Part shown: piece by piece, positions 1-60,444 of the stretch
Position numbering within the stretch: position 1 is the first letter of the stretch
Layout of the letters: the number at the start of each line of letters is the position of its first letter
Assembly (NCBI GenBank): GCA_018263505.1
Contig: JAANXA010000012.1
Coordinates: 1 to 60,444, forward strand
Length of the DNA: 60,444 bases
Direction of reading: 5' to 3'
Origin: Candidatus Nitrosopumilus sp.
GTDB lineage: Archaea > Thermoproteota > Nitrososphaeria > Nitrososphaerales > Nitrosopumilaceae
The notes under the pieces: generated by a model
Seen by the model: the letters and a program-made list of their open reading frames with translations, nothing else
Told to the model about the DNA's origin: nothing
Database searches by the model: none
Translations under genes and position numbers: made by a program

Positions 1-78
1 CCAGGTGAGAACCCATATGTTGCAGAAATGTACAAGATGGCTTTAGAAGGCAAATTGTACAGCAGATCAATTCCATAG
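1..78 (+). CDS. amoC: AmoC C-terminus (partial), ammonia monooxygenase subunit C
   Basis: The first 78 bases read in frame from base 1 to a TAG stop and encode the last 25 residues of a protein ending in GKLYSRSIP. The identification rests on this tail, which resembles thaumarchaeal AmoC, and on position: the next two genes are amoX and amoA, and the amoC-amoX-amoA order is known from Nitrosopumilus. AmoC is an integral membrane subunit of the copper ammonia monooxygenase. The 5' part lies outside the window, so no membrane segment can be seen. Confidence 0.8.
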   Translation, partial: PGENPYVAEMYKMALEGKLYSRSIP

Positions 79-80
79 AA

Positions 81-112
81 AAAGTGCATTAGCACACTTT
101 TTTTTCTATTTT
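81..112 (+). terminator. Hairpin plus T-run after amoC
   Basis: Three bases after the amoC stop, AAAGTG (81-86) can pair with CACTTT (95-100), and GTGC with GCAC gives an alternative register. A run of about eight T follows, then more T-rich sequence. T-runs are the usual archaeal termination signal; the hairpin may also stabilise the mRNA end. Termination here is an inference. Confidence 0.5.
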
Positions 113-162
113 ATTATTTTTAGAAAATTACGTAGATCGTACCTGCGCTTTGATTTAAGAAA

Positions 163-173
163 GACTTAAAAGG
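163..173 (+). promoter_or_regulatory. TATA-like element of amoX
   Basis: An AT-rich element, GACTTAAAAGG, is centred about 30 nt before the amoX ATG. That spacing gives an almost leaderless transcript. Together with the hairpin behind amoC it suggests amoX has its own promoter. Confidence 0.4.
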
Positions 174-197
174 ATTCTGAATTAGATTAATTCCATA

Positions 198-560
198 ATG
201 ACTCTTCCAAAAGGATTCGGATCTGGCAGTGCTGGTGGTTCATCAAGCGCTGACGTAGAACGAATGATTGGAAAACGCGTTGAAAACATGACTGGTATGA
301 TTACTATTTCATTCTGGGCAGCATTGATAGCTACTTTCGGCGGTACAGCAGCAGGATATTTCTATTATCCTTGGGCATACCCAACAGCAAGTGGTCACTT
401 TGCATTCATCGTACTCACAATCATCGAGGCAATAGGTTACATCTTCTGTGTTAAAGTCATGGAAGAAGGTTCTAACAAAAACAGCAATGGTATCGTTGGT
501 GCCAGTGTTGGTGGTGCAATAGTATTCGTATTATTTGTGTCACTATTTGTTGGATGGTAA
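198..560 (+). CDS. amoX: AmoX, small membrane protein of the archaeal AMO
   Basis: This 120-residue protein sits between amoC and amoA, the place of the conserved thaumarchaeal amoX (orf38). After a Gly/Ser-rich N-terminus it shows three hydrophobic stretches (about residues 33-55, 65-83 and 98-119), so it should be a three-span membrane protein. In ammonia-oxidising archaea AmoX is regarded as an additional subunit of ammonia monooxygenase; its exact role is unknown. It has no similarity to bacterial AMO subunits. The start is the ATG at 198, about 30 nt after a TATA-like element. Confidence 0.85.
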   Translation: MTLPKGFGSGSAGGSSSADVERMIGKRVENMTGMITISFWAALIATFGGTAAGYFYYPWAYPTASGHFAFIVLTIIEAIGYIFCVKVMEEGSNKNSNGIVGASVGGAIVFVLFVSLFVGW

Positions 561-653
561 TCAGAAGGTAAAACCCTTCAGACACTTCTTTTTCATTTTA
601 GTTTAGAACAACATTGTTGCATATTTGTAATATCTGCATGACGATCTTCATCA

Positions 654-675
654 CACTATAAAATTTTATATAGTG
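654..675 (+). promoter_or_regulatory. amoA promoter with inverted repeat around the TATA box
   Basis: The A/T core (658-668) lies about 31 nt before the amoA ATG, as expected for a TATA box. It is bracketed by a perfect 7-bp inverted repeat, CACTATA (654-660) and TATAGTG (669-675). A bound protein could therefore block TBP, but this is inference. Confidence 0.5.
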
Positions 676-694
676 ACTTTTTCCTCAATTTCGT

Positions 695-1345
695 ATGGTC
701 TGGTTAAGACGATGTACCCACTACTTATTCATAGTAGTAGTTGCAGTTAACTCAACACTGTTAACAATTAACGCAGGTGACTACATTTTCTATACTGACT
801 GGGCTTGGACTTCGTACACGGTATTCTCAATATCGCAAACGTTGATGCTTATCGTAGGAGCAACATACTATCTTACGTTTACGGGCGTTCCGGGCACAGC
901 AACATATTATGGCCTCATTATGACAGTATATACTTGGGTAGCCAAAGCCGCATGGTTTTCACTCGGCTATCCGTATGACTTCATTGTAACTCCAGTTTGG
1001 CTACCATCAGCAATGCTGTTGGACTTGGTTTACTGGGCAACAAAGAAGAACAAACATAGTTTGATACTGTTTGGAGGTGTACTTGTAGGAATGTCTTTAC
1101 CATTATTCAACATGGTAAACCTGATAACAGTTGCAGACCCACTTGAAACGGCATTCAAATACCCAAGACCAACATTGCCACCATACATGACACCGATAGA
1201 ACCGCAAGTAGGAAAGTTCTATAACAGTCCAGTTGCGCTCGGTGCAGGTGCTAGTGCAGTCTTAGGATGTACGTTCGCAGCATTAGGTTGTAAACTTAAT
1301 ACTTGGACATACAGATGGATGGCCGCTTGGTCAAAGTGGGACTAA
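695..1345 (+). CDS. amoA: AmoA, ammonia monooxygenase subunit A
   Basis: The 216-residue protein starts MVWLRRCTHYLF and ends AAWSKWD, matching the full length and both ends of thaumarchaeal AmoA. Five or six hydrophobic helices are visible. It is a membrane subunit of the copper monooxygenase that oxidises ammonia to hydroxylamine, the energy source of these archaea, and it is the usual marker gene for ammonia-oxidising archaea. It has its own TATA element with an inverted repeat. The next gene downstream is an unrelated DNA methyltransferase, so amoA ends the amo cluster here. Confidence 0.97.
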   Translation: MVWLRRCTHYLFIVVVAVNSTLLTINAGDYIFYTDWAWTSYTVFSISQTLMLIVGATYYLTFTGVPGTATYYGLIMTVYTWVAKAAWFSLGYPYDFIVTPVWLPSAMLLDLVYWATKKNKHSLILFGGVLVGMSLPLFNMVNLITVADPLETAFKYPRPTLPPYMTPIEPQVGKFYNSPVALGAGASAVLGCTFAALGCKLNTWTYRWMAAWSKWD

Positions 1346-1484
1346 ACACCCAACCTTTTCCTTTTCATTTTATTATTCTCTCTTAGAGTATTCTCTAAAC
1401 TACAAAAATTGATTAAAAAATATTGCACAGGTTGTGATCTTTTGTTGTCTATTTTGAGGATATGTAATCTTGTGATTATACTAT

Positions 1485-2345
1485 GTGAAGCAACAATATG
1501 GTCAGATTCTTGTAACTCCAAAACCTTTTGTAAAATGGGCTGGAGGTAAACGACAATTAATTCCAACACTGAATCAAAATCTACCTGATTCCTTTGGAAC
1601 TTATTTTGAACCATTTTTGGGTGGTGGTGCATTATTATTCCATATGTTGACTGAACGAAATGGCCAAAAATGTAGTATCTCTGACTTAAACTCTGATCTT
1701 GTTTTATCTTATATCACAATTAGAGATAGAATTGATGGTTTAATCACATCTCTAAAAAGCCATGAAAGAAATTATCAAAAAGATTCCAAATCTTACTATT
1801 ATTCTGTAAGAAAAAGTAATCCTAGAAGTGCAATTGAAAAAACATCTAGATTACTATTTTTGAATAGAACTTGTTTTAATGGATTATATCGAGTTAATAG
1901 TAAAGGAAAATTCAATGTACCATTAGGAAAATACACCAATCCAAATATTGTAAATGAGGAAAATCTTCGTGCTGTAAGTAGTATTTTACAAGCAAGTAAA
2001 GTCTCTATAAAATGTCGTGATTTTGAAGCAGTTCTAAGTGATGCTAAAAAAGGTGATTTGGTATATTTTGATCCGCCATATCAACCAGTTAGTACTACTG
2101 CTAATTTTACAAGTTATACTAACAAAAATTTCTCTTTTGATGATTTGAATAGATTGGCTGAACTTTGTAATAATTTAGATGCAAAAGGCTGTAAAGTTCT
2201 TTTATCTAATTCTGATTCTGATGATGTATCTGAATTATTCTCAAAAAAATCTTGGAAAGTAAGTAAAATTCAAGCGAATCGATCTATCAATTCAGACTCT
2301 AAAAAAAGAACTGGTCACTTTGAATTACTAATTAAAAATTATTAG
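1485..2345 (+). CDS. Dam-type (D12 class) adenine-N6 DNA methyltransferase, apparently orphan
   Basis: The 286-residue protein shows the class alpha order. FVKWAGGKRQLI at residues 15-26 and FLGGGALLF at 44-52 (motif I) form the SAM site. NRTCFNGLYRVN (127-138) is typical of the Dam family. DPPY (196-199) is the catalytic motif IV. The product should transfer methyl from SAM to adenine N6, possibly in GATC as in Dam, but specificity cannot be read. No restriction endonuclease gene is adjacent; the neighbours are amoA and tRNA-Thr. The start is a GTG about 10 codons before the first motif. It could serve epigenetic marking, or be a relic of a restriction system or a phage gene. Confidence 0.9.
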   Translation: MKQQYGQILVTPKPFVKWAGGKRQLIPTLNQNLPDSFGTYFEPFLGGGALLFHMLTERNGQKCSISDLNSDLVLSYITIRDRIDGLITSLKSHERNYQKDSKSYYYSVRKSNPRSAIEKTSRLLFLNRTCFNGLYRVNSKGKFNVPLGKYTNPNIVNEENLRAVSSILQASKVSIKCRDFEAVLSDAKKGDLVYFDPPYQPVSTTANFTSYTNKNFSFDDLNRLAELCNNLDAKGCKVLLSNSDSDDVSELFSKKSWKVSKIQANRSINSDSKKRTGHFELLIKNY

Positions 2346-2346
2346 A

Positions 2347-2420
2347 AGCTTCGAACGGGATCTGAACCCGTGACCTTTACATTACCAATGTAACGCTCTA
2401 CCAGACTGAGCTACCGAAGC
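2347..2420 (-). tRNA. tRNA-Thr (GGU anticodon)
   Basis: Read on the minus strand it folds into a full cloverleaf. The acceptor GCTTCGG pairs with TCGAAGC, the anticodon stem TTACA with TGTAA, and the loop TTGGTAA gives anticodon GGT. The T arm is ACGGG/CCCGT with loop TTCAGAT. The discriminator is T, as usual in archaeal threonine tRNAs. CCA is not encoded and no intron is seen. It follows the methyltransferase stop codon directly, on the opposite strand. Confidence 0.95.
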
Positions 2421-2511
2421 ACAAATTTCCACAGTATAAAATCCTTATAATTCTTCATTCTGGTCAAAATTCTTCTAAACTGTTAAATCTCTCGCAGATT
2501 TTTACCCTTTT

Positions 2512-2631
2512 GGAGGAGTAATCAAGCCTGGCCAAAGTAAGCAATTTGCTTTTGGACATGCAGGACTTAAGATCAAATAATGGGTGATCCTGTCTCTCAG
2601 GAGTTCGTGGGTTCAAATCCCACCTCCTCCA
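2512..2631 (+). tRNA. tRNA-Leu (UAA anticodon) with two introns
   Basis: The acceptor GGAGGAG pairs with CTCCTCC, followed by discriminator A; the T arm is GTGGG/CCCAC. The gene is 120 nt, too long for a mature tRNA-Leu. Removing 2538-2557 (20 nt) makes a perfect D stem, ATC with GAT. That site also forms a bulge-helix-bulge: CCAA pairs with TTGG, with bulges AGT and ACA. Removing 2572-2586 (15 nt) at the canonical 37/38 site restores anticodon stem CAGGA/TCCTG with loop CTTAAGA, anticodon TAA. Here CTTA pairs with TGGG with G-U pairs. The mature tRNA is 85 nt with a leucine-type long variable arm. Exons need the splicing endonuclease and RtcB, which lies at 28 kb. Confidence 0.9.
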
Positions 2632-2637
2632 TTGGTT

Positions 2638-3024
2638 TTATTTTGGATGTTTAATTCCTCTAGAATTTAGAATCTCATACACATCTGGTAATGAGAATAC
2701 AAATCCTACATGTACACAATCTTTCTCATCACATAATTGACAAAATAACTCTCCTTTTTGAACTGCAACTTCTGCAATTCTATTTTTAATATTATCTTTC
2801 AGTATAACACGATCATCATCAACTGATATCTTTTCAATTTTTGGAGCATATCTTGCAAAGGTCTTGTCTTTTTGCATCATCTCCTCTAACATGAAAGTAA
2901 CATAACCTGAAAAACTATTGACCCCTTTCATTGTAAGGTCGTCTTTACTCTTTTGATAAACTTCATGGAATTTATCGTATACTGTTTCTGAAACTGTGAT
3001 TGATTTGAATCCTGCTTTTGGCAA
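2638..3024 (-). CDS. Putative ribbon-helix-helix-like regulator with a Cys/His cluster
   Basis: The protein has 128 residues. The N-terminus (KSITVSETVYDKF, residues 7-19) resembles a ribbon-helix-helix strand and first helix, suggesting DNA binding. A C-terminal cluster, C95-x2-C98 with C103 and H105, could bind a metal such as zinc or iron. I do not recognise a named family; it looks like a thaumarchaeal regulator of unknown target. It is convergent with tRNA-Leu, six bases from its 3' end, and its upstream side is the longest gene-free stretch in the window, so it may control something there or itself. Confidence 0.6.
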   Translation of the reverse strand: MPKAGFKSITVSETVYDKFHEVYQKSKDDLTMKGVNSFSGYVTFMLEEMMQKDKTFARYAPKIEKISVDDDRVILKDNIKNRIAEVAVQKGELFCQLCDEKDCVHVGFVFSLPDVYEILNSRGIKHPK

Positions 3025-3479
3025 TTTACTTTTCCTTACCGTACATTAAAGTACTCAAGTATATATTGTTTTATTTTAAAAAATTATCTTTATTTGTAAA
3101 TGCAAATTAGTTTTTCAACATTTGCATATGAAGTTATTTCAATCAGAACTTTACACGAAAACGAATTATTTGTGACAAAGCTTCGACGGGTACGCGTATA
3201 AAACTCGCAAATATTTGCGTGTTTCATGATTAATTTTGATTATTAGATGTTAATAAGATTTAGTAGAAATAGAATGATCAAATAACCTAACTATCTTAAC
3301 GTATTTCAAACAAAAAAATCTTGATCTGTAAAAAATGTCAAGTTCTATGTGAGAAAATTCCCGATGATGATAGTGCTGTTTGGTAGGTCTGGTGTTTTTG
3401 GGATATATTTCTAGATGAGTTAAACTGAAGAAGAATATGATTACGTTTAATTTTTAAGATTCACAAAATTTATCAAATT
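3025..3479. other. 455-base intergenic region without a clear gene
   Basis: This is the longest gap in the window. It holds the start side of the leftward regulator gene, a GC-richer patch at about 3180-3225 with two palindromes, a TATAAAA at 3197-3203, and AT-rich sequence leading to the gene at 3480. No open frame of useful length and no tRNA is seen. The only short frame placed right for that TATA box starts at 3226 and has six codons, so it is probably not coding. Confidence 0.6.
3201..3224. repeat. 24-base near-perfect palindrome
   Basis: CGCAAATATTTGCG (3206-3219) is a perfect 14-base palindrome. With one T-T mismatch the symmetry extends to AAAC...GTTT at 3201 and 3224. An 8-base palindrome, TACGCGTA, lies just upstream at 3191-3198. 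It could be a dimeric operator, perhaps for the adjacent regulator, or a hairpin in a transcript. Confidence 0.6.
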
Positions 3480-4109
3480 ATGAATAAAGAAAAAATTATC
3501 CTGTCTTTGTCTATAATTCTCTTAATTGCAATAGTTTCTGGTTTTATCCTATATGACCAAAGTTCTCAAAATTCTTTACATGGCGATATAACTTCACCAT
3601 ATGCTGGAGAACATGTAAGAGATGTAAAATCTCTTTCTACTTCTGACATTGATGGTCTGAAATCTGGTACTGGAACTCCGTTTGGAGGAATGGCAAAACT
3701 TGCAGAATTAAATGGTTATCCAGGTCCACGACATGTACTTGATTTAGCACAACAGATGGAGTTAACTGAATCACAAATTAAACAAATTGAATATATCTAT
3801 CAAGAAATGAATACGGAGGCAATAACTTTAGGAAACAAAATACTCTCAATTGAGATGAAACTTGATGAACAATTCTCAAAGGGGTTAATTGATGAAAATT
3901 ATCTTAACGAAAAAATTCATGAAAGTGCAGAATTTTATGCCAAATTACGTAATGTTCATTTACAATCTCATCTCTTAATGATGGACGTTCTTACTCCAGA
4001 ACAAATCAAGATATACAATGAATTAAGAGGATATACTTTAGATGATTCTTGTGAAAACATTCCTGAAGGACACGATCTTGAAATGTGGAGATTGCATAAT
4101 AACTGTTAA
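3480..4109 (+). CDS. Secreted or anchored CpxP/Spy-like protein
   Basis: The 209-residue protein begins with a short basic stretch and a hydrophobic helix (about residues 5-24), a membrane anchor or signal peptide. Two repeated-type motifs follow: LAQQMELTESQIKQI (about 95-109) and LMMDVLTPEQIKIYNEL (about 165-181). This is the LTxxQ pattern of periplasmic CpxP/Spy stress proteins and related metal sensors, with long helices between. It should sit outside the cell membrane and may bind unfolded proteins or metal; that is inference from the family. Two cysteines near the C-terminus could form a disulfide. It is a single gene with an AT-rich promoter region. Confidence 0.6.
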   Translation: MNKEKIILSLSIILLIAIVSGFILYDQSSQNSLHGDITSPYAGEHVRDVKSLSTSDIDGLKSGTGTPFGGMAKLAELNGYPGPRHVLDLAQQMELTESQIKQIEYIYQEMNTEAITLGNKILSIEMKLDEQFSKGLIDENYLNEKIHESAEFYAKLRNVHLQSHLLMMDVLTPEQIKIYNELRGYTLDDSCENIPEGHDLEMWRLHNNC

Positions 4110-4223
4110 GAATAATTTTCTAAAAAACATATTTTTTAAAACAAATCATACATCTGAAAGGATTTTTACGTAAGCGTTTAAATCTAAATTAGTCTTTATA
4201 CGATACTATAATTGAAGAACAGT

Positions 4224-5117
4224 ATGGGTAAAGGATATTCTTCTGAAGAAATCAGAGAGAAATTGATTTCAGTTTTAGGTGATTCTACAACTGGAATGTC
4301 TGGTATTGAAATTTCTGAAAAAATTGGTGTTAGTAGAATCACCATGACAAAATATCTCAAAGTATTTGCAGCAGAAGGATTATTGAGACAAAAAAATATT
4401 GGAAATGTTACTTTATGGTTTTTAGAACCTGATCAAGAATCCTTCACTTTCCCTGATGATTATTTCAAGATCACCTCAAAATTTCTTGAAAATTTGACGA
4501 AGGGTACTGAGCAACAAGTCTATTCATTAATTCGTAACTGTATTCATTCAGGTGCTTCGATAAATTTACTTATTCTTGAGGTAATAATACCTGCAATTAA
4601 TCCAATCAATAAATTATATGATGAAGGAAAAATCGGTTCATCTGAACTCAGTCTTCTCAAAAATACCATTTCAAAATCACTTCAAATCATTAATCAACTT
4701 CAGGTAGTTCCCAATCCTCAAAAAAATATAGTTGTAATTGCTGCAGACTCTGAAAGTACCTTGATCTCTGAAGCTGCATCTTCTGCGTTTCATTCAGGTG
4801 GATGGAATGTGTCTCATCTAGGCGATATGTCACATGCAATTAATGTATTATTTGATCTTGATTTTCAAAAATTAATTAGCAAAATATGGAAACAAAAACC
4901 TGGAATATTGATCGTTGTTGTTTTTTCACAAACTAGTGAAGGTGTGATCTTTTTTGTAGATTCTATAACTCCTATTAAAGAAAAATCTGGAAAACGTATG
5001 AAATTAACATTATGTACAAAGATATCAAAAAAATCAAAAATTAAGGCTGATCTGATATCTGAAAACCTTCATGATATCTTACAATGGTCTGATACCACAT
5101 TTCAAAATTTTAAATAA
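4224..5117 (+). CDS. Winged-helix regulator with a degenerate B12-binding-like C-terminal region
   Basis: The N-terminal 60 residues form a helix-turn-helix domain (SGIEISEKIGVSRITMTKYL). The middle part (VIIPAINPINKLYDEGKIG) resembles the helical cap of cobalamin-binding regulators such as CarH or MerR-B12 proteins. An alpha/beta segment follows (VVIAADSESTLISEAASSAF, then GGWNVSHLGD), where family members usually carry DxHxxG. Here the histidine and glycine are replaced, so B12 binding as in CarH is doubtful. It may sense another ligand. I chose the ATG at 4224, 26 nt after a TTTATA element; a TTG at 4212 is possible. It ends a few bases before the convergent tRNA-Ile. Confidence 0.6.
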   Translation: MGKGYSSEEIREKLISVLGDSTTGMSGIEISEKIGVSRITMTKYLKVFAAEGLLRQKNIGNVTLWFLEPDQESFTFPDDYFKITSKFLENLTKGTEQQVYSLIRNCIHSGASINLLILEVIIPAINPINKLYDEGKIGSSELSLLKNTISKSLQIINQLQVVPNPQKNIVVIAADSESTLISEAASSAFHSGGWNVSHLGDMSHAINVLFDLDFQKLISKIWKQKPGILIVVVFSQTSEGVIFFVDSITPIKEKSGKRMKLTLCTKISKKSKIKADLISENLHDILQWSDTTFQNFK

Positions 5118-5123
5118 CTCAAA

Positions 5124-5198
5124 TGGGCCCGATGAGATTCGAACTCATGACCTTTCGATTATCAGTCGAACGCTCCAGCCAAGCTGAGCTACGAGCCC
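5124..5198 (-). tRNA. tRNA-Ile (GAU anticodon)
   Basis: The minus strand folds into a cloverleaf. The acceptor GGGCTCG pairs with CGGGCCC, the D stem is GCTC...GAGC, the anticodon stem TTCGA pairs with TCGAA, and the loop CTGATAA gives anticodon GAT. The T arm is ATGAG/CTCAT with loop TTCGAAT. The discriminator is A. There is no intron and no encoded CCA. Confidence 0.95.
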
Positions 5199-5231
5199 AC
5201 GAACAATTCTCTAGGTTTGAGTCATTTAAGT

Positions 5232-5786
5232 TTAATTTTCTTTCCACTTGATTGAACAACCAATCGATGGGTCAAAATCTTTTTCAATTTTTTCATCTGA
5301 CAAAAGTTTTTTCATATTATTGATCATTGTTTTTTCAGTAGCTGCATCTTCTGGCTTCATTGCATTATCTATTTTTCCATGAAATACTAACTGTTTTTGA
5401 CTATTGAACAAAAATGGGTCTGGAGTACACATTGCACCATATTTTTTAGCAATTTCTTGTGTCTCATCTACTAAATAATCAAATTCAAATCCTTTTTCTT
5501 TTGCTGTTTGTTTCATTGCATCAAAACTATCTTCAGGATAATCTGTTGAATCATTACTGTTAATCCCAATAATTGCAATATCTTTTCCACATTTTTCATA
5601 TAATTCATTTAATGCATTCACTTTAGCTTTAACATATGGACAATGATTACACATGAAAATTATCAAAATTCCTTTGTAATTGTTATAATCATTAAGGGAA
5701 TGTTTTTTGTCATCAATTCCTAATAATTCGAAATCTGGTGCAATATCTCCAGATTTTAATTTGATTTGTGATTCTAAAAGTACCAT
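5232..5786 (-). CDS. Redoxin/AhpC-TSA-like thioredoxin-fold protein
   Basis: The 184-residue protein has a peroxiredoxin/thioredoxin-like layout: GDIAPDFELLGIDDKKHSL near the N-terminus, then FMCNHCPYVKAKV with the CxxC pair at the active position. A C-terminal part typical of DUF953/redoxin relatives carries PDPFLFNSQKQLVFHG. It probably acts as a cytoplasmic thiol oxidoreductase; the substrate is not known. I chose the ATG at 5786. The frame runs on upstream, but that extension lies in the divergent tRNA-Ala gene and has no family character. Confidence 0.8.
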   Translation of the reverse strand: MVLLESQIKLKSGDIAPDFELLGIDDKKHSLNDYNNYKGILIIFMCNHCPYVKAKVNALNELYEKCGKDIAIIGINSNDSTDYPEDSFDAMKQTAKEKGFEFDYLVDETQEIAKKYGAMCTPDPFLFNSQKQLVFHGKIDNAMKPEDAATEKTMINNMKKLLSDEKIEKDFDPSIGCSIKWKEN

Positions 5787-5867
5787 GAGAAAATTTCTTT
5801 TACATTCAAATAAAATTCTTGCCAAGAAGACAACAATTAAAATCCACACTTTTACCACTTTTCGTGT

Positions 5868-5941
5868 GGGCCGGTAGTATAGCCTGGTAGTATACCCGCC
5901 TTGCACGCGGGGGGTCACGGATTCAAATTCCGTCCGGTCCA
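5868..5941 (+). tRNA. tRNA-Ala (UGC anticodon)
   Basis: It is a complete cloverleaf. The acceptor GGGCCGG pairs with CCGGTCC and has a G3-U70 wobble, the alanine identity element. The anticodon stem CCCGC pairs with GCGGG, and the loop CTTGCAC gives anticodon TGC. The T arm is ACGGA/TCCGT, and the discriminator is A. No intron is seen. It lies between the redoxin gene (opposite strand) and the small membrane protein at 6011. Confidence 0.95.
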
Positions 5942-5979
5942 CTCTTCAGATCTATTCTGAAATTCAGATTCCAGGATGG

Positions 5980-5988
5980 ATTTAAATA
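5980..5988 (+). promoter_or_regulatory. TATA box of the 33-residue membrane protein
   Basis: ATTTAAATA is centred 27 nt before the ATG at 6011, the spacing of a leaderless archaeal transcript. It supports the small gene being real. Confidence 0.5.
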
Positions 5989-6010
5989 GGATAACTTTTG
6001 GTTTTTACAT

Positions 6011-6112
6011 ATGGCAAACGCAGCAGATGGATGGCCAGTATTCATTCCACTTATTGTCGGTTTAGCACCGGGATTAATTTACTGGTTAGCAATTACCGCA
6101 AAGAGGAACTAA
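6011..6112 (+). CDS. Small single-span membrane protein (33 residues)
   Basis: An ATG-to-TAA frame encodes a 33-residue protein: a short polar N-terminus (MANAADGW), one hydrophobic helix from about residue 9 to 28 with Pro and Gly in it, and a basic end (AKRN). The TATA box 27 nt upstream and the T-rich sequence after the stop frame a complete transcription unit. The build resembles small subunits of respiratory or other membrane complexes, but I know no family for it and assign no function. Positive-inside logic puts the C-terminus in the cytoplasm. Confidence 0.6.
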   Translation: MANAADGWPVFIPLIVGLAPGLIYWLAITAKRN

Positions 6113-6232
6113 AACTTACATCTCTTTTTATTATTTTTTGGCTTAGTGTAAACTAGGTTAAACGTTGTTACCTTTCTTGTTCACTATATGACATATTAAT
6201 ACAAAATTAGTTTCTAATGTGGAAGAATTTTA

Positions 6233-7282
6233 ATGAAAAAATTAATTTTTAGTATATTTTTCGTTTTACTGATTCCTCTTTCTCAAGCATTTTCAGCTGA
6301 ATTCACAGATAACAATCAAACATTATCTGTGTTTTTGAGTGATCAACCCCCTTTTGTTTACAAAGATTCTGAAGGATACACTGTTGTAGTTGGAACTGTG
6401 GATAATAACAATCCCCATACCTCTGTAACAAATGTAAGAATACAGGTAACTTTCTATGATGACTTTAATTCAAACCCTTTAGAAATTGTTGAAGGCACTA
6501 GTGTTCTAGATGTTATAGCCATAGATGGTCAATCCCCTTATTCAATTCGTTCACATTCCCCTAACTCTGAAATTACTCAGGCATCAGTTTCTCTTTTAGG
6601 CTTTGATTCTGCCGTAGCAAAACAAAATGATTTGATATTATTGCCTACTGAAGTTATATTGAATAATCTGTTCCATTTTTCAGGCATTTTACAATCTGGT
6701 GATACTGTAAATCCTAACACAAATATCCATTTTGCATTTTATGATGGGTTTGATCCTCCTAGATTTCTTAAAGTTTCAACATTGGAATTAGGAAAAATAA
6801 CAACTAATTTTGATATTCCATTTGTTTTAAGTGATAATATTGATTCAAGGGCTGTGGGATTTTTACTATTTTCAGAATCTGAAACTTCTTACTCTGATTT
6901 TATTGATGTAAATATGCCTATTCCAAAATTAGTCACAATTTCTGATGTTTCTATAACTGATACGACGGGACAAAAACTTTCTGATTTGAATGTTCATGTA
7001 CCTGTAAATATTGAAAGTGTCATATCAATAAATTCTATGATTGATGAAATTGATATTGAACAACCTTTCTTTCATTATATTCAAATTAAAGAATCCATAA
7101 CTGGAACTGTTGAATTTATAGGAACATATGATGGTACACTGATAGGAACAAATCCTCATTTTTCGATTATTAATTGGGTTCCAGAAAAAACTGGTTTGTA
7201 TTTTATTGAGACGTTTGCATGGAATCCAAACAATATCCCTCTTTCAGAACCAGGCCCATTTGTTTTGATAAATATAAAGTAG
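6233..7282 (+). CDS. Secreted protein of unknown function, beta-rich
   Basis: The 349-residue protein starts with a classic signal peptide (MKKLIFSIFFVLLIPLSQAFS, cut probably near AFSA). The rest is rich in Val, Thr, Asn and Ser, with alternating hydrophobic residues, as in Ig-like or fibronectin-like extracellular domains. No cysteines or catalytic motifs stand out, and no C-terminal membrane anchor is visible, so it is probably released or held in the S-layer. Repeated phrases such as FYDDF and FYDGF suggest two related domains (about residues 45-125 and 140-225). I recognise no named family. Confidence 0.7.
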   Translation: MKKLIFSIFFVLLIPLSQAFSAEFTDNNQTLSVFLSDQPPFVYKDSEGYTVVVGTVDNNNPHTSVTNVRIQVTFYDDFNSNPLEIVEGTSVLDVIAIDGQSPYSIRSHSPNSEITQASVSLLGFDSAVAKQNDLILLPTEVILNNLFHFSGILQSGDTVNPNTNIHFAFYDGFDPPRFLKVSTLELGKITTNFDIPFVLSDNIDSRAVGFLLFSESETSYSDFIDVNMPIPKLVTISDVSITDTTGQKLSDLNVHVPVNIESVISINSMIDEIDIEQPFFHYIQIKESITGTVEFIGTYDGTLIGTNPHFSIINWVPEKTGLYFIETFAWNPNNIPLSEPGPFVLINIK

Positions 7283-7312
7283 ATTTATTTTTAAAGAATT
7301 TTTAATATTTAC

Positions 7313-7789
7313 ATGTCTAAATTTTCTTTAATTGCAATGGGTGGAACATTTGATATAATTCATAGAGGTCATCTCACTTTACTTTCAAATGCGTTTAAAA
7401 TTTCAGATAAGGTAATTATTGGTTTGACTAGTGATGAATTTGCTAAAAAAAACGGGAAAACACCAAAAAATGATTATGAACAACGTTTTGAAAATTTAAC
7501 CTCATCAATTTCAAGAGAATTTCCTAATACTACTTTCCAAATTAGTAAATTAGATGATAATTTTGGCCCTGCAGTTTTTGAACAAGATGTTGAAGCATTA
7601 GTTGTAAGTGATGAAACAAATAATCAGGGAAATATTTTAAATAACTTACGAAAATCTAAAAAACTCCCTCCAGTTCAAATAATTACTATTCCAATGTTTT
7701 TAGCAAAAGATGGTTTAAGAATATCTACAACTAGAATCAAAAATTCTGAAATAGATTCTGAAGGAAACTTGTTATCTCTTGACAAGTAG
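7313..7789 (+). CDS. coaD: Phosphopantetheine adenylyltransferase, archaeal type
   Basis: The 158-residue protein belongs to the nucleotidyltransferase superfamily. GGTFDIIHRGHLTLL (residues 10-24) contains the (H/T)xGH nucleotide-binding motif, here HRGH, and the C-terminal RISTTRIKN corresponds to the ISSTxIR motif. Archaeal members (COG1019) transfer AMP to 4'-phosphopantetheine to make dephospho-CoA, the fourth step from pantothenate to CoA. The length fits the family. It begins 30 bases after the secreted protein gene. Confidence 0.9.
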   Translation: MSKFSLIAMGGTFDIIHRGHLTLLSNAFKISDKVIIGLTSDEFAKKNGKTPKNDYEQRFENLTSSISREFPNTTFQISKLDDNFGPAVFEQDVEALVVSDETNNQGNILNNLRKSKKLPPVQIITIPMFLAKDGLRISTTRIKNSEIDSEGNLLSLDK

Positions 7790-7841
7790 CTTACAGAACT
7801 TTGAGTAATTGCAATAAAACAAAAAATTTGGATTCAAACTT

Positions 7842-8171
7842 ATGGCAATAATCAATCATATGATGAACAAAATAGATTCTGATGTGTCTAATCTTAAACA
7901 AGGATTACATCCACAAAATCTTTCATATTGGTATGATAAAATAATACGAGAAACAATTGATATGGCTCCTCCTTGGCTCCAAGATAAAATCAAGGTTCAC
8001 CAAGATCCAGTTCTTTTAATGAAATTTAATTTAGATATTTCAAAACGTGCTGTTAGATATTTTATGATTGTTGTTGATAATAATTTAGATGATATGCCCT
8101 ATTCAACAAAACTCTATTTTCTTAAAGTTCAAGAAATTCTGTCTAATGAAATGGATAAACATCTAGTTTAA
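7842..8171 (+). CDS. Hypothetical helical protein
   Basis: The 109-residue protein is mostly alpha-helical, with no signal peptide, cysteines or membrane segment. Two Trp-containing motifs (LSYWYDKI and PPWLQDKIKV) stand out in the first half, and a basic SKRAVRYFM segment in the second. I do not recognise a family. It follows the PPAT gene by about 50 bases on the same strand and precedes the zinc protein at 8244, so it may be co-transcribed with either. Confidence 0.65.
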   Translation: MAIINHMMNKIDSDVSNLKQGLHPQNLSYWYDKIIRETIDMAPPWLQDKIKVHQDPVLLMKFNLDISKRAVRYFMIVVDNNLDDMPYSTKLYFLKVQEILSNEMDKHLV

Positions 8172-8243
8172 GCGATTTTCAAATTCTAGGCACAAACAAA
8201 AGCTCAAAGTATCTATAACCAATTAATCTGAAATTTACTATAT

Positions 8244-8939
8244 ATGGAATTTTACAAATCAAAGTATTCTGATAAGAAAAAATCTGGAAGATTTTCTAAA
8301 CGAGAAAATGAAACATCTCGTTCTTTTAGAAATTCTGGAAATTCAAGATATTCAAGAGATGACAGACAAGAATCTACATCTGTAACTTGTGCTGATTGTG
8401 GTGATCAATGTGAAGTTCCATTTGTACCAAGAACTGACAAACCAGTTTATTGTAATGATTGTTTTAGACAAAACAAACCACGAGATTCTGGAAATTCAAG
8501 ATATTCAAGAGATGACAGAAATTCAAGATATTCAAGAGATGACAGACAAGAATCTGGTAGAGGAAATTCAAGAACTAAAAAATTAAAAAATGATAAACTA
8601 TCAAAAAAACAAGCAAGTTTCTTTTCTAATGGTTCTGACAAATTTTATGAAACAATCAAAGAAAAAATATTTGAAATTTTAGGTGGAAAAACTTGTTCAA
8701 ATTGTGGATTTAAGGATGAAAGAGCTTTAGGAATTCGACCAGTTTCTGATGATATTTCTTTTGATAATAATGGGCGTGGAGGCGAGGCTTCTTCTTGGGG
8801 AAAATACATTTCATCTCCAGATCTTGCTAGGGCTGAATTGAAAGTACTTTGTTTAAATTGTAATGAAATCAGGCAACCCATAACAAAACCTAAAGAAGAT
8901 AAACCAAAATCCAAAAAAAGTAAATATTTCCCTAGATGA
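8244..8939 (+). CDS. Zinc-ribbon protein with RYSRDD repeats and a second Cys domain
   Basis: The 231-residue protein has three parts. A Ser/Arg/Asn-rich N-terminus leads to a zinc ribbon (CADCGDQCEVPF, then PVYCNDCF, about residues 50-74) of the type often found in small archaeal and bacterial nucleic-acid proteins. A disordered linker then carries repeats of NSRYSRDDR. A C-terminal domain (about 135-215) has CSNCGF and CLNCNE pairs, which resembles an HNH-like or zinc-knuckle fold. The C-terminus is very basic. RNA or DNA binding is likely but inferred. The linker repeats are also near-identical at DNA level. Confidence 0.7.
   Translation: MEFYKSKYSDKKKSGRFSKRENETSRSFRNSGNSRYSRDDRQESTSVTCADCGDQCEVPFVPRTDKPVYCNDCFRQNKPRDSGNSRYSRDDRNSRYSRDDRQESGRGNSRTKKLKNDKLSKKQASFFSNGSDKFYETIKEKIFEILGGKTCSNCGFKDERALGIRPVSDDISFDNNGRGGEASSWGKYISSPDLARAELKVLCLNCNEIRQPITKPKEDKPKSKKSKYFPR
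8334..8546 (+). repeat. Three near-identical 27-33 base repeats inside the zinc protein gene
   Basis: Copies lie at 8334-8366, 8487-8519 and 8520-8546 and encode (SG)NSRYSRDDR. The last two are tandem. Conservation at nucleotide level points to recent duplication or recombination, so repeat number may vary between strains. Confidence 0.85.
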
Positions 8940-9000
8940 TCTTGAAACCATCTTTGAGAATTTGTTAACACTTTAATTATAATAATTAAGAAGTTTTAAT

Positions 9001-9084
9001 ATGAAAGGCGATAGTAAAGCATTGGGAATTGCATTAATAGCAATGGTTGGCATAGTAGCACTCTGGACTGCATTTGGTCAATAA
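9001..9084 (+). CDS. Small single-span membrane protein (27 residues)
   Basis: ATG to TAA encodes 27 residues: MKGDSK, then one hydrophobic helix (about residues 7-24), then FGQ. A TATA-like CTTTAATTAT (8971-8980) lies about 25 nt upstream, as for leaderless transcripts, and T-rich sequence follows the stop. It resembles the 33-residue protein at 6011 in design but not clearly in sequence. No function is known to me. Confidence 0.55.
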   Translation: MKGDSKALGIALIAMVGIVALWTAFGQ

Positions 9085-9090
9085 ATTTTC

Positions 9091-9372
9091 TCATTCTTTT
9101 ATAATCTCTACATGACTCTCGATAATTTTGGTAGCTTTTAGTTTGTGTTCATTTTCAAAAACTGATTGAAGAAAATCTGCAAATTTCTCTACCTCTTTTT
9201 CATCTTTAAGTAAAATACTATGTGCTGATTTGTCTTTTAGAGAAATAATTACCTCATTTTTGATAATATTTAGAATTGAAGTGATGTATGTTTCCCCACC
9301 ATCTTTTATGAAAATTAAACTTGCAATTTTTTGAGCTTCATATTTGTCATCACATGTAATGATAATTTTCAT
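9091..9372 (-). CDS. Hypothetical protein translationally coupled to trpS
   Basis: The 93-residue protein (MKIIITCDDKYEAQKIASLIF...) has an alternating beta/alpha pattern and no cysteine in a motif. It is a small cytoplasmic alpha/beta protein that I cannot name. Its start overlaps the trpS stop by four bases (ATGA type), so it is the second gene of a trpS operon and is probably translated by coupling. That linkage hints at a role near translation, but nothing in the sequence proves it. Confidence 0.7.
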   Translation of the reverse strand: MKIIITCDDKYEAQKIASLIFIKDGGETYITSILNIIKNEVIISLKDKSAHSILLKDEKEVEKFADFLQSVFENEHKLKATKIIESHVEIIKE

Positions 9373-10481
9373 TTATTTTCAAAAAGAAATTTGTCCATTT
9401 GGTCTTTTGCTTTTTCTCTTTTTTCTTGATGTATTGCTAGAAAATTATTTATTTTTTCGATCAATATTGCTTTTAATTCACCTGAAAGTAATTTTCCAGA
9501 TTTGTATTCCTCATAAATTGATTTTAATTTGTTATCATCTTGTTCAAAAAATATTCTTAGATATTGATACGATACATCAATGTCTGGATTTCCCCCTAGT
9601 TTTCTATGTTCTTCTACACTAGTTTGTCCTCCTGAAAATGCATACTTGTTAATTTTCTTTTTTACTACATTTGGAGTATCTGTTGTGTAAATTGTACTAC
9701 TTTCATTTGATGCTGACATTTTCCCTCCTGGTCCTTCTAATCCTGGAATCATTATGTTATGAATTAGTGCAGGTTTTGCTTTTCCAATTTTTGGAGCAAT
9801 ATCTCTTGTTAACCTAAAATGAGGATCTTGATCAACTCCTAATGGAATTAAAACTGGTTTATCTTCAATGAAACACGGCGCAGATTGTAAAGATGTATAA
9901 AAAATCATTCCTAGATTTGTTTCATTTGTAAATCCAAATGTTGCTTTTGTATTTGAAAAATTAATTTTTTTTGCAACCTTTGCTGCAATTGGATAGAGAG
10001 TTTGAATATTTTTTGTATTTATGATTATTTTTGTTTTTTCAGGTTTGAATCCTAATGCTATAAAGTCTAATGCATTTTCATATGCATATTTTCCTGTTTC
10101 CTCTAATGTGAGATTTGGTTTCGAATAAAATTTTTCATCATCGGTTAATTGAAAATACATGTTTACATCAAATTTTTCTTGTAACCATTTTGCAAAAACC
10201 CATGGAACTAAATGACCAATATGTGTATGTCCTGAAGGACCTCTTCCTGTATATAGAAAGAATTTATTTCCTTTTTCATATTCATCAAGAATTCTATTCA
10301 TTTCTCTATGTGAGAAAAAAATACCTCTTCTAAGCATAAAGTGATCTTCGTTTGTAATTTTTCTTATCCTTTCTAATAATTCGGAAGAAATTTTTTCTGT
10401 TCCGAATTTTTTGATTAATTTGTCATAATCAATTTCTCCTTCAACATGCCATGGAGTTACAACAAAGTCATCAGCTGACAT
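9369..10481 (-). CDS. trpS: Tryptophanyl-tRNA synthetase
   Basis: The 370-residue class I synthetase has HIGH at residues 87-90 inside GPSGHTHIGHLVPW and KMSAS at 254-258. Its length and the DFVVTPWHVEGEIDYDKLI start match the archaeal/eukaryal TrpRS type. It charges tRNA-Trp, whose intron-containing gene is at 18.5 kb. The ATG at 10481 is 25 nt from a TTTAAA element that also serves pheS on the other strand. A small gene follows with a four-base overlap. Confidence 0.96.
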   Translation of the reverse strand: MSADDFVVTPWHVEGEIDYDKLIKKFGTEKISSELLERIRKITNEDHFMLRRGIFFSHREMNRILDEYEKGNKFFLYTGRGPSGHTHIGHLVPWVFAKWLQEKFDVNMYFQLTDDEKFYSKPNLTLEETGKYAYENALDFIALGFKPEKTKIIINTKNIQTLYPIAAKVAKKINFSNTKATFGFTNETNLGMIFYTSLQSAPCFIEDKPVLIPLGVDQDPHFRLTRDIAPKIGKAKPALIHNIMIPGLEGPGGKMSASNESSTIYTTDTPNVVKKKINKYAFSGGQTSVEEHRKLGGNPDIDVSYQYLRIFFEQDDNKLKSIYEEYKSGKLLSGELKAILIEKINNFLAIHQEKREKAKDQMDKFLFENK

Positions 10482-10500
10482 TCAAATTGACTTAGGTTAA

Positions 10501-10511
10501 GGTTTAAAAAG
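10501..10511. promoter_or_regulatory. Shared bidirectional TATA element for trpS and pheS
   Basis: The self-complementary TTTAAA (10503-10508) lies about 25 nt from the trpS ATG to the left and about 26 nt from the pheS TTG to the right. Only 50 bases separate the two genes and no other TATA-like element is well placed, so one palindromic box appears to serve both leaderless genes. Confidence 0.6.
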
Positions 10512-10531
10512 TCTTTTTCGAACTTTTACTG

Positions 10532-11920
10532 TTGTCACAGGTTTTTCATGAAATTGAAAAAAAAATTATTTCATCTTTAAAAAATAAACCTAATCAAACA
10601 TCGGAATCTCTTGAAAAATCTACAAAACTTTCATCAGATCAAATTAGACGAGGAATTGAATGGCTAAAACTAAAGAATTTGGCCATTGTTAAAGAATCTA
10701 CAACTAGTGTAATTTGTTTAGGTAAAAATGGTCTTGAATCTCTTGAAAAAGAACTTCCTGAAAGAAGATTATTGAATTTGTTAAAAAATAAACCTAAAAA
10801 ATTATCTGACTTACAAAAAGAACTTGGATTTGTTTTTGGACCTGCAATGGGACTTGCTAGAAAAAATAATTGGGTAGAAATTTCTTCTGATAAAATTTCT
10901 CTAAAAAACTCCCCATCTTCACTTCCTGGTGAAAAAACTCTAAAATTTATTGGAAACAATAAATTATCTGCTGATAAAATTGATCAAAATGATTTGTCAT
11001 TACTTTTGAAAAGACCTGATTTTATCACTGAAGAAATAACAAAAATTAAAGAAATTTCTTTAACTGAATCTGCAAAATCTACGGTACTTTCTGATTCATC
11101 TGGTGCCATTGATGTTGAAGCAAAAGTACCTGAAATTTTTGTTGCAAGAACACACCCACTAAAAGATACCCTTGATGAAATTCGTGAAATTTTTGTAACA
11201 TTGGGATTTTCAGAAATAATTGGAAATATGACTCAATCAAGCTTTTGGAATTTTGATGCTTTATTCACTCCTCAGGATCATCCTGCTAGAGAATTACAAG
11301 ATACATTTTATCTTGATGCAATCAAATCTAAAAAATTTGCAAGTTCTGAACAAATAAGAACAGTTTCTGAATCACATAAAAAAAACTGGAGATACAATTG
11401 GGATATTAATGAAGCAAAAAAAACGGTATTAAGAACTCATACTACTTGCGTAACCATCAAACATTTAGCTGAAAAAAAACCTGATGAAGCAAGAATTTTT
11501 TCATTAGGTCGAGTGTTTAGAAATGAAAAAGTCAGTTACAAACATCTAGTGGAATTTAATCAAATTGAAGGAATTGTTGTTGGAAAAGATGCTAATTTAA
11601 GAAATTTAATGGGAATTCAACGAGAATTTTACAAACGAATAGGAATTACCAAAATAAAATTTTGGCCTACATTTTTCCCTTATACTGAACCATCACTTCA
11701 AACAATGGTGTATAATGAAAGATTGGGAAAGTGGATTGAATTATTTGGCATGGGAATTTTTAGACCTGAGGTAACAAAACCATTGGGTATTACAAAACCT
11801 GTTTTAGCTTGGGGTGGAGGAATTGAAAGAATTGCAATGTTGAAGTATGGATTAGATGATGTTAGGGAATTTTATAATAACAATTTGAATTGGTTGAGGA
11901 GTGTTTCAAAATGCCAGTAG
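10532..11920 (+). CDS. pheS: Phenylalanyl-tRNA synthetase alpha subunit
   Basis: The 462-residue protein has N-terminal winged-helix-like DNA/tRNA-binding segments (about residues 1-150) and a class II catalytic core. Motif 2 is ARIFSLGRVFRNEKVSYKHLVEFNQIEG (about 325-352) and motif 3 is near GGGIERIAMLKYGLDD (about 435-450). It forms an (alpha-beta)2 enzyme with PheT and activates phenylalanine. The start is TTG, supported by the TATA element 26 nt upstream. It overlaps pheT by ten bases, so the two are made from one mRNA. Confidence 0.95.
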   Translation: MSQVFHEIEKKIISSLKNKPNQTSESLEKSTKLSSDQIRRGIEWLKLKNLAIVKESTTSVICLGKNGLESLEKELPERRLLNLLKNKPKKLSDLQKELGFVFGPAMGLARKNNWVEISSDKISLKNSPSSLPGEKTLKFIGNNKLSADKIDQNDLSLLLKRPDFITEEITKIKEISLTESAKSTVLSDSSGAIDVEAKVPEIFVARTHPLKDTLDEIREIFVTLGFSEIIGNMTQSSFWNFDALFTPQDHPARELQDTFYLDAIKSKKFASSEQIRTVSESHKKNWRYNWDINEAKKTVLRTHTTCVTIKHLAEKKPDEARIFSLGRVFRNEKVSYKHLVEFNQIEGIVVGKDANLRNLMGIQREFYKRIGITKIKFWPTFFPYTEPSLQTMVYNERLGKWIELFGMGIFRPEVTKPLGITKPVLAWGGGIERIAMLKYGLDDVREFYNNNLNWLRSVSKCQ

Positions 11921-13554
11921 TTGAATTATCCTATACTCGGCTCCAAAAATTAATTGGGAAAGTTTCAAAAAAACAAATTTCTGATTCTTTACCTTTTCTT
12001 GGGTTAGACATAGAGTCAGAAAATAAAGATTTGGTGAGAGTTGAATATAGTCCTAATAGACCTGATTATTCTACTGATTTTGGGATTGCCCTTGGTTTAC
12101 AAGGATTACTTGGAATTAAAACTGGAGCAATTAAACTAGCAATTAAAAGATCTAAAAAATATCCTATTTCTGTAAATTCATCTGTCTCAAAAATTCGCCC
12201 TTTTGTTACTGGAATCATTGCTAAAAATGGAAAAATTGATGATTCAATGATTAAACAATTCATGACAATGCAAGAAGATCTTCATTTTGGTATAGGCAGA
12301 AAAAGAAAAAAATCATCTATAGGCATTCATGATTTAGATAAAATTTCTTTTCCTTTACTTTATACAACAACTAACAAAAATTATGAATTTATTCCATTGA
12401 ATTCTGAAAAACCTATTTCCATTTCTGAAATTATGACAAATACTGATTTAGGAAAAGAATATGGTTCAATCCTTGGACATTCTTCAATGGTTCCAATTAT
12501 TTTAGATTCTAATCAACAAACTGTATCTTTTCCTCCCATCATAAATGCTGCTGTAACTACTGTTACATCAAAAACAAAAAATCTCTTTGTTGAAGTAACT
12601 GGAATTAACAAAGAGGATGCAGAAGATATGCTTTCTGTTGTTGCAACAATTTTACAGAAAGCAGGATTTGTTTTAGAATCTGTTCATATTACTGGTTCAA
12701 AAAACTCCACACCTAAACTTGAACAAAAGAAAATTTCTGTTACATCTAAATTAATCAATCAGACCTTAGGTCTGAATTTGAAAACATCAAAAATTATTTC
12801 ATCCTTAAAAAAATCTAGATTGGATGCATCTTCTAAAGGAAAACAAATCCTTTGTACTATCCCTGCATACAGATTTGACATTTTTGGGCCTATGGATCTA
12901 GTAGAAGAAACTGCTTTGGGTTATGGAATTCAAAATCTTGAACCTATGTTAACTCCTTCACAAACAATTGGTCAGATAAATCCTATTTCTCTTGAATTAA
13001 AATCATTGAGTCAAATAATGATTGGTATTGGATTTCTTGAAGCTTTGAATTCTAGTTTAACCAGTAAACGAGTTCTTTATGAAATGACTAACAGAAATTC
13101 TGAAAAAATTATTTCAGTACTTGATTCAAAAAGTCAAGAACATACAATATTACGAGATTCAATACTTCCTGGACTGTTAGAAAATCTTTCAAAAAATATT
13201 CATGAATCATATCCCCAAAAAACGTTTGAAATAGGAACTGTTTTCACTTTGAATGACTCCGTATCTGAAAAAACTAACTTTTCAGGTATTAGTGCACATC
13301 AAGATGCTAATTTCACTGAAATCAAGTCTGTTTTACAATCTGCATTAAAAACTGGATTTGGACTACAAATTGATACTAAAACTACTACACACCCCTCTTT
13401 TGAAGATGGTCGTTGCGCAACTATATTACAAAATGGAAAACCAATTGGAATAATTGGTGAAATCGATTCAAAAATTATTGAAAATTACAAAGTTCGTGTA
13501 CCTGTTGTAGGATTTGAAATATCCTTATCTGAATCCATTCTCAAATCTATTTAG
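11911..13554 (+). CDS. pheT: Phenylalanyl-tRNA synthetase beta subunit, archaeal type
   Basis: The 547-residue protein has the shorter archaeal/eukaryal beta-subunit layout, without the bacterial N-terminal EMAP-type and C-terminal anticodon-binding domains. A B3/B4 editing region (about residues 80-200) is followed by B5 and a catalytic-like fold (YRFDIFGPMDLVEETALGYG). I chose ATG 11911, which overlaps pheS by ten bases; starting further upstream would only add residues inside pheS. Its 3' end overlaps the convergent small membrane gene by 30 bases. Confidence 0.95.
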   Translation: MPVVELSYTRLQKLIGKVSKKQISDSLPFLGLDIESENKDLVRVEYSPNRPDYSTDFGIALGLQGLLGIKTGAIKLAIKRSKKYPISVNSSVSKIRPFVTGIIAKNGKIDDSMIKQFMTMQEDLHFGIGRKRKKSSIGIHDLDKISFPLLYTTTNKNYEFIPLNSEKPISISEIMTNTDLGKEYGSILGHSSMVPIILDSNQQTVSFPPIINAAVTTVTSKTKNLFVEVTGINKEDAEDMLSVVATILQKAGFVLESVHITGSKNSTPKLEQKKISVTSKLINQTLGLNLKTSKIISSLKKSRLDASSKGKQILCTIPAYRFDIFGPMDLVEETALGYGIQNLEPMLTPSQTIGQINPISLELKSLSQIMIGIGFLEALNSSLTSKRVLYEMTNRNSEKIISVLDSKSQEHTILRDSILPGLLENLSKNIHESYPQKTFEIGTVFTLNDSVSEKTNFSGISAHQDANFTEIKSVLQSALKTGFGLQIDTKTTTHPSFEDGRCATILQNGKPIGIIGEIDSKIIENYKVRVPVVGFEISLSESILKSI

Positions 13555-13785
13555 AAAAGAACCTGCTAAAACAATACTTCCTACTCCTAAAATTATAATT
13601 CCTATAAAAAATTCAATAAACAATTTTTGATAGATATTTTTCTTTTCTTCACTAAGTAAATTATGTGATTTTAAATCCATATTCTCAAAATACTGAATTT
13701 GTGGATAATCAAATATGATAATCAAAAATCCTAAAATTAACAAAATTATTCCGATGAAAAATAATGTAATGTTTTTTATCTCCAT
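13525..13785 (-). CDS. Small two-span membrane protein
   Basis: The 86-residue protein has two hydrophobic helices, about residues 4-26 and 56-78, joined by a polar loop (DYPQIQYFENMDLKSHNLLSEEKK). The C-terminus (FLNRFENGFR) overlaps the end of pheT on the other strand by 30 bases. I chose the ATG at 13785, which follows an AT-rich promoter-like stretch; the frame is open further upstream, but that part runs into the structured RNA region. The function is unknown. Confidence 0.55.
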   Translation of the reverse strand: MEIKNITLFFIGIILLILGFLIIIFDYPQIQYFENMDLKSHNLLSEEKKNIYQKLFIEFFIGIIILGVGSIVLAGSFLNRFENGFR

Positions 13786-13869
13786 GCTTTTTTTATAAAT
13801 TAAATTCAATTTTAGTTTTAAAAAGAAATTTTTTTTATGAATGATTAACTCCTCAATGGTTTTTAGTAG

Positions 13870-14057
13870 GAGTGGGCATATCATTAAACGCCCAAGAGCA
13901 GGCACGCAGACGGATTGGGATGATGCGATCGTGATGATACCAATGATTTCTAATTCACCCAGGCGTGCTACATTATGGGCAACCCCGGTTTCAGAACGCG
14001 AGGAGGCATATGGCTATGTACCCATGATTTTGTGCGAGTCAGAACCGGGGAACATTA
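13870..14057 (+). ncRNA. Probable H/ACA-type guide RNA (GC-rich structured island)
   Basis: This stretch is clearly GC-richer than its surroundings and folds into consecutive hairpins. Hairpin two: GGCACGC (13901-13907) pairs with GCGTGCT (13963-13969) and is followed at once by ACA (13970-13972). Its upper stem ATTGG/CCAAT (13914-13918, 13940-13944) is topped by GATGA/TGATGA, a K-turn-like L7Ae site. Hairpin three: CCCCGGTT (13983-13990) pairs with AACCGGGG (14043-14050), with ACA at 14052-14054. Lower stem, internal loop, upper stem and ACA are the layout of archaeal H/ACA pseudouridylation guides. A small GGGC/GCCC hairpin lies at the 5' side. Strand and ends are inferred; TTTTAAAAAG at about 13820 could be the TATA box. 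RNase P and SRP RNA signatures are absent. Confidence 0.55.
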
Positions 14058-14101
14058 CCTGTAACAAAAACGATTAAACATCTACTAAAAAAATAAAATA
14101 C

Positions 14102-14521
14102 ATGATAAACTATTGGTTAGCAAAACAAGAACCAAGCGGTCCTAGGGGATACAATTTTGAAAATCTAAAAAAAGATAAAACTACAATTTGGGATGGTGTT
14201 CATAATAATTTAGCATTAAAACACATGAGAAAAATGAAATCTGGTGATCTTGTATTGTTTTATCATACAGGGAGTGAAAGACAAGCTGTTGGAATTATGC
14301 AAGTTATTTCAAAACCATACCCAAATCCAAAAGAAGATCTTGAACGTTTTATTGTTGTAGATGTAAAATACAAAAAAACATTGAAACGCCCTGTTACACT
14401 AAATGAAATTAAAAAAAATAAAAAATTCAAAGATTGGGAATTAGTAAAAATTTCAAGATTATCTGTTATGCCTGTACCAAAATTGATTTGGGATGAAATC
14501 TTAAAGATTTCTCAAAGTTGA
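14102..14521 (+). CDS. EVE domain protein
   Basis: The 139-residue protein is a single EVE domain. It starts INYWLAKQEPSGPRGYNFENL, has WDGVHNNLALKHMRKMKSGDLVLFYHTG (about residues 30-57), and continues with AVGIMQVISKPYPNP. EVE domains are PUA-related and bind modified bases in DNA or RNA, such as methylated nucleotides. Here it could read N6-methyladenine from the Dam-type enzyme, or modified RNA; that link is speculation. The length is typical of stand-alone EVE proteins. It begins just behind the structured RNA island. Confidence 0.85.
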   Translation: MINYWLAKQEPSGPRGYNFENLKKDKTTIWDGVHNNLALKHMRKMKSGDLVLFYHTGSERQAVGIMQVISKPYPNPKEDLERFIVVDVKYKKTLKRPVTLNEIKKNKKFKDWELVKISRLSVMPVPKLIWDEILKISQS

Positions 14522-14564
14522 TTGTAACCGGTTTATTGATATAGTAGATTTATCAGTCAAATTC

Positions 14565-14804
14565 ATGGCAACAGCTTATGTTTTAATAAACTGTGAATTA
14601 GGTTCAGAAGAAGCTATCATTCAGCAACTAAAGGGCCTAGAAGGTGTTAAAGAAGTTCATGGAACTTTTGGTGCATATGATATTTTGGCCAAGATCGAAT
14701 CAGATACTGTTGAAAAACTTAGAGAAACAATTACCTGGAAAATCAGAAAAATTGAAAAGATTCGTTCAACACTTACCCTGATGGGTATTGAAGGTCAAAC
14801 ATAG
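14565..14804 (+). CDS. Stand-alone Lrp/AsnC ligand-binding (RAM) domain protein
   Basis: The 79-residue protein is one RAM/ACT-like domain: AYVLINCELGSEEAIIQQLK, then VKEVHGTFGAYDILAKIE, then IRKIEKIRSTLTLMGIEG. It lacks the helix-turn-helix of full Lrp regulators. Such stand-alone modules oligomerise, bind amino acids, and may modulate full-length Lrp proteins. A TATA-like TTTATTGATATAG lies about 27 nt before the ATG. It is an independent gene between EVE and the HEXXH protein. Confidence 0.85.
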   Translation: MATAYVLINCELGSEEAIIQQLKGLEGVKEVHGTFGAYDILAKIESDTVEKLRETITWKIRKIEKIRSTLTLMGIEGQT

Positions 14805-14824
14805 ACACATCCTTTTTTCTTATT

Positions 14825-15391
14825 ATGATTTTACATTTTATTTTTGTTATAAAAGAAGAAGATCGTGAAAGACGACAATTTGAATTTCAGTATATTCAAA
14901 AAATGAGTCAATTTTACAAAGTGTGGATTAAAGAAAAGTTTGGGAAAGATTTTGAAATTAAATGTGATGAAATGATCACAAAACCTAGACATATTTTACA
15001 AAAACTTGACACTCCTGTATTATTACATGATCATGAACAAAGAGGAAAAGAAACTTTTCATTTCTATTTGACTCATTTTAAACCATTTTGGACAGATTGT
15101 ACATGTGAAGGATACCATGCTGAAAATTTTGGAATGGTTTTTTGGCAACCTCTTAAAGAATCTCAAAATACATTATTTTTAGCAGAAAAAAATTGTACTA
15201 CTGTCTCTCATGAATTACTTCATGAAATGTTACGTATTTTAGGTCACAAAAAACATCTTCAAGAGGTTCATGATATTTGGACAAAACATTTGTTTGAACA
15301 ATTAGAATTTGAACAATATGATGAAAATTTTCAAAAAACTACTGGAAAACCAATGTTCTTAACAATAGATACTTCAAAATTAAATCTATAA
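14825..15391 (+). CDS. Putative zinc-binding HEXXH protein (metalloprotease-like)
   Basis: The 188-residue protein has HELLH at residues 129-133, preceded by a hydrophobic/Ser stretch (TTVSHELLHEML) and followed by His141 and His149. A Cys pair (DCTCEGYH, 91-98) lies before it. HEXXH in a helix is the zinc site of zincin proteases; a third ligand is unclear. There is no signal peptide, so it would act in the cytoplasm. I recognise no named peptidase family, so protease activity is an inference. It starts 20 bases after the Lrp-type gene. Confidence 0.6.
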   Translation: MILHFIFVIKEEDRERRQFEFQYIQKMSQFYKVWIKEKFGKDFEIKCDEMITKPRHILQKLDTPVLLHDHEQRGKETFHFYLTHFKPFWTDCTCEGYHAENFGMVFWQPLKESQNTLFLAEKNCTTVSHELLHEMLRILGHKKHLQEVHDIWTKHLFEQLEFEQYDENFQKTTGKPMFLTIDTSKLNL

Positions 15392-15404
15392 AATAATTTT
15401 TAAA

Positions 15405-16037
15405 TCAACATTTTGTTACAGAATAAATATTATTTTCAAAATTTGCAGTTTTGAAATTTAATAAATTTTCAGGATCGTTTTCTCTTGCTTTACTCAAAGT
15501 TTCAAGTTCAATCAATGCATCTCTCCTAAACCCAACTGATGAACCATAGATACCATCAGTTAACATTGTACCATGATCACCTTTTTTGATATCATCTACC
15601 ATATCATAAAATCTAGTTGTTTCTTTTTTATTCACTGGATTTCCTGTTGCTTTATTGTATGCTATTGCTATGTACATTCCATTGTTTTTTACTGCAACTG
15701 GAACTTTATGGTTTTTTCCTGTTGCTCCTGGAATTGTATCATTTACGATAACTTCACATTTGTGATACATACTTGAAACATATGCATAAAATCTGTATTG
15801 TGCATATTTTCCTGCAGCATCTTCTTCACATCCTACAAAGACTTTGTGTAGTAGTTCTAAAGATTCATCATTCATACTTTGTAATCTATCATCGATTCTA
15901 CCTCTCTCGAGAAGATCTGATTTACATTCTTTGGCAACTAACACTAAGATAAAATCTGGTAAATTATAATTTTTTAAAGCTGCAACAAATGCACCTGCTT
16001 GTGACATACCAAATTTTGGAAAACCTTTATTGACCAA
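15405..16037 (-). CDS. Hypothetical thaumarchaeal protein
   Basis: The 210-residue protein is mixed alpha/beta and cytoplasmic, with no membrane segment. It contains scattered cysteines (VLVAKECKSD, KVFVGCEEDA, YHKCEVIV) and a DGIYGSSVGFRRDALIELETL segment. I do not recognise the family. The start is uncertain: the frame opens with TTG at 16037, and an ATG ten codons in (MSQAGAF) is an alternative. It converges with the HEXXH gene, leaving 13 bases between the stops. Confidence 0.6.
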   Translation of the reverse strand: MVNKGFPKFGMSQAGAFVAALKNYNLPDFILVLVAKECKSDLLERGRIDDRLQSMNDESLELLHKVFVGCEEDAAGKYAQYRFYAYVSSMYHKCEVIVNDTIPGATGKNHKVPVAVKNNGMYIAIAYNKATGNPVNKKETTRFYDMVDDIKKGDHGTMLTDGIYGSSVGFRRDALIELETLSKARENDPENLLNFKTANFENNIYSVTKC

Positions 16038-16169
16038 ATCTATAGTCTCCCAACATTGTATTGGAAAGCTGCTTTTAGCTTATAATTGTTAAGAATTTTT
16101 ATGCCTATTGAAACGATTTTTAAAATTTTTAATTGTAAATATTAAATTCGGGATAATTAACCACATTTT

Positions 16170-18434
16170 ATGAACACTGATACAACTACAAAATTAGTTT
16201 CTGATGTTTATCTGAAATTAAAAGAAAATATTATGAAATTTAGAGATATTACTGGTAGACCTTTAACACTTACTGAAAAAATTTTATCTGGACATTTACA
16301 TCAAATTGATGAGAAAAATTTTGTAGGTGGAAAAGATTATGTTTTCCTTAAACCAGATAGAGTAGCATTACAAGATGTAACAGGACAAATGGTCATGCTT
16401 CAATTTATGCAAGCTGGTTTAAAACAAAGTTCTTTGCCAACTACTGTTCATTGTGATCACCTAATTCGAGCAGAAACACAAGGCGATGTTGATATGAAAA
16501 TTTCTTTGGATGAAAATAATGAAGTTTTTCAATTCCTGCAATCCGCCTCTGCAAAGTATGGTTGTGGTTTTTGGAAACCTGGTGCTGGAATTATTCATCA
16601 AGTTGTTTTAGAAAATTATGCTTTTCCTGGTGGATTGATGATTGGAACTGATTCTCATACTCCTAATGCTGGTGGTCTTGGAATGATTGCAGTTGGTGTG
16701 GGTGGATTGGATGCTGCAGAAACTATGGCAGGCATGCCTTGGGAATTATTGTATCCTAAAAAAATAGGTATCAAACTTGTTGGAGAATTAAATGGATGGA
16801 CAGCTCCTAAAGATATTATTTTAAAAGTTGCAGATGAGTTAACTGTTTCTGGTGGAACTAATTCTATTGTTGAATATTTTGGACCTGGAACAAAATCTAT
16901 CAGTTGTACTGGTAAGGCCACGATTGCAAATATGGGTGCTGAGGTTGGTGCAACTTGTTCTATTTTCCCATACGATGAACGAATGGAAACCTATTTGAAA
17001 TATACAAACAGAAGCGAAATTGCTCAACTTGCAAATCAAAATAAAGAATCACTGGTTGCAGATCCTGAAGTAGAAAACAACCCTGAGAAATTTTTTGATA
17101 AAGTAATTGAAATTAATCTTTCTGAATTGGAACCTCATATTGTAGGTCCACATACACCTGATCTTGCAAGAACAATCTCTCAACTATCTGATGATGTAAC
17201 ATCTAATGACTATGCAGATCCAATCTCTGTTGCATTGATTGGCAGTTGTACAAATTCTTCTTATGAGGACATGTCAAGAGCTGCAAGTTTAGCTGAACAA
17301 GCTAAAACAAAAGGAATTAAATCAAAAATTCCACTTTTGGTGACTCCTGGCTCTGAACAAATTCGTGGAACAATTGAACGAGATGGACAAATGAATTCTT
17401 TAATTGATATTGGTGCAACTGTTTTAGCAAATGCATGTGGTCCTTGTATTGGACAATGGAATAGACCTGAACTAGAAAAAAATAAAAAAAATTCTATTGT
17501 TACAACATTTAACAGAAATTTCCCTGGACGAAATGATGGTCAAAGAACTACTTTGAATTTTATTGGAAGTCCAGAAATGATTATCGCACTATCTTTGGGT
17601 GGTAGATTATCTTTTAATCCTCTAAAAGATGAATTAACTGCCTCAGATGGAACAAAATTTAAGTTAGATCCTCCAAAATCTGCCCCAGAAGTTCCAGAAG
17701 AAGGATTTGTAAGACCTGACGGAATTTTTGTTGCCCCTCCTGAAAATCCTGACAATGTTGAGGTAATAATAAATTCTGATAGTAAAAGATTACAACGCTT
17801 AGAACCTTTTTCAGAATGGAACGGACAAGATTTTGTTGAATTACCAATTATGGTTAAGGCAAAAGGAAAATGTACTACTGATCATATTTCTCCTGCTGGT
17901 GCATGGTTATCTCTTAGAGGTCATTTGGATAATCTTAGCGATAACATGCTTTTGGGTGCTGTAAATGCATTTAATGATATTGTAGGTCAAGGAAAAAATA
18001 CTTTGAACAACCAACTTGAATCCTTTTCAAAAATTGCAAGACAGTATAAAGAAAAACAAATGAAATGGATAATTGTTGGCGACAAAAATTACGGTGAAGG
18101 AAGCAGTAGAGAACATGCTGCAATGACTCCGAGATATTTAGGGTGTGCTGCAGTTATCACACGAAGTCTTGCTAGAATCCATGAAACTAATTTGAAAAAA
18201 CAAGGTATCTTAGCACTTACTTTTCATAATCCTGATGATTATGAAAAAATTCTTGAAGACGATAAAATTAGTTTAGTTGATCTGAACAAATTAGAACCAA
18301 ACAAACATGTCAAATGTGTAATTTCTCATTCTGATGGAAACAAAGATGAAATTATGTTAAACCACTCGTACAATGAATCTCAAATTGAGTGGTTCAAAGC
18401 TGGTTCAGCCCTTAATGTTTTAAGAAATAGATAG
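16170..18434 (+). CDS. acn: Aconitate hydratase
   Basis: The 754-residue protein has aconitase domains 1-4. The [4Fe-4S] ligands are Cys360 (in GSCTNSSYEDMSRA), Cys423 and Cys426 (NACGPCIGQW). Substrate residues include DHLIR and DSHTPNAGG, and the C-terminal swivel domain carries GEGSSREHAAMTPR. It interconverts citrate and isocitrate in the citric acid cycle. Length and motifs fit the mitochondrial-type aconitase also found in other thaumarchaea. An AT-rich TATA-like stretch lies about 30 nt before the ATG. The stop is three bases from the 3' end of tRNA-Trp. Confidence 0.95.
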   Translation: MNTDTTTKLVSDVYLKLKENIMKFRDITGRPLTLTEKILSGHLHQIDEKNFVGGKDYVFLKPDRVALQDVTGQMVMLQFMQAGLKQSSLPTTVHCDHLIRAETQGDVDMKISLDENNEVFQFLQSASAKYGCGFWKPGAGIIHQVVLENYAFPGGLMIGTDSHTPNAGGLGMIAVGVGGLDAAETMAGMPWELLYPKKIGIKLVGELNGWTAPKDIILKVADELTVSGGTNSIVEYFGPGTKSISCTGKATIANMGAEVGATCSIFPYDERMETYLKYTNRSEIAQLANQNKESLVADPEVENNPEKFFDKVIEINLSELEPHIVGPHTPDLARTISQLSDDVTSNDYADPISVALIGSCTNSSYEDMSRAASLAEQAKTKGIKSKIPLLVTPGSEQIRGTIERDGQMNSLIDIGATVLANACGPCIGQWNRPELEKNKKNSIVTTFNRNFPGRNDGQRTTLNFIGSPEMIIALSLGGRLSFNPLKDELTASDGTKFKLDPPKSAPEVPEEGFVRPDGIFVAPPENPDNVEVIINSDSKRLQRLEPFSEWNGQDFVELPIMVKAKGKCTTDHISPAGAWLSLRGHLDNLSDNMLLGAVNAFNDIVGQGKNTLNNQLESFSKIARQYKEKQMKWIIVGDKNYGEGSSREHAAMTPRYLGCAAVITRSLARIHETNLKKQGILALTFHNPDDYEKILEDDKISLVDLNKLEPNKHVKCVISHSDGNKDEIMLNHSYNESQIEWFKAGSALNVLRNR

Positions 18435-18437
18435 ACG

Positions 18438-18591
18438 TGGGGCCGACCGGAATCGAACCGGCGACCTACGGGTCACTACAGCTCCAAACTTACATCATCC
18501 GTGAGTCAGTTTAGCTTAGTTAACCTTTGGAGCCCTTAGCGGTGATCTTTTTCGTAGACACTGTCGCCCTACCAGGCTAGGCTACGACCCC
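18438..18591 (-). tRNA. tRNA-Trp (CCA anticodon) with two introns
   Basis: The gene is 154 nt on the minus strand. The acceptor GGGGTCG pairs with CGGCCCC, with discriminator A. Joining 18591-18563, 18535-18527 and 18473-18438 gives a 74-nt tRNA with anticodon arm ACGGG-CTCCAAA-CCCGT, anticodon CCA. Intron one (27 nt, 18562-18536) interrupts the anticodon stem. A bulge-helix-bulge forms there by GGCG pairing with CGCT, with an inner GTG/CAC stem. Intron two (53 nt, 18526-18474) is at the canonical 37/38 site. It contains TTTGGAG, which can pair with the anticodon loop CTCCAAA, and box-C/D-like CTGA and ATGATG motifs. Its 3' splice helix is imperfect, so that boundary is less sure. Confidence 0.85.
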
Positions 18592-18681
18592 ACAAACAGG
18601 AATAAAATAGACTTGAATTTTAAGTTATTTTTAATCAAGATTTATTTGCAATACTCATCAATTTTTGATTGATTATTAATA

Positions 18682-19215
18682 ATGGTAAAACCGATTCACT
18701 TGGCTTTGGGAACAATTCCTATTATTGTGGCATTATTGATTTCGATTCCATTAATAACAAAAAATGAAATTCCTATTTCTGCTGCAAATTCAGTAGATAA
18801 AATTGAAATTGAATACACAAAACATCAACTCAAGAAGATTTCTTATGGTGTTACTGAAAGAACAGGAGCACAGAAAACTGAAATTTTATTCATAAAAAAT
18901 AATGGTGATACAAAATATTCTTTTACTGAACAAGGGTATCTTCAACCTGATATCAGATCAAAATTGGATGAAAAAAAATTAAATAAAATTAAAGCCTTGA
19001 TTAAAGAAACTGGATTTATTACTATTCCGTCTGAATCATTTGCAATTCTTGATGATGTTACTGATTATCAAAAATCAAATGTAAAAATCACACTTAACGG
19101 AAGAACAAACCATATTCATTGGCCTGAACAAAATGCTACTTCTGATTTTATTCCTCCTATAATCACTATGGTGGAATCTGAATTAGATGAGATAATTTCA
19201 GAAATACGTGAATAG
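18682..19215 (+). CDS. Membrane-anchored hypothetical protein
   Basis: The 177-residue protein has an N-terminal hydrophobic helix (about residues 6-26, LALGTIPIIVALLISIPLI), a signal anchor that would place the rest outside the membrane. The exterior part is about 150 residues of alternating strands (YSFTEQGYL, VKITLNGRTNHIHW) ending in an acidic helix. It has no cysteine and no catalytic motif. I do not recognise the family. It stands alone between tRNA-Trp and pdxS. Confidence 0.65.
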   Translation: MVKPIHLALGTIPIIVALLISIPLITKNEIPISAANSVDKIEIEYTKHQLKKISYGVTERTGAQKTEILFIKNNGDTKYSFTEQGYLQPDIRSKLDEKKLNKIKALIKETGFITIPSESFAILDDVTDYQKSNVKITLNGRTNHIHWPEQNATSDFIPPIITMVESELDEIISEIRE

Positions 19216-19245
19216 GTACAAATAGTCTTTAATGAAAATTATTTC

Positions 19246-20214
19246 ATGTTACCACTATCTGGTGAACGACTTGATGCAAAAGGTGTCGTTTCTGAAAAAA
19301 ACAATCTTTCTGATATTCTTAGAGGAACATCTACTCTAAAACGAGGTTTTGCTCATATGCTAAAAAATGGAGTTGTCATGGATGTCACTAATGTGGAACA
19401 AGCACAAATTGCAGAAGAAGCAGGCGCAGTTTCAGTAATGGTTTTAGATAAACTTCCATCTGAAGTACGTAAAGCCGGTGGTGTTGCACGAACTGCAAGT
19501 ATTAGAATTATTGAAGAAATAATGGATTCAGTAACAATCCCTGTTATGGCAAAATGTAGAATAGGCCATGTAAATGAAGCTCAGGTTTTAAAAGAAACTG
19601 ATGTAGATATGATTGATGAATCAGAAGTATTAACCCCTGCTGATGAATTACGACATATTTGGAAATGGGATTTTACAACACCTTTTGTAAATGGTGCAAG
19701 ATCTTTGGCAGAAGCTTTGAGAAGAATTGAAGAAGGAGCTGCAATGATTAGAACTAAAGGTGAACCTGGAACAGGAAACGTTGCAGAAGCAATTAAACAT
19801 ATCAAAAAAGTAAATGATGAACTAAGAACTATAAAATCAATTTATGATTCTGGAGATAATCAAGATTTAGTTAGAATGGCAAGAGAATTTAAAGTCTCAT
19901 ATGATATTGTTGAACAAACCGCAAAACTTGGAAGATTACCTGTTGTAAATTTTGCTGCAGGTGGTATTGCAACTCCTGCAGATGCAGCTTATCTTATGTC
20001 TCTTGGTTGTGACGGAATTTTTGTCGGTTCTGGAATTTTCAATTCAGATGATGCAAAAGAAAGAGCCAGGGCAATTGTTTTAGCTACTACTTTTTGGAAT
20101 GAATCTGATAAGGTAAAAGAAGCACAAAAAATGATCGATGAAAGACAATCTATGTTGGGATTAGATGTTAATACTTTAGAATTAAGAATGCAAGATCGTG
20201 GTGGTTCGGCATGA
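19246..20214 (+). CDS. pdxS: Pyridoxal 5'-phosphate synthase subunit PdxS
   Basis: The 322-residue protein is the synthase subunit of the DXP-independent pyridoxal phosphate pathway. It condenses a pentose phosphate, a triose phosphate and ammonia. Conserved blocks are [29 protein letters not shown] with the Schiff-base lysine (about residue 103), and [13 protein letters not shown]. Members form dodecamers with PdxT. The start overlaps nothing; the stop overlaps the pdxT start by four bases (ATGA), so the pair is an operon. Confidence 0.97.
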
Positions 20215-20828
20215 GTCTTACTATTGGTATTCTCTCTATTCAAGGTGATGTACAAGAAAATCTTCTGTCTACTCAAACTGCTATTGATGAATTAGGAATT
20301 GATGGTAATGTAATTGATGTTAGAAAACCTGATGATATTTCTCAATTGGATGGATTAATCATTCCAGGTGGTGAGAGTACTACTATTGGACAACTTTCTT
20401 TGGTGAATGGTTCTATGAAGATTTTAAAAGAAAAAATAGATGCAGGTATGCCTGTTTTTGGCATTTGTGCGGGTATGATTATGTTATCTAAAACTGCTAA
20501 TGATAGAATTGTTGGAAAAATTGATCAACCCCTTTTGGATATTCTTGATATTAAATTAGAAAGAAATTCTTTTGGACGTCAAAGAGAATCATTTGAAACT
20601 GAAATTTCTATGGATTCAATAAATATTTCAAAATTCAATGGTGTATTCATTCGTGCTCCATCTGTTTCTGAAGTTGGTTCAGATGTAGAAGTTTTAGCAA
20701 AATTTGGTGACAAAATTGTTGCAATTAAAAAAGGAAATGTGATTGGTACTGCATTTCATCCTGAACTTGTTGAGGATGTTTCATTACACAAGTACTTTGT
20801 TAATCTTACAAACACTTTGAAAAATTAA
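20211..20828 (+). CDS. pdxT: PdxT, glutaminase subunit of PLP synthase
   Basis: The 205-residue class I glutamine amidotransferase has [12 protein letters not shown] at the N-terminus, the oxyanion motif GGEST (about 54-58), the catalytic Cys86 in FGICAGM and the His/Glu pair in FHPEL near the C-terminus. It releases ammonia from glutamine and channels it to PdxS. The four-base overlap with pdxS implies coupled translation. It converges with valS, with two bases between the stops. Confidence 0.97.
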
Positions 20829-20830
20829 TT

Positions 20831-23149
20831 TTAATCTAACAAATTATGCATAGATTTTAAATCTTTAATGAATGGTTCTAGTTTTTCAGGAATTTCAATT
20901 TTTATAGAATCCTTCAGGGATAAGTTTTGAGATTTTTTCTCATTCCAAACTTTGGAATTAAATTCACTGATTTCTTTTGTAATGTCACTTTGATCTTCTA
21001 TTCCTTCTGAATCTACTTGTTTTTGTTTGTGAATACTTTCATCTGAATAGAGAATTTTCCATAAATGTTCTGTGATGAATGGTGTGATTGGTGCTAATAA
21101 TTTTAAAATTGTTGACAATGTTTTATGTAGCGTAAAAATTGCTCCATCCCTTTCTTCATTAGAGAATCCAATTCCATATGCTCTTGCTTTTGCCATTTCA
21201 ATATAATGGGCTGCAAATACATTCCATGTAAATTCTCTAATCGCAATTGCAGGAATGAAAAAGTTGTAATCATCATATCCTCTTTTACACTCTTTAACTA
21301 ATTTGTCTAGTTCTGATAAAATCCATTTATCTGATGCATTTGGTGTTCCTGATTTTATTACAGGAAAACTGGACAAAAATCTTGAGACATTCCATAATTT
21401 ACTAAGGAATTTTCTTGTAGCTTCAATTTTTTGCTCATTACATCTAAAGTCATATCCATGATTAATTTCACTTGCACTCCAAAACCTAAAAGTATCTGCC
21501 CCTGATTTTTCGATGACTGGTAAAGGATCAATTGCATTTCCTTTACTTTTACTCATCTTCATTCCTTTTTCATCCAGACCATAACCCATTATCCATGCAT
21601 TTGACCATGGTTTCTTTCCTGTAAGTTGCTCACATCTAAGAAGAGTGTAGTATAACCAAGTTCTGACAATATCTTTTGCTTGAGGTCTAATGCTTGCTGG
21701 ATATACTTTTTTGAAAAATTCATCATCTTTTCCAAATTTACTAACAAATAATGGTGATACACTAGAATCCATCCATGTGTCAAATGTTCTTTCTTCTCCT
21801 ACAAATTCAGTAGAATTACATTTACTACAATTTGTAATTGGGCATTTTTCATTCCATGGTTTGTAATATTTTCCAGGTTCTGGAACATGTGGTTCTGAAC
21901 AATTTTTACAATACCAAATTGGAATTTCGGTTCCATAATATCGTCTTCTTGAAATTGGCCAGTCAATGTTAATGGATTCTAGCCAATTCATTAGAATTTG
22001 TTTGTGCATCGATGGGTGAAATGTTATCTCTTGTCCTAATTTTTTTATTTTTTCAACTGATTCTTTTTGTTTAAGATAATATTCCTCCATTGGAATAATT
22101 TCAATTGGAATTTTACTTCTCTCTGAAATTGGTGTTCTATGAACAATATCTTCAATCTTCTCTACATGTCCTTTTGATTCTAAATCTTCGATAATTTTTG
22201 TACGTGCTTGCTTAGGTTTTAATCCTGCATATTCTCCTGCAACTTCCGTCATTCTACCATCTAATCCAATTGCAACAATTTCTTCTAATTCTAACTCTCT
22301 GAATAATGCAACATCATTTTGATCTCCATAACTACAAACCATTACTGCACCTGATCCAAATTCTTGTTTTGCAGAATGATGTGTTCTTAACTCCACTTCT
22401 GCATTGGTAATTGGAACAATTACTTTTTCCCCAATATATTGAGAATATCTTTCATCTTCAGGATTAACAATAATTGTTTTACATGCACAAATTAATTCAG
22501 GTCTTGTACTTGCAATGATAATTTCTTTTTGTGTATTTTTAATTTTAAATTTCATGTAAACTAGTTTTGTGGGTAAATCTTCGTAAATGATTTCTGCATC
22601 TGCAATAGTTGTTCCTGAAACCCAATCATAGTTATTTGGTCTATTTGCTAGATACACTTGTCCTTTTTTCCATAAATCAATAAATGTAGATTGAGTAAGT
22701 GTTCTGTAGTCTTCTGAATCTGTTCTGTAATAATTTGTAAAATCTCCGCTAATTCCAAGACTTTTCATGATTAGAATCATTTCTGCTTCTAAATCATTAA
22801 GTGCATCCCTACAAAGATTCAAAAATTCACCTCTTTCAGTCTCCCTCATTCTAATTTTGTGTTTTTTTTCTGTGTACAATTCAACTGGAAGTCCATTTCT
22901 GTCAATGCCTATTGGAAAATAGACATTTTTACCCGACATCCTTGCAGTACGTGCAATCATATCAATTTGTGAATAATGTGCTGCTGCCCCAATATGCCAT
23001 GGTCTACCTGATGGATATGGAGGTGGTGTATCTATGGTAAAATTATCTTCTTGAGGTGTAAAATCATAAACTTTTCCTTCTTGCCATTGTATTAGGATTT
23101 CTTTTTCTAACTTTGGGTTCCATGCTTTTTCTGAAATTTTTGGGTCCAT
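20831..23149 (-). CDS. valS: Valyl-tRNA synthetase
   Basis: The 772-residue class I synthetase has HIGAAAHYSQ (the HIGH-type motif, near residue 53), a CP1 editing insertion (about residues 180-330), a zinc-like CKNC...CPITNCSKC region, and KMSKSKGN (about 535-542) before the helical anticodon-binding domain. Length and domain order fit the archaeal ValRS. It attaches valine to tRNA-Val and edits threonine. It is followed, on the same strand and upstream in transcription, by the PTPS-type gene with an eight-base gap. Confidence 0.95.
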   Translation of the reverse strand: MDPKISEKAWNPKLEKEILIQWQEGKVYDFTPQEDNFTIDTPPPYPSGRPWHIGAAAHYSQIDMIARTARMSGKNVYFPIGIDRNGLPVELYTEKKHKIRMRETERGEFLNLCRDALNDLEAEMILIMKSLGISGDFTNYYRTDSEDYRTLTQSTFIDLWKKGQVYLANRPNNYDWVSGTTIADAEIIYEDLPTKLVYMKFKIKNTQKEIIIASTRPELICACKTIIVNPEDERYSQYIGEKVIVPITNAEVELRTHHSAKQEFGSGAVMVCSYGDQNDVALFRELELEEIVAIGLDGRMTEVAGEYAGLKPKQARTKIIEDLESKGHVEKIEDIVHRTPISERSKIPIEIIPMEEYYLKQKESVEKIKKLGQEITFHPSMHKQILMNWLESINIDWPISRRRYYGTEIPIWYCKNCSEPHVPEPGKYYKPWNEKCPITNCSKCNSTEFVGEERTFDTWMDSSVSPLFVSKFGKDDEFFKKVYPASIRPQAKDIVRTWLYYTLLRCEQLTGKKPWSNAWIMGYGLDEKGMKMSKSKGNAIDPLPVIEKSGADTFRFWSASEINHGYDFRCNEQKIEATRKFLSKLWNVSRFLSSFPVIKSGTPNASDKWILSELDKLVKECKRGYDDYNFFIPAIAIREFTWNVFAAHYIEMAKARAYGIGFSNEERDGAIFTLHKTLSTILKLLAPITPFITEHLWKILYSDESIHKQKQVDSEGIEDQSDITKEISEFNSKVWNEKKSQNLSLKDSIKIEIPEKLEPFIKDLKSMHNLLD

Positions 23150-23157
23150 TTCTAAAA

Positions 23158-23973
23158 CTATCTTGAAATATTTGAAATAATGTGTGAACCTTTATTGTAA
23201 CCCTCATAGATGTATACTCCAACAGCTTCTACATTTGATGGCATTTTAGGTGCTAGAATTTTAATAATTTCACTTGAGAGATTTTCTACAGTAGCTTCCC
23301 CTTCTAAAAGATATGTGGTATTTTTTGGAACTTGTAATTCAAACATTCCTTTTGGACCATTAAATGAAATAACATAGTGTGAATCATCTTCTGATTTAAG
23401 ATATTTTTTATTAATGAAAAATTTATGATCAAATACATTTACAACCTCTTTGATAATTTTTTTTGCTTCTCCAAAATCTAAAAGTAAATTATCTTTCATC
23501 TGTCCAACTAATTCTACCATTACTGATGATGTATGTCCATGTAGTATGGAGCATTTCTCAACTAGTGGAAGTATATGTGCATAATCAAATGAAAATGATG
23601 CATCCTCTAAAAATATTGAACCTGTTTGTGGAGTTTTATCATAAAACACTATGTCTTGTAATTCTTTGATTTGTGCAACATACTTTGCATGACCTATTGC
23701 CATTACTTTTTCAGAAGGAAAGGCTTCTTTGATTTGTTTGTATTTTGCAATATCCTCATCATTGTCAATTACCTCGATTAACCCTTTTTCTGTTTTAAAA
23801 TCAATTGTGACTTTATTTCCGTTTTTTAATGTTAGACTGTGATTGTATGTGTAATCTTGCTCTAAAAATATAAGCATTTGAGCTACTGTTAATTCTGTTC
23901 TGGTTTTCATCAAATTTCCTTTTTTATCGATATATCTAAAATCTGAATCTAAGATAGTTGGACTTGAGGCCAT
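23158..23973 (-). CDS. Fusion of a nuclease-like domain with a PTPS/QueD-type domain
   Basis: The C-terminal half (about 122-271) is a 6-pyruvoyl-tetrahydropterin synthase/QueD-like domain. Zinc ligands His133, His145 and His147 (YAHILP, LHGH), Cys141, FDHKFF (181-186) and EGEATVENLSSEI (224-236) are visible. The N-terminal 110 residues are not part of that family. RTELTVAQMLIFLE followed by VTIDFK and LIEVID gives the acid pattern of a restriction-endonuclease-like fold, though lysine in the usual place is missing. The PTPS part should act on dihydroneopterin triphosphate or a related pterin. Next gene but one is a pterin carbinolamine dehydratase. Confidence 0.75.
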   Translation of the reverse strand: MASSPTILDSDFRYIDKKGNLMKTRTELTVAQMLIFLEQDYTYNHSLTLKNGNKVTIDFKTEKGLIEVIDNDEDIAKYKQIKEAFPSEKVMAIGHAKYVAQIKELQDIVFYDKTPQTGSIFLEDASFSFDYAHILPLVEKCSILHGHTSSVMVELVGQMKDNLLLDFGEAKKIIKEVVNVFDHKFFINKKYLKSEDDSHYVISFNGPKGMFELQVPKNTTYLLEGEATVENLSSEIIKILAPKMPSNVEAVGVYIYEGYNKGSHIISNISR

Positions 23974-24030
23974 GTGAAGTCCTCTCTTCTCAGATATAAT
24001 ATAAATTCTGTAATAATTGTGCCTGAAATT

Positions 24031-24306
24031 CTATTTTAATGAATCAAGAATTTTTGCTAGATTAATATCATTTTTTGTAATGCCTCCCGCATCATGAGTC
24101 ATCAACTCTATGGTGATTTTGTTGTATACATTAAACCACTCTGGATGATGATTCATCTTTTCAATCTCTTTTGCTGCCCTTGTCATAAACCCAAATGCCT
24201 GATTGAAACTCTCAAACTCTATTTTTCTATGTAGTTTCTCATTAACGATACTCCATCCTGGTAGATTCTTCAATTCTTGTTCAATTTCTTCTTGTGAGAG
24301 TCTCAT
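24031..24306 (-). CDS. Pterin-4a-carbinolamine dehydratase
   Basis: The 91-residue protein is a complete PCD/PhhB domain. It has [17 protein letters not shown], then [29 protein letters not shown], in which the active-site histidines of the HHPEW motif and the HDAGG turn are present. It dehydrates 4a-hydroxy-tetrahydrobiopterin-type compounds in pterin recycling; in archaea the true substrate may be a modified folate. It lies close to the PTPS-type gene on the same strand, so the two may form a pterin pathway pair. Confidence 0.9.
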
Positions 24307-24385
24307 TATTTTTCAGTATTATTCCATTCAATTAATAGTTAAAGAGTTTGATTCATTACCCTTTGTAGAATTTAGAGGGATATCC

Positions 24386-25141
24386 ATGGATGAGAAATAC
24401 GAAACACTGTTTGATAAAATCAAAACTGCAATTACTCAAACTGTAACTGAGAAAAAAATTGGAATTGCATATTCAGGTGGAGTTGACAGTACTATGATTT
24501 CCAAAGTTTGCAAGGATATGGGTTATGACATTACTTTACTTACAATTGGATTTACTGAATCACACGACATCTTATTTGCAAAAGAAGTCAATGAACAGTT
24601 GAATTATCCACATCACATTTTAGAAATTGATCCCAATGATTTTCCATCAATACCATCTAGTATCCATGATAAAATCAAAACTGACAATCTATCTTGGAAT
24701 GAAAACTGTATTGCATTTCATTACGTATCAAAGCTTGCACAAAGCTTGGGGATCAGTATTGTAGTTACTGCAAACGGAATTGATGAGCTATTTTGTGGGT
24801 ACAATGCGTACAGAGAGACATATTCAGGAGGGGAATCCAAGATTAACCAAGTAATGGATGCAAAGCTAGACAACGAACTCAAAATGATGAAGGCAGTCAA
24901 CATGATTGCATCTGAATTTCAAGTACAAATTCTACAACCATTACTGTCTATGGATTTCATTGAATATGCAAAGACCGTACCAATAACAGACAAGATTACT
25001 GATTCTGAAGACCTATACAGAAAACACATCATAAGAAAACTAGCAAGTGAGATTGGTGTTCCAAAAGTTTCATGCAACAAACGAAAGAAAGCACTACAAT
25101 ATGGTTCTAAAATTCACAAAACTCTACTGAAAACTAGATGA
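24386..25141 (+). CDS. ATP-pyrophosphatase, asparagine-synthase-like
   Basis: The 251-residue protein has the PP-loop SGGVDSTM (about residues 30-37) and a C-terminal part resembling the synthetase domain of asparagine synthase (NGIDELFCGYNAYRE), without a glutaminase domain. Such enzymes adenylate a carboxylate or other group, then transfer a nitrogen or sulfur nucleophile. The substrate here is unknown. I chose the ATG at 24386, which is preceded by GAGGGATATCC; the frame is open further upstream, but that part overlaps the PCD gene on the other strand. Confidence 0.85.
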   Translation: MDEKYETLFDKIKTAITQTVTEKKIGIAYSGGVDSTMISKVCKDMGYDITLLTIGFTESHDILFAKEVNEQLNYPHHILEIDPNDFPSIPSSIHDKIKTDNLSWNENCIAFHYVSKLAQSLGISIVVTANGIDELFCGYNAYRETYSGGESKINQVMDAKLDNELKMMKAVNMIASEFQVQILQPLLSMDFIEYAKTVPITDKITDSEDLYRKHIIRKLASEIGVPKVSCNKRKKALQYGSKIHKTLLKTR

Positions 25142-25189
25142 TCTATTAGTTGTAATTTAATTGAAATACTAGTTTTCTAAAAAAACAAT

Positions 25190-26203
25190 ATGATCAAAAG
25201 TATACTTGTGCTTGTAGTTGTTTTATTTTCTTCAAATGTTATAATTCTGGATTCCTATCAAACTCACATATCTGCTCCAATAATCACATCAGACCAATTT
25301 AGATACAAAGCAGGAGAAGATATCCTAATTTCAGGATGGGTAAATTACAATGATGAACCTACATCAGATGTATTGCTAAGAGTAACTACCACAGATCCTA
25401 ACGGAATTAAAATTTTTGATGAATACACAACTAGTAATGTCAATGGAGAATTTTCCATATCTATTCCAATACCTGCTGATGCACAAACAGGAAACTATTT
25501 CCTACAAGTAATCAGCCAATGCAGAGAAATTCATAGACAAGTATGTACACACCAATACGAATCACTATCAATTAGTGTTGAAGGTATGCCAAATCAGAAC
25601 CCTATCCCAAAATGGATAAAAAATAATGTGAAATGGTGGGCCGATGGCATTATTGACGACAAACAATTTGTTGGTGGGATAGAGTTTCTCATTAATCAAG
25701 ACATTCTCGTCGTGCCCCCAACTGCAATTTCTGATGAACAATCAGATGAAATTCCTGATTGGATCAAAAACAATGGAAAATGGTGGACTGAGGGAATAAT
25801 ATCTGATGATGAATTTCTAAACAATATTCAATTTCTGATTGCAAATGGAATATTGTCTGTATCATCTGTTTTAGAGCCAGAATTTCAAACCTTTTCAGGC
25901 AAATTCAATGATGCTGATTTTATACATAGGGTATCTGGTATTGCAAGTATAGAATTTACTCCTGACCAAGGAGGAACATTACACTTTGATGAAAACTTTG
26001 AGACAACACATGGTCCTGATTTGCATGTCTATCTTGCAACTGACACATCTGCAAACGATTTTGTCAGTGTTGGACAAATAGAGTCATTTGGTGGAGAGCA
26101 ATCATATAGCATTTCCTCTGATGTAGATTTGGAAAAATATGATAATATTCTGATCTGGTGTGAAGCATTTAGTATGCTGTTTGGACATGCTGAACTAAAA
26201 TAA
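25190..26203 (+). CDS. Secreted protein with two WIKNN repeats and a DM13 domain
   Basis: The 337-residue protein starts with a signal peptide or anchor (about residues 3-20). An Ig-like domain (about 30-130) is followed by two near-identical modules starting IPKWIKNN and IPDWIKNN (139-173 and 188-223), common in thaumarchaeal surface proteins. The C-terminal part (235-337) is a DM13 domain (SGKFNDADFIHRVSG...THGPDLHVYLATD...NILIWCEAF). DM13 domains are thought to take part in redox or electron transfer; the conserved cysteine is C-terminal here. The protein is presumably outside the cell membrane. Confidence 0.85.
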   Translation: MIKSILVLVVVLFSSNVIILDSYQTHISAPIITSDQFRYKAGEDILISGWVNYNDEPTSDVLLRVTTTDPNGIKIFDEYTTSNVNGEFSISIPIPADAQTGNYFLQVISQCREIHRQVCTHQYESLSISVEGMPNQNPIPKWIKNNVKWWADGIIDDKQFVGGIEFLINQDILVVPPTAISDEQSDEIPDWIKNNGKWWTEGIISDDEFLNNIQFLIANGILSVSSVLEPEFQTFSGKFNDADFIHRVSGIASIEFTPDQGGTLHFDENFETTHGPDLHVYLATDTSANDFVSVGQIESFGGEQSYSISSDVDLEKYDNILIWCEAFSMLFGHAELK

Positions 26204-26253
26204 CTCACGCCTTAATGGATTCAATTCTTAAGGAATGATGATGTATTACATTT

Positions 26254-26706
26254 GTGGCAAACATAACTATCAAAGAGGCATCTGAAAAAGACATTCCAAT
26301 AGTTCTTGGATTGTTGTATGAATTAGGACGCCCAAAACCACAAAAAGACTCTGATGTGGATTCATTTAGAAAATTAGTAAAGAAATACTTCATTGATTCA
26401 GACAAACAAATTCGTGTTGCAATTCTTGATGATACAAAAATAGTTGGCATGGTAAGTATGATGTTTTTATCAAGACTAAATCGCGATACACCCGAGATGT
26501 ATATTCCAGAGTTGGTAGTTATTGAAAAATACCAAAATCAGGGCATAGGAAAAAAACTGATTAATTCCTGCATTTCTCTTGCAAAAGAGAATCATTGTCA
26601 TAGAATTAGGCTTGAATCTGGAAATCAACGAAAAGAGTCTCACCAGTTCTACAAGCATTTGGGATTTGACCAATCTGCACTTTCATTTACAAAGAATCTG
26701 GATTAA
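26254..26706 (+). CDS. GNAT family N-acetyltransferase
   Basis: The 150-residue protein is one GNAT domain: ITIKEASEKDIP at the start, VGMVSMMFLSR as the central strand, IPELVVIEKYQNQGIGKKLINSCI with the acetyl-CoA motif QxxGxG/A (about residues 90-110), and ESHQFYKHLGF at the end. It transfers acetyl from CoA to an amine; the substrate is not predictable. It starts on GTG, close behind the DM13 gene, and converges with purB. Confidence 0.9.
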   Translation: MANITIKEASEKDIPIVLGLLYELGRPKPQKDSDVDSFRKLVKKYFIDSDKQIRVAILDDTKIVGMVSMMFLSRLNRDTPEMYIPELVVIEKYQNQGIGKKLINSCISLAKENHCHRIRLESGNQRKESHQFYKHLGFDQSALSFTKNLD

Positions 26707-26740
26707 TTCCAAAAATGACTCAAATCTCTAATATCTGAGT

Positions 26741-28102
26741 CTAGATGAATTTCTTTACTGTTTTATGAACAGACTTGTTGACATTACTAATGATTCTAGG
26801 TGATGCACCCAAGTGTTTTTCAGGTGAGAATATTGCATCAATCTCTTTTTCAGTCAACTTTGATGTGAATGCCTTGTCATTTTTGATTGCATCCTTGTAG
26901 AACATTCCCTTGTCGTTTGCCAAAAATGCAACTCGTTGCACGTCTCTGTATGCAACAAATCTAGGAACCCCTTTCTTGATTAATGCCTCTAGCACAAATT
27001 CAGCAAAGATTTGTCCCTTTGTGATGTAGAGATTATCTACAATTCTCTTCTCATTTACCAACAGATTTGAAACAATTCTAGTCATGGTTTCTAACATCTC
27101 ATCTACAAGGATTGATACTGTGGGAATTACAAATCGCTCGTTAGCTGAATTGGAAAGATCACGCTCATGCCATAATGGAATATTCTCAAATGATAGTGCA
27201 ACTTGACTTCTAACTAGTTTAGATAATGATGATACACGTTCACTTTTGATTGGATTTCTCTTTACAGGAACTGCACTGCTTCCCATCTGACCTTTTTTGA
27301 ACTGTTCTGCAACTTCTCCTATCTCTGTTCTCTGCAAGTTTCTAATTTCAATTGCAATCTTTTCTAATGTTGCACCAATCAGAGCAAGCTCAAAGACATA
27401 TTCTGCATATCGTTCTCTAGGAACAACTTGAGTTGTAACTTCAGCAGGATACAGTTTCAATCTCTTTGCAGCTCGTTTTTGTACTTCAAGTGATTTTGCA
27501 CCCATTAGCGAACCAGTTCCAACCACACCTAATGTTTTACACATCAAAATTCTCTTCTTGATCTCTTCAATTCTCTCAACGTGTTTTGCCATCTCGGCTG
27601 CCCAATTAGCAAATTTTAATCCAAATGAAATGATGCTGGCATGTTGTCCGTGTGTTCGACCCACTGCTGGAATTTTAGAGTGCTTTACTGCTTTTTTTGC
27701 CAAGATTGATGCTATCTTTGCAACTTTAGGTTCAATGATTTGTAATGCATCTCGCATTTGCATAGAGTTACTAGTGTCTACCAAATCATTACTAGTCAAT
27801 CCATAATGAATCCATGGTCTTGCATTTTTACTACATTTCTCACTTAGTGATTCAACTAGAGCTGCAGTGTCGTGATCACTTTTGGCTTCCAACTGTTTGA
27901 TTCTTTTGGCCGTAATTTTTCCTGATGTGGAAACTGTCCATATTTTCTTTCCTACTTCTTTAGGAATCAATCCGATTTCACTTTGTGAAATCGCAGCTGC
28001 TCCTTCAATTTCTAACTGATAATCAACTTTTTTTTGTTCACTAAAAATATCCATCATCTCTTTGGTCCCATAACGACCATTGTCAATAGGTAAAATTGCC
28101 AC
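26741..28102 (-). CDS. purB: Adenylosuccinate lyase
   Basis: The protein carries the fumarase/aspartase superfamily signature GSSAVPVKRNPIKSERV and the conserved WIHYGLTSNDLVDTSNSMQ and VGRTHGQHASI blocks. It cleaves SAICAR and adenylosuccinate, two steps in purine synthesis. I start it at the GTG (MAILPIDNGRYG...), 453 residues, because a TTTATTTT element lies about 27 nt upstream; a TTG five codons earlier (28117) is possible. Together with purA (44.3 kb) it makes AMP from IMP. Confidence 0.93.
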   Translation of the reverse strand: MAILPIDNGRYGTKEMMDIFSEQKKVDYQLEIEGAAAISQSEIGLIPKEVGKKIWTVSTSGKITAKRIKQLEAKSDHDTAALVESLSEKCSKNARPWIHYGLTSNDLVDTSNSMQMRDALQIIEPKVAKIASILAKKAVKHSKIPAVGRTHGQHASIISFGLKFANWAAEMAKHVERIEEIKKRILMCKTLGVVGTGSLMGAKSLEVQKRAAKRLKLYPAEVTTQVVPRERYAEYVFELALIGATLEKIAIEIRNLQRTEIGEVAEQFKKGQMGSSAVPVKRNPIKSERVSSLSKLVRSQVALSFENIPLWHERDLSNSANERFVIPTVSILVDEMLETMTRIVSNLLVNEKRIVDNLYITKGQIFAEFVLEALIKKGVPRFVAYRDVQRVAFLANDKGMFYKDAIKNDKAFTSKLTEKEIDAIFSPEKHLGASPRIISNVNKSVHKTVKKFI

Positions 28103-28188
28103 TATTGAAACCCTCAATCTATGGAAAATAAATCTACTTCTTTGATTGATGATTTAAATTGGATTGGAAGGAAATTCTACCGGTACTA

Positions 28189-29637
28189 ATGTCTGATATA
28201 ATTCCAAAGAAAATTGGAGAAAATCAGTATCAAATTGATGCTGATTCCAATTCAGGAATGAAAGTCCCTGTCAGAATCTATGCTGATGAGCCTCTACTTC
28301 AGAAAATGTTATCTGATAGAACCATTATGCAGGCAAGAAATGTATCTTCAATTCCTGGAATTGTTGGTCAAAGTATTGTTTTACCTGATGGTCATGAGGG
28401 TTATGGTTTTCCTGTAGGTGGTGTTGCTGCCATGGATGCTGAAGAAGGAATGATCAGTCCTGGAGGTGTTGGTTATGATATTAATTGTGGTGTTAGATTA
28501 CTTCGCTCAAATTTAACTGAACAAACAGTTCGTTCAAAATTAAAAGATTTGGTTACTGATCTTTTTAGCTCTATCCCTTCTGGTGTTGGTTCTAAAGGTT
28601 CTGTAAAACTTAGTCATTCAGAACTTGATGAAGTCTTAGTAAATGGAGTGAATTGGGCAATTGATCATGGATATGGTTCATCTGATGATTCTGATGTTTG
28701 TGAAGAAAACGGTCAAATCAAAAATGCAGATCCGAATAAAGTTTCAGAAAAGGCACGAAAAAGAGGTGCTCCTCAATTAGGAAGTTTAGGTTCTGGAAAC
28801 CATTTTCTTGAAGTACAAAAAGTTGCAGAAGTTCATGATGAAGAAGCTGCAAACAGAATGGGGTTAAAAGAAGGTACAATTACAATTTTAGTTCATTGTG
28901 GTTCTAGAGGATTTGGTCATCAAGTGTGTAGTGATTATCTAAGAGTTTCAGAACAAGCAATGACAAAATATGATATCAATTTACCTGATAGAGAACTTGC
29001 ATGTGTTCCAAATAATTCTGAAGAAGGTGATTCATATAGAAAAGCAATGTTTGCAGCATTAAATTTTGCATGGAGTAATAGACAAATGTTAACTCATTGG
29101 ACTCGAAAATCTTTTGAGCGGGTTTTCAATCAATCTGAATCTGATCTTGAAATGAGATTAGTATATGATGTTGCTCATAATATTGCAAAAGTTGAAAAAC
29201 ATAAAGTTGATGGAAAAGAAAGAAAAGTTGTCGTACATAGAAAGGGAGCAACAAGAGCATTTCCTGCAAATCGTGATGAAATTCCATCACGTTATCGTGA
29301 TCTAGGTCAACCCGTTTTAGTTCCTGGTTCTATGGGTACTGCTAGTTGGGTTTTACTTGGACAACCAAATTCAATGGATTTGAGTTTTGGTTCAACTGCT
29401 CATGGTGCTGGAAGAACAATGTCCCGTTCAAAAGCTAGAAGAAATTATTCTGAAGATGATGTTAAAAAATCACTCAATGAAAAGGGTATTCTTATCAAAG
29501 CATTAACCCGAGATGGTGTCGTGGAAGAAACTCCTCAAGCCTACAAAGATGTTGATTCTGTAGTTAATGTATCTCATAATTTGGGAATTGCTACTAAAGT
29601 TGCAAAATTGGTACCTATAGGTGTGATTAAAGGTTGA
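28189..29637 (+). CDS. rtcB: RtcB, RNA-splicing ligase
   Basis: The protein shows GGVGYDINCGVRLLRSNL with the metal-binding Cys, GSGNHFLEVQKV, VHCGSRGFGHQV, and VPGSMGTASWVL with FGSTAHGAGRTMSR near the C-terminus. RtcB joins tRNA exons by GMP-activated 3'-phosphate ligation after splicing-endonuclease cleavage. The four introns of tRNA-Leu and tRNA-Trp in this window are its expected substrates. I start at ATG 28189 (482 residues), since a TATA-like GATTTAAATT lies at 28151-28160; a TTG at 28159 would sit inside that box. Confidence 0.95.
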   Translation: MSDIIPKKIGENQYQIDADSNSGMKVPVRIYADEPLLQKMLSDRTIMQARNVSSIPGIVGQSIVLPDGHEGYGFPVGGVAAMDAEEGMISPGGVGYDINCGVRLLRSNLTEQTVRSKLKDLVTDLFSSIPSGVGSKGSVKLSHSELDEVLVNGVNWAIDHGYGSSDDSDVCEENGQIKNADPNKVSEKARKRGAPQLGSLGSGNHFLEVQKVAEVHDEEAANRMGLKEGTITILVHCGSRGFGHQVCSDYLRVSEQAMTKYDINLPDRELACVPNNSEEGDSYRKAMFAALNFAWSNRQMLTHWTRKSFERVFNQSESDLEMRLVYDVAHNIAKVEKHKVDGKERKVVVHRKGATRAFPANRDEIPSRYRDLGQPVLVPGSMGTASWVLLGQPNSMDLSFGSTAHGAGRTMSRSKARRNYSEDDVKKSLNEKGILIKALTRDGVVEETPQAYKDVDSVVNVSHNLGIATKVAKLVPIGVIKG

Positions 29638-30041
29638 GTGACGATTCTGAACTTGAACGATTAAAAGCAAAACGATTAGCAGAAATGCAAAAAAATATTT
29701 CTTCACAAAATGATTCTGACATTCCTCCAGAATCTTCAGAACAATCATCTGAAAGTCCTCGAGATCTTTTGGTGAAAAAATTAGGATTTAGAGGATTGGA
29801 AGTTTTAGAAAATGCTGAGTTTCAATTCCCAAATGAAACCAAAATGATTATTCAAAAATTATTTGAACTAATTAAAACTGGTGAAATTAATGAAACAATA
29901 GATGGTGGACAATTATTGACATTATTTAGATCAATTGGATTGAATATCAGAATGGCGACAAAAATCAATGTTGAACAAGATGGAAAATTTGTTTCATTGA
30001 GCGATAAACTTAGTAATCAATCATCTGATTCCAGTGATTAA
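29634..30041 (+). CDS. DNA-binding protein of the PDCD5/TFAR19 family
   Basis: The 135-residue protein has the PDCD5 layout: an N-terminal helix (ELERLKAKRLAEMQ), a Ser/Asp-rich flexible part, then a helical core (DLLVKKLGFRGLEVLENAEFQFPNETKMIIQKLFELIKTGEI...LLTLFRSIGLN). Archaeal members bind double-stranded DNA. The start is TTG, overlapping the rtcB stop by four bases, so it is translated with rtcB. Why this protein travels with RtcB is not known. Confidence 0.85.
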   Translation: MSDDSELERLKAKRLAEMQKNISSQNDSDIPPESSEQSSESPRDLLVKKLGFRGLEVLENAEFQFPNETKMIIQKLFELIKTGEINETIDGGQLLTLFRSIGLNIRMATKINVEQDGKFVSLSDKLSNQSSDSSD

Positions 30042-30042
30042 C

Positions 30043-30354
30043 ATGAGTTTGATTTTAGAAATCGGTACAAAAAATTATGTGGATGATTTACTATCAATTA
30101 AAAAAGCATTATCTCATATGGAATCTCTTGTAGGTGGTTACAATGGCTATGTTCTTGGTGAACCTTCATCAAAATTTGGTTGGACTTTTTTTAAATTAGC
30201 TTTTAAACCCAATTTACAAAATGGTATTGAAGAAAAATTTTCTGACATGATACAAAAATACAAAAAAAATTTTCAAGAAGAAAAATTCACTGAATTTATT
30301 TTTGATTATTTTACTTCTAAAGGATGTAATGTAAAAATAAAGATAGTTGATTAG
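30043..30354 (+). CDS. Hypothetical protein behind the PDCD5 gene
   Basis: The 103-residue cytoplasmic protein is alpha/beta, with [32 protein letters not shown] in the middle and a C-terminal beta strand VKIKIVD. I chose the ATG at 30043 directly after the PDCD5 stop; an upstream GTG at 30034 overlaps that gene. The family is unknown to me. It overlaps the convergent uS11 gene by four bases. Confidence 0.65.
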
Positions 30355-30851
30355 ACTCTTCTTCCTCTTTTTCCACCTTTCTTTCTGGTAGTATCATGAG
30401 GTATTGGTGTAACATCATCAATTCTTCCAATTTTGAATCCGCCTCTTGCTAATGCTCTAATTGCAGCTTGTGCACCTGGACCTGGAACTCTTGAACCAAC
30501 TCCTCCTACTGCACGAACTCTGATATGAAATCCTGCAAATCCTTTGGTTCTTGCTGATTCTACTACTGCATTTGCAGCTTTCATTGCAGCAAATGGTGAT
30601 GATTCATATCTATCAGCGTTAACATGAATTCCTCCTGAACTAATAGATACCGTTTCACCTCCTGTAAGATCAGTCATGTGGATTATTGTATTGTTATAAC
30701 TACTGTAAATATGGGCAATTCCCCATTTTTCAGGACCTTCTTTTTTTGTCTCTGGTTGAGTTTTAGTTTTCTCTGTAACTTCAGATTCTACTTTTTCAAC
30801 TACAGTCTCCTCAACTGGAACTTCTTCTACTTTAGCCTCAACTTCTGACAA
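30351..30851 (-). CDS. rps11: Ribosomal protein uS11 with acidic N-terminal extension
   Basis: The C-terminal 125 residues are a complete uS11: [21 protein letters not shown], then [14 protein letters not shown], then [28 protein letters not shown] and the basic tail [11 protein letters not shown]. The first 42 residues are extra: Glu/Val/Lys/Thr-rich and low-complexity ([15 protein letters not shown]). uS11 sits on the platform of the small ribosomal subunit. The gene stands alone, whereas archaeal uS11 is usually with uS4 and uS13. Confidence 0.95.
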
Positions 30852-30969
30852 TGTGTATTCACGTCTTAAAGGGTTTAAAAAACATTGATTTTCTTGATTT
30901 TATCAAAATTCAGAAATTTGGCTTAAAATTGATTATTATTCATATATTGTCGTTATACACTAGTTTCTG

Positions 30970-31287
30970 ATGCCTTCAATCATTTTATTGGCCATTGGAA
31001 TAGGAATTACTGCAGTTTTACTGGGTTCTGCACTTTTTCAATTACTGACTCCGATCACCGATATTTTATCTCCACAAGAAAAAAAATGTCAACAAATTGC
31101 TGATGAAGGATACAAAATCCATACAATTTACCCTGACTCTAATCCTGATGAAATTTTAGAAAATGACATGAAGCGATTGTTATACCTTGATGATTTGTGG
31201 ATGAAAGAATGCGTTTCTGTTTTGTCTGCTGATTCTTTATTTAATATAATCAATAATGTTGAACGAGATTTTTCTCATGGTGAGTAA
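30970..31287 (+). CDS. Membrane-anchored small hypothetical protein
   Basis: The 105-residue protein has one N-terminal hydrophobic helix (about residues 3-27) followed by a polar, helical, mostly acidic exterior part with two cysteines (KKCQQIADEGY and KECVSVLSAD). The cysteines could form a disulfide outside the membrane. It stops one base before the thiL stop on the other strand. No family is recognised. Confidence 0.65.
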   Translation: MPSIILLAIGIGITAVLLGSALFQLLTPITDILSPQEKKCQQIADEGYKIHTIYPDSNPDEILENDMKRLLYLDDLWMKECVSVLSADSLFNIINNVERDFSHGE

Positions 31288-32238
31288 TTATTTAAAATGT
31301 TTCCATCCTAAATCTTTTAAAATATTTTGATTATTTTTTTCTTGTAAGAAAACTCCTGTACCTGAAGTAACATGCCCAATTTCAATAATTTGCATGTTAA
31401 ACTTTTTTGCATTTTTTAAAATATTCTGTTTGTTTTTAGGTGACACTGTAAATACAAATTCATATTCTTCTCCACCATGGAAAACTAAATTTTTCAAATT
31501 TAATTTATATGATTTTACAAATTCTTTCAAATCATTCATTGCTGGAATATTATTTATGATGAACTTTTTTTTACTTTGTTTTGACATTTCATTTAATGTC
31601 GTTGATAAACCATCACTTGAATCCATTGAAGACGAAAAATATTTTTTATTTTTCAATCCAAAATCAAGTTTAGGTTTAGGATTTGTAACTGCATTCATGG
31701 ATTTTTTTACAAATTCTTTTTTCCCTTTTTTCTTTTTAAGAATCATATCTAATCCTGAAGATGTATATCCAAATGGACCTGTAACAAAAATCAAATCTCC
31801 TTGCTGTGAACCTTTTCTACGTACTATGTTGTCCCCTTTCCCAAAAATACAAATGTTAAACACTATTTCTTTACCTTCATTTGTATCTCCTCCGATAATG
31901 GAGATGTTATATTCTTCACATGCTTTTCTTAATCCTTTAGTAATATCTCTAATTTTTATGCGTGAAATATTCTTTGGTAAGTTAACTGAAATAATTCCGT
32001 ATTGAGGTTTAACTCCTTTTGCAGCAAAATCGCTAATGCATGCAATTATACTTTTCCTTGCTGCATCAAATAATTTCATTTTAGGGGGAATGTCTGTACT
32101 TTCTACAAGCGTATCTGTTTTTGCAATTAATTTTGTTTTTCCTATTGTGAAAAATTCTACATCTTCAGATACAAATTTCTTTTTTACTAAGTTTTCCTGA
32201 AAAATTTTAATTATTGAAATCTCATCTAATTTTTTCAT
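31288..32238 (-). CDS. thiL: Thiamine-monophosphate kinase
   Basis: The 316-residue protein has ThiL features: KTDTLVESTDIPPKM near the N-terminus, CISDFAAKGVKPQYGIISVNLP, GGDTNEGKEIVFNICIFGKG, and the DSSDGLSTTLNEMSKQS and GGEEYEFVFTV motifs. It phosphorylates thiamine monophosphate to the active cofactor thiamine diphosphate. Its start overlaps the end of the phosphohexomutase gene by 17 bases, so the two are co-transcribed. Confidence 0.93.
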   Translation of the reverse strand: MKKLDEISIIKIFQENLVKKKFVSEDVEFFTIGKTKLIAKTDTLVESTDIPPKMKLFDAARKSIIACISDFAAKGVKPQYGIISVNLPKNISRIKIRDITKGLRKACEEYNISIIGGDTNEGKEIVFNICIFGKGDNIVRRKGSQQGDLIFVTGPFGYTSSGLDMILKKKKGKKEFVKKSMNAVTNPKPKLDFGLKNKKYFSSSMDSSDGLSTTLNEMSKQSKKKFIINNIPAMNDLKEFVKSYKLNLKNLVFHGGEEYEFVFTVSPKNKQNILKNAKKFNMQIIEIGHVTSGTGVFLQEKNNQNILKDLGWKHFK

Positions 32239-33520
32239 ATGTATTTTTCACCATTTCTGAAATGTTTTTAATAATTACTTTACACTTTTCTTTGTCACAT
32301 GCTTCTACTGAAATTCTTATAATATCTTCCGTGTTTGATTTTCTTATCAACACCCAACTATCATCATCAATTATTCCTTTAATCCCATCTGATGTATTTA
32401 CTTCAGAATATTCTTTTGAAAATTTTGTAATGATCTCCTGAATTATTCTGTCATGAAAATTTGAATCAATTTCTACTTTATTTCTAATTTGAAAATAATT
32501 CCCCATATAGTTTAGAATCTCATCGAATTTTGATGTACCTAACATTGATGCAATCAAACCACTCGTTAGAATTCCTTCTCTACAATAATTAAATTCAGGT
32601 AAAATAAAACCTCCACTGCTTCCTTCTCCGCCAGCTTGTGATGATGTTTTTAACATCAAATCTATTACGTTTGCTTCTCCAACTTTAGATCTCTGAACAA
32701 TTCCCCCACTTTCTTTGATAAATTTTTCAATTGATACACTTGTGTCTATACTTAGAACAAATTTCTTATATCCTAACTCTAAAGATTTTGCAATTCCTAA
32801 CCCTAGTGTTATGTCTGGAGTTTGTTTTTGTCCATTTTTAACCACTACTAAACGATCTCCATCCAGATCAAATGCAAACCCAATTTCTTTTTTCATTGAT
32901 GCAATTGATAAATCTGATAATTCATCAACTGTAGGATCTGGACCTCTTGAACAATTTGATAATTCACTATTTAGAACTTGAACTTTACACCCCGAATTTT
33001 TTAATAGTTTTGGCGCAAATTCTTTTGCTGCCCCTCCACCAATATCTACTACGACTTCGGGATTATTCTCTATATTACCTACAATTTTTTGTACTTCTTC
33101 AATATATGAGGAAAAACAGTTTTGTTCTGTGCCTATTTTTGATTTAATGATCTCTTGATGTTCAATTATTTTTGGTAGTTCTTGTTCATTTATTCCTCTT
33201 CCATCTATGATGAATTTCATCCCATTCCATTTTATTGGATTATGTGATGATGAAACTACTAAACCTGCACCAAATTTTCTTGATTCTCTAAAAATTACTG
33301 GTGTTGGTACTGTTCCTAAATTAAAAACATCAATTCCATTCTTCATTAATGCTGCACTTGCTGTTTCTTTAATTATGGAACCTGTTGGTCTTGTGTCTCT
33401 ACCTATGACACATTTTTTTGATTTAATTAATGATGAAAAATTATTACAAAATTCTAATACATCTTTAAGATTCAAGTCTTCACCAAAAATTCCTCTAATT
33501 CCTGAAATTGTTTTCTTCAA
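32222..33520 (-). CDS. Phosphohexomutase (phosphoglucosamine/phosphomannomutase family)
   Basis: The protein has the family blocks SGIRGIFGEDL, the catalytic-serine loop VVSSSHNPIKWNGMKF, the metal-binding DLDGDRLVVV and the sugar-binding GGEGSSGGF. It interconverts hexose-6- and hexose-1-phosphates; GlcN, Man or Glc cannot be separated by eye. The frame runs on upstream into tRNA-Thr, which cannot be coding. I chose the TTG at 33520 (MKKTISGIRG, 432 residues) because TTAATAAAAAG lies about 28 nt upstream and the family begins here. Confidence 0.9.
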   Translation of the reverse strand: MKKTISGIRGIFGEDLNLKDVLEFCNNFSSLIKSKKCVIGRDTRPTGSIIKETASAALMKNGIDVFNLGTVPTPVIFRESRKFGAGLVVSSSHNPIKWNGMKFIIDGRGINEQELPKIIEHQEIIKSKIGTEQNCFSSYIEEVQKIVGNIENNPEVVVDIGGGAAKEFAPKLLKNSGCKVQVLNSELSNCSRGPDPTVDELSDLSIASMKKEIGFAFDLDGDRLVVVKNGQKQTPDITLGLGIAKSLELGYKKFVLSIDTSVSIEKFIKESGGIVQRSKVGEANVIDLMLKTSSQAGGEGSSGGFILPEFNYCREGILTSGLIASMLGTSKFDEILNYMGNYFQIRNKVEIDSNFHDRIIQEIITKFSKEYSEVNTSDGIKGIIDDDSWVLIRKSNTEDIIRISVEACDKEKCKVIIKNISEMVKNTYEKIR

Positions 33521-33573
33521 TAAACCAAACTCTGAAAGGCTTTTTATTAACTCTGATGGATTTGACCAATCAT

Positions 33574-33647
33574 GCCTTGGTAGCTCAGCCTGGTAGAGCG
33601 AACGCCTCGTAAGCGTTAGGTCGCGGGTTCGTACCCCGTTCAAGGCT
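33574..33647 (+). tRNA. tRNA-Thr (CGU anticodon)
   Basis: It is a complete cloverleaf. The acceptor GCCTTGG pairs with TCAAGGC, the anticodon stem AACGC with GCGTT, and the loop CTCGTAA gives anticodon CGT. The T arm is GCGGG/CCCGT with loop TTCGTAC. The discriminator is T, as in the other threonine tRNA at 2.4 kb. No intron and no CCA. It lies just upstream of the divergent phosphohexomutase gene. Confidence 0.95.
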
Positions 33648-33674
33648 TTGTAAATTTTTTAAAATATGTTATTT

Positions 33675-33761
33675 TTATTCGTTAAAAGTTTCAATGTCTG
33701 TTTCTAATTCAATTCCTAAACCTTTCCACCATTGTTTATTTTGTCCTTCCATATCTCCCAT
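33675..33761 (-). CDS. Possible 28-residue protein
   Basis: ATG to TAA on the minus strand encodes MGDMEGQNKQWWKGLG... ending in an acidic tail, a polar peptide with a WW pair and no membrane segment. CTATAAAGG lies about 26 nt upstream of the ATG, the right place for a leaderless TATA box, which is the main support. The size makes chance possible. Confidence 0.4.
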   Translation of the reverse strand: MGDMEGQNKQWWKGLGIELETDIETFNE

Positions 33762-33839
33762 GTTAATTCCCTGAAACACTCCTTTATAGATCTGCTGGTT
33801 GAAAAACTACTGATCAATCAGTTCTGTTAATTTTTTTAA

Positions 33840-34022
33840 TTATCCTTCCTCTTTCTTTTTTTTCATCTTTCTGTATATGATGATCATAAGTGTTCCTCCT
33901 GCACACCCCCAAAATAATTCTGATGTACCGTTTTTGATTCCATATGGTTCAAACAATCCTACAAAACCTAATGACATAATTGCAATAAGACTTAATCCAA
34001 CAATGTCTAGAATTTTTACCAA
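33840..34022 (-). CDS. Small two-span membrane protein
   Basis: The 60-residue protein has two hydrophobic helices (about residues 5-24 and 37-50) separated by FEPYGIKNGTSELFWG, and a strongly basic end (RKMKKKKEEG), which should be cytoplasmic. It is divergent from a similar protein at 34084. The function is unknown. AT-rich sequence upstream could hold a TATA box. Confidence 0.5.
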   Translation of the reverse strand: MVKILDIVGLSLIAIMSLGFVGLFEPYGIKNGTSELFWGCAGGTLMIIIYRKMKKKKEEG

Positions 34023-34083
34023 TATTTCTTACCTCTCTATTGTTAAATCAAAAAGATATATGGTTTTGTAAATCAATTATTTT

Positions 34084-34299
34084 GTGGATAAATATCTTAC
34101 AATAATTCTAATTTTTATGGTAATTGGAATTCCTATTGCTTTCATTTCTCCTTCTACTGGTGAATTACGTGAACAACCACTTATACCACTATTTTATGCT
34201 TCGATTGCAGGAATAATCATTATTGTTTTCTATAGTTCTTACAAAGAGAAAAAAGAACGACAAAAAGCAAATGAAAAACGAAGAAAATCTAAAAAATAG
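34084..34299 (+). CDS. Small two-span membrane protein
   Basis: The 71-residue protein starts on GTG and has two hydrophobic helices (about residues 5-22 and 36-51), a polar loop with SPSTGELREQPL, and a very basic C-terminal tail (KEKKERQKANEKRRKSKK). It has the same design as the divergent neighbour at 33840, suggesting distant paralogy or simply shared topology. It ends three bases before the winged-helix gene on the other strand. Confidence 0.6.
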   Translation: MDKYLTIILIFMVIGIPIAFISPSTGELREQPLIPLFYASIAGIIIIVFYSSYKEKKERQKANEKRRKSKK

Positions 34300-34302
34300 A
34301 TT

Positions 34303-34584
34303 TTAAAGTTCTAATCCAAATGATTCAGCAATACTGGAAAAGTTTACGTATGATTCCAAATATTGTCTACCTTTTGGAGTGATGATAAACGTATTCTTGC
34401 CATCATATTCTATTTTATTAATGAGGCCTGCACCTGTTAAGTTTTCTAAGAATTTTGATAGTCTTGAATGAGATAGATTTGCTTTTGTTAAAAGGGATGT
34501 TGTTTTGATTCCTTCTTGGCCTGATTGTTCAGTTACAGTTAGTAAATCTGCAACAATTTGCATGCTAGTTCTATAGGAAACCAT
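34303..34584 (-). CDS. Winged-helix regulator, copy 1
   Basis: The 93-residue protein is a single winged-helix domain: SYRTSMQIVADLLTVTEQS, then the recognition part ANLSHSRLSKFLENLTGAGLINKIEY, then a wing (KNTFIITPKGRQYLESY). It is clearly a paralogue of the protein at 41465, sharing the YRT..I..D.L, SHSR.S and FGL features. Thaumarchaea have many such short regulators; the target is unknown. A TTATAT element lies about 26 nt before the ATG. Confidence 0.8.
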   Translation of the reverse strand: MVSYRTSMQIVADLLTVTEQSGQEGIKTTSLLTKANLSHSRLSKFLENLTGAGLINKIEYDGKNTFIITPKGRQYLESYVNFSSIAESFGLEL

Positions 34585-34667
34585 GTGTAATTTAGTTTAA
34601 AACTAAGATATAAGCGTATTACCATTCATTCAGATCAGATAAATAAGCAACACCTGATTTTCTTACA

Positions 34668-35252
34668 GTGTCTTCTCAATCAGATATTCCTTGGTTTGAT
34701 GATTTTGTTGGTATTGCTTATAGATATTATGATCTTAGAATGAATGTAGTTCCATTAGTCACTGATCGGAAAGAATCTGCATCACTTTGGCATGATACAA
34801 TTCATTGGTGGGTTGATTCTTCTATCAAACTCCGATTTGTAGAATTGTATGATGAATATTGGTTCATTATGGGTTCTGATTCGCAAAAACCTGATACGAA
34901 TTTATCATTTTTCAAAATATTGCCAAAATCTGAAAATTACCAACGCTTTAAGAAAGGTCATGGTGGTGAAGCATATTTGCGATTAGGAGTTTATTCTGAT
35001 AAATCTCTTGATGATGTAAAAAAAGACGTAGAATGTGATTGTGGTCACGAAGCACAAGATCATGATGAAGGTGATGATGATGTTTGTTTATTTAACAAAT
35101 GCAATTGTAAGAAATTTTCTAGTTTTCAAGTCAATTTGTTGAAAAGGAAAAAAACAATTACTGATATAAAATTTTTAGAAGAAAAAGATGTAAAAGATGA
35201 TACTTTGTCTTGGAATTGTCTTAATGTAAATAAATATTCAAAACCAAATTAA
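34668..35252 (+). CDS. Hypothetical protein with a Cys/His metal cluster
   Basis: The 194-residue protein starts on GTG, 27 nt after GATAAATAAG. The N-terminal two-thirds is an alpha/beta domain rich in aromatics (YRYYDLRMNVVPL, HDTIHWWVDSS). The C-terminal part has CDCGHEAQDHDEGDDD and CLFNKCNCKKF, an unusual cluster with five cysteines and two or more histidines that likely binds zinc. I recognise no family. Its stop overlaps the convergent gene by four bases. Confidence 0.65.
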   Translation: MSSQSDIPWFDDFVGIAYRYYDLRMNVVPLVTDRKESASLWHDTIHWWVDSSIKLRFVELYDEYWFIMGSDSQKPDTNLSFFKILPKSENYQRFKKGHGGEAYLRLGVYSDKSLDDVKKDVECDCGHEAQDHDEGDDDVCLFNKCNCKKFSSFQVNLLKRKKTITDIKFLEEKDVKDDTLSWNCLNVNKYSKPN

Positions 35253-35452
35253 TCTAAATGCTTGTTAACCCTTGTATGTTCTCCTGGATAAAATTCATTG
35301 ATTTTTTTCGAATAACATTTTCCACATATTGATCCTTCTATTCCCCATTCTTTCATTGGATTAAACGGGGTTTCAATTTTTTCACTGCATACTTCACACT
35401 TATCTTTAGATTTCAAATCATTTTGATTTTTTTCATTGTATATAAAAAACAT
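35249..35452 (-). CDS. Small zinc-ribbon protein
   Basis: The 67-residue protein has two CxxC pairs, CEVCSEKIETPFNP and SICGKCYSKK, spaced as in a zinc ribbon. The rest is polar and there is no membrane helix. It is convergent with the Cys/His protein at 34668, with a four-base overlap of the ends. The function is unknown; nucleic-acid or protein binding are typical uses of such ribbons. Confidence 0.65.
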   Translation of the reverse strand: MFFIYNEKNQNDLKSKDKCEVCSEKIETPFNPMKEWGIEGSICGKCYSKKINEFYPGEHTRVNKHLD

Positions 35453-35578
35453 TCTAGAAAAATTGATTTTGAAAAAAATTATGTTAAATATTACTGGTTT
35501 CTACTAAATTTAGGTATTAGTCTGACCAATGTAAACCTCCTGCAAGATTTTTACTTGGTTGGGCTTTTACCTTTAAAA

Positions 35579-37330
35579 TTAAAATAAACTGTTGACTAGT
35601 TTTTTTAATGAAATGATCTCTTCTTCTTCTTGCCGAATTTTCTTATCAATTACTCGTAACATTGTATCATTCCAAACATGTTGCGAAAAGAAATTGTGTT
35701 TTGTATTTGCTAATTCGATTTCATCATCTACTACTGTGTCATCAAGAAATTTTGTAACTATAACATCTGTAATTTTTAAAATTCTAGAATTTAGTTTAAA
35801 ACTACGAAAAATAGGCTCTAATTTTCTTACATCTTTTTTAAAATCTCCTTTTGATTCTAGAATATCTCTATGAATAATTCTAAAATAAACTGCTACAAAA
35901 AACAATGTTGAATATCTTTTTGTTTTATGTCCGCCCTTTTTTCCATATTTTAGTGATTTTTTTGCAAATTCTTTTACGAGATATGGATAAAGCAAAACTC
36001 TGTAATCATCTTTTAGGTTGTCGTTGAAAACATCATCATATTTTCTACCTCTTGGAAGAAATTGGGCTGGAGAACTATATGCTTCAGTTGGTCTTTGTTC
36101 AATTCCTGCAACAAGTGATTGAATTGCATCTTTTGCAACAATAACTTTTTTGTGATTATCTGGAAGGTAATTATTGTAAATTGAATCTCCATCATATTCA
36201 CATTGTTTTGATTTTGTTTTTGTATCAAATGAACCTGCTTGAATTTCATAAAAATAACCACAATTTCTTAACTGTGATTTAATTGATTTATGAAAATCCA
36301 TTAGAGACACAAGATCTTTTCCTCTTACTGAATTTTGAGAATTCCTATATTTTGTTATATTATTTTGTTCTTGTTCATCATCAGCTTTGATAATTGTAAC
36401 TGTCATTGAACCATCCATATTTTTTGTTCTTTTCGAATGATCTAGAATAGAATTTGATGTTTGAGCACCATTGACAATCTGAGGTGCGTGAAGATCAATC
36501 CAATTGTTTCCTAATTCTGTAAAATCACTAACTACAATTGTAATTCCATTGTTGTAAAAAAAGAATTTACTTGGGTTAGTTTGTAGTGTTTCTCGCAATC
36601 CTTTATTGACTGTTGTTTTAAATTGCATCCATTGTCTAATGTTTGATTCAAAAACATATTCTCTATTTTTACTTACAAATTCAGTTAGTTCACGTAATTT
36701 TAAAATCCCTAATATTGTATTTTCATGTCTTAACATTCTTTCTAGTTTTATTGATGACTTTTTACCTTCAGCTGGTTTTTTAATTCGATCCCATAATTTT
36801 TGAACGATTTTTGTTTCATCTATTATTTCTACAATGTCATCATCATACTCAACTCTTTGATCTGTAACATAACAACATTTTATTTTGAGATTTTTTTCTT
36901 TGATTTTTGTAACTAAATGAGCAAGTTCTGGTCTCATTTTGATTACATCTTTTGCTAAAAGCCGTTTAACATCTTCCTTGAATTTTGCAATTGCTTCAAG
37001 TGAATGTGAAGTCCCATATTTTGATTGAAATAATCTAATTGTATTATCTGAAAAATCTACTGGCAGATAAGCGTCAATTCCAAGATCATTGGCTCCATCC
37101 ACAATTGCATCCGCTGCATCGTCTTCTGTAGCTTCAAAAACTCTGGTTAAAATCCACTGAAGAAAATTATTCCCTTTTTCAACCTCATTTTTAGAATTTT
37201 CAGCATATTCATGAATACTGTCCCTAATATTTTCTGTAAATCCTTCTAAAGGTGGACTAGAATCTCTTTGTGTTAATAATGTCTTTGACCCTGGAATGTA
37301 TTCTAACAATCCATTTGAATTCTGAGACAT
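35579..37330 (-). CDS. AIPR family protein with nuclease-like N-terminus
   Basis: The 583-residue protein shows the AIPR (abortive infection phage resistance) pattern: FFYNNGITIVVS (about 257-268) and APQIVNGAQTSNSI (282-295), then NSVRGKDLVSL. The N-terminal 110 residues contain DLGIDAYLP (82-90) and LFQSKYG (100-106), the D...(Q/E)xK pattern of Mrr-type restriction nucleases. AIPR proteins occur in phage-defence settings in bacteria and archaea. No partner gene is adjacent, so it may act alone. Its codon use looks like its neighbours. A TATA-like stretch lies at about 37345-37355. Confidence 0.85.
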   Translation of the reverse strand: MSQNSNGLLEYIPGSKTLLTQRDSSPPLEGFTENIRDSIHEYAENSKNEVEKGNNFLQWILTRVFEATEDDAADAIVDGANDLGIDAYLPVDFSDNTIRLFQSKYGTSHSLEAIAKFKEDVKRLLAKDVIKMRPELAHLVTKIKEKNLKIKCCYVTDQRVEYDDDIVEIIDETKIVQKLWDRIKKPAEGKKSSIKLERMLRHENTILGILKLRELTEFVSKNREYVFESNIRQWMQFKTTVNKGLRETLQTNPSKFFFYNNGITIVVSDFTELGNNWIDLHAPQIVNGAQTSNSILDHSKRTKNMDGSMTVTIIKADDEQEQNNITKYRNSQNSVRGKDLVSLMDFHKSIKSQLRNCGYFYEIQAGSFDTKTKSKQCEYDGDSIYNNYLPDNHKKVIVAKDAIQSLVAGIEQRPTEAYSSPAQFLPRGRKYDDVFNDNLKDDYRVLLYPYLVKEFAKKSLKYGKKGGHKTKRYSTLFFVAVYFRIIHRDILESKGDFKKDVRKLEPIFRSFKLNSRILKITDVIVTKFLDDTVVDDEIELANTKHNFFSQHVWNDTMLRVIDKKIRQEEEEIISLKKLVNSLF

Positions 37331-37399
37331 TTATTTCCTAATATGTTATATATTTAGAGAATTTGGTAATTATGTAATAACTAAGTTTGAGATTGATGT

Positions 37400-37810
37400 A
37401 TGTTGAAAGAAAAATTACTCCTAATTATCCCAATTGTGGTTGTGTTGGCATATGTTTTTGCATTTGTTTCATTTGATCAATCTTCAAATGATGAAACTGA
37501 AACTAAAATAATTGAACATATTGATGTTGTAATGCCTACGAAAGTTTCTCGTCCTGGATGTGAAAATGAAGACAGATGTTATATTCCAACTAAAATAACT
37601 GTTGAGAAAGGTCAACAAGTTACTTGGATGAATGAGGATTCAGCTTTTCATAGTGTGACTTCAGGATTTTATGATTCTCCTACAAATCTTTTTGATAGTG
37701 GATATTTAGATCCCTATGAATCATTTTCTTTTACTTTTAATGAATCAGGAACATTTGATTATTTTTGTACCCTTCATCCTTGGATGGAAGGACAAGTAAT
37801 TGTTGAATGA
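37400..37810 (+). CDS. Membrane-anchored cupredoxin (plastocyanin-like)
   Basis: The 136-residue protein has an N-terminal membrane anchor (about residues 5-24) and one cupredoxin domain with type 1 copper ligands His84 (SAFHSVTSG), Cys123, His126 and Met129 (FDYFCTLHPWMEGQ). Cys54 and Cys60 may form an extra disulfide. Thaumarchaea use many small blue copper proteins as electron carriers instead of cytochromes c, likely linked to ammonia oxidation. The last base of the TGA stop is also the discriminator base of the convergent tRNA-Cys gene. Confidence 0.93.
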   Translation: MLKEKLLLIIPIVVVLAYVFAFVSFDQSSNDETETKIIEHIDVVMPTKVSRPGCENEDRCYIPTKITVEKGQQVTWMNEDSAFHSVTSGFYDSPTNLFDSGYLDPYESFSFTFNESGTFDYFCTLHPWMEGQVIVE

Positions 37811-37881
37811 GGTACCCGAGGGAGTCGAACCCCCTTGTATAAGCTTTGCAGGCTCACGCATAACCGTTCTGCCAGAGTACC
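37810..37881 (-). tRNA. tRNA-Cys (GCA anticodon)
   Basis: Minus-strand cloverleaf: the acceptor GGTACTC pairs with GGGTACC, the anticodon stem TGAGC with GCTTA, and the loop CTGCAAA gives anticodon GCA. The T arm is GGGGG/CCCTC with loop TTCGACT. The discriminator is T, a cysteine identity base. There is no intron. The 3' end overlaps the cupredoxin stop codon by one base. Confidence 0.94.
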
Positions 37882-37920
37882 GTTTTAAAAAACATGAAAT
37901 GAACAATTAAACTCTTTAGA

Positions 37921-38151
37921 TTAGAATTTGTTAAATGGTTTTGATGCTAATTTAACATCTTCACCTTTCACTGTTTTTCTACCTGCATGAGACGCCATAT
38001 CTACAGCACTTTTTGCAATTCCTTCTGCAAGTTCTTCGATGATTCTTCTTAATTCATCTGCTGATTCATCACTAACCCTTTCAGCTCCTGCCTTTTTTAG
38101 AATTCTATACATTGCAGATAATCCTAACTCTGATGATTTCATAAATTCCAT
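37921..38151 (-). CDS. Archaeal histone
   Basis: The 76-residue protein is a single histone fold: LGLSAMYRILKKAGAERVSDESADELRRIIEELAEGIAKSAVDMASHAGRKTVKGEDVKLA. The RKTV/GEDV loop and the helix-loop-helix spacing match HMf-type histones. It wraps DNA as a dimer and polymer. Starts at 38151 (MEFMKSS) or 38142 (MKSSELG) are both possible. A TATAAAT at 38203-38209 lies between it and tatD, so the promoter region is shared and divergent. Confidence 0.95.
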   Translation of the reverse strand: MEFMKSSELGLSAMYRILKKAGAERVSDESADELRRIIEELAEGIAKSAVDMASHAGRKTVKGEDVKLASKPFNKF

Positions 38152-38237
38152 TTGATTTTTTCCGAAAAAAGATAATGAGTGAAAAAATATCACCAAGGAA
38201 TCGATTTATACAGACTATTTTAGTAATTGATTAAGAC

Positions 38238-38993
38238 ATGACTTGGTATTTTGATTCTCATATTCATTTATCTGATTCTCAATATTTGTCGGACATTGAA
38301 TTTATTTTAAAAGGAATGGAATTTATGAAAATGAAAGCTTGTTGTGTCTCCGTGAATGCTGAAAATTCTTTAGAAACACTGAATCTTGCAAAAAAAAACA
38401 ATCATGTTTTACCTTTCATTGGAATTCATCCTGAATATGCACATGAAGGTATCGAAAAAATGATTGATTTAATTGATGAACATCATAATCATATTAATGG
38501 AATTGGAGAAATTGGATTAGATCCTACCTATTCTAAAGATAATGAAGATGATAAAATACAAGCAAATGTATTTGAAACACAACTATCACTAGCAGAAAAA
38601 TTTGATAAACCTGTTTCAATTCATTCCCGAAAAAGTCTTGATGATGTATTTGAAATCATGACTTCTTATGAAACAAAACATGCATTACTTCATTGGTTTG
38701 ATGGAAATAAGAAACAACTTCAAAAAGCTATGGATATGGGATTTTTTGTATCTTTTGGACCTGTAACAATTTATGCCAATGACAAACAAACTTTACTTTC
38801 TAAAACTGATGAATCAAAAATTCTTGTTGAAACTGATGGTCCTGTACGTTTTTCTAGATGTTTTGAAATGAAATCTGGACAAATCAGTTTTATTCCTAGT
38901 GTAATTTTTTGTGCCTCAAAAATTCTTGGAAAAACCTTTGATGATATGTCGTCTATATTGGAAAAAAATTCAATTACATTTTTAGGAATATAG
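38238..38993 (+). CDS. TatD family metal-dependent hydrolase
   Basis: The 251-residue protein has the TatD metal sites: DSHIHLSD (6-13), IGIHPEYAHE, GIGEIGLDPTY, then KPVSIHSRKSLDDV, and VETDGPVRF near the end. TatD proteins are TIM-barrel 3'-5' DNases or phosphodiesterases. It shares a divergent promoter region with the histone gene and precedes eS17 by 30 bases, perhaps one transcript. Confidence 0.9.
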   Translation: MTWYFDSHIHLSDSQYLSDIEFILKGMEFMKMKACCVSVNAENSLETLNLAKKNNHVLPFIGIHPEYAHEGIEKMIDLIDEHHNHINGIGEIGLDPTYSKDNEDDKIQANVFETQLSLAEKFDKPVSIHSRKSLDDVFEIMTSYETKHALLHWFDGNKKQLQKAMDMGFFVSFGPVTIYANDKQTLLSKTDESKILVETDGPVRFSRCFEMKSGQISFIPSVIFCASKILGKTFDDMSSILEKNSITFLGI

Positions 38994-39023
38994 GTATAAA
39001 ACACCCTATTTTCTAGTTCATTC

Positions 39024-39383
39024 GTGGATAGAATAAAACGTCTTTCATATCAGGTCTTAGATGAACACAAATCAAAATTTGGCGTAGATTTTGCTGATAA
39101 CAAAAAGGCTTTGAATCAAATTTCTATAATACGTTCAAAAGGTCTGAAAAATGAAATTGCTGGTTATATTACAAAATTTATCAAAAAAGAGATCCGTGAA
39201 GAAAAAACTAAACAAGATAGAATTGAGGCTTCACGTTCAATTTCAGAGACTGAACAAGATATTGAAATCGTTGATAATTCTTCTGAAACCTTAACATCTT
39301 CTGAAGAGGATGATTCTGTAATTGTAATGGATAATTCTTCTACTTCAGAAGTATCTGAAACTGTTGAAAAAGAAACTGAATAA
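39024..39383 (+). CDS. rps17e: Ribosomal protein eS17 with acidic C-terminal tail
   Basis: Residues 1-60 match eS17: RIKRLSYQVLDEHKSKFGVDFADNKKALNQI, then SKGLKNEIAGYITKFIKKEI. The remaining 60 residues are a low-complexity Glu/Ser/Thr/Asp tail not found in most eS17 proteins. eS17 is an archaeal/eukaryal small-subunit protein near the beak. The start is GTG. An acidic extension also occurs on uS11 in this genome, at its N-terminus. Confidence 0.88.
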   Translation: MDRIKRLSYQVLDEHKSKFGVDFADNKKALNQISIIRSKGLKNEIAGYITKFIKKEIREEKTKQDRIEASRSISETEQDIEIVDNSSETLTSSEEDDSVIVMDNSSTSEVSETVEKETE

Positions 39384-39423
39384 TATTTAAAATATTAGTT
39401 CTAATTTTTTACATTGGTTTGAA

Positions 39424-40197
39424 ATGATTAAAGTAAAATTTGTTGGTGGTGCAAAAAAATCTTTTCTAAAAAATGAATTAGATATTGATATCTCTGAAAT
39501 TACTATATCTGAGTTAATTGATGTGTTGCTAAAGTTAATTCCTGAAAATTACCCTAAATTGGATGCTCAAAATATTTTGATTGCAATAAATGGTGTTGAT
39601 TCATCTGCGATGGATGGAAAAAATACTTTGATAAAAAATAATGATCATGTTAGTATAATACCCGTAATTCATGGTGGATCACCAAAAAAACTAAATTACA
39701 AAATAATGAAAAAACAAATCCAAATTATTGAAATTAAAGGCAAACAAACAATTGATGTAAAATTTATTGATCATCTAAGAAAAAAATATCCCAAAATTCA
39801 GTTACAAGCTATTTCCAGAAATTTTATTATGAATAGTTCACATTTGAAAAAAATTCTATTTTTATCTATCACTTCTGAGAAAAATGACATTTTACTTTCT
39901 AACAAATTGGAAACTGATATTTTAATGCGATTTGCATTAACCACACAAATATCTAATGCAATTTCAATTGTTGGAATTAAACCTAAAAAAAATTTTATCT
40001 TAATTGCAATTGGAAATAAAAAAATATTAGAATCCCTTTATTCTGAACTATCTTCTGAATCTGTAATCATGTTTTCAAAAAACTATGATTTGTTTCTAAC
40101 AAAATATTTTAAAATTACAAAAAAAGAACTTGATTCTGTTTATTCAAAAACTCCTTTGGAAGATATTTTAGTTGAAAAAGCATCAATTTTATTCTGA
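39424..40197 (+). CDS. Fusion of a MoaD/ThiS-like domain with KEOPS subunit Cgi121
   Basis: The 257-residue protein has two parts. Residues 1-85 are a ubiquitin-like MoaD/ThiS fold (IKVKFVGGAKKSF, then HVSIIPVIHGG). The Gly-Gly pair is internal at 84-85, so it cannot act as a free C-terminal thiocarboxylate unless cleaved. Residues 95-257 resemble Cgi121 (IDVKFIDHL, then LLSNKLETDILMRFALTTQISNAISIVGIK), which binds tRNA in the KEOPS complex making t6A37. Next but one on the other strand is Sua5, which makes the substrate of KEOPS. The two genes between are convergent with this one. Confidence 0.8.
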   Translation: MIKVKFVGGAKKSFLKNELDIDISEITISELIDVLLKLIPENYPKLDAQNILIAINGVDSSAMDGKNTLIKNNDHVSIIPVIHGGSPKKLNYKIMKKQIQIIEIKGKQTIDVKFIDHLRKKYPKIQLQAISRNFIMNSSHLKKILFLSITSEKNDILLSNKLETDILMRFALTTQISNAISIVGIKPKKNFILIAIGNKKILESLYSELSSESVIMFSKNYDLFLTKYFKITKKELDSVYSKTPLEDILVEKASILF

Positions 40198-40710
40198 TAA
40201 ACTACGTTTCGTCTTTTCAATACTTAATACATCAGATTTTTTTAAAATAGAAATACCTGTTTTATTGCCTAAAATTTCAATTAGAATCACTTTATCTGGA
40301 TATTCTAGTGATACTTTATTTTTAATTTGATTTGCAATTTTTGTGATAATTTCTTTACTTGAAATATTTGAATTTCTTTTTTCTATTGAAATTCTATATT
40401 TTTCATCTTCTGAAATCTGTTTAGACATTTCTGAAATATGTTCATTTATTTTCTCAATTTGTGTTTCAACGACTTTTTGAATTGGGATAATACGTGAACA
40501 ATATCTGACACTCCATGGTTCATCTAAAATCATTTCTTTGATTTTTCTTACAATTTGAATTGGTTCTAATATTGTTTGAGCAGTTAGAATCCCTGACATG
40601 CTTGTAATTTTTATTTCTGGTTCAGAATCTCCAAATTTTTCTAAAATATCTTTTAATTCTTCTTCTGTTTCCGGTTCGAGATGTCTTGGACATGTTATTA
40701 TCAAATTCAT
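40189..40710 (-). CDS. THUMP domain protein, Tan1-like (tRNA ac4C12)
   Basis: The 173-residue protein begins NLIITCPRHLEPETEEELKDILEKFGD and shows a THUMP core (ILEPIQIVRKIKEMI, ISIEKRNSNISSKEIITKIANQI, VSLEYPDKVILIEILGNKTGISIL). This matches COG1818/Tan1, a partner of the acetyltransferase that forms ac4C12 in Leu and Ser tRNAs. The tRNA-Leu at 2.5 kb is a potential substrate. It overlaps the Sua5 gene by four bases. Confidence 0.85.
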   Translation of the reverse strand: MNLIITCPRHLEPETEEELKDILEKFGDSEPEIKITSMSGILTAQTILEPIQIVRKIKEMILDEPWSVRYCSRIIPIQKVVETQIEKINEHISEMSKQISEDEKYRISIEKRNSNISSKEIITKIANQIKNKVSLEYPDKVILIEILGNKTGISILKKSDVLSIEKTKRSLSE

Positions 40711-41309
40711 ATTTTTAAAATCTCATCCTTTGTCAAATACCCTTCTCTGATAATTTTTACTTGTTTTTTTTCAATTTCTATGATTGTTGATTCAACACCG
40801 TCTTTAATTTCTCCCCCATCCAAAAAAATATCGTAATTTTGTATATTTTTTGAACATTTTTCAGGATTTGTAAATGCTGATTCATTTGAAATATTTGCAC
40901 TAGTACCTACTAGAAAATTACATTTTTTTAATACTTCTAATGTGCATTTATTATTTGGAACTCTAATTGCAATTTTTTCATTTAGATTCAGTGATTTTTT
41001 CAAATCATTATCAATTAATTTTAAAATCAAAGTTAATGGACCTGGCCAAAATTTTTCTACAATTCTTTTTGTAAATTCATCAAATAATGCAATTCGTTCT
41101 GCAATTTCTTTTGAATATACTAAAACAGGAAATGGTTTTGAAACATCTCTTGATTTTATTTCATAAATCTTCTTCACTGCCTTTTCATTGAATGGATTAC
41201 ACCCTATTCCATAAACTGTATCAGTCGGAAAAATTATTATTCCTCCTTGATTAATTTTTTCTATTACTTTTGCAATTCCTTTTTCATCGCAATTTACTTT
41301 CAACATCAC
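40707..41309 (-). CDS. Sua5/YrdC-type threonylcarbamoyl-AMP synthase
   Basis: The 200-residue protein has the YrdC core: GGIIIFPTDTVYGIGCNPFNEKAVKKIYEIKSRDVSKPFPVLV, then GPLTLILK and SANISNESAFTNPE. It makes threonylcarbamoyl-AMP from Thr, bicarbonate and ATP for t6A. It lacks the extra Sua5 C-terminal domain. The four-base overlap with the Tan1-like gene and closeness to Cgi121 make a tRNA-modification cluster. A second ATG one codon downstream is possible. Confidence 0.93.
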   Translation of the reverse strand: MMLKVNCDEKGIAKVIEKINQGGIIIFPTDTVYGIGCNPFNEKAVKKIYEIKSRDVSKPFPVLVYSKEIAERIALFDEFTKRIVEKFWPGPLTLILKLIDNDLKKSLNLNEKIAIRVPNNKCTLEVLKKCNFLVGTSANISNESAFTNPEKCSKNIQNYDIFLDGGEIKDGVESTIIEIEKKQVKIIREGYLTKDEILKI

Positions 41310-41375
41310 TTACATTTTTTATTATCATTTATTTTTGTATACATTTTTAATGACTGTGTTTAATTGTTTGTTAAC

Positions 41376-41468
41376 ATGTTTCAATATTCTTCAGATTTTG
41401 AAAATAATGATTTTGAGGATGATTTTGAGGATGATTTTGAGGATGATTTTGAGGAAACCGATAATTAA
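41376..41468 (+). CDS. Possible 30-residue acidic repeat peptide
   Basis: ATG to TAA encodes MFQYSS followed by an almost perfect DFED repeat and ETDN. Twelve-base tandem repeats build the middle part. The stop overlaps the stop of the winged-helix gene on the other strand by four bases. A pure Asp/Glu/Phe peptide could bind basic proteins or metals, but expression is unproven and the frame may be a by-product of the repeat. Confidence 0.35.
   Translation: MFQYSSDFENNDFEDDFEDDFEDDFEETDN
41409..41456 (+). repeat. Tandem 12-base repeat, four copies
   Basis: The unit GATTTTGAGGAT occurs three times exactly (41409-41444) and once with a changed final base (41445-41456). The array is expected to be length-variable between strains. 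The repeats read DFED in the plus-strand frame. Confidence 0.9.
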
Positions 41469-41752
41469 ATACTTAATCCAAAATTATCTGCAAAATTTGT
41501 AAAAGAATAATATGCTTGTAGAAATTCTCTTCCGTTTTGACTAATTTTATATTTATTTGATCCCTGTGATTCTATTCTTTCTAAAAGACCTTGAGACACT
41601 AGTGTTTTTAGAAGATTTGAAATTCTAGAATGTGAAATGTTTGCTTTTCTAATTAGATAAGTAACTGTTGCCCCATCTTCATCTTGAAGGTCATCTCTGG
41701 TTGTTGATAAAATATCTCCGATAATCTTCATCTGTGTTCTATATTCGGCCAT
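41465..41752 (-). CDS. Winged-helix regulator, copy 2
   Basis: The 95-residue protein is a single winged-helix domain (YRTQMKIIGDILSTTRDD, then ANISHSRISNLLKTLVSQGLLERI, then KYKISQNGREFLQAYYSF). It is a paralogue of the protein at 34303: same length, same SHSR recognition-helix motif and same FGL end. The DNA target is unknown. The neighbouring tandem repeat ends at its stop codon. Confidence 0.8.
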   Translation of the reverse strand: MAEYRTQMKIIGDILSTTRDDLQDEDGATVTYLIRKANISHSRISNLLKTLVSQGLLERIESQGSNKYKISQNGREFLQAYYSFTNFADNFGLSI

Positions 41753-41871
41753 TTGATAATTGATCTTCCCTAAAATTTCTATGATAGGGCATTGAATTTA
41801 TCCAATATACTAAAAAGATAAAAGAATTTGACCAATTTTCACTTTTTTTAATTTTTATGCCTATTTTGGAA

Positions 41872-42513
41872 TCATTCAAAGTCTTGGTCAAATTTTATCT
41901 TGGTTAAGGGTATTTTGCTTACTGGAATGAATAATGCTATTAATCCTGCAATCTTAATTATCATTGAAACTGGGTATAGAACTGATTCTGGAAATACAAA
42001 GGAATACCATCCTAAAAATTCTCCAAATGCTAAAAATGACAATCCTATTGATACTGAAATTGCACCTTTGTTTTTATTTTGAAAATATGATAGCATTGTT
42101 TCAATAGCACCATATGCTAATAGAATAAATGAAACTGATCTGAAAATATGTTCTAATTGAATAGATGACACTAAAAATAAAGGAAAAATCCCTATGGATC
42201 TAAAGTAACTTGATTTTGGAAAAAATGATTTTATGCTATGTGAAAATGCAATGAAAAAGTAACCTATTGTTTGAATAATTATTCCTAATGTCTGAATCCA
42301 CCTCTCTATACTTCCTGATTTTAACATAAAATCTTCTGCCATGTATCCTACCCAAATTATAAAAAAACCAAAACTTATTGAAAAAAATGCTAATGTTAAT
42401 CTAAATAATGTTGGACTGCCTGTATTTCTAAATCCAATTAATGACATTATTCCAATTGCAAATCCCACCAAAAATCCTACCAAGTTGAGTATATTCTCTA
42501 ACAAAAATTCCAA
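41872..42513 (-). CDS. Multi-span membrane protein of unknown function
   Basis: The 213-residue protein is mostly hydrophobic, with about seven likely membrane helices and short polar loops (RNTGSPTLFR, KSGSIERWIQ, FPKSSYFRS). A short acidic tail, KIKFDQDFE, closes it. It has no motif for a transporter, heme or retinal that I can see; a retinal-lysine pattern is not evident. I do not recognise the family. It stands alone, flanked by a winged-helix gene and a zinc protein. Confidence 0.7.
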   Translation of the reverse strand: MEFLLENILNLVGFLVGFAIGIMSLIGFRNTGSPTLFRLTLAFFSISFGFFIIWVGYMAEDFMLKSGSIERWIQTLGIIIQTIGYFFIAFSHSIKSFFPKSSYFRSIGIFPLFLVSSIQLEHIFRSVSFILLAYGAIETMLSYFQNKNKGAISVSIGLSFLAFGEFLGWYSFVFPESVLYPVSMIIKIAGLIALFIPVSKIPLTKIKFDQDFE

Positions 42514-42573
42514 GTATGGTTAGTATTGTGCCGAGCTAATTATTTTAATCTGATGAATGATTTCACTCTTTTG

Positions 42574-42783
42574 TTAATCCCATTCATCTAGTGAACCTGC
42601 TGTTTGACCCTCTGTACTCCCTGTATAATCACCTAAAATATCTGAATATTTCGATTCATTATGTGCTACAAATTTAATATATTCACCATAACTCATGTCT
42701 AAATCACAAGTTCCACATTTTACAGATGAGTAATCCATTGTTAATTCAGCATCCTCTTTACACTTTGGACATTTGATCTTCAT
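42574..42783 (-). CDS. Small zinc-ribbon protein
   Basis: The 69-residue protein has CPKC at the N-terminus and CGTC about 18 residues later, a typical zinc ribbon, followed by an acidic/Ser-rich tail (SKYSDILGDYTGSTEGQ). A KIKCPKCKEDAELTMDYSSVK-type start is frequent in small archaeal ribbons of unknown role. No neighbour suggests a pathway. Confidence 0.75.
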   Translation of the reverse strand: MKIKCPKCKEDAELTMDYSSVKCGTCDLDMSYGEYIKFVAHNESKYSDILGDYTGSTEGQTAGSLDEWD

Positions 42784-42955
42784 GTCCCACTACATCTCTA
42801 ATAATTATTATTGCTTTACATTCAAAATATTGACAAACATTAGCTGTTTTGATTTTTTTATGCATTAGAAATGGCTGAAATTGTGATTCAGCATTCTCAA
42901 TTTAGACGGGTAGAAATAGGATAGTATTAATTTACAATTGTTGTGAACTCCTAAT

Positions 42956-43393
42956 ATGCCCTTTCGCAAAGTAGCTGTTGCAATTATTACCCCAACACAT
43001 ACCAAAAAATCCTTTGAACTTGGCCTTGAAATGGCTAAAAAATTTGATTCAGAATTGACTGTGATAGAATGTATGTATAAAACTCCGCCAAAATTTTACT
43101 TTTTTGAAACAAAGTCAGATAAAAAAACAACACAAAATCAGATTGCAAAACTAAAAGAAGAATTAGAAAACTGGAAAGGAGTTGCTAAGAAACAAGGTAT
43201 TCCAATTAAGACAAAATTGGCATTAACTGAAAATATTTCTCATTGGGTTATTGATTATGTTAAAGAAAATAAGATCGATTTGTTAATTGTAGACTATCCA
43301 AAATTATCCATAGAAGAAATAACTCTTTTTGATGATATTATTAATATTATTCATCATAAATCCCATTGCCATCTTTTAACAACCAAATCATAA
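42956..43393 (+). CDS. Universal stress protein (UspA-like)
   Basis: The 145-residue protein has the Usp layout: KVAVAIITPTHTKKSFELGLEMAKKF at the N-terminus and a Rossmann-like alpha/beta core ending NKIDLLIVDYPKLSIEEI. The usual ATP-binding GxxGxxxxxxGS(T/S) is not clearly present; the C-terminal HHKSHCHLLTTKS keeps the last strand. So it belongs to the Usp family but may not bind ATP. The cytoplasmic role is unspecific. Confidence 0.7.
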   Translation: MPFRKVAVAIITPTHTKKSFELGLEMAKKFDSELTVIECMYKTPPKFYFFETKSDKKTTQNQIAKLKEELENWKGVAKKQGIPIKTKLALTENISHWVIDYVKENKIDLLIVDYPKLSIEEITLFDDIINIIHHKSHCHLLTTKS

Positions 43394-43452
43394 TTGATAT
43401 TAGATTTTAGCATTCAAAAAAAGATAAAAAGAGTTTGCTGTTGTAATTTTTT

Positions 43453-43734
43453 ATGGGCAGAACTTGTACAAAATGCAAAAATCCAATCCCTGATACTGAA
43501 AAACTTGGAATTGTTGCTGAAAAATACCCTACTTGTAACAAATGTTGGGCTGAATGGAAAGAGTACCAAATAATGGTAATGAATGAAATGAAACTCGATA
43601 TGTCTATGCTTGATCATAGAAAATTACTAAAAAAACATGAAAAAATCTTTGTAGGCGTTTTGTCTCCTGAAGGGGAAGTCATTGATTATACCAATGAAGA
43701 TAATAGAATACCTGATGAGCCTACTAATAATTAA
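43453..43734 (+). CDS. YggX/iron-trafficking-like protein with an N-terminal zinc pair
   Basis: The 93-residue protein begins with RTCTKCKNPIPDT and CNKCW, four cysteines in a ribbon-like spacing. The following EWKEYQIMVMNEMKLDMSMLDHRKLLKKHEKIF resembles the core of the YggX/Fe(2+)-trafficking family (EWLKHQTMLINEYRL...). Bacterial YggX protects Fe-S clusters. The assignment is by pattern; it would be a divergent archaeal member. It overlaps the convergent gene at 43731 by four bases. Confidence 0.6.
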   Translation: MGRTCTKCKNPIPDTEKLGIVAEKYPTCNKCWAEWKEYQIMVMNEMKLDMSMLDHRKLLKKHEKIFVGVLSPEGEVIDYTNEDNRIPDEPTNN

Positions 43735-44210
43735 AACTTCAAATGTTTTTTAGCATTATCTGGAACTATTACTAACACTCTTCTTTTTTGTTCTTCATTT
43801 AATTCATTTATGATTTTCTTTATTGTATTTGAGATGATTTCTTTTTCGTTTTCTTCTAATGTCAAAAATATTTCTAAAATCCCATCTAAATTGAATAAAA
43901 TAAGTTTTTGAGGGTTACGCGAAATTTCAATAATATAAGCTAAAAATAATCCTTCTCTTTGTTCTTCTGAAAGAGATGCTAAAATTTTTAGCCATGTTTT
44001 AAACAACTTTGCAAAATTTGGAAACGGTATTGTTGGTCCAGCTTCTAATGCGTTATTGATAACTTCATCTTGATCTGGTTTTGATAATGAAAAAAATTCC
44101 ATCATTCTTTTTTTCAAAATTGGATTTCTTAGAAAATCTGGAAGATTGGCTAAATTTACAATGATATTCCCAGCAAAATTTTCTCCAACCATAGATCTTA
44201 AAAATTTCAT
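43731..44210 (-). CDS. Hypothetical all-helical protein
   Basis: The 159-residue protein is almost entirely helical, with repeated Leu/Phe/Lys heptad-like spacing (FLRNPILKKRMMEFFSL, FAKLFKTWLKILASLSEEQREG) and a KRRVLVIVPDNAKKHLKF end. It has no cysteines, no signal peptide and no motif I recognise. It overlaps the YggX-like gene by four bases at the 3' ends. It could be a protein-protein interaction scaffold; that is only a guess from composition. Confidence 0.6.
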   Translation of the reverse strand: MKFLRSMVGENFAGNIIVNLANLPDFLRNPILKKRMMEFFSLSKPDQDEVINNALEAGPTIPFPNFAKLFKTWLKILASLSEEQREGLFLAYIIEISRNPQKLILFNLDGILEIFLTLEENEKEIISNTIKKIINELNEEQKRRVLVIVPDNAKKHLKF

Positions 44211-44271
44211 GTTAGATATAAAATCATATGAAAATACTTTAGCTTAAATAAACGAGATAACATTTAACATC

Positions 44272-45273
44272 ATGACATCAACTGTTGTTGTTGGAGGCTT
44301 TTTTGGAGATGAAGGAAAAGGTAAAATCATTTCCTATTTGGCAATTAAAGATGATCCTAAAATTATAGTTCGTGGTGGTGCAGGTCCTAATGCTGGACAT
44401 ACTATTCGAGATGGTGATAAAGTTTACAAAGTTCGAATGTTGCCTAGTGGATTTCTAAATAAAGATGCAAAGGTGATGATTGGGCCTGGTGTTGTAATTA
44501 ATCCAGAAGTTCTAAAAAAAGAAATTGAAGATTTTGATGTATCTGGACGTTCTTTTATTGACAAACATTGTGGAATAATTGAGGAAACGCATCTTATTCG
44601 TGACTCAAAAGGTGAGTTAAAAGAGAAAATTGGAAGTACAGGTTCTGGTACCGGTCCTGCAAATGCTGATAGAGCTATGAGAATTTTAAATTTAGCCAAA
44701 GATTTTGATTCCTTATCTTCTTTAATTACAGATGTTCCTCAAGAAATTAATTCTGCAATTGATGCAAATGAAAATGTCCTAATTGAGGGCACACAGGGAA
44801 CTTTTCTATCTTTATGGCATGGAACTTATCCATTTGTTACCTCAAAAGATGTAACTGCATCTGGAATTTGTGCTGATGTTGGAATAGGACCAACTAAAGT
44901 AGATGAAGTAATTATTGTCTTCAAATCATATGTTACTCGTGTAGGTACTGGGCCCCTTGATAAAGAACTTTCATTAGATGAGGCTGAGAAAAAAGGATGG
45001 TCTGAATTTGGTACTGTTACTGGTCGTCAGAGACGTGCTGCAGATTTTGATTTTGATTTAGCTAGGCGTGCAATTATGCTTAATGGTGCAACACAAATCT
45101 CTATAACGAAACTAGATGTTTTATTCTCTGACTGTGCAGGGAAAACTTTGTATGATGAACTATCTGGAGATGCAAAATCATTTATCAAAAATATTGAAGA
45201 TGAATTAAATTTGCCTGTAACAATTATTGGAACTGGTCCAGCAGTTAATGATGTTGTTGATAGAAGAATTTAG
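44272..45273 (+). CDS. purA: Adenylosuccinate synthetase
   Basis: The 333-residue protein has GFFGDEGKGKI (residues 8-18), the GTP/IMP P-loop with catalytic Asp, GGAGPNAGHT with the catalytic His, and later GTQGTFLSLWHGTYPFVTSKD and TRVGTGPLD. It is the short archaeal form (bacterial ones are about 430 residues). It joins Asp to IMP using GTP; PurB (26.7 kb) completes AMP synthesis. Confidence 0.95.
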   Translation: MTSTVVVGGFFGDEGKGKIISYLAIKDDPKIIVRGGAGPNAGHTIRDGDKVYKVRMLPSGFLNKDAKVMIGPGVVINPEVLKKEIEDFDVSGRSFIDKHCGIIEETHLIRDSKGELKEKIGSTGSGTGPANADRAMRILNLAKDFDSLSSLITDVPQEINSAIDANENVLIEGTQGTFLSLWHGTYPFVTSKDVTASGICADVGIGPTKVDEVIIVFKSYVTRVGTGPLDKELSLDEAEKKGWSEFGTVTGRQRRAADFDFDLARRAIMLNGATQISITKLDVLFSDCAGKTLYDELSGDAKSFIKNIEDELNLPVTIIGTGPAVNDVVDRRI

Positions 45274-45307
45274 GCTCTATTATTTTGGATAAGTTTAATT
45301 TGATAAT

Positions 45308-46009
45308 GTGTTGGAAATTTCCGTGGATAAATTACAAAACTCATCTAATGATAAATTACCACGGTATGTTCAAGTTAATTCAACTTTAGAATTTTCTAGG
45401 CTCGTATGTGCATTAGAGCGTGCACCACGTGTTTCTTTTTTACATGATCATAATGGTCAGAAAATTTTATCTGTACAGATGGATATCTTAAAAGAAAAAC
45501 CAATTGTCTATTATACACCTCTAGATCATAATGGTCATTATTTGTGTTATGGCTTAAAAGGAGGAAAAGAAGAATCCGAAATTGTTGATACTACTTCTGA
45601 TTCTAGTAAGCTTTATTCTCCAATAATTCGAATAAAATCACTTCCAAAAACTTTGAAACCTGGAAATGGAACTCTTGATAGGTATCAACCAATTGAATTA
45701 GAAGATGTATCTAGTCTTGCAAAACTTACTTGGGGTTTTGATGAAATTCCATTTCCTTTGTTCTTATTTCCTTATAATGAGAAATGGCTTCTTGGAGTTT
45801 TTATGAATTTTAATGATGAAGGAACTTCCTATTATTGTCATGTTGTATTAAATGACGATCCAAATAAACCATTTCTAAAATTCTCTTCTACTAATGGAAT
45901 TGATCCTACCTTTGTAGAAAATCCATCTGAACATGGATATTCATATATTAAAATTATAAAATTAAAAGAGACCCATCCTTTAGTTGATTATGGTCACCTT
46001 CAAAACTAG
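45308..46009 (+). CDS. Hypothetical thaumarchaeal protein
   Basis: The 233-residue cytoplasmic protein starts on GTG and is mostly beta strand, with FLHDHNGQKILSVQMDI, YYTPLDHNGHYLCYG and GVFMNFNDEGTSYYCHV. Histidine-glycine repeats (DHNG twice) stand out. I do not recognise the family. It overlaps pyrF by 20 bases, so the two are co-transcribed. Confidence 0.65.
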   Translation: MLEISVDKLQNSSNDKLPRYVQVNSTLEFSRLVCALERAPRVSFLHDHNGQKILSVQMDILKEKPIVYYTPLDHNGHYLCYGLKGGKEESEIVDTTSDSSKLYSPIIRIKSLPKTLKPGNGTLDRYQPIELEDVSSLAKLTWGFDEIPFPLFLFPYNEKWLLGVFMNFNDEGTSYYCHVVLNDDPNKPFLKFSSTNGIDPTFVENPSEHGYSYIKIIKLKETHPLVDYGHLQN

Positions 46010-46730
46010 ATTATCTAAGATCGCAAAAACTAATGGTACTGTGATTCTTGCAAATGATTATGATATTTCTGTAAAAAATTTAGAAAATAAAACTATTCAA
46101 AATATTAAAAAATTACACCCATACCTATGTGCGATTAAATTGAATTTCCATTTACTTTTGCCCCTGGGAAGAAAAGAAATTATGAAAATTACTAAAACTG
46201 CTCACAAATATGGATTACAAACTATTGCTGATATCAAATTGAATGATATTGGAAATACCAACCGTGTAACCACCGAAAATTTGTGGGATTTAGGATTTGA
46301 TGCAGTAATTGCAAATCCAATAATGGGATTAGATAGTCTAAGAAATTTAGTAAAGTCTGCCCATCAAAACCAAAAAGGTGTGATCACTTTATGTCATATG
46401 AGTGCACCTGAAGCAAAATTATCATATGACCTGGAAATAAAAATGAAAAAGAAACAACAATTATATCAATTATTTCTTGATTGGGCATTAACTGCAAAAG
46501 TTGATGGAATTGTAGTTGGTGCAACATTTCCAAAGATTATTCAATATTGTTCTAAAAAAGCGGGGAAAAATCTGAGTATTTTTTCTCCTGGTGTTGGCAC
46601 GCAAGGTGGAAATGCAAACGACGTAATTTTATCTGGAACAAATTATTTAATTGTTGGAAGGACTATTTTGAATTCAAAAACACCCATCAATGTAGCAAAA
46701 GAACTACATTTTCAGAGTTTAAGAAAGTAA
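45990..46730 (+). CDS. pyrF: Orotidine 5'-phosphate decarboxylase
   Basis: The protein has the OMPDC signature DIKLNDIGNT (with the Asp/Lys catalytic pair) and the phosphate-binding SPGVGTQGG and YLIVGRTI blocks. It decarboxylates OMP to UMP, the last step of pyrimidine synthesis. I use ATG 45990 (246 residues, MVTFKTRLSKI); a TTG two codons upstream is possible. The start overlaps the previous gene and the end overlaps the convergent Nudix gene by 12 bases. Confidence 0.93.
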   Translation: MVTFKTRLSKIAKTNGTVILANDYDISVKNLENKTIQNIKKLHPYLCAIKLNFHLLLPLGRKEIMKITKTAHKYGLQTIADIKLNDIGNTNRVTTENLWDLGFDAVIANPIMGLDSLRNLVKSAHQNQKGVITLCHMSAPEAKLSYDLEIKMKKKQQLYQLFLDWALTAKVDGIVVGATFPKIIQYCSKKAGKNLSIFSPGVGTQGGNANDVILSGTNYLIVGRTILNSKTPINVAKELHFQSLRK

Positions 46731-47129
46731 CATCTGTGCTTTTGTTAAAACTGTTTTTGCATTATCAAATGTAGTCTTTTCCATTGCATCTTTGTAGTCT
46801 ACCCATTTGTAATTAAGATGTTCATGTGAAATTTCTACTTCTTTGGTCTTTGTTTCTGCTAAGAAAAATACTACTTTTTTTTGAACCAATTCTCCTTTCC
46901 ATTGAAAATTATATTCAATCCATTCCTCAAAATTTTCTAAAAATGTAAATTTTGTAATACCTGTTTCTTCTTTTGTTTCTCTAATTGCTGTTTCGTGAGT
47001 TGATTCATTTTTTTCCATTTTTCCTTTAACAAAATCCCAATGTCCAGATGGATAATGTAATAATAAAAATAAATTATTTGAATTTTCTTTTCTAAATAAT
47101 ACGATTCCTGCAGATGTTTCTTTGATCAT
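46719..47129 (-). CDS. Nudix hydrolase
   Basis: The 136-residue protein has a complete Nudix box, GKMEKNESTHETAIRETKEETGI (Gx5Ex7REUxEExGU), after GHWDFVK. The rest fits the diadenosine tetraphosphate hydrolase (MutT/Ap4A) branch (SAGIVLFRKE at the start, SHEHLNYKWVDYKDA at the end). It cleaves nucleoside diphosphate derivatives; the exact substrate is open. Its start overlaps the uppS stop by four bases. Confidence 0.9.
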   Translation of the reverse strand: MIKETSAGIVLFRKENSNNLFLLLHYPSGHWDFVKGKMEKNESTHETAIRETKEETGITKFTFLENFEEWIEYNFQWKGELVQKKVVFFLAETKTKEVEISHEHLNYKWVDYKDAMEKTTFDNAKTVLTKAQMLLS

Positions 47130-47896
47130 TTTCCCAATCTCCTCTTTCTTATTTGAAATGTTCTAATTGCTCTCATCAAATCAATCTTTCTAAATTCTGG
47201 CCAAAAAATATCCATAAACACCAATTCACTGTAAACACTTTGCCACATTAAAAAACCACTCAGTCTTTTTTCTCCTGATGTTCGTAAAATCATATCTGGA
47301 GATGATTGCGGTAAATATGATGTGTATAGATTTGATTCAATTTCTTTTTTGCTTATTTCATCAATATTTAATGATCCATCTTTGATCTTTTTCCCTATTT
47401 TTTTTATTGCGTCTACTAATTCATTTTGTCCTCCATATGCTAATGCTATATTCAAAAAATGATTATCATAATTTTTTGTAGCATCGTCTAATTTTTTTAA
47501 AATTTCTTTAATTGAATCAGGTAGTGACTCTATTCTCCCTATTCCTGTCACTCTCATTTTACATCTGTGAATCCTTGGATCTTTGTACAGCTTTTCAAGT
47601 CTCATTTGAATTAATTCATACAGATGTTCTAATTCATTATCATCTCTGTCTAAATTCTCTGCTGAAAGTGCGTATAATGTAACAATTTTAATATTAAATT
47701 CTTCACACCAATCAAGAAGATTCTCTACTGCATCTGCTCCTTTGTGATGTCCTTTTTTTGCTACTGTTAGATGCATTTTTGCCCATCTTCTATTTCCATC
47801 TAAAATTAATGCTACATGATTTGGAATGTCCCCTCTTTTAATTTCATTTTCTAATTTTTTTCCATAAATTTTGTAAATTCCTGAAATTTGAAAAAT
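47126..47896 (-). CDS. uppS: Cis-prenyltransferase (UppS-type) with a non-AUG start
   Basis: The catalytic motif HVALILDGNRRWAK, plus the N-terminal ISGIYKIYGKKLENEIKRGDIP, is encoded upstream of the first in-frame ATG (47776). Between that motif and the upstream stop there is no in-frame ATG, GTG or TTG. The natural start is near an ATT (47896) or ATA (47899), where homologues begin, and a TTTAAAAA element lies about 25 nt upstream. The rest has ALAYGGQNELVDAI, RTSGEKRLSGFL and PEFRKIDLMRAI. The enzyme makes long cis-polyprenyl diphosphates, probably the lipid carrier for protein glycosylation. It is about 256 residues from the ATT. Confidence 0.85.
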   Translation of the reverse strand: MFQISGIYKIYGKKLENEIKRGDIPNHVALILDGNRRWAKMHLTVAKKGHHKGADAVENLLDWCEEFNIKIVTLYALSAENLDRDDNELEHLYELIQMRLEKLYKDPRIHRCKMRVTGIGRIESLPDSIKEILKKLDDATKNYDNHFLNIALAYGGQNELVDAIKKIGKKIKDGSLNIDEISKKEIESNLYTSYLPQSSPDMILRTSGEKRLSGFLMWQSVYSELVFMDIFWPEFRKIDLMRAIRTFQIRKRRLGK

Positions 47897-47995
47897 TATG
47901 TCTTTAATTTTACTAATTTTTAAACACCTGTAATTATTGATTTCATGCAGATGATATCAGTGTTTTTTGAATAATTTTAATATTTTACAACAATT

Positions 47996-49141
47996 CTAAT
48001 CTGAAACCATCTCTTGTTCTTTGTTTTTTCTATATTTTTTAAAGAGAATTGTGGCCGAAATCAGAGTAGCTGCCAACCCTCCTAAAAGTGGAGGGATTAA
48101 AGTAAGTGAGTTATCATCAAAAATCATAATATTTGTAAATTGTATAATTGTTGGATATAACGCTCCTAACACAATTATTCTTAAAATATCACTTATTTGT
48201 CTAGGAATTCCTCCAATCCAATTACTAAGTAATGTTCCAACAAATATTGCCCCTATACCTATCCATAAAATTGGTAAAACCCCTGCAACAAATTGTCCAA
48301 TCACAACTTTATCAGAAATTTTCATTATTAATTGCTCATCTGATTGAATCAATTCTGAATCAATTGAACCTATTCCAGCTGGTACTGATGAAAGAATTAG
48401 TAAAACCCCTGCAACCATAGTAAACATTCTGATAAAACCCATGGGTGTTGGTTTTGACCAACTTGACCATACTCTATCAATATCAAATGCTCTAATCAAA
48501 AATGCACCACCTAATATACTCACTAGTACTGCAAAAATTTCTGCAGTATATCCAAATACTGTCGCAATTCCTCCAATTAACAAAAGAATTCCTGGTACAC
48601 CTAAAAAGAATTTTGAATATTTTGAATCATATGCAATCATTTTAAGATATTTTCCAAAAACTGCATAAGAATATTCTACACTTCTACTAACTTTCATTAC
48701 AACACGTTGAACTGATACTACTGGTAACACATTTTGAATTACTGGAATCACACTTTCATCATCCTCTCCATCTGAAACAATAACTGCACCATTAGCAGAA
48801 AAAATTTCTAATACTTTTTTTGTTTCTGAAAGAATTTTTTCATCTGCTTGAACTCCTCTATCTTCAACTCCTGCTACCGTGACTACTTCAACTTGATACC
48901 CTTTACTGATTAAATCTTCATATGTTTTAATTGCTGCAAAAATTGAATTTGAATCTGCATCTTCTGGATCTTCTAATGCTAATCTTTGTGCTGCTTCAAT
49001 ACATTTGTCTCTTCCAATCACAGGTGTTGTGATCCCCGTCTTCTCTCCTACATCATTATCTCTATCGACACAAATTACAAGTAATTTGTTAGCTGTAGAT
49101 GCATTGACATCTTTTTCAACTTTACCTGTTTGATGTGACAC
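47996..49141 (-). CDS. DUF373 membrane protein
   Basis: The 381-residue protein has an N-terminal cytoplasmic domain (about residues 1-150): LLVICVDRDNDVGEKTGITTPVIGRD, then DGEDDESVIPVIQNVLPV. Seven or so hydrophobic helices follow (about 180-375). This is the arrangement of the archaeal DUF373/COG2237 family, whose function is unknown to me. It is separated from uppS by about 100 bases on the same strand. Confidence 0.85.
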   Translation of the reverse strand: MSHQTGKVEKDVNASTANKLLVICVDRDNDVGEKTGITTPVIGRDKCIEAAQRLALEDPEDADSNSIFAAIKTYEDLISKGYQVEVVTVAGVEDRGVQADEKILSETKKVLEIFSANGAVIVSDGEDDESVIPVIQNVLPVVSVQRVVMKVSRSVEYSYAVFGKYLKMIAYDSKYSKFFLGVPGILLLIGGIATVFGYTAEIFAVLVSILGGAFLIRAFDIDRVWSSWSKPTPMGFIRMFTMVAGVLLILSSVPAGIGSIDSELIQSDEQLIMKISDKVVIGQFVAGVLPILWIGIGAIFVGTLLSNWIGGIPRQISDILRIIVLGALYPTIIQFTNIMIFDDNSLTLIPPLLGGLAATLISATILFKKYRKNKEQEMVSD

Positions 49142-49211
49142 CCTACTTTTAGAACATTATTACTTTTTAATGATTCCCCACTTTTGTAATTAGTATAATC
49201 ATTTTTTGAGG

Positions 49212-49712
49212 CTAGTTTGGTCTTGTTTGATCTGAAATTTGTATGAATTCTTTGAATTCTTCTTTTAATGATTCTATTTTTTGTATGGTTTCATCTAATT
49301 CTTCTTGTGTACTACCTTTTTCAATCAAATCTGATAATACTTTAGTTTCTCCAACATATGCATTAAATTTCTTCATTGCATTCATGTAATTGATATAACT
49401 ATCTTGCCATTTTTCAGGTGGCTTTGAAGTTATAAATTCACTAATCTGAGAAGTTATTTGTGATGTTGTGACATCAGCTATTGCATTATAATCATTTGGA
49501 CTTATTTCTCCATTTAACAGATTTTGATATTCAATATTTATTGATTCTTCTAAAATTTCATGAATGTTTTTGACTCCATCAATATATTCATCATAATTTG
49601 ATACGACAAAAGTTGTTTCGTTGTTTTCTGGAATTGTCCATATTAGAAAACTTGCACCTGTAATAACTGCTAAAATACTTATTGTAACAATTATTCCTTT
49701 TTTTGATGCCAT
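49212..49712 (-). CDS. Membrane-anchored helical protein
   Basis: The 166-residue protein has a signal anchor (about residues 6-26, GIIVTISILAVITGASFLIW) followed by long helices rich in Glu, Asn and Ser (VKNIHEILEESINIEYQNLLN, QEELDETIQKIESLKEEFKEF), i.e. an extracytoplasmic coiled-coil-like protein. No cysteines or motifs for metal are seen. It is not a known family to me. It is transcribed in the same direction as the DUF373 gene. Confidence 0.65.
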   Translation of the reverse strand: MASKKGIIVTISILAVITGASFLIWTIPENNETTFVVSNYDEYIDGVKNIHEILEESINIEYQNLLNGEISPNDYNAIADVTTSQITSQISEFITSKPPEKWQDSYINYMNAMKKFNAYVGETKVLSDLIEKGSTQEELDETIQKIESLKEEFKEFIQISDQTRPN

Positions 49713-49952
49713 TATTTATCATTATAATTAGGATGTTTATAATTGGTAATCTTTCTAAAAATATGTGATTATTTGTATTTGAAATACAATATATTATTTT
49801 TTTAACATATTTCTAAAAAAATCTCTTAAATCTTTAAAATTTTTTAGAATTTTTATTTATGAATATCAAAAAAATTCAATTCACATCCAGTCTATAGTTA
49901 ATTATTTTTCACATCCTCTTCCTAAATATCACTACGTTTGACATTTTTTAGA

Positions 49953-50105
49953 ATGGTTCAAGCATATTGCGTAAAATGCAGAGAAAAAAGGGACATAAAA
50001 GATCCCAAAGAAACTAAACTAAAGAATGGACGTCCTGCTGTAAAAGGTACATGTCCAGAATGTGGAACTAATGTATTTAGAATTGGTGCAATGCCAAAAG
50101 AATAA
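49953..50105 (+). CDS. DUF5679-type zinc protein
   Basis: The 50-residue protein has YCVKC and TCPECGTNVF pairs around a basic Lys/Asp loop (KNGRPAVKG). This matches small zinc-ribbon proteins of the DUF5679 type found in thaumarchaea and some bacteria. It is complete from ATG to TAA. It precedes the aIF2 beta gene by about 70 bases and may be part of the same region of translation and topology genes. Confidence 0.75.
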   Translation: MVQAYCVKCREKRDIKDPKETKLKNGRPAVKGTCPECGTNVFRIGAMPKE

Positions 50106-50173
50106 TCTAAAAAATATCCACAAGACTTCTATTTTTCAAAACCAATATAGGGTCTCCCATACATCATTTTTTA

Positions 50174-50596
50174 GTGACTAAAACAGATTATGAAAAATTA
50201 CTCAAACGAATTGAAGATAAATTAGGTGATCCAAATAAAGATACTTCTGAACGATTTGAACTGCCTATCGTGGATGTGATGTGGGAGGGGCAAAAGACAT
50301 TTTTACGCAATTTCTCTGAATTTCCAAAAAAATTACGAAGAGATCCCGATAAAGTATTACAATATCTTTCAAAAGAATTTGCAGTTCCTGCTGAAAGACT
50401 TGGAGATAAGGCAATGTTTGTAGGACGAAGAGCGCCTGATGACTTTACTCGATTATTTCAAATTTATGTAAAAGATTACCTTGAATGTCCAACCTGTAAA
50501 AGTCCTGATACAAAAATTCTAAAAGAAAATAGAATTTCATTTTTAATTTGTGAAGCTTGTGGAGCAAAATCTACCTTGAAAGGCAAATATGCATAA
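50174..50596 (+). CDS. Translation initiation factor aIF2 subunit beta
   Basis: The 140-residue protein has the aIF2 beta core (PIVDVMWEGQKTFLRNFSEFPKKLRRDPDKVLQYLSKEFAVP) and the C-terminal zinc ribbon (CPTCKSPDTKI, then CEACGAKS). It binds the gamma subunit and helps deliver initiator tRNA to the ribosome. The start is GTG. The stop overlaps the next ATG (TAATG), the first of the overlaps in this cluster. Confidence 0.95.
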   Translation: MTKTDYEKLLKRIEDKLGDPNKDTSERFELPIVDVMWEGQKTFLRNFSEFPKKLRRDPDKVLQYLSKEFAVPAERLGDKAMFVGRRAPDDFTRLFQIYVKDYLECPTCKSPDTKILKENRISFLICEACGAKSTLKGKYA

Positions 50597-50892
50597 TGCC
50601 ATTTTCTGTTCGTGTAAGTAACTATCAAAACAACACTACTCTCAATATTTGTGATGCAAAATTATTGGGGAAAAAAATTGTGCAAGATGAATTAACTATG
50701 AATATATCTGAAAGCTATTATGGAGAAAAATTTGTTGAAAAAGAAGAGGCAAAATCTTTGTTAAAAACGTCTTCAATAATTAATATGGTTGGAGAAGAAA
50801 CTATTTCTTTATCTGTAGAACTTGGAATTGGAAATGAAAATGGTATAAAAATAATTTCAGGAATACCTTTTCTTATTGTTTTTAAAATGTAA
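50596..50892 (+). CDS. DUF424 family protein
   Basis: The 98-residue protein (MPFSVRVSNYQNNTTLNICDAKLLGKKI...) matches archaeal DUF424, a small alpha/beta protein encoded next to aIF2 beta in many archaea. Conserved features visible are DAKLLGKKI, YYGEKFVEKEEA and SIINMVGE. Its function is unknown; the gene context says translation. The ATG at 50596 shares bases with the aIF2 beta stop. Confidence 0.85.
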   Translation: MPFSVRVSNYQNNTTLNICDAKLLGKKIVQDELTMNISESYYGEKFVEKEEAKSLLKTSSIINMVGEETISLSVELGIGNENGIKIISGIPFLIVFKM

Positions 50893-50951
50893 TGTATAGT
50901 TAAATGATGATGATTTTTTTTATTTACATGGTAATTCATTTTATGTAGTGT

Positions 50952-51746
50952 ATGGAATGTTATGTGATGACTGATATTCTTAGTAGAAAACTAGAATCTA
51001 AAATCGATAATAAACTAAATTCAAAATCTAAAAGAAAATATTTGGAAGATGGTTTTAAAAAAGGCAAGGTTGTCAATGAAGTTTTAGATAAACCTACTGT
51101 AATGACTTTATACAAAATGATTACAGATCATATTATTGCTTATGTTAATGGGGCTGTGAGTGCAGGTAAGGAATCTGTTCTTTTTTGGGGTGTTGATGAA
51201 AATAATATCAATGTTGCTTTGAAAATTTATTTAGTTAGTACTTCTAATTTTAAAAAACGCGAACCATACATTTCTGGTGATCCAAGATTTACTCATGTTA
51301 AAAAAGGAACTAAAAATTTAGTCTATTTGTGGGCAAAAAAAGAATTTCGTAATTTGACCCAATGTTATGAGGCTGGAATCCCTGTTCCAAATCCTCGTAA
51401 TGTAACGAATAATGTACTTGTCATGGATTTTGTGGGCAATGACGGTTCTCCTTCAAATCAATTATTGAATTCTGAAGTAGATGAAAATGATTATGAACAA
51501 TCAATTTCAATTTTAAAAGATATGTACCATAAAGCAAAATTAGTTCATGGTGATTTTTCTGAATACAATATTTTTAAAACAATTGATGGATTGATAGTTT
51601 TTGATTTAGGTTCTGCTGTTGATATTAGACATCCAAATTCTGATGAATTTCTTAAAAGAGATATTAGTAACATTACAAAATTCTTTAACAAAAGAGGCAT
51701 TTTAGTTGAAGATCCAGATATATTATTTGAGGAAATAATAAAATGA
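50952..51746 (+). CDS. RIO1-type serine/threonine kinase
   Basis: The 264-residue protein has the RIO catalytic features: VHGDFSEYNIF (199-206 region, catalytic Asp), VFDLGSAVD (metal-binding Asp), and VALKIYLVSTSNFKKREPYI (ATP lysine at about 91). The eukaryal relatives act in maturation of the small ribosomal subunit; archaeal Rio1 probably does so too. A start at 50967 (MTDILSRK) is an alternative. It overlaps the KH gene by four bases. Confidence 0.93.
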   Translation: MECYVMTDILSRKLESKIDNKLNSKSKRKYLEDGFKKGKVVNEVLDKPTVMTLYKMITDHIIAYVNGAVSAGKESVLFWGVDENNINVALKIYLVSTSNFKKREPYISGDPRFTHVKKGTKNLVYLWAKKEFRNLTQCYEAGIPVPNPRNVTNNVLVMDFVGNDGSPSNQLLNSEVDENDYEQSISILKDMYHKAKLVHGDFSEYNIFKTIDGLIVFDLGSAVDIRHPNSDEFLKRDISNITKFFNKRGILVEDPDILFEEIIK

Positions 51747-52315
51747 GTTTTGAAAAATTAATTCGAATTCCTAATGATCGAATTGCTGTTTTGATTGGAA
51801 AATCTGGTAATGTAAAACAAAAAATCGAACAATCTTGTCACGTTTCTTTGGATATTGATGGTCAAACTGGTGAAGTCATCATAAAATCTATTGGTGATCT
51901 TGAAAAAATTCAACCTTTCAAGGCAATGGAAATTGTTACTGCCATTGGTAGAGGATTTTCTCCTGAAAATGCTATGATGTTATTAAAAGGTGAAAATACA
52001 TTACATGTTATTGATCTTAGAGAATTTGCTGGAAAATCTAATTCAAATATTGAAAGGATAAAAGGGAGAATTATTGGAGAAAGCGGAAGGGCAAGAAAAA
52101 ATATGGAAAATCTAACTAGTACACATATTTCAGTTTATGGAAAAACTGTTTCAATAATTGGTGATGCTAGTAAATTAAGATTAACTGTTGATGCAATATC
52201 TTCAATTTCTAGTGGTGGTATGCATGGTGCAGTTTATGATAAATTAGAAGCTGCCAATAGAAGAACAAAACAAGAAAAAATGCAATTATGGGAAGATCAA
52301 GATGTCTTCTATTAA
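51743..52315 (+). CDS. KH-domain RNA-binding protein (Pno1/Dim2-like)
   Basis: The 190-residue protein has two KH domains: RIPNDRIAVLIGKSGNVKQKIEQ (about residues 7-29) and RIKGRIIGESGRARKNMENLT (about 107-127). Each has its GXXG loop (GKSG and GESG). In eukaryotes Pno1/Dim2 binds rRNA near the 3' end of 18S in late 40S assembly, which fits the rio1 neighbour. It overlaps rio1 by four bases and top6B by 14. Confidence 0.93.
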   Translation: MSFEKLIRIPNDRIAVLIGKSGNVKQKIEQSCHVSLDIDGQTGEVIIKSIGDLEKIQPFKAMEIVTAIGRGFSPENAMMLLKGENTLHVIDLREFAGKSNSNIERIKGRIIGESGRARKNMENLTSTHISVYGKTVSIIGDASKLRLTVDAISSISSGGMHGAVYDKLEAANRRTKQEKMQLWEDQDVFY

Positions 52316-54176
52316 AGAAAAATTTAATCAAATTTCGCCTAGTGAATTTTTTTACAGTAACCGTGATTTAGCTGGATTTAGTAATCCCACTCGTTCATTA
52401 TATACTGCAGTTAGAGAATTTGTTGAAAATGCATTGGATGCCTGTGATCAAAAAGGTATCTTACCTGATGTTCATTTAACAATCAAGGCTGTTGATCCTG
52501 ATAAATCAGATCCTAAACCCTATATTTTGACTGTAAAGGACAATGGCCCCGGAATTGATGCTGAACATATTCCTTTAGCATTTGGAACTGTTCTTTATGG
52601 TTCGAAATTTGGTCTTAAACAAGCTAGAGGAATGTTTGGACTTGGTGCCACTATGGCAATTTTATATGGACAGATTACAACAAATAAACCTGTAATTGTA
52701 AAAAGTTCATCTGATGCAAAAATTCAAAATCAATTTGAAATATTGTTAGATATTCAGAAAAATAAACCTGTAATTGTTAAACATATTACAAAAGAAGTTG
52801 CAAAAAAAGGACTGAGTGTAAGTATTTGTTTAGAAGGCGATTATTCTAAAGCTGGAAATAAAATTAGAGATTATGTTTATGAAACATCTTTGATTACTCC
52901 GTATGCTTCGATAACTTTTGATGATCCAAAAGGACAAAAATTTAGTCACCCAAGATTTGTAAAAAATATTCCTGCACCTCCAACAATCATTAAACCACAC
53001 CCTCATGGAATTGATGTAGAACGAATTAGAAGAATGATTGTTGAATCTCAATTTGAAATACCTACAATTGATGATGCAATGATTGAAAAAGTTAGAAAAG
53101 ATTTAGGATTGTCAAAAAAGAATCTTAGTTTTACTTCTATCATGGATAAGGCAAAGAAGAAATGGAAAAATCTTCCACGCCAAGTTCGAGTTGTAATTGC
53201 TTTAATGTCATTTTTAAAAATGGATTTTGAAAAACTAAACAAAATTAGAATTGAAGACATTGATATGCCAAATAAAAAATTATTTTATTGGGATTTTGGT
53301 GATTCTCAATCTAAATCAATGGATATGGATCCTGAAAGTCAATATTACAAACAACTAACAAATACTGTTCAAGGTGAACCATTAACTACCTTTTTAACTA
53401 AAAGATTTCAACGAGTTGGTCCTACAACTGCAGTAAAATTTGCAGAGTTTGCAAAATTAAAGCCTGAAAAAAGAATGGGAACTCTGACAAATCAAGAACT
53501 TGTCAATCTAAGTGATTCACTTCAGAAATTTGATGATTTTATGGCTCCTGATTCCAGTTGTTTGGCTCCATTAGGCGCAGAACCTCTGGAAAAAGGAATC
53601 AAGAAATTCTTTAACCCTGATTTTGTTGCTGTAGTTCAACGTCCAGCTTCTGCTTATTCTGGTTTCCCATTCATAATTGAGATGGGAATAGCTTATGGTG
53701 GTGACATCAAAACTGGTGGTCCACATGTATACCGTTATGCAAATAGAATCCCACTACTTTATGATGAAGGTAGTGATGTAGTAATCAAAGTAGTAAATGA
53801 TACTGATTGGGGAAGATACAAAGTAAAAGGTGAACCACCTTTCATAATTGTTTCACATATCTGTTCTACAAGAATTCCTTACAAAACTGCTGGAAAAGAA
53901 AATGTTGCTGATAGACAAGAAATAGAGAGAGAATTAAGATTGGCTTTGCAATTCTTATCAAGAAAGTTATCTTCATTTATGTCTAAACGTGGTCAAGCAG
54001 AGGCAGCAAAAAAGAGAGCTAATCTCTACGCAAAATATATTCCAATGATTGCAGAATTTTGTACTGAATTAGCTGGAAAGAAAAAAGAACCTAATTATAA
54101 GAAAATGCTTGAAACTGAAATTGAAACTGAAACTAAAAAAGCTGTAAAGGAGGAAAAAGAAATTGGCAACAAGTAA
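52302..54176 (+). CDS. top6B: DNA topoisomerase VI subunit B
   Basis: The 624-residue protein has the GHKL ATPase elements: EFVENALDACD (N box), DNGPGIDAEH (G1), and GTVLYGSKFGLKQARGMFGLGATM (G2). A transducer domain follows. It binds ATP and clamps the DNA while the A subunit cuts. It overlaps the KH gene by 14 bases and top6A by 14 bases, so translation is coupled. Length is in the normal range (about 530-670). Confidence 0.97.
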   Translation: MSSIKEKFNQISPSEFFYSNRDLAGFSNPTRSLYTAVREFVENALDACDQKGILPDVHLTIKAVDPDKSDPKPYILTVKDNGPGIDAEHIPLAFGTVLYGSKFGLKQARGMFGLGATMAILYGQITTNKPVIVKSSSDAKIQNQFEILLDIQKNKPVIVKHITKEVAKKGLSVSICLEGDYSKAGNKIRDYVYETSLITPYASITFDDPKGQKFSHPRFVKNIPAPPTIIKPHPHGIDVERIRRMIVESQFEIPTIDDAMIEKVRKDLGLSKKNLSFTSIMDKAKKKWKNLPRQVRVVIALMSFLKMDFEKLNKIRIEDIDMPNKKLFYWDFGDSQSKSMDMDPESQYYKQLTNTVQGEPLTTFLTKRFQRVGPTTAVKFAEFAKLKPEKRMGTLTNQELVNLSDSLQKFDDFMAPDSSCLAPLGAEPLEKGIKKFFNPDFVAVVQRPASAYSGFPFIIEMGIAYGGDIKTGGPHVYRYANRIPLLYDEGSDVVIKVVNDTDWGRYKVKGEPPFIIVSHICSTRIPYKTAGKENVADRQEIERELRLALQFLSRKLSSFMSKRGQAEAAKKRANLYAKYIPMIAEFCTELAGKKKEPNYKKMLETEIETETKKAVKEEKEIGNK

Positions 54177-55287
54177 AGCAAAAAAAGATTCTAAATCTAA
54201 AGCACGAAGTAAGAAAGCTGATGATAAACAAAAGAATATTCTTGAAATGTTAAAAAGTCATGGTGCAAAAATTTATGATGATTTAGACAATGGACAATTC
54301 CCAAAATTCTCTATTCCTAGTAGATCTGTAAGTAATATTGTATATGATAAAAAACTTCGACAATACATTTTAGGAAATAATGCTGCTTTGAGAAGTTCTC
54401 GAAACTCTGCACAATTAAGATCATTCACACAATTAATGTGGCTAGCATTTTTTGCAAATCGATTAACTAATGAAAAGAAATCATCTACATTAAGAGATGT
54501 CTATTATTCCTCCCAAGCATTTGCAGTAGAATTTGAAGATCAATCTGAATCTGATAACATTATTGTAGATTTAGAGGCAGTGACTTCTAAGCCTAGAGAA
54601 GATTTTCATATTTTCCCTGAAGAAAGAAGTTCAATTTTTGGTGATTTGAATATTGAATACACTATTCCTGGATATGAGGGGAAAACTATGAATTTAGCAA
54701 ATCACCCTGATGGTTATTCTATAGGTCCTAGTTTGACTACTGCTGAATTGGTAGATACAAGTGCAGAAATTGTTATTGCAATTGAAAAAGGTGGTCTTTT
54801 CACTCGATTCGTTGAGGAACAAGTTGATAAAAAATTTAAATCTATTATCATCAACACTGGTGGTCAGGCACCCCGTTCAACTAGAACTTTATTGAAAAGA
54901 CTTCATGATGAAATGAAATTGCCTGTAATTGTTTTAACAGATGGTGATGTGTATGGAGAGCACATTGCAATGGTAATTAAATCTGGTTCAGCAAATGCTG
55001 CACATCTAAGAGAACTGACAGTTCCTGATGCAAAATGGGTTGGTGTTTGGGCAACTGATATTGAAAAATATAAACTGCCTACAATTCCAATGACTGAATC
55101 TGATATCAAGAGATGTTATGACTTACAAAAAGATCCCAGATATCAAGATGGTATTTGGAAAAAAGAATTGGATGTATTTTTGAGATTAAAAAGAAAAGCA
55201 GAATTGGAGGCTTTTTCAAAATATGGTCTTACTAATATTACTGATAAATATTTGCCACAAAAATTAGAATTAGCAAAAAGTCTTTGA
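54163..55287 (+). CDS. top6A: DNA topoisomerase VI subunit A
   Basis: The 374-residue protein has a winged-helix/5Y-CAP region with the catalytic Tyr of STLRDVYYSS (114 or 115) and a Toprim domain with LTDGDVYGEH. It is homologous to Spo11. It makes the double-strand break and rejoining of topoisomerase VI to relax supercoils and decatenate. The N-terminus carries a Lys/Ser-rich 25-residue extension. The start is TTG inside the top6B end. Confidence 0.97.
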   Translation: MATSKAKKDSKSKARSKKADDKQKNILEMLKSHGAKIYDDLDNGQFPKFSIPSRSVSNIVYDKKLRQYILGNNAALRSSRNSAQLRSFTQLMWLAFFANRLTNEKKSSTLRDVYYSSQAFAVEFEDQSESDNIIVDLEAVTSKPREDFHIFPEERSSIFGDLNIEYTIPGYEGKTMNLANHPDGYSIGPSLTTAELVDTSAEIVIAIEKGGLFTRFVEEQVDKKFKSIIINTGGQAPRSTRTLLKRLHDEMKLPVIVLTDGDVYGEHIAMVIKSGSANAAHLRELTVPDAKWVGVWATDIEKYKLPTIPMTESDIKRCYDLQKDPRYQDGIWKKELDVFLRLKRKAELEAFSKYGLTNITDKYLPQKLELAKSL

Positions 55288-55746
55288 TTATTTTATTCTT
55301 AGTGTTAGTACACCATTTCTATATTTAAAATCAAAAATTTGCATATCATTTGCACCTTCAATTGGAATCTCTTTTGAAAACCCCATTGTTCCGCGTACAT
55401 ATAATATTCCATCCACTAGTCTAACTGCAATTTTATCTTCAGGACCTGGAACTTCAGCTACGAACACAAATTCTCCTTCATTTTTAATAAGATCATATAC
55501 CCAATTCTTTACTTCTTGTTCTCTTGCTTGTGTGTATTGTGGTTTTTGTTCTTTTGCCATTTTCTTTAGAACTTTAACCCAATAAAACATAGTTATTGCT
55601 GCAGCACCAATCAAAATAAAATTAACAAAACCTGAATCTGCTCTTTGTGTCATAATATAGACAATTCCTAAAAATAAAATAACGATTATTGGGATGATGA
55701 AATTTAATGACTGTTCATTTGAGTATGTTCCTTTATAACTTGCCAA
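55288..55746 (-). CDS. Membrane-anchored Hsp20/CS-like domain protein
   Basis: Two hydrophobic helices (residues about 12-30 and 39-57) precede a polar region and a C-terminal beta-sandwich domain. That domain, GEFVFVAEVPGPEDKIAVRLVDGILYVRGTMGFSKEIPIEG...YRNGVLTLRIK, is the pattern of small heat-shock (alpha-crystallin) proteins. I chose TTG 55746 (MASYKGTYSNEQ, 152 residues), because TTTATATTT lies about 28 nt upstream; the frame is open to an ATG at 55800. It would place a chaperone-like domain at the membrane. Confidence 0.75.
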   Translation of the reverse strand: MASYKGTYSNEQSLNFIIPIIVILFLGIVYIMTQRADSGFVNFILIGAAAITMFYWVKVLKKMAKEQKPQYTQAREQEVKNWVYDLIKNEGEFVFVAEVPGPEDKIAVRLVDGILYVRGTMGFSKEIPIEGANDMQIFDFKYRNGVLTLRIK

Positions 55747-55817
55747 ACAGTGAAAATTCTGTTCCACCAAATATAAAGTCTCTTTGACTTTTATTATCAT
55801 TTATCATGTTTTGATTA

Positions 55818-56042
55818 ATGCCAAATGACAAAAAATCAAAATTTTCAATTAAAGAAATTGTGATGAGAGGAACAATTATTGCTGTTATTATTTCGATCCC
55901 TTCACTTATTGTATTTGTCATCACTTGGATGATTTTTGATGATTTGACAACTGGAGTAATTATTGGAATGTTGATTCATTTTATTTTAATGGGATTTTCT
56001 TTGAAAATCTCTAAAAAATTACTGGTAAAAAAATCTGGTTAG
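55818..56042 (+). CDS. Small two-span membrane protein
   Basis: The 74-residue protein has two hydrophobic helices (about residues 14-37 and 43-60) with a short loop (DDLTTGV) and basic ends. It is divergent from the Hsp20-like protein; with 71 bases between start codons the promoters must overlap. The function is unknown. Confidence 0.6.
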   Translation: MPNDKKSKFSIKEIVMRGTIIAVIISIPSLIVFVITWMIFDDLTTGVIIGMLIHFILMGFSLKISKKLLVKKSG

Positions 56043-56078
56043 AGAACATTTTATTGTATAAAATTCTATTTCACAAGT

Positions 56079-56432
56079 ATGGATTATGCTCAAATAGAAC
56101 AGAATCTTATTTCAGAACTTAAACTAGATCCTATTAATGCTAAAGTGTATCTACTTGTAACTTGTAATGGGAAAATGTCTGGAAATGTAATTGCAGATAG
56201 ATTAAACATCACTTTAACTGAGGCAAAAAAAGCATCTTCTGAATTAATGACTTTGGGTGCATTCATTGATGTATCTGAAACTGAATTTGAAGCAATGCAT
56301 CCTAGATTTACTGCAGTTAATATGTATAGACGAATGTGCGAACGTGAAAATACTGAATTTAAAAGAAATAAAGTAGTTGATAGTATTGGTGTCTTTTTAG
56401 AAAAACCCTATGAGGATGCAAGAACTAAATAA
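56079..56432 (+). CDS. TrmB-like winged-helix regulator
   Basis: The 117-residue protein has a TrmB-type winged helix: LKLDPINAKVYLLVTCNGKMSGNVIADRLNITLTEAKKASSELMTLGAFIDVSE. The usual C-terminal sugar-binding domain is absent; the last 40 residues are helical. It is a short member of the family, presumably binding DNA as a dimer; the target is not seen. Confidence 0.7.
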   Translation: MDYAQIEQNLISELKLDPINAKVYLLVTCNGKMSGNVIADRLNITLTEAKKASSELMTLGAFIDVSETEFEAMHPRFTAVNMYRRMCERENTEFKRNKVVDSIGVFLEKPYEDARTK

Positions 56433-56453
56433 TGCAAAAATAGGCATACATCA

Positions 56454-56852
56454 TTGAATGTAGATACCGATTCTTGTAAACATCAACCTGTCTATTTTGG
56501 TGTAGTAAATATTAACATAGATGAAAGAACAATTGGTTCAATTGATGTGTGGAGATGTGGTGTTTGTAAGAAGCGTTTTTGTGAAGAAAAACAACTTGGA
56601 ATTGAAGAATTAGCTGATCTTGTAGGGATGCCTAAAATTGATGCAGATGCAAAATGGGGAGTTAGTGTTTGTAAATTACAACAAGGAAAATACAAATGGA
56701 AATTAGTTAAATTAAAAGAAAATGGAGAAATCAAACATGAGTGTTTGGATGAGCAAGTAATTTCATTAAAAATAAATGATTTTAAAATTGAAGATGAAAA
56801 ACATTGGAGCTTTTTGATTGATGAAAATATTAACAAGTCTGTAGAAATTTAG
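56454..56852 (+). CDS. Hypothetical protein with a Cys/His pair
   Basis: The 132-residue protein has SCKHQPVYFGVV at the N-terminus and RCGVCKKRFCEEKQLG about 30 residues later, four cysteines with possible zinc binding, then a beta-strand half. The start is TTG, so it is uncertain; a later start would cut off the CKH pair. It forms a small cluster with the TrmB-like gene and the next gene. No family is recognised. Confidence 0.6.
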   Translation: MNVDTDSCKHQPVYFGVVNINIDERTIGSIDVWRCGVCKKRFCEEKQLGIEELADLVGMPKIDADAKWGVSVCKLQQGKYKWKLVKLKENGEIKHECLDEQVISLKINDFKIEDEKHWSFLIDENINKSVEI

Positions 56853-56860
56853 TTTCTAAA

Positions 56861-57145
56861 ATGGAATTAAAAGTTCACATAAATAATATTCATGGCAGTC
56901 AAATGGCTGCAAAAATTACTGGAAAATTCACTCTTGATGAAAACGATTTTCGTTTTACTGCAATTGCATTTGGCAGGGTTGGGGGACAAAATATTGGCGC
57001 AAAAATTTCTGATGCTACTGAAAAAGAACTAAAGAAATTGGGATATGATATTGATGAGATAATTATGACTTTACAAAGTAATTTACTTCGAGGTGATTTG
57101 ACTGTGCCTGAAGGACTCAAAAAAGAATCTTTTGTTGATGATTAG
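56861..57145 (+). CDS. Hypothetical small alpha/beta protein
   Basis: The 94-residue protein begins [23 protein letters not shown] and contains [23 protein letters not shown]. It is cytoplasmic with no cysteine. I know no family. It starts eight bases after the previous gene and overlaps the MTA phosphorylase gene by four bases at the 3' ends. Confidence 0.65.
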
Positions 57146-57933
57146 AATTCTGCTTCTTCTAATGCCTTTGCGCAAGAACAATTTCTGGTTTTAGGAATTT
57201 TATCAATTAATTCTGTAAGGACTTTTTTCGTTTTTTCTACATTTTTTGATAATGTTTCTAACACTTCTTTTGCAGTAACTGGTTTATCTGCCCAAACATC
57301 ATAATCTGTAATTGTTGAAATGGATGCATAACACATCTGTGCTTCTCTTGCCAGTTGGCATTCTGGAACAAGAGTCATTCCAATAATATCTGCGCCAGTT
57401 GTTCTAAAAAATTTTGATTCTGCTTTTGTTGAAAATCGTGGACCTTCAATGCATACGTATGTGCAATCTTTATGCATTTTCAAATCTTGATTATTTGTAG
57501 TATCCAGAATTGATGTTTGCAATTCTGGGCAAAATGGATCTGCTACTGAAATGTGTATTACTTTGTTGTTATCTGAAAATGTTCCCTCTCTTGATTTTGT
57601 AAAATCTAAAAATTGTGTAGGTAATGCAAAATGACCTGGTTCACATTCTTCTTTTAAACTTCCAACTGCTGATGGTGCAATAATTCTTGTAATTCCTAAT
57701 TCTTTGAATGCCCAAATATTTGCTTTAAAATTAATTTTATGTGGTGGAATTGAATGTTTTCCCCCATGTCTGGGAAGAAAAGCAATTTTCCTTCCTTTGA
57801 AAGTTCCAACTGTTATTGTATCTGATGGTTTTCCATATGGTGTGTCCATATCAATTTTTTGAGAATCTTTGAGTAATCCTGAATCATAGATTCCTGTCCC
57901 TCCAAAGATTCCTATCTCTACATCTTTTCCCAT
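57142..57933 (-). CDS. mtnP: S-methyl-5'-thioadenosine phosphorylase
   Basis: The 263-residue protein has the MTAP blocks: [84 protein letters not shown] and [10 protein letters not shown]. The GTGIY start, RHG and MTLVPE pattern fit MTAP over inosine phosphorylase, but substrate choice by eye is not certain. It cleaves methylthioadenosine to adenine. It overlaps apt by one base, and apt then reuses that adenine. Confidence 0.9.
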
Positions 57934-58445
57934 TAATATTTCACCAATGATTTACAATTGTATTTGCTTATTCCTTTTATTCCATTCAATTCTGTTAATT
58001 CGATAATAAATGCAAATCCTGTAATTTCTCCTCCAATTTTTTCAATCAATTTTGCAGATGCTTTTGCAGTACCTCCAGTTGCAAGTAAATCATCACAAAT
58101 GAGAACTTTTTCGCCTTCTTTAATTATGTCTTTTTGAATTTCAATTGTATCTTTTCCATATTCAATTGTGTATGCTAATTTTGTTGTTTTTCCTGGTAAC
58201 TTCCCTGCTTTTCTTATCATTATCATTCCTTTATTATATCTGGATGCTAGGATACTTGCAAGAATGAATCCTCTTGATTCGATTCCTGCAAAAACATCTA
58301 TGTCTTTTGGATGAAAATGTTTTGAAAATTCATCTGTAACCATAGATAATGATGAAGGATCTTTTAAAATAGGGCTAAAATCTCTAAATAAAATTCCTTT
58401 TTTTGGAAAATTTGGATAATCTGCAATTTTTTCTTTAAGATTCAT
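57933..58445 (-). CDS. apt: Adenine phosphoribosyltransferase
   Basis: The 170-residue protein has the APRT pattern [20 protein letters not shown] and the PRPP loop [42 protein letters not shown] is the flexible-hood part. It makes AMP from adenine and PRPP. The gene is upstream of and touching mtnP, giving an adenine-salvage operon: MTA to adenine to AMP. Confidence 0.95.
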
Positions 58446-58485
58446 GTGATGTTGAATTGTTTGGTAAAATAAAATTGTTTAACAT

Positions 58486-60444
58486 TTAATCTATTTCAAA
58501 TGTAGTTTCTGCAATATCTAAATTGTTTGTCACTTTTATAATATATGTCCCAAGTTTGATTTCTTTGGGGATTAACCATGGTATTTCACAATTTGAATCT
58601 GTTGTGGTTTTACAACTTAATGTTTTGTCTATTATTTCTCCGTCAATTGACATGATTTCAATATGAATAACTGATTTTGGAGTTGCACCTTCAATTAAAA
58701 TTTTAATACTATCTCCAATATGATCTAGTTTAATTCCTTCATCCACAGATACTGTTATCCCTCTTTTTTGAATTGTTTCAACATTGATATCTATAGATGT
58801 TCTATTTTCACCACTTTTGAGATTAATCTTCCATATTCCTGATTTTCCTTCAGATGGAATTCTTAATGATTTTTCAGTAAATGTTCCTTTTTTGTCTGTT
58901 GGCAACTCAATTTCTTTAATCTCTTTTCCCTCAGGATTAACTAAAATTGCCTTTAAAATAGAATTTGGATTTGCTTTACCGATAAGTATGATTGATTCTC
59001 CTTGTACATATTCTTTTTTTGTTGTATTGACCTCTATTTCTCCAGAACCTGTTTGTAATCCTACTGTAAATATTTCAACTGTTTCATTTCCTGATTTTTT
59101 AATCACTAAATTATGAATTCCTGTACTATATCCAGTTAAATCTAATTTGTATTCTTCTTTTCCATCTATACCCAAATTAATTAAAATTTCTTCTTTTATG
59201 TTTCCTGAAGGCCCTATGATAATAATTGATAAAACATCCGATTTGATCCCTGTAAATGAAATAGATGCAGTATCTGTAGATTTGTAATTTAATTTATCAA
59301 ATTCTATTGTTGTTGGAATTGAAAGAGGTTCCCCATACCCTACAAATATGTATTCTTTTTCTTCATTTTGAATGGCAGTCATTTTCCATGTGCCTTCAAT
59401 ATCTACATTTTCTTTTGATTGATATTCAAATTTCACGTCTCCTAATTCATTCACATCTATGATTTTTGATATCATTTCATTCTCGAATGGGTCTTCTAAA
59501 ATTAATTCTAATTGAGAATTTGGAATCGCTTTTCCACTAAATTGAATTTTCTCACCTGGGTCAAACATGGATTTTATAGGTTCTATCAAAATCATTTTCT
59601 CATTTTCCATATTCCAACTTTTTAAAATATTGTTTTTACCATCTGAAATTGTTATACTGTATTTTCCAAATGGTACATCTAATGGAATGTTGATTATTTC
59701 TGATCCCCATAACCCTTTTGAATTTATTTCTGAAGTATTTGAGTTGATAATTTTATTGTTATAATCTGTTAATTTTATTATGATTCCACTATTTGGATTT
59801 CCTGTTCCGTATATTTCAAATCTGTCTCCTCTTTGAACTTTGTCTGGAATTCCTGATACTGTCAATCTTAAATTTTCTATCTCTGGAATTCTATTTTCTT
59901 TTTCTCCTAGTCTGATACTGATTTTCCTTTCATTTTCTGTTTTATCTTTGATTTTGAAATCTACTCTTCCTGCTTCTTGTTCTTTTGGAATGTTCATAGT
60001 AGTAATAAAATGACCTTTGTCATCTGTTACAAAACTGCCAATTTTGTTTGTATTTATATAAAAATCAAATTCCTGATGTACTCCAAATTTTTCACCTACA
60101 ATTCTAATTGATGAACCAACATTAGGTTTTTCTGGAATGATTTTAAATATTGATTCATGTTTGATACCTCCATTTGAATTTTGATTGATTACTTGATTAG
60201 TTTCTATTTGAGGAATTTTTTGTGAAAGTACTTTCCCAATATCCATTTGTTCATTTTTTTTGTTTAGTGCCTTCCAATTAACTCCAGAATTCTTTTCATT
60301 TGTCTTAATTCCAAATTTTACTGTTTCTTGTGGTTCAAGTGATTTTGTTGATGTAAATATGATTACCCCTTGTGGTGTCTTTTCACCACTCCACCCTTTT
60401 TCTGTCTTAAATGATTTGAAATTATTATCATTACCCAGCCAAAT
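58486..60444 (-). CDS. Large Ig-like surface protein, 5' end outside the window
   Basis: The frame is open from the right edge (60444) to the stop at 58486, about 652 residues, so the ATG at 60246 is not the gene start. The extra 66 residues (WLGNDNNFKSFKT...GWSGEKTPQGVIIF) belong to the same protein. It consists of repeated beta-sandwich modules of about 80-100 residues. Their shared phrases include NPNSGIIIKLTD, IPNSQLELILED, NPNSILKAILVNP and TPKSVIHIEIMS, each opening a similar module. Such modular proteins are thought to form extracellular structures or to bind the S-layer. No signal peptide is visible because the start is missing. Confidence 0.8.
   Translation of the reverse strand: MWLGNDNNFKSFKTEKGWSGEKTPQGVIIFTSTKSLEPQETVKFGIKTNEKNSGVNWKALNKKNEQMDIGKVLSQKIPQIETNQVINQNSNGGIKHESIFKIIPEKPNVGSSIRIVGEKFGVHQEFDFYINTNKIGSFVTDDKGHFITTMNIPKEQEAGRVDFKIKDKTENERKISIRLGEKENRIPEIENLRLTVSGIPDKVQRGDRFEIYGTGNPNSGIIIKLTDYNNKIINSNTSEINSKGLWGSEIINIPLDVPFGKYSITISDGKNNILKSWNMENEKMILIEPIKSMFDPGEKIQFSGKAIPNSQLELILEDPFENEMISKIIDVNELGDVKFEYQSKENVDIEGTWKMTAIQNEEKEYIFVGYGEPLSIPTTIEFDKLNYKSTDTASISFTGIKSDVLSIIIIGPSGNIKEEILINLGIDGKEEYKLDLTGYSTGIHNLVIKKSGNETVEIFTVGLQTGSGEIEVNTTKKEYVQGESIILIGKANPNSILKAILVNPEGKEIKEIELPTDKKGTFTEKSLRIPSEGKSGIWKINLKSGENRTSIDINVETIQKRGITVSVDEGIKLDHIGDSIKILIEGATPKSVIHIEIMSIDGEIIDKTLSCKTTTDSNCEIPWLIPKEIKLGTYIIKVTNNLDIAETTFEID

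Follow-up and report, generated by a model that had tools for sequence, protein, structure and literature searches.

A conserved RNA gene of about 171 nt lies in a single block at 13887-14057 on the plus strand of the window, the whole 60,444-nt stretch of DNA that was analysed, and it is very probably the gene of a two-hairpin archaeal box H/ACA guide RNA. Judged by its sequence, the RNA most likely directs pseudouridine formation at two critical sites of the large ribosomal RNA. The region had been singled out in an earlier note as a GC-rich island, and the RNA does have 51% G+C against 30.9% for the 60-kb window, which is part of a 1.37-Mb assembly in 68 contigs that, by its size, composition and gene content, resembles a Nitrosopumilus-type ammonia-oxidising archaeon. 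The two stems, their internal loops and the ACA trinucleotides at 13970-13972 and 14052-14054 were all located where that note had put them. Its start at 13870 has to be moved: the RNA begins about 17 nt further downstream, and 13870-13886 is variable spacer.

Table. Features of the predicted guide RNA and its upstream element (window coordinates; 23S rRNA in E. coli numbering)
Feature	Positions	Strand	Remarks
Promoter-like (TATA-box-like) element TTTTTAGTA	13860-13868	+	Conserved in the genus (29-genome alignment); followed by 22-25 nt of variable spacer
Whole predicted H/ACA guide RNA	13887-14057	+	Covariance-model match, 211.7 bits, model positions 1-172; predicted ends; conserved block
Basal helix, 5' side GCCC	13890-13893	+	Pairs with 13977-13980; two-sided changes in 3/4 pairs; pairing in 99.3% of cells
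Hairpin 1 lower stem, 5' side GGCACGC	13901-13907	+	Pairs with 13963-13969; 6/7 pairs change on both sides
Hairpin 1 pocket, predicted 5' guide strand GACGG	13909-13913	+	Complementary to 23S CCGUC 2590-2594
Hairpin 1 upper (GA) stem, 5' side	13914-13920	+	Pairs with 13948-13954; covaries
Hairpin 1 K-turn, 5' strand UGA	13921-13923	+	Conserved; U.U then two sheared G.A layers with 13945-13947
Hairpin 1 K-turn, 3' strand GAU	13945-13947	+	TGA unchanged throughout the phylum-wide alignment of hairpin 1
Hairpin 1 upper stem, 3' side	13948-13954	+	Covaries with 13914-13920
Hairpin 1 pocket, predicted 3' guide strand ACCCAG	13957-13962	+	Complementary to 23S CUGGGU 2579-2584
Hairpin 1 lower stem, 3' side GCGTGCT	13963-13969	+	Covaries with 13901-13907
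Hairpin 1 ACA box	13970-13972	+	In 20/20 remote relatives; invariant in the phylum-wide hairpin 1 alignment
Basal helix, 3' side GGGC	13977-13980	+	Pairs with 13890-13893
Hairpin 2 lower stem, 5' side CCCCGGTT	13983-13990	+	Pairs with 14043-14050; 4/8 pairs change on both sides
Hairpin 2 pocket, predicted 5' guide strand AGA	13993-13995	+	In most relatives; complementary to 23S UCU 1923-1925
Hairpin 2 K-turn-like element, 5' strand (GA and C-stem GG)	14003-14006	+	Conserved GA-GG/CC-NNU-GA; C-stem 92% paired
Hairpin 2 K-turn-like element, 3' strand (CC and GA)	14021-14027	+	Conserved GA-GG/CC-NNU-GA
Hairpin 2 pocket, predicted 3' guide strand GTCAGA	14038-14043	+	First base 14 nt before the ACA; complementary to 23S UCUGAC 1915-1920
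Hairpin 2 lower stem, 3' side AACCGGGG	14043-14050	+	Covaries with 13983-13990
Hairpin 2 ACA box, near the RNA 3' end	14052-14054	+	Invariant in the 29-genome and 36-sequence alignments

The gene was found by BLAST as a single copy in 30 of the 37 genomes of the genus, its own included, at 80-95% identity. Over 29 of these genomes the mean column identity from the GCCC to the ACA is 93%, and both flanks diverge. A genus-level covariance model built from 29 sequences matched 169 of 300 genomes of the order, in 37 of 64 genera. A further model, R2, picked up weaker relatives in other families of the phylum at E-values of 3e-8 to 4e-3, which are rough figures from short-calibrated models, and a model of hairpin 1 only, R3, gave one match each in 148 of 397 genomes. 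The predicted guide letters travel with the fold: GACGG is present in 35 of the 36 relatives in a diverse alignment and in 18 of 20 remote ones, ACCCAG in 35/36 and ACCCA in 20/20, and ACGG, ACCCA and ACA occur together in all 20 remote hairpin 1 matches inspected. GTCAG of hairpin 2 is invariant in the 36-sequence alignment, and most other families have GTYAG. One genome of the genus (L030) has CCA in place of the hairpin 1 ACA.

Some distant families depart from this arrangement. Matches in seven genomes of family f8 cover mainly hairpin 2, and the R3 search gave no hairpin 1 match in that family, where hairpin 1 seems to have been lost, moved or changed too far. In three genomes of family f2 an insertion of several tens of bases with a TATA-like TTATAAATGGAT parts the two hairpins, which may be made there as two separate transcripts. 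In L117, from an archaeal bin with 9% contamination, positions 57-232 of the minus strand match tmRNA at 28.8 bits, below the threshold of 47, which is perhaps a contaminant contig or chance.

Comparison between genomes, and not folding energy, is what sets the RNA apart from chance. The energy z-score is -1.27 on the plus strand, where 22 of 200 shuffled sequences fold equally well, and -0.68 on the minus strand. Among the 36 diverse sequences, by comparison, 23 of 35 pairs show two-sided changes that preserve pairing, and 95.9% of cells are paired. None of 500 shuffles reached this level of two-sided change, and it was destroyed when partners were slid by 1-3 columns. That alignment was fitted to the covariance model and so leans towards structure, but covariation also appears in alignments that were not fitted: five pairs change on both sides in a MAFFT alignment of one genus, and 8 of 13 pairs do so in the phylum-wide alignment of hairpin 1. 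Compensatory changes, which the earlier note had asked for in both stems, occur in the lower stem of each hairpin and, for hairpin 1, in the upper stem too. Hairpin 1 and its ACA box lie inside the basal helix 13890-13893/13977-13980.

Candidate helices beyond these were rejected. A long terminal stem proposed by RNAalifold, between AATGGTTTTT and the EVE start region, has the promoter-like element as its 5' side and lacks two-sided changes. Near the 5' end the window sequence can form a GGGC..GCCC hairpin, which the genus alignment does not conserve, and a small hairpin inside hairpin 2 (columns 112-115/122-125 of the 29-genome alignment) is only 89% paired.

The same alignments bear on the idea of a short protein gene. 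The window does contain an open frame here, a 78-aa plus-strand one at 13841-14077 being an example, but that frame is broken in most relatives, no frame stays open across the genus, single-base indels occur and base pairs covary. A protein gene has a negligible probability.

The layout of an H/ACA guide, as the earlier note had read it, gained support from the covariation, the fixed N-ACA, the fold of hairpin 1 and the presence of a Cbf5 gene in the genome (TIGR00425, 372.1 bits). Each hairpin has a lower stem, a pocket, an upper stem, a K-turn or K-loop, putative in hairpin 2, and an ACA 14-15 nt below the top of the pocket. The N-ACA is constant after both stems while the adjoining stem covaries, a pattern that extends to other families of the phylum, and phylum-wide the pocket strands of hairpin 1 stay constant between varying stems. 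In productive archaeal guides, counting from the pocket-closing pair, the second G:A is reached after 10 stacked layers and the ACA after 14-15 (up to 16) nt (PMC4652768). Hairpin 1, with 10 layers from A13914-T13954 to A13923.G13945 and 15 nt to its ACA, fits this published 10-layer, 14-15-nt rule exactly. Hairpin 2 has 14-15 nt from pocket-closing pair to ACA, counted on the 29-genome alignment; a figure of about 10 layers requires one bulged base and the inclusion of two non-standard layers.

The earlier note had also seen a K-turn-like GATGA/TGATGA element at the top of one stem. A K-turn is indeed there in hairpin 1, formed by 13921-13923 and 13945-13947, and the element named in the note is a different one, its TGATGA (13932-13937) lying in the apical stem-loop. 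That apical stem-loop is dropped in distant relatives and a short K-loop stays; archaeal H/ACA motifs may carry a K-loop in place of a K-turn (PMC4652768). The conserved GA-GG/CC-NNU-GA of hairpin 2 is a putative K-turn. Counting against the identity as a guide are the ACA of hairpin 1, which sits within an internal loop closed by a helix, and hairpin 2, with its weak upper stem and a 5' guide duplex of 3 bp.

A structured GC-rich island within an AT-rich genome could also suggest RNase P RNA or SRP RNA, whose hallmarks the earlier note had called absent. Searches for these RNAs (RF00373, RF01857) gave no match at 13887-14057, and both genes were found on other contigs of the genome (RNase P RNA at 192.7 bits, SRP RNA at 101.4 bits), so the RNA of the window is neither; the chance of this reading is vanishingly small. 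Rfam as a whole has no match within the window and misses this RNA.

For the H/ACA RNA itself, we infer its transcription, its assembly into an RNP and its rRNA targets. In each hairpin the K-turn would be the binding site of L7Ae, and the ACA box and stems that of Cbf5 with Nop10 and Gar1. The internal-loop pocket of each would open onto 23S rRNA and hold out a single uridine for Cbf5 to convert to pseudouridine.

The gene sits between pheT (11890-13554) and a gene for an EVE-domain protein (14102-14521), whose start codon is about 45-50 nt downstream of the RNA end. This placement on the same strand, which recurs in the genus, would suit a cis-acting leader or riboswitch-like element of the EVE-domain gene. 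The RNA, however, has two H/ACA hairpins and ends in an ACA-closed one, has a promoter-like element of its own and also occurs in other families; some distant copies have no EVE start within 45 nt downstream, as read from sequence with unannotated neighbours. We regard a leader as very improbable.

For the guide RNA, TTTTTAGTA at 13860-13868 is a putative promoter. Several other genera have the stop codon of pheT about 20 nt upstream of the RNA, with the AT-rich end of that gene at the expected promoter position, so the RNA could there be processed from a longer transcript instead of having its own promoter. The RNA of those genera comes almost directly after pheT, unlike in the window, where a minus-strand ORF (13525-13905) with hydrophobic stretches and no Pfam match separates the two. 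A second GC-rich island of the window (50% G+C, 18437-18591, minus strand) is a tRNA-Gln (TTG) gene with a 70-nt intron, which ARAGORN detects with its intron option; neither ARAGORN without that option nor the Rfam tRNA search picked it up.

Targets were sought in 16S and 23S rRNA, and 23S positions were numbered by aligning the 23S rRNA of this genome to that of E. coli. The hairpin 1 strands ACCCAG and GACGG complement CUGGGU (2579-2584) and CCGUC (2590-2594) of 23S rRNA, with UUAGA between. Such dual complementarity around U2585/U2586 was equalled by 2 of 2000 dinucleotide-shuffled rRNA sets, and the true chance figure is less extreme because the guide windows and gap range were picked after inspection. 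Archaea are known to have a pseudouridine at U2586, which is Haloarcula 2621 (PMC2584109). The main weakness of this assignment is that the pairing leaves five target bases unpaired, against the canonical two; in 16S and 23S rRNA no target with the canonical two-base gap was found for hairpin 1 beyond those of shuffled guides. Three unpaired target bases have been proposed for one Haloferax motif (PMC4652768), and in three relatives with AACCCA, U2585 would pair too, leaving U2586 at the top. With moderate confidence, the predicted target of hairpin 1 is U2586 (or U2585), in the peptidyl-transferase centre.

Hairpin 2 seems to be aimed at helix 69. Its GUCAGA and AGA complement UCUGAC (1915-1920) and UCU (1923-1925) around U1921-C1922. 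The match is not far beyond chance: 11 of 2000 shuffles were as good, and 39 of 2000 for a five-plus-three version, with guide windows chosen post hoc. A helix-69 uridine is put forward tentatively, as a possible target with slightly less than even support, U1921 being the best candidate and U1917 or U1915 the others. The earlier note had expected rRNA targets 14-16 nt before each ACA, and this was borne out in part: U1921 lies at 14 nt with the canonical two-base gap, the 5' duplex there is a weak 3 bp, and the gap of hairpin 1 is five. In yeast there is a pseudouridine at the position equivalent to U1921.

The guide letters of hairpin 2 differ between families while helix 69 is identical in all relatives where it could be read. 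GUYAG, of most other families, and the GUCAG of the window RNA fit U1921 better, and the Pab40-type GUUAC of family f48 (L164) fits U1915. Two genomes (L149 and L157) have 3.8-kb 23S matches in which the helix-69 region before CTTAAGG is foreign sequence, and these probably carry 23S rRNA introns at the helix-69 site.

The wide gap also invites a reading in which the H/ACA-type RNP is mainly an rRNA chaperone that keeps the peptidyl-transferase centre and helix 69 clamped while the ribosome is assembled, modification being a secondary role or lacking altogether. The five-base unpaired stretch and the conserved enclosing helix of hairpin 1 would fit it, as would pocket letters that are unchanged across the phylum, and Cbf5 is reported to be non-essential in archaea, with other roles possible for H/ACA RNPs (PMC7991803). 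Yet hairpin 1 has the geometry of productive guides and a pseudouridine is known from archaea at its site, and we consider a chaperone improbable. Marginally less so, and still unlikely, is a wider proposal: that this is an ancient two-site RNP of the phylum, with a five-base target bulge and its first ACA inside a conserved helix, that serves as an assembly clamp or uses a new substrate geometry instead of being a plain guide, and whose second hairpin was retargeted from U1915 to U1921.

Read as a guide, the RNA provides ammonia-oxidising archaea with a concrete, testable and previously unannotated rRNA-modification guide. No description of H/ACA guides in thaumarchaea was found in the open-access literature; most subscription journals lie outside that coverage, so an earlier report is possible. 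Much of an archaeal phylum has retained, in single copy, a guide hairpin whose apparent target is the catalytic core of the ribosome. From the alignments, RNA-family models could be built to annotate a gene that Rfam now misses in many genomes, and the differing hairpin 2 letters, set against an unchanged helix 69 where readable, offer a way to trace guide retargeting.

Guides of the same structural kind include HgcF/Pab35, HgcE/Pab105 and other Pyrococcus H/ACA RNAs. A relation to HgcE was rejected, as RF00060 gave two weak matches in 151 genomes and none in the genome of the window. Marine group II Euryarchaeota have an abundant RNA called Tan1.

A closer likeness is with Pab40/HgcG (RF00064; Pf7 in P. 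furiosus), whose third hairpin targets 23S L2016, that is Haloarcula 1956 or E. coli 1915. Its last hairpin shares the plan of hairpin 2, with a lower stem, GUYA 14-11 nt before the ACA and a K-turn. Pab40 differs in having three motifs where the window RNA has two hairpins, and in its guide letters, its GUUAC fitting U1915 and the GUCAG(A) of the window RNA fitting U1921 better. RF00064 gave no match in the window even at E-values up to 5, so the RNA is kept out of the HgcG/Pab40 family; among 200 genomes of the phylum its best score was 47.9 bits, against a gathering threshold of 77 bits. These sub-threshold relatives include ones whose last hairpin has the hairpin 2 plan, and one relative, L116, matches both models (31.5 bits with R2, 31.1 bits with RF00064). 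On these two grounds hairpin 2 is probably homologous to the third hairpin of Pab40/HgcG.

By its published description, a two-motif H/ACA guide of Haloferax and Haloarcula, called sR-h45, visits its sites in the same order, E. coli U2586 in the peptidyl-transferase centre and then helix 69. Its first motif, Hvo1, targets 2621, and Hvo2 targets 1956 and 1958 (PMC2584109, PMC4652768). It differs from the window RNA in the long spacer that separates the hairpins in halobacteria (PMC2584109), in the target gap and in the helix-69 site. The RNA of the window belongs to a known kind, the H/ACA guides, in a lineage that Rfam misses, and has two unusual traits: a helix that encloses hairpin 1 with its ACA box, and a wide target gap at the peptidyl-transferase centre.
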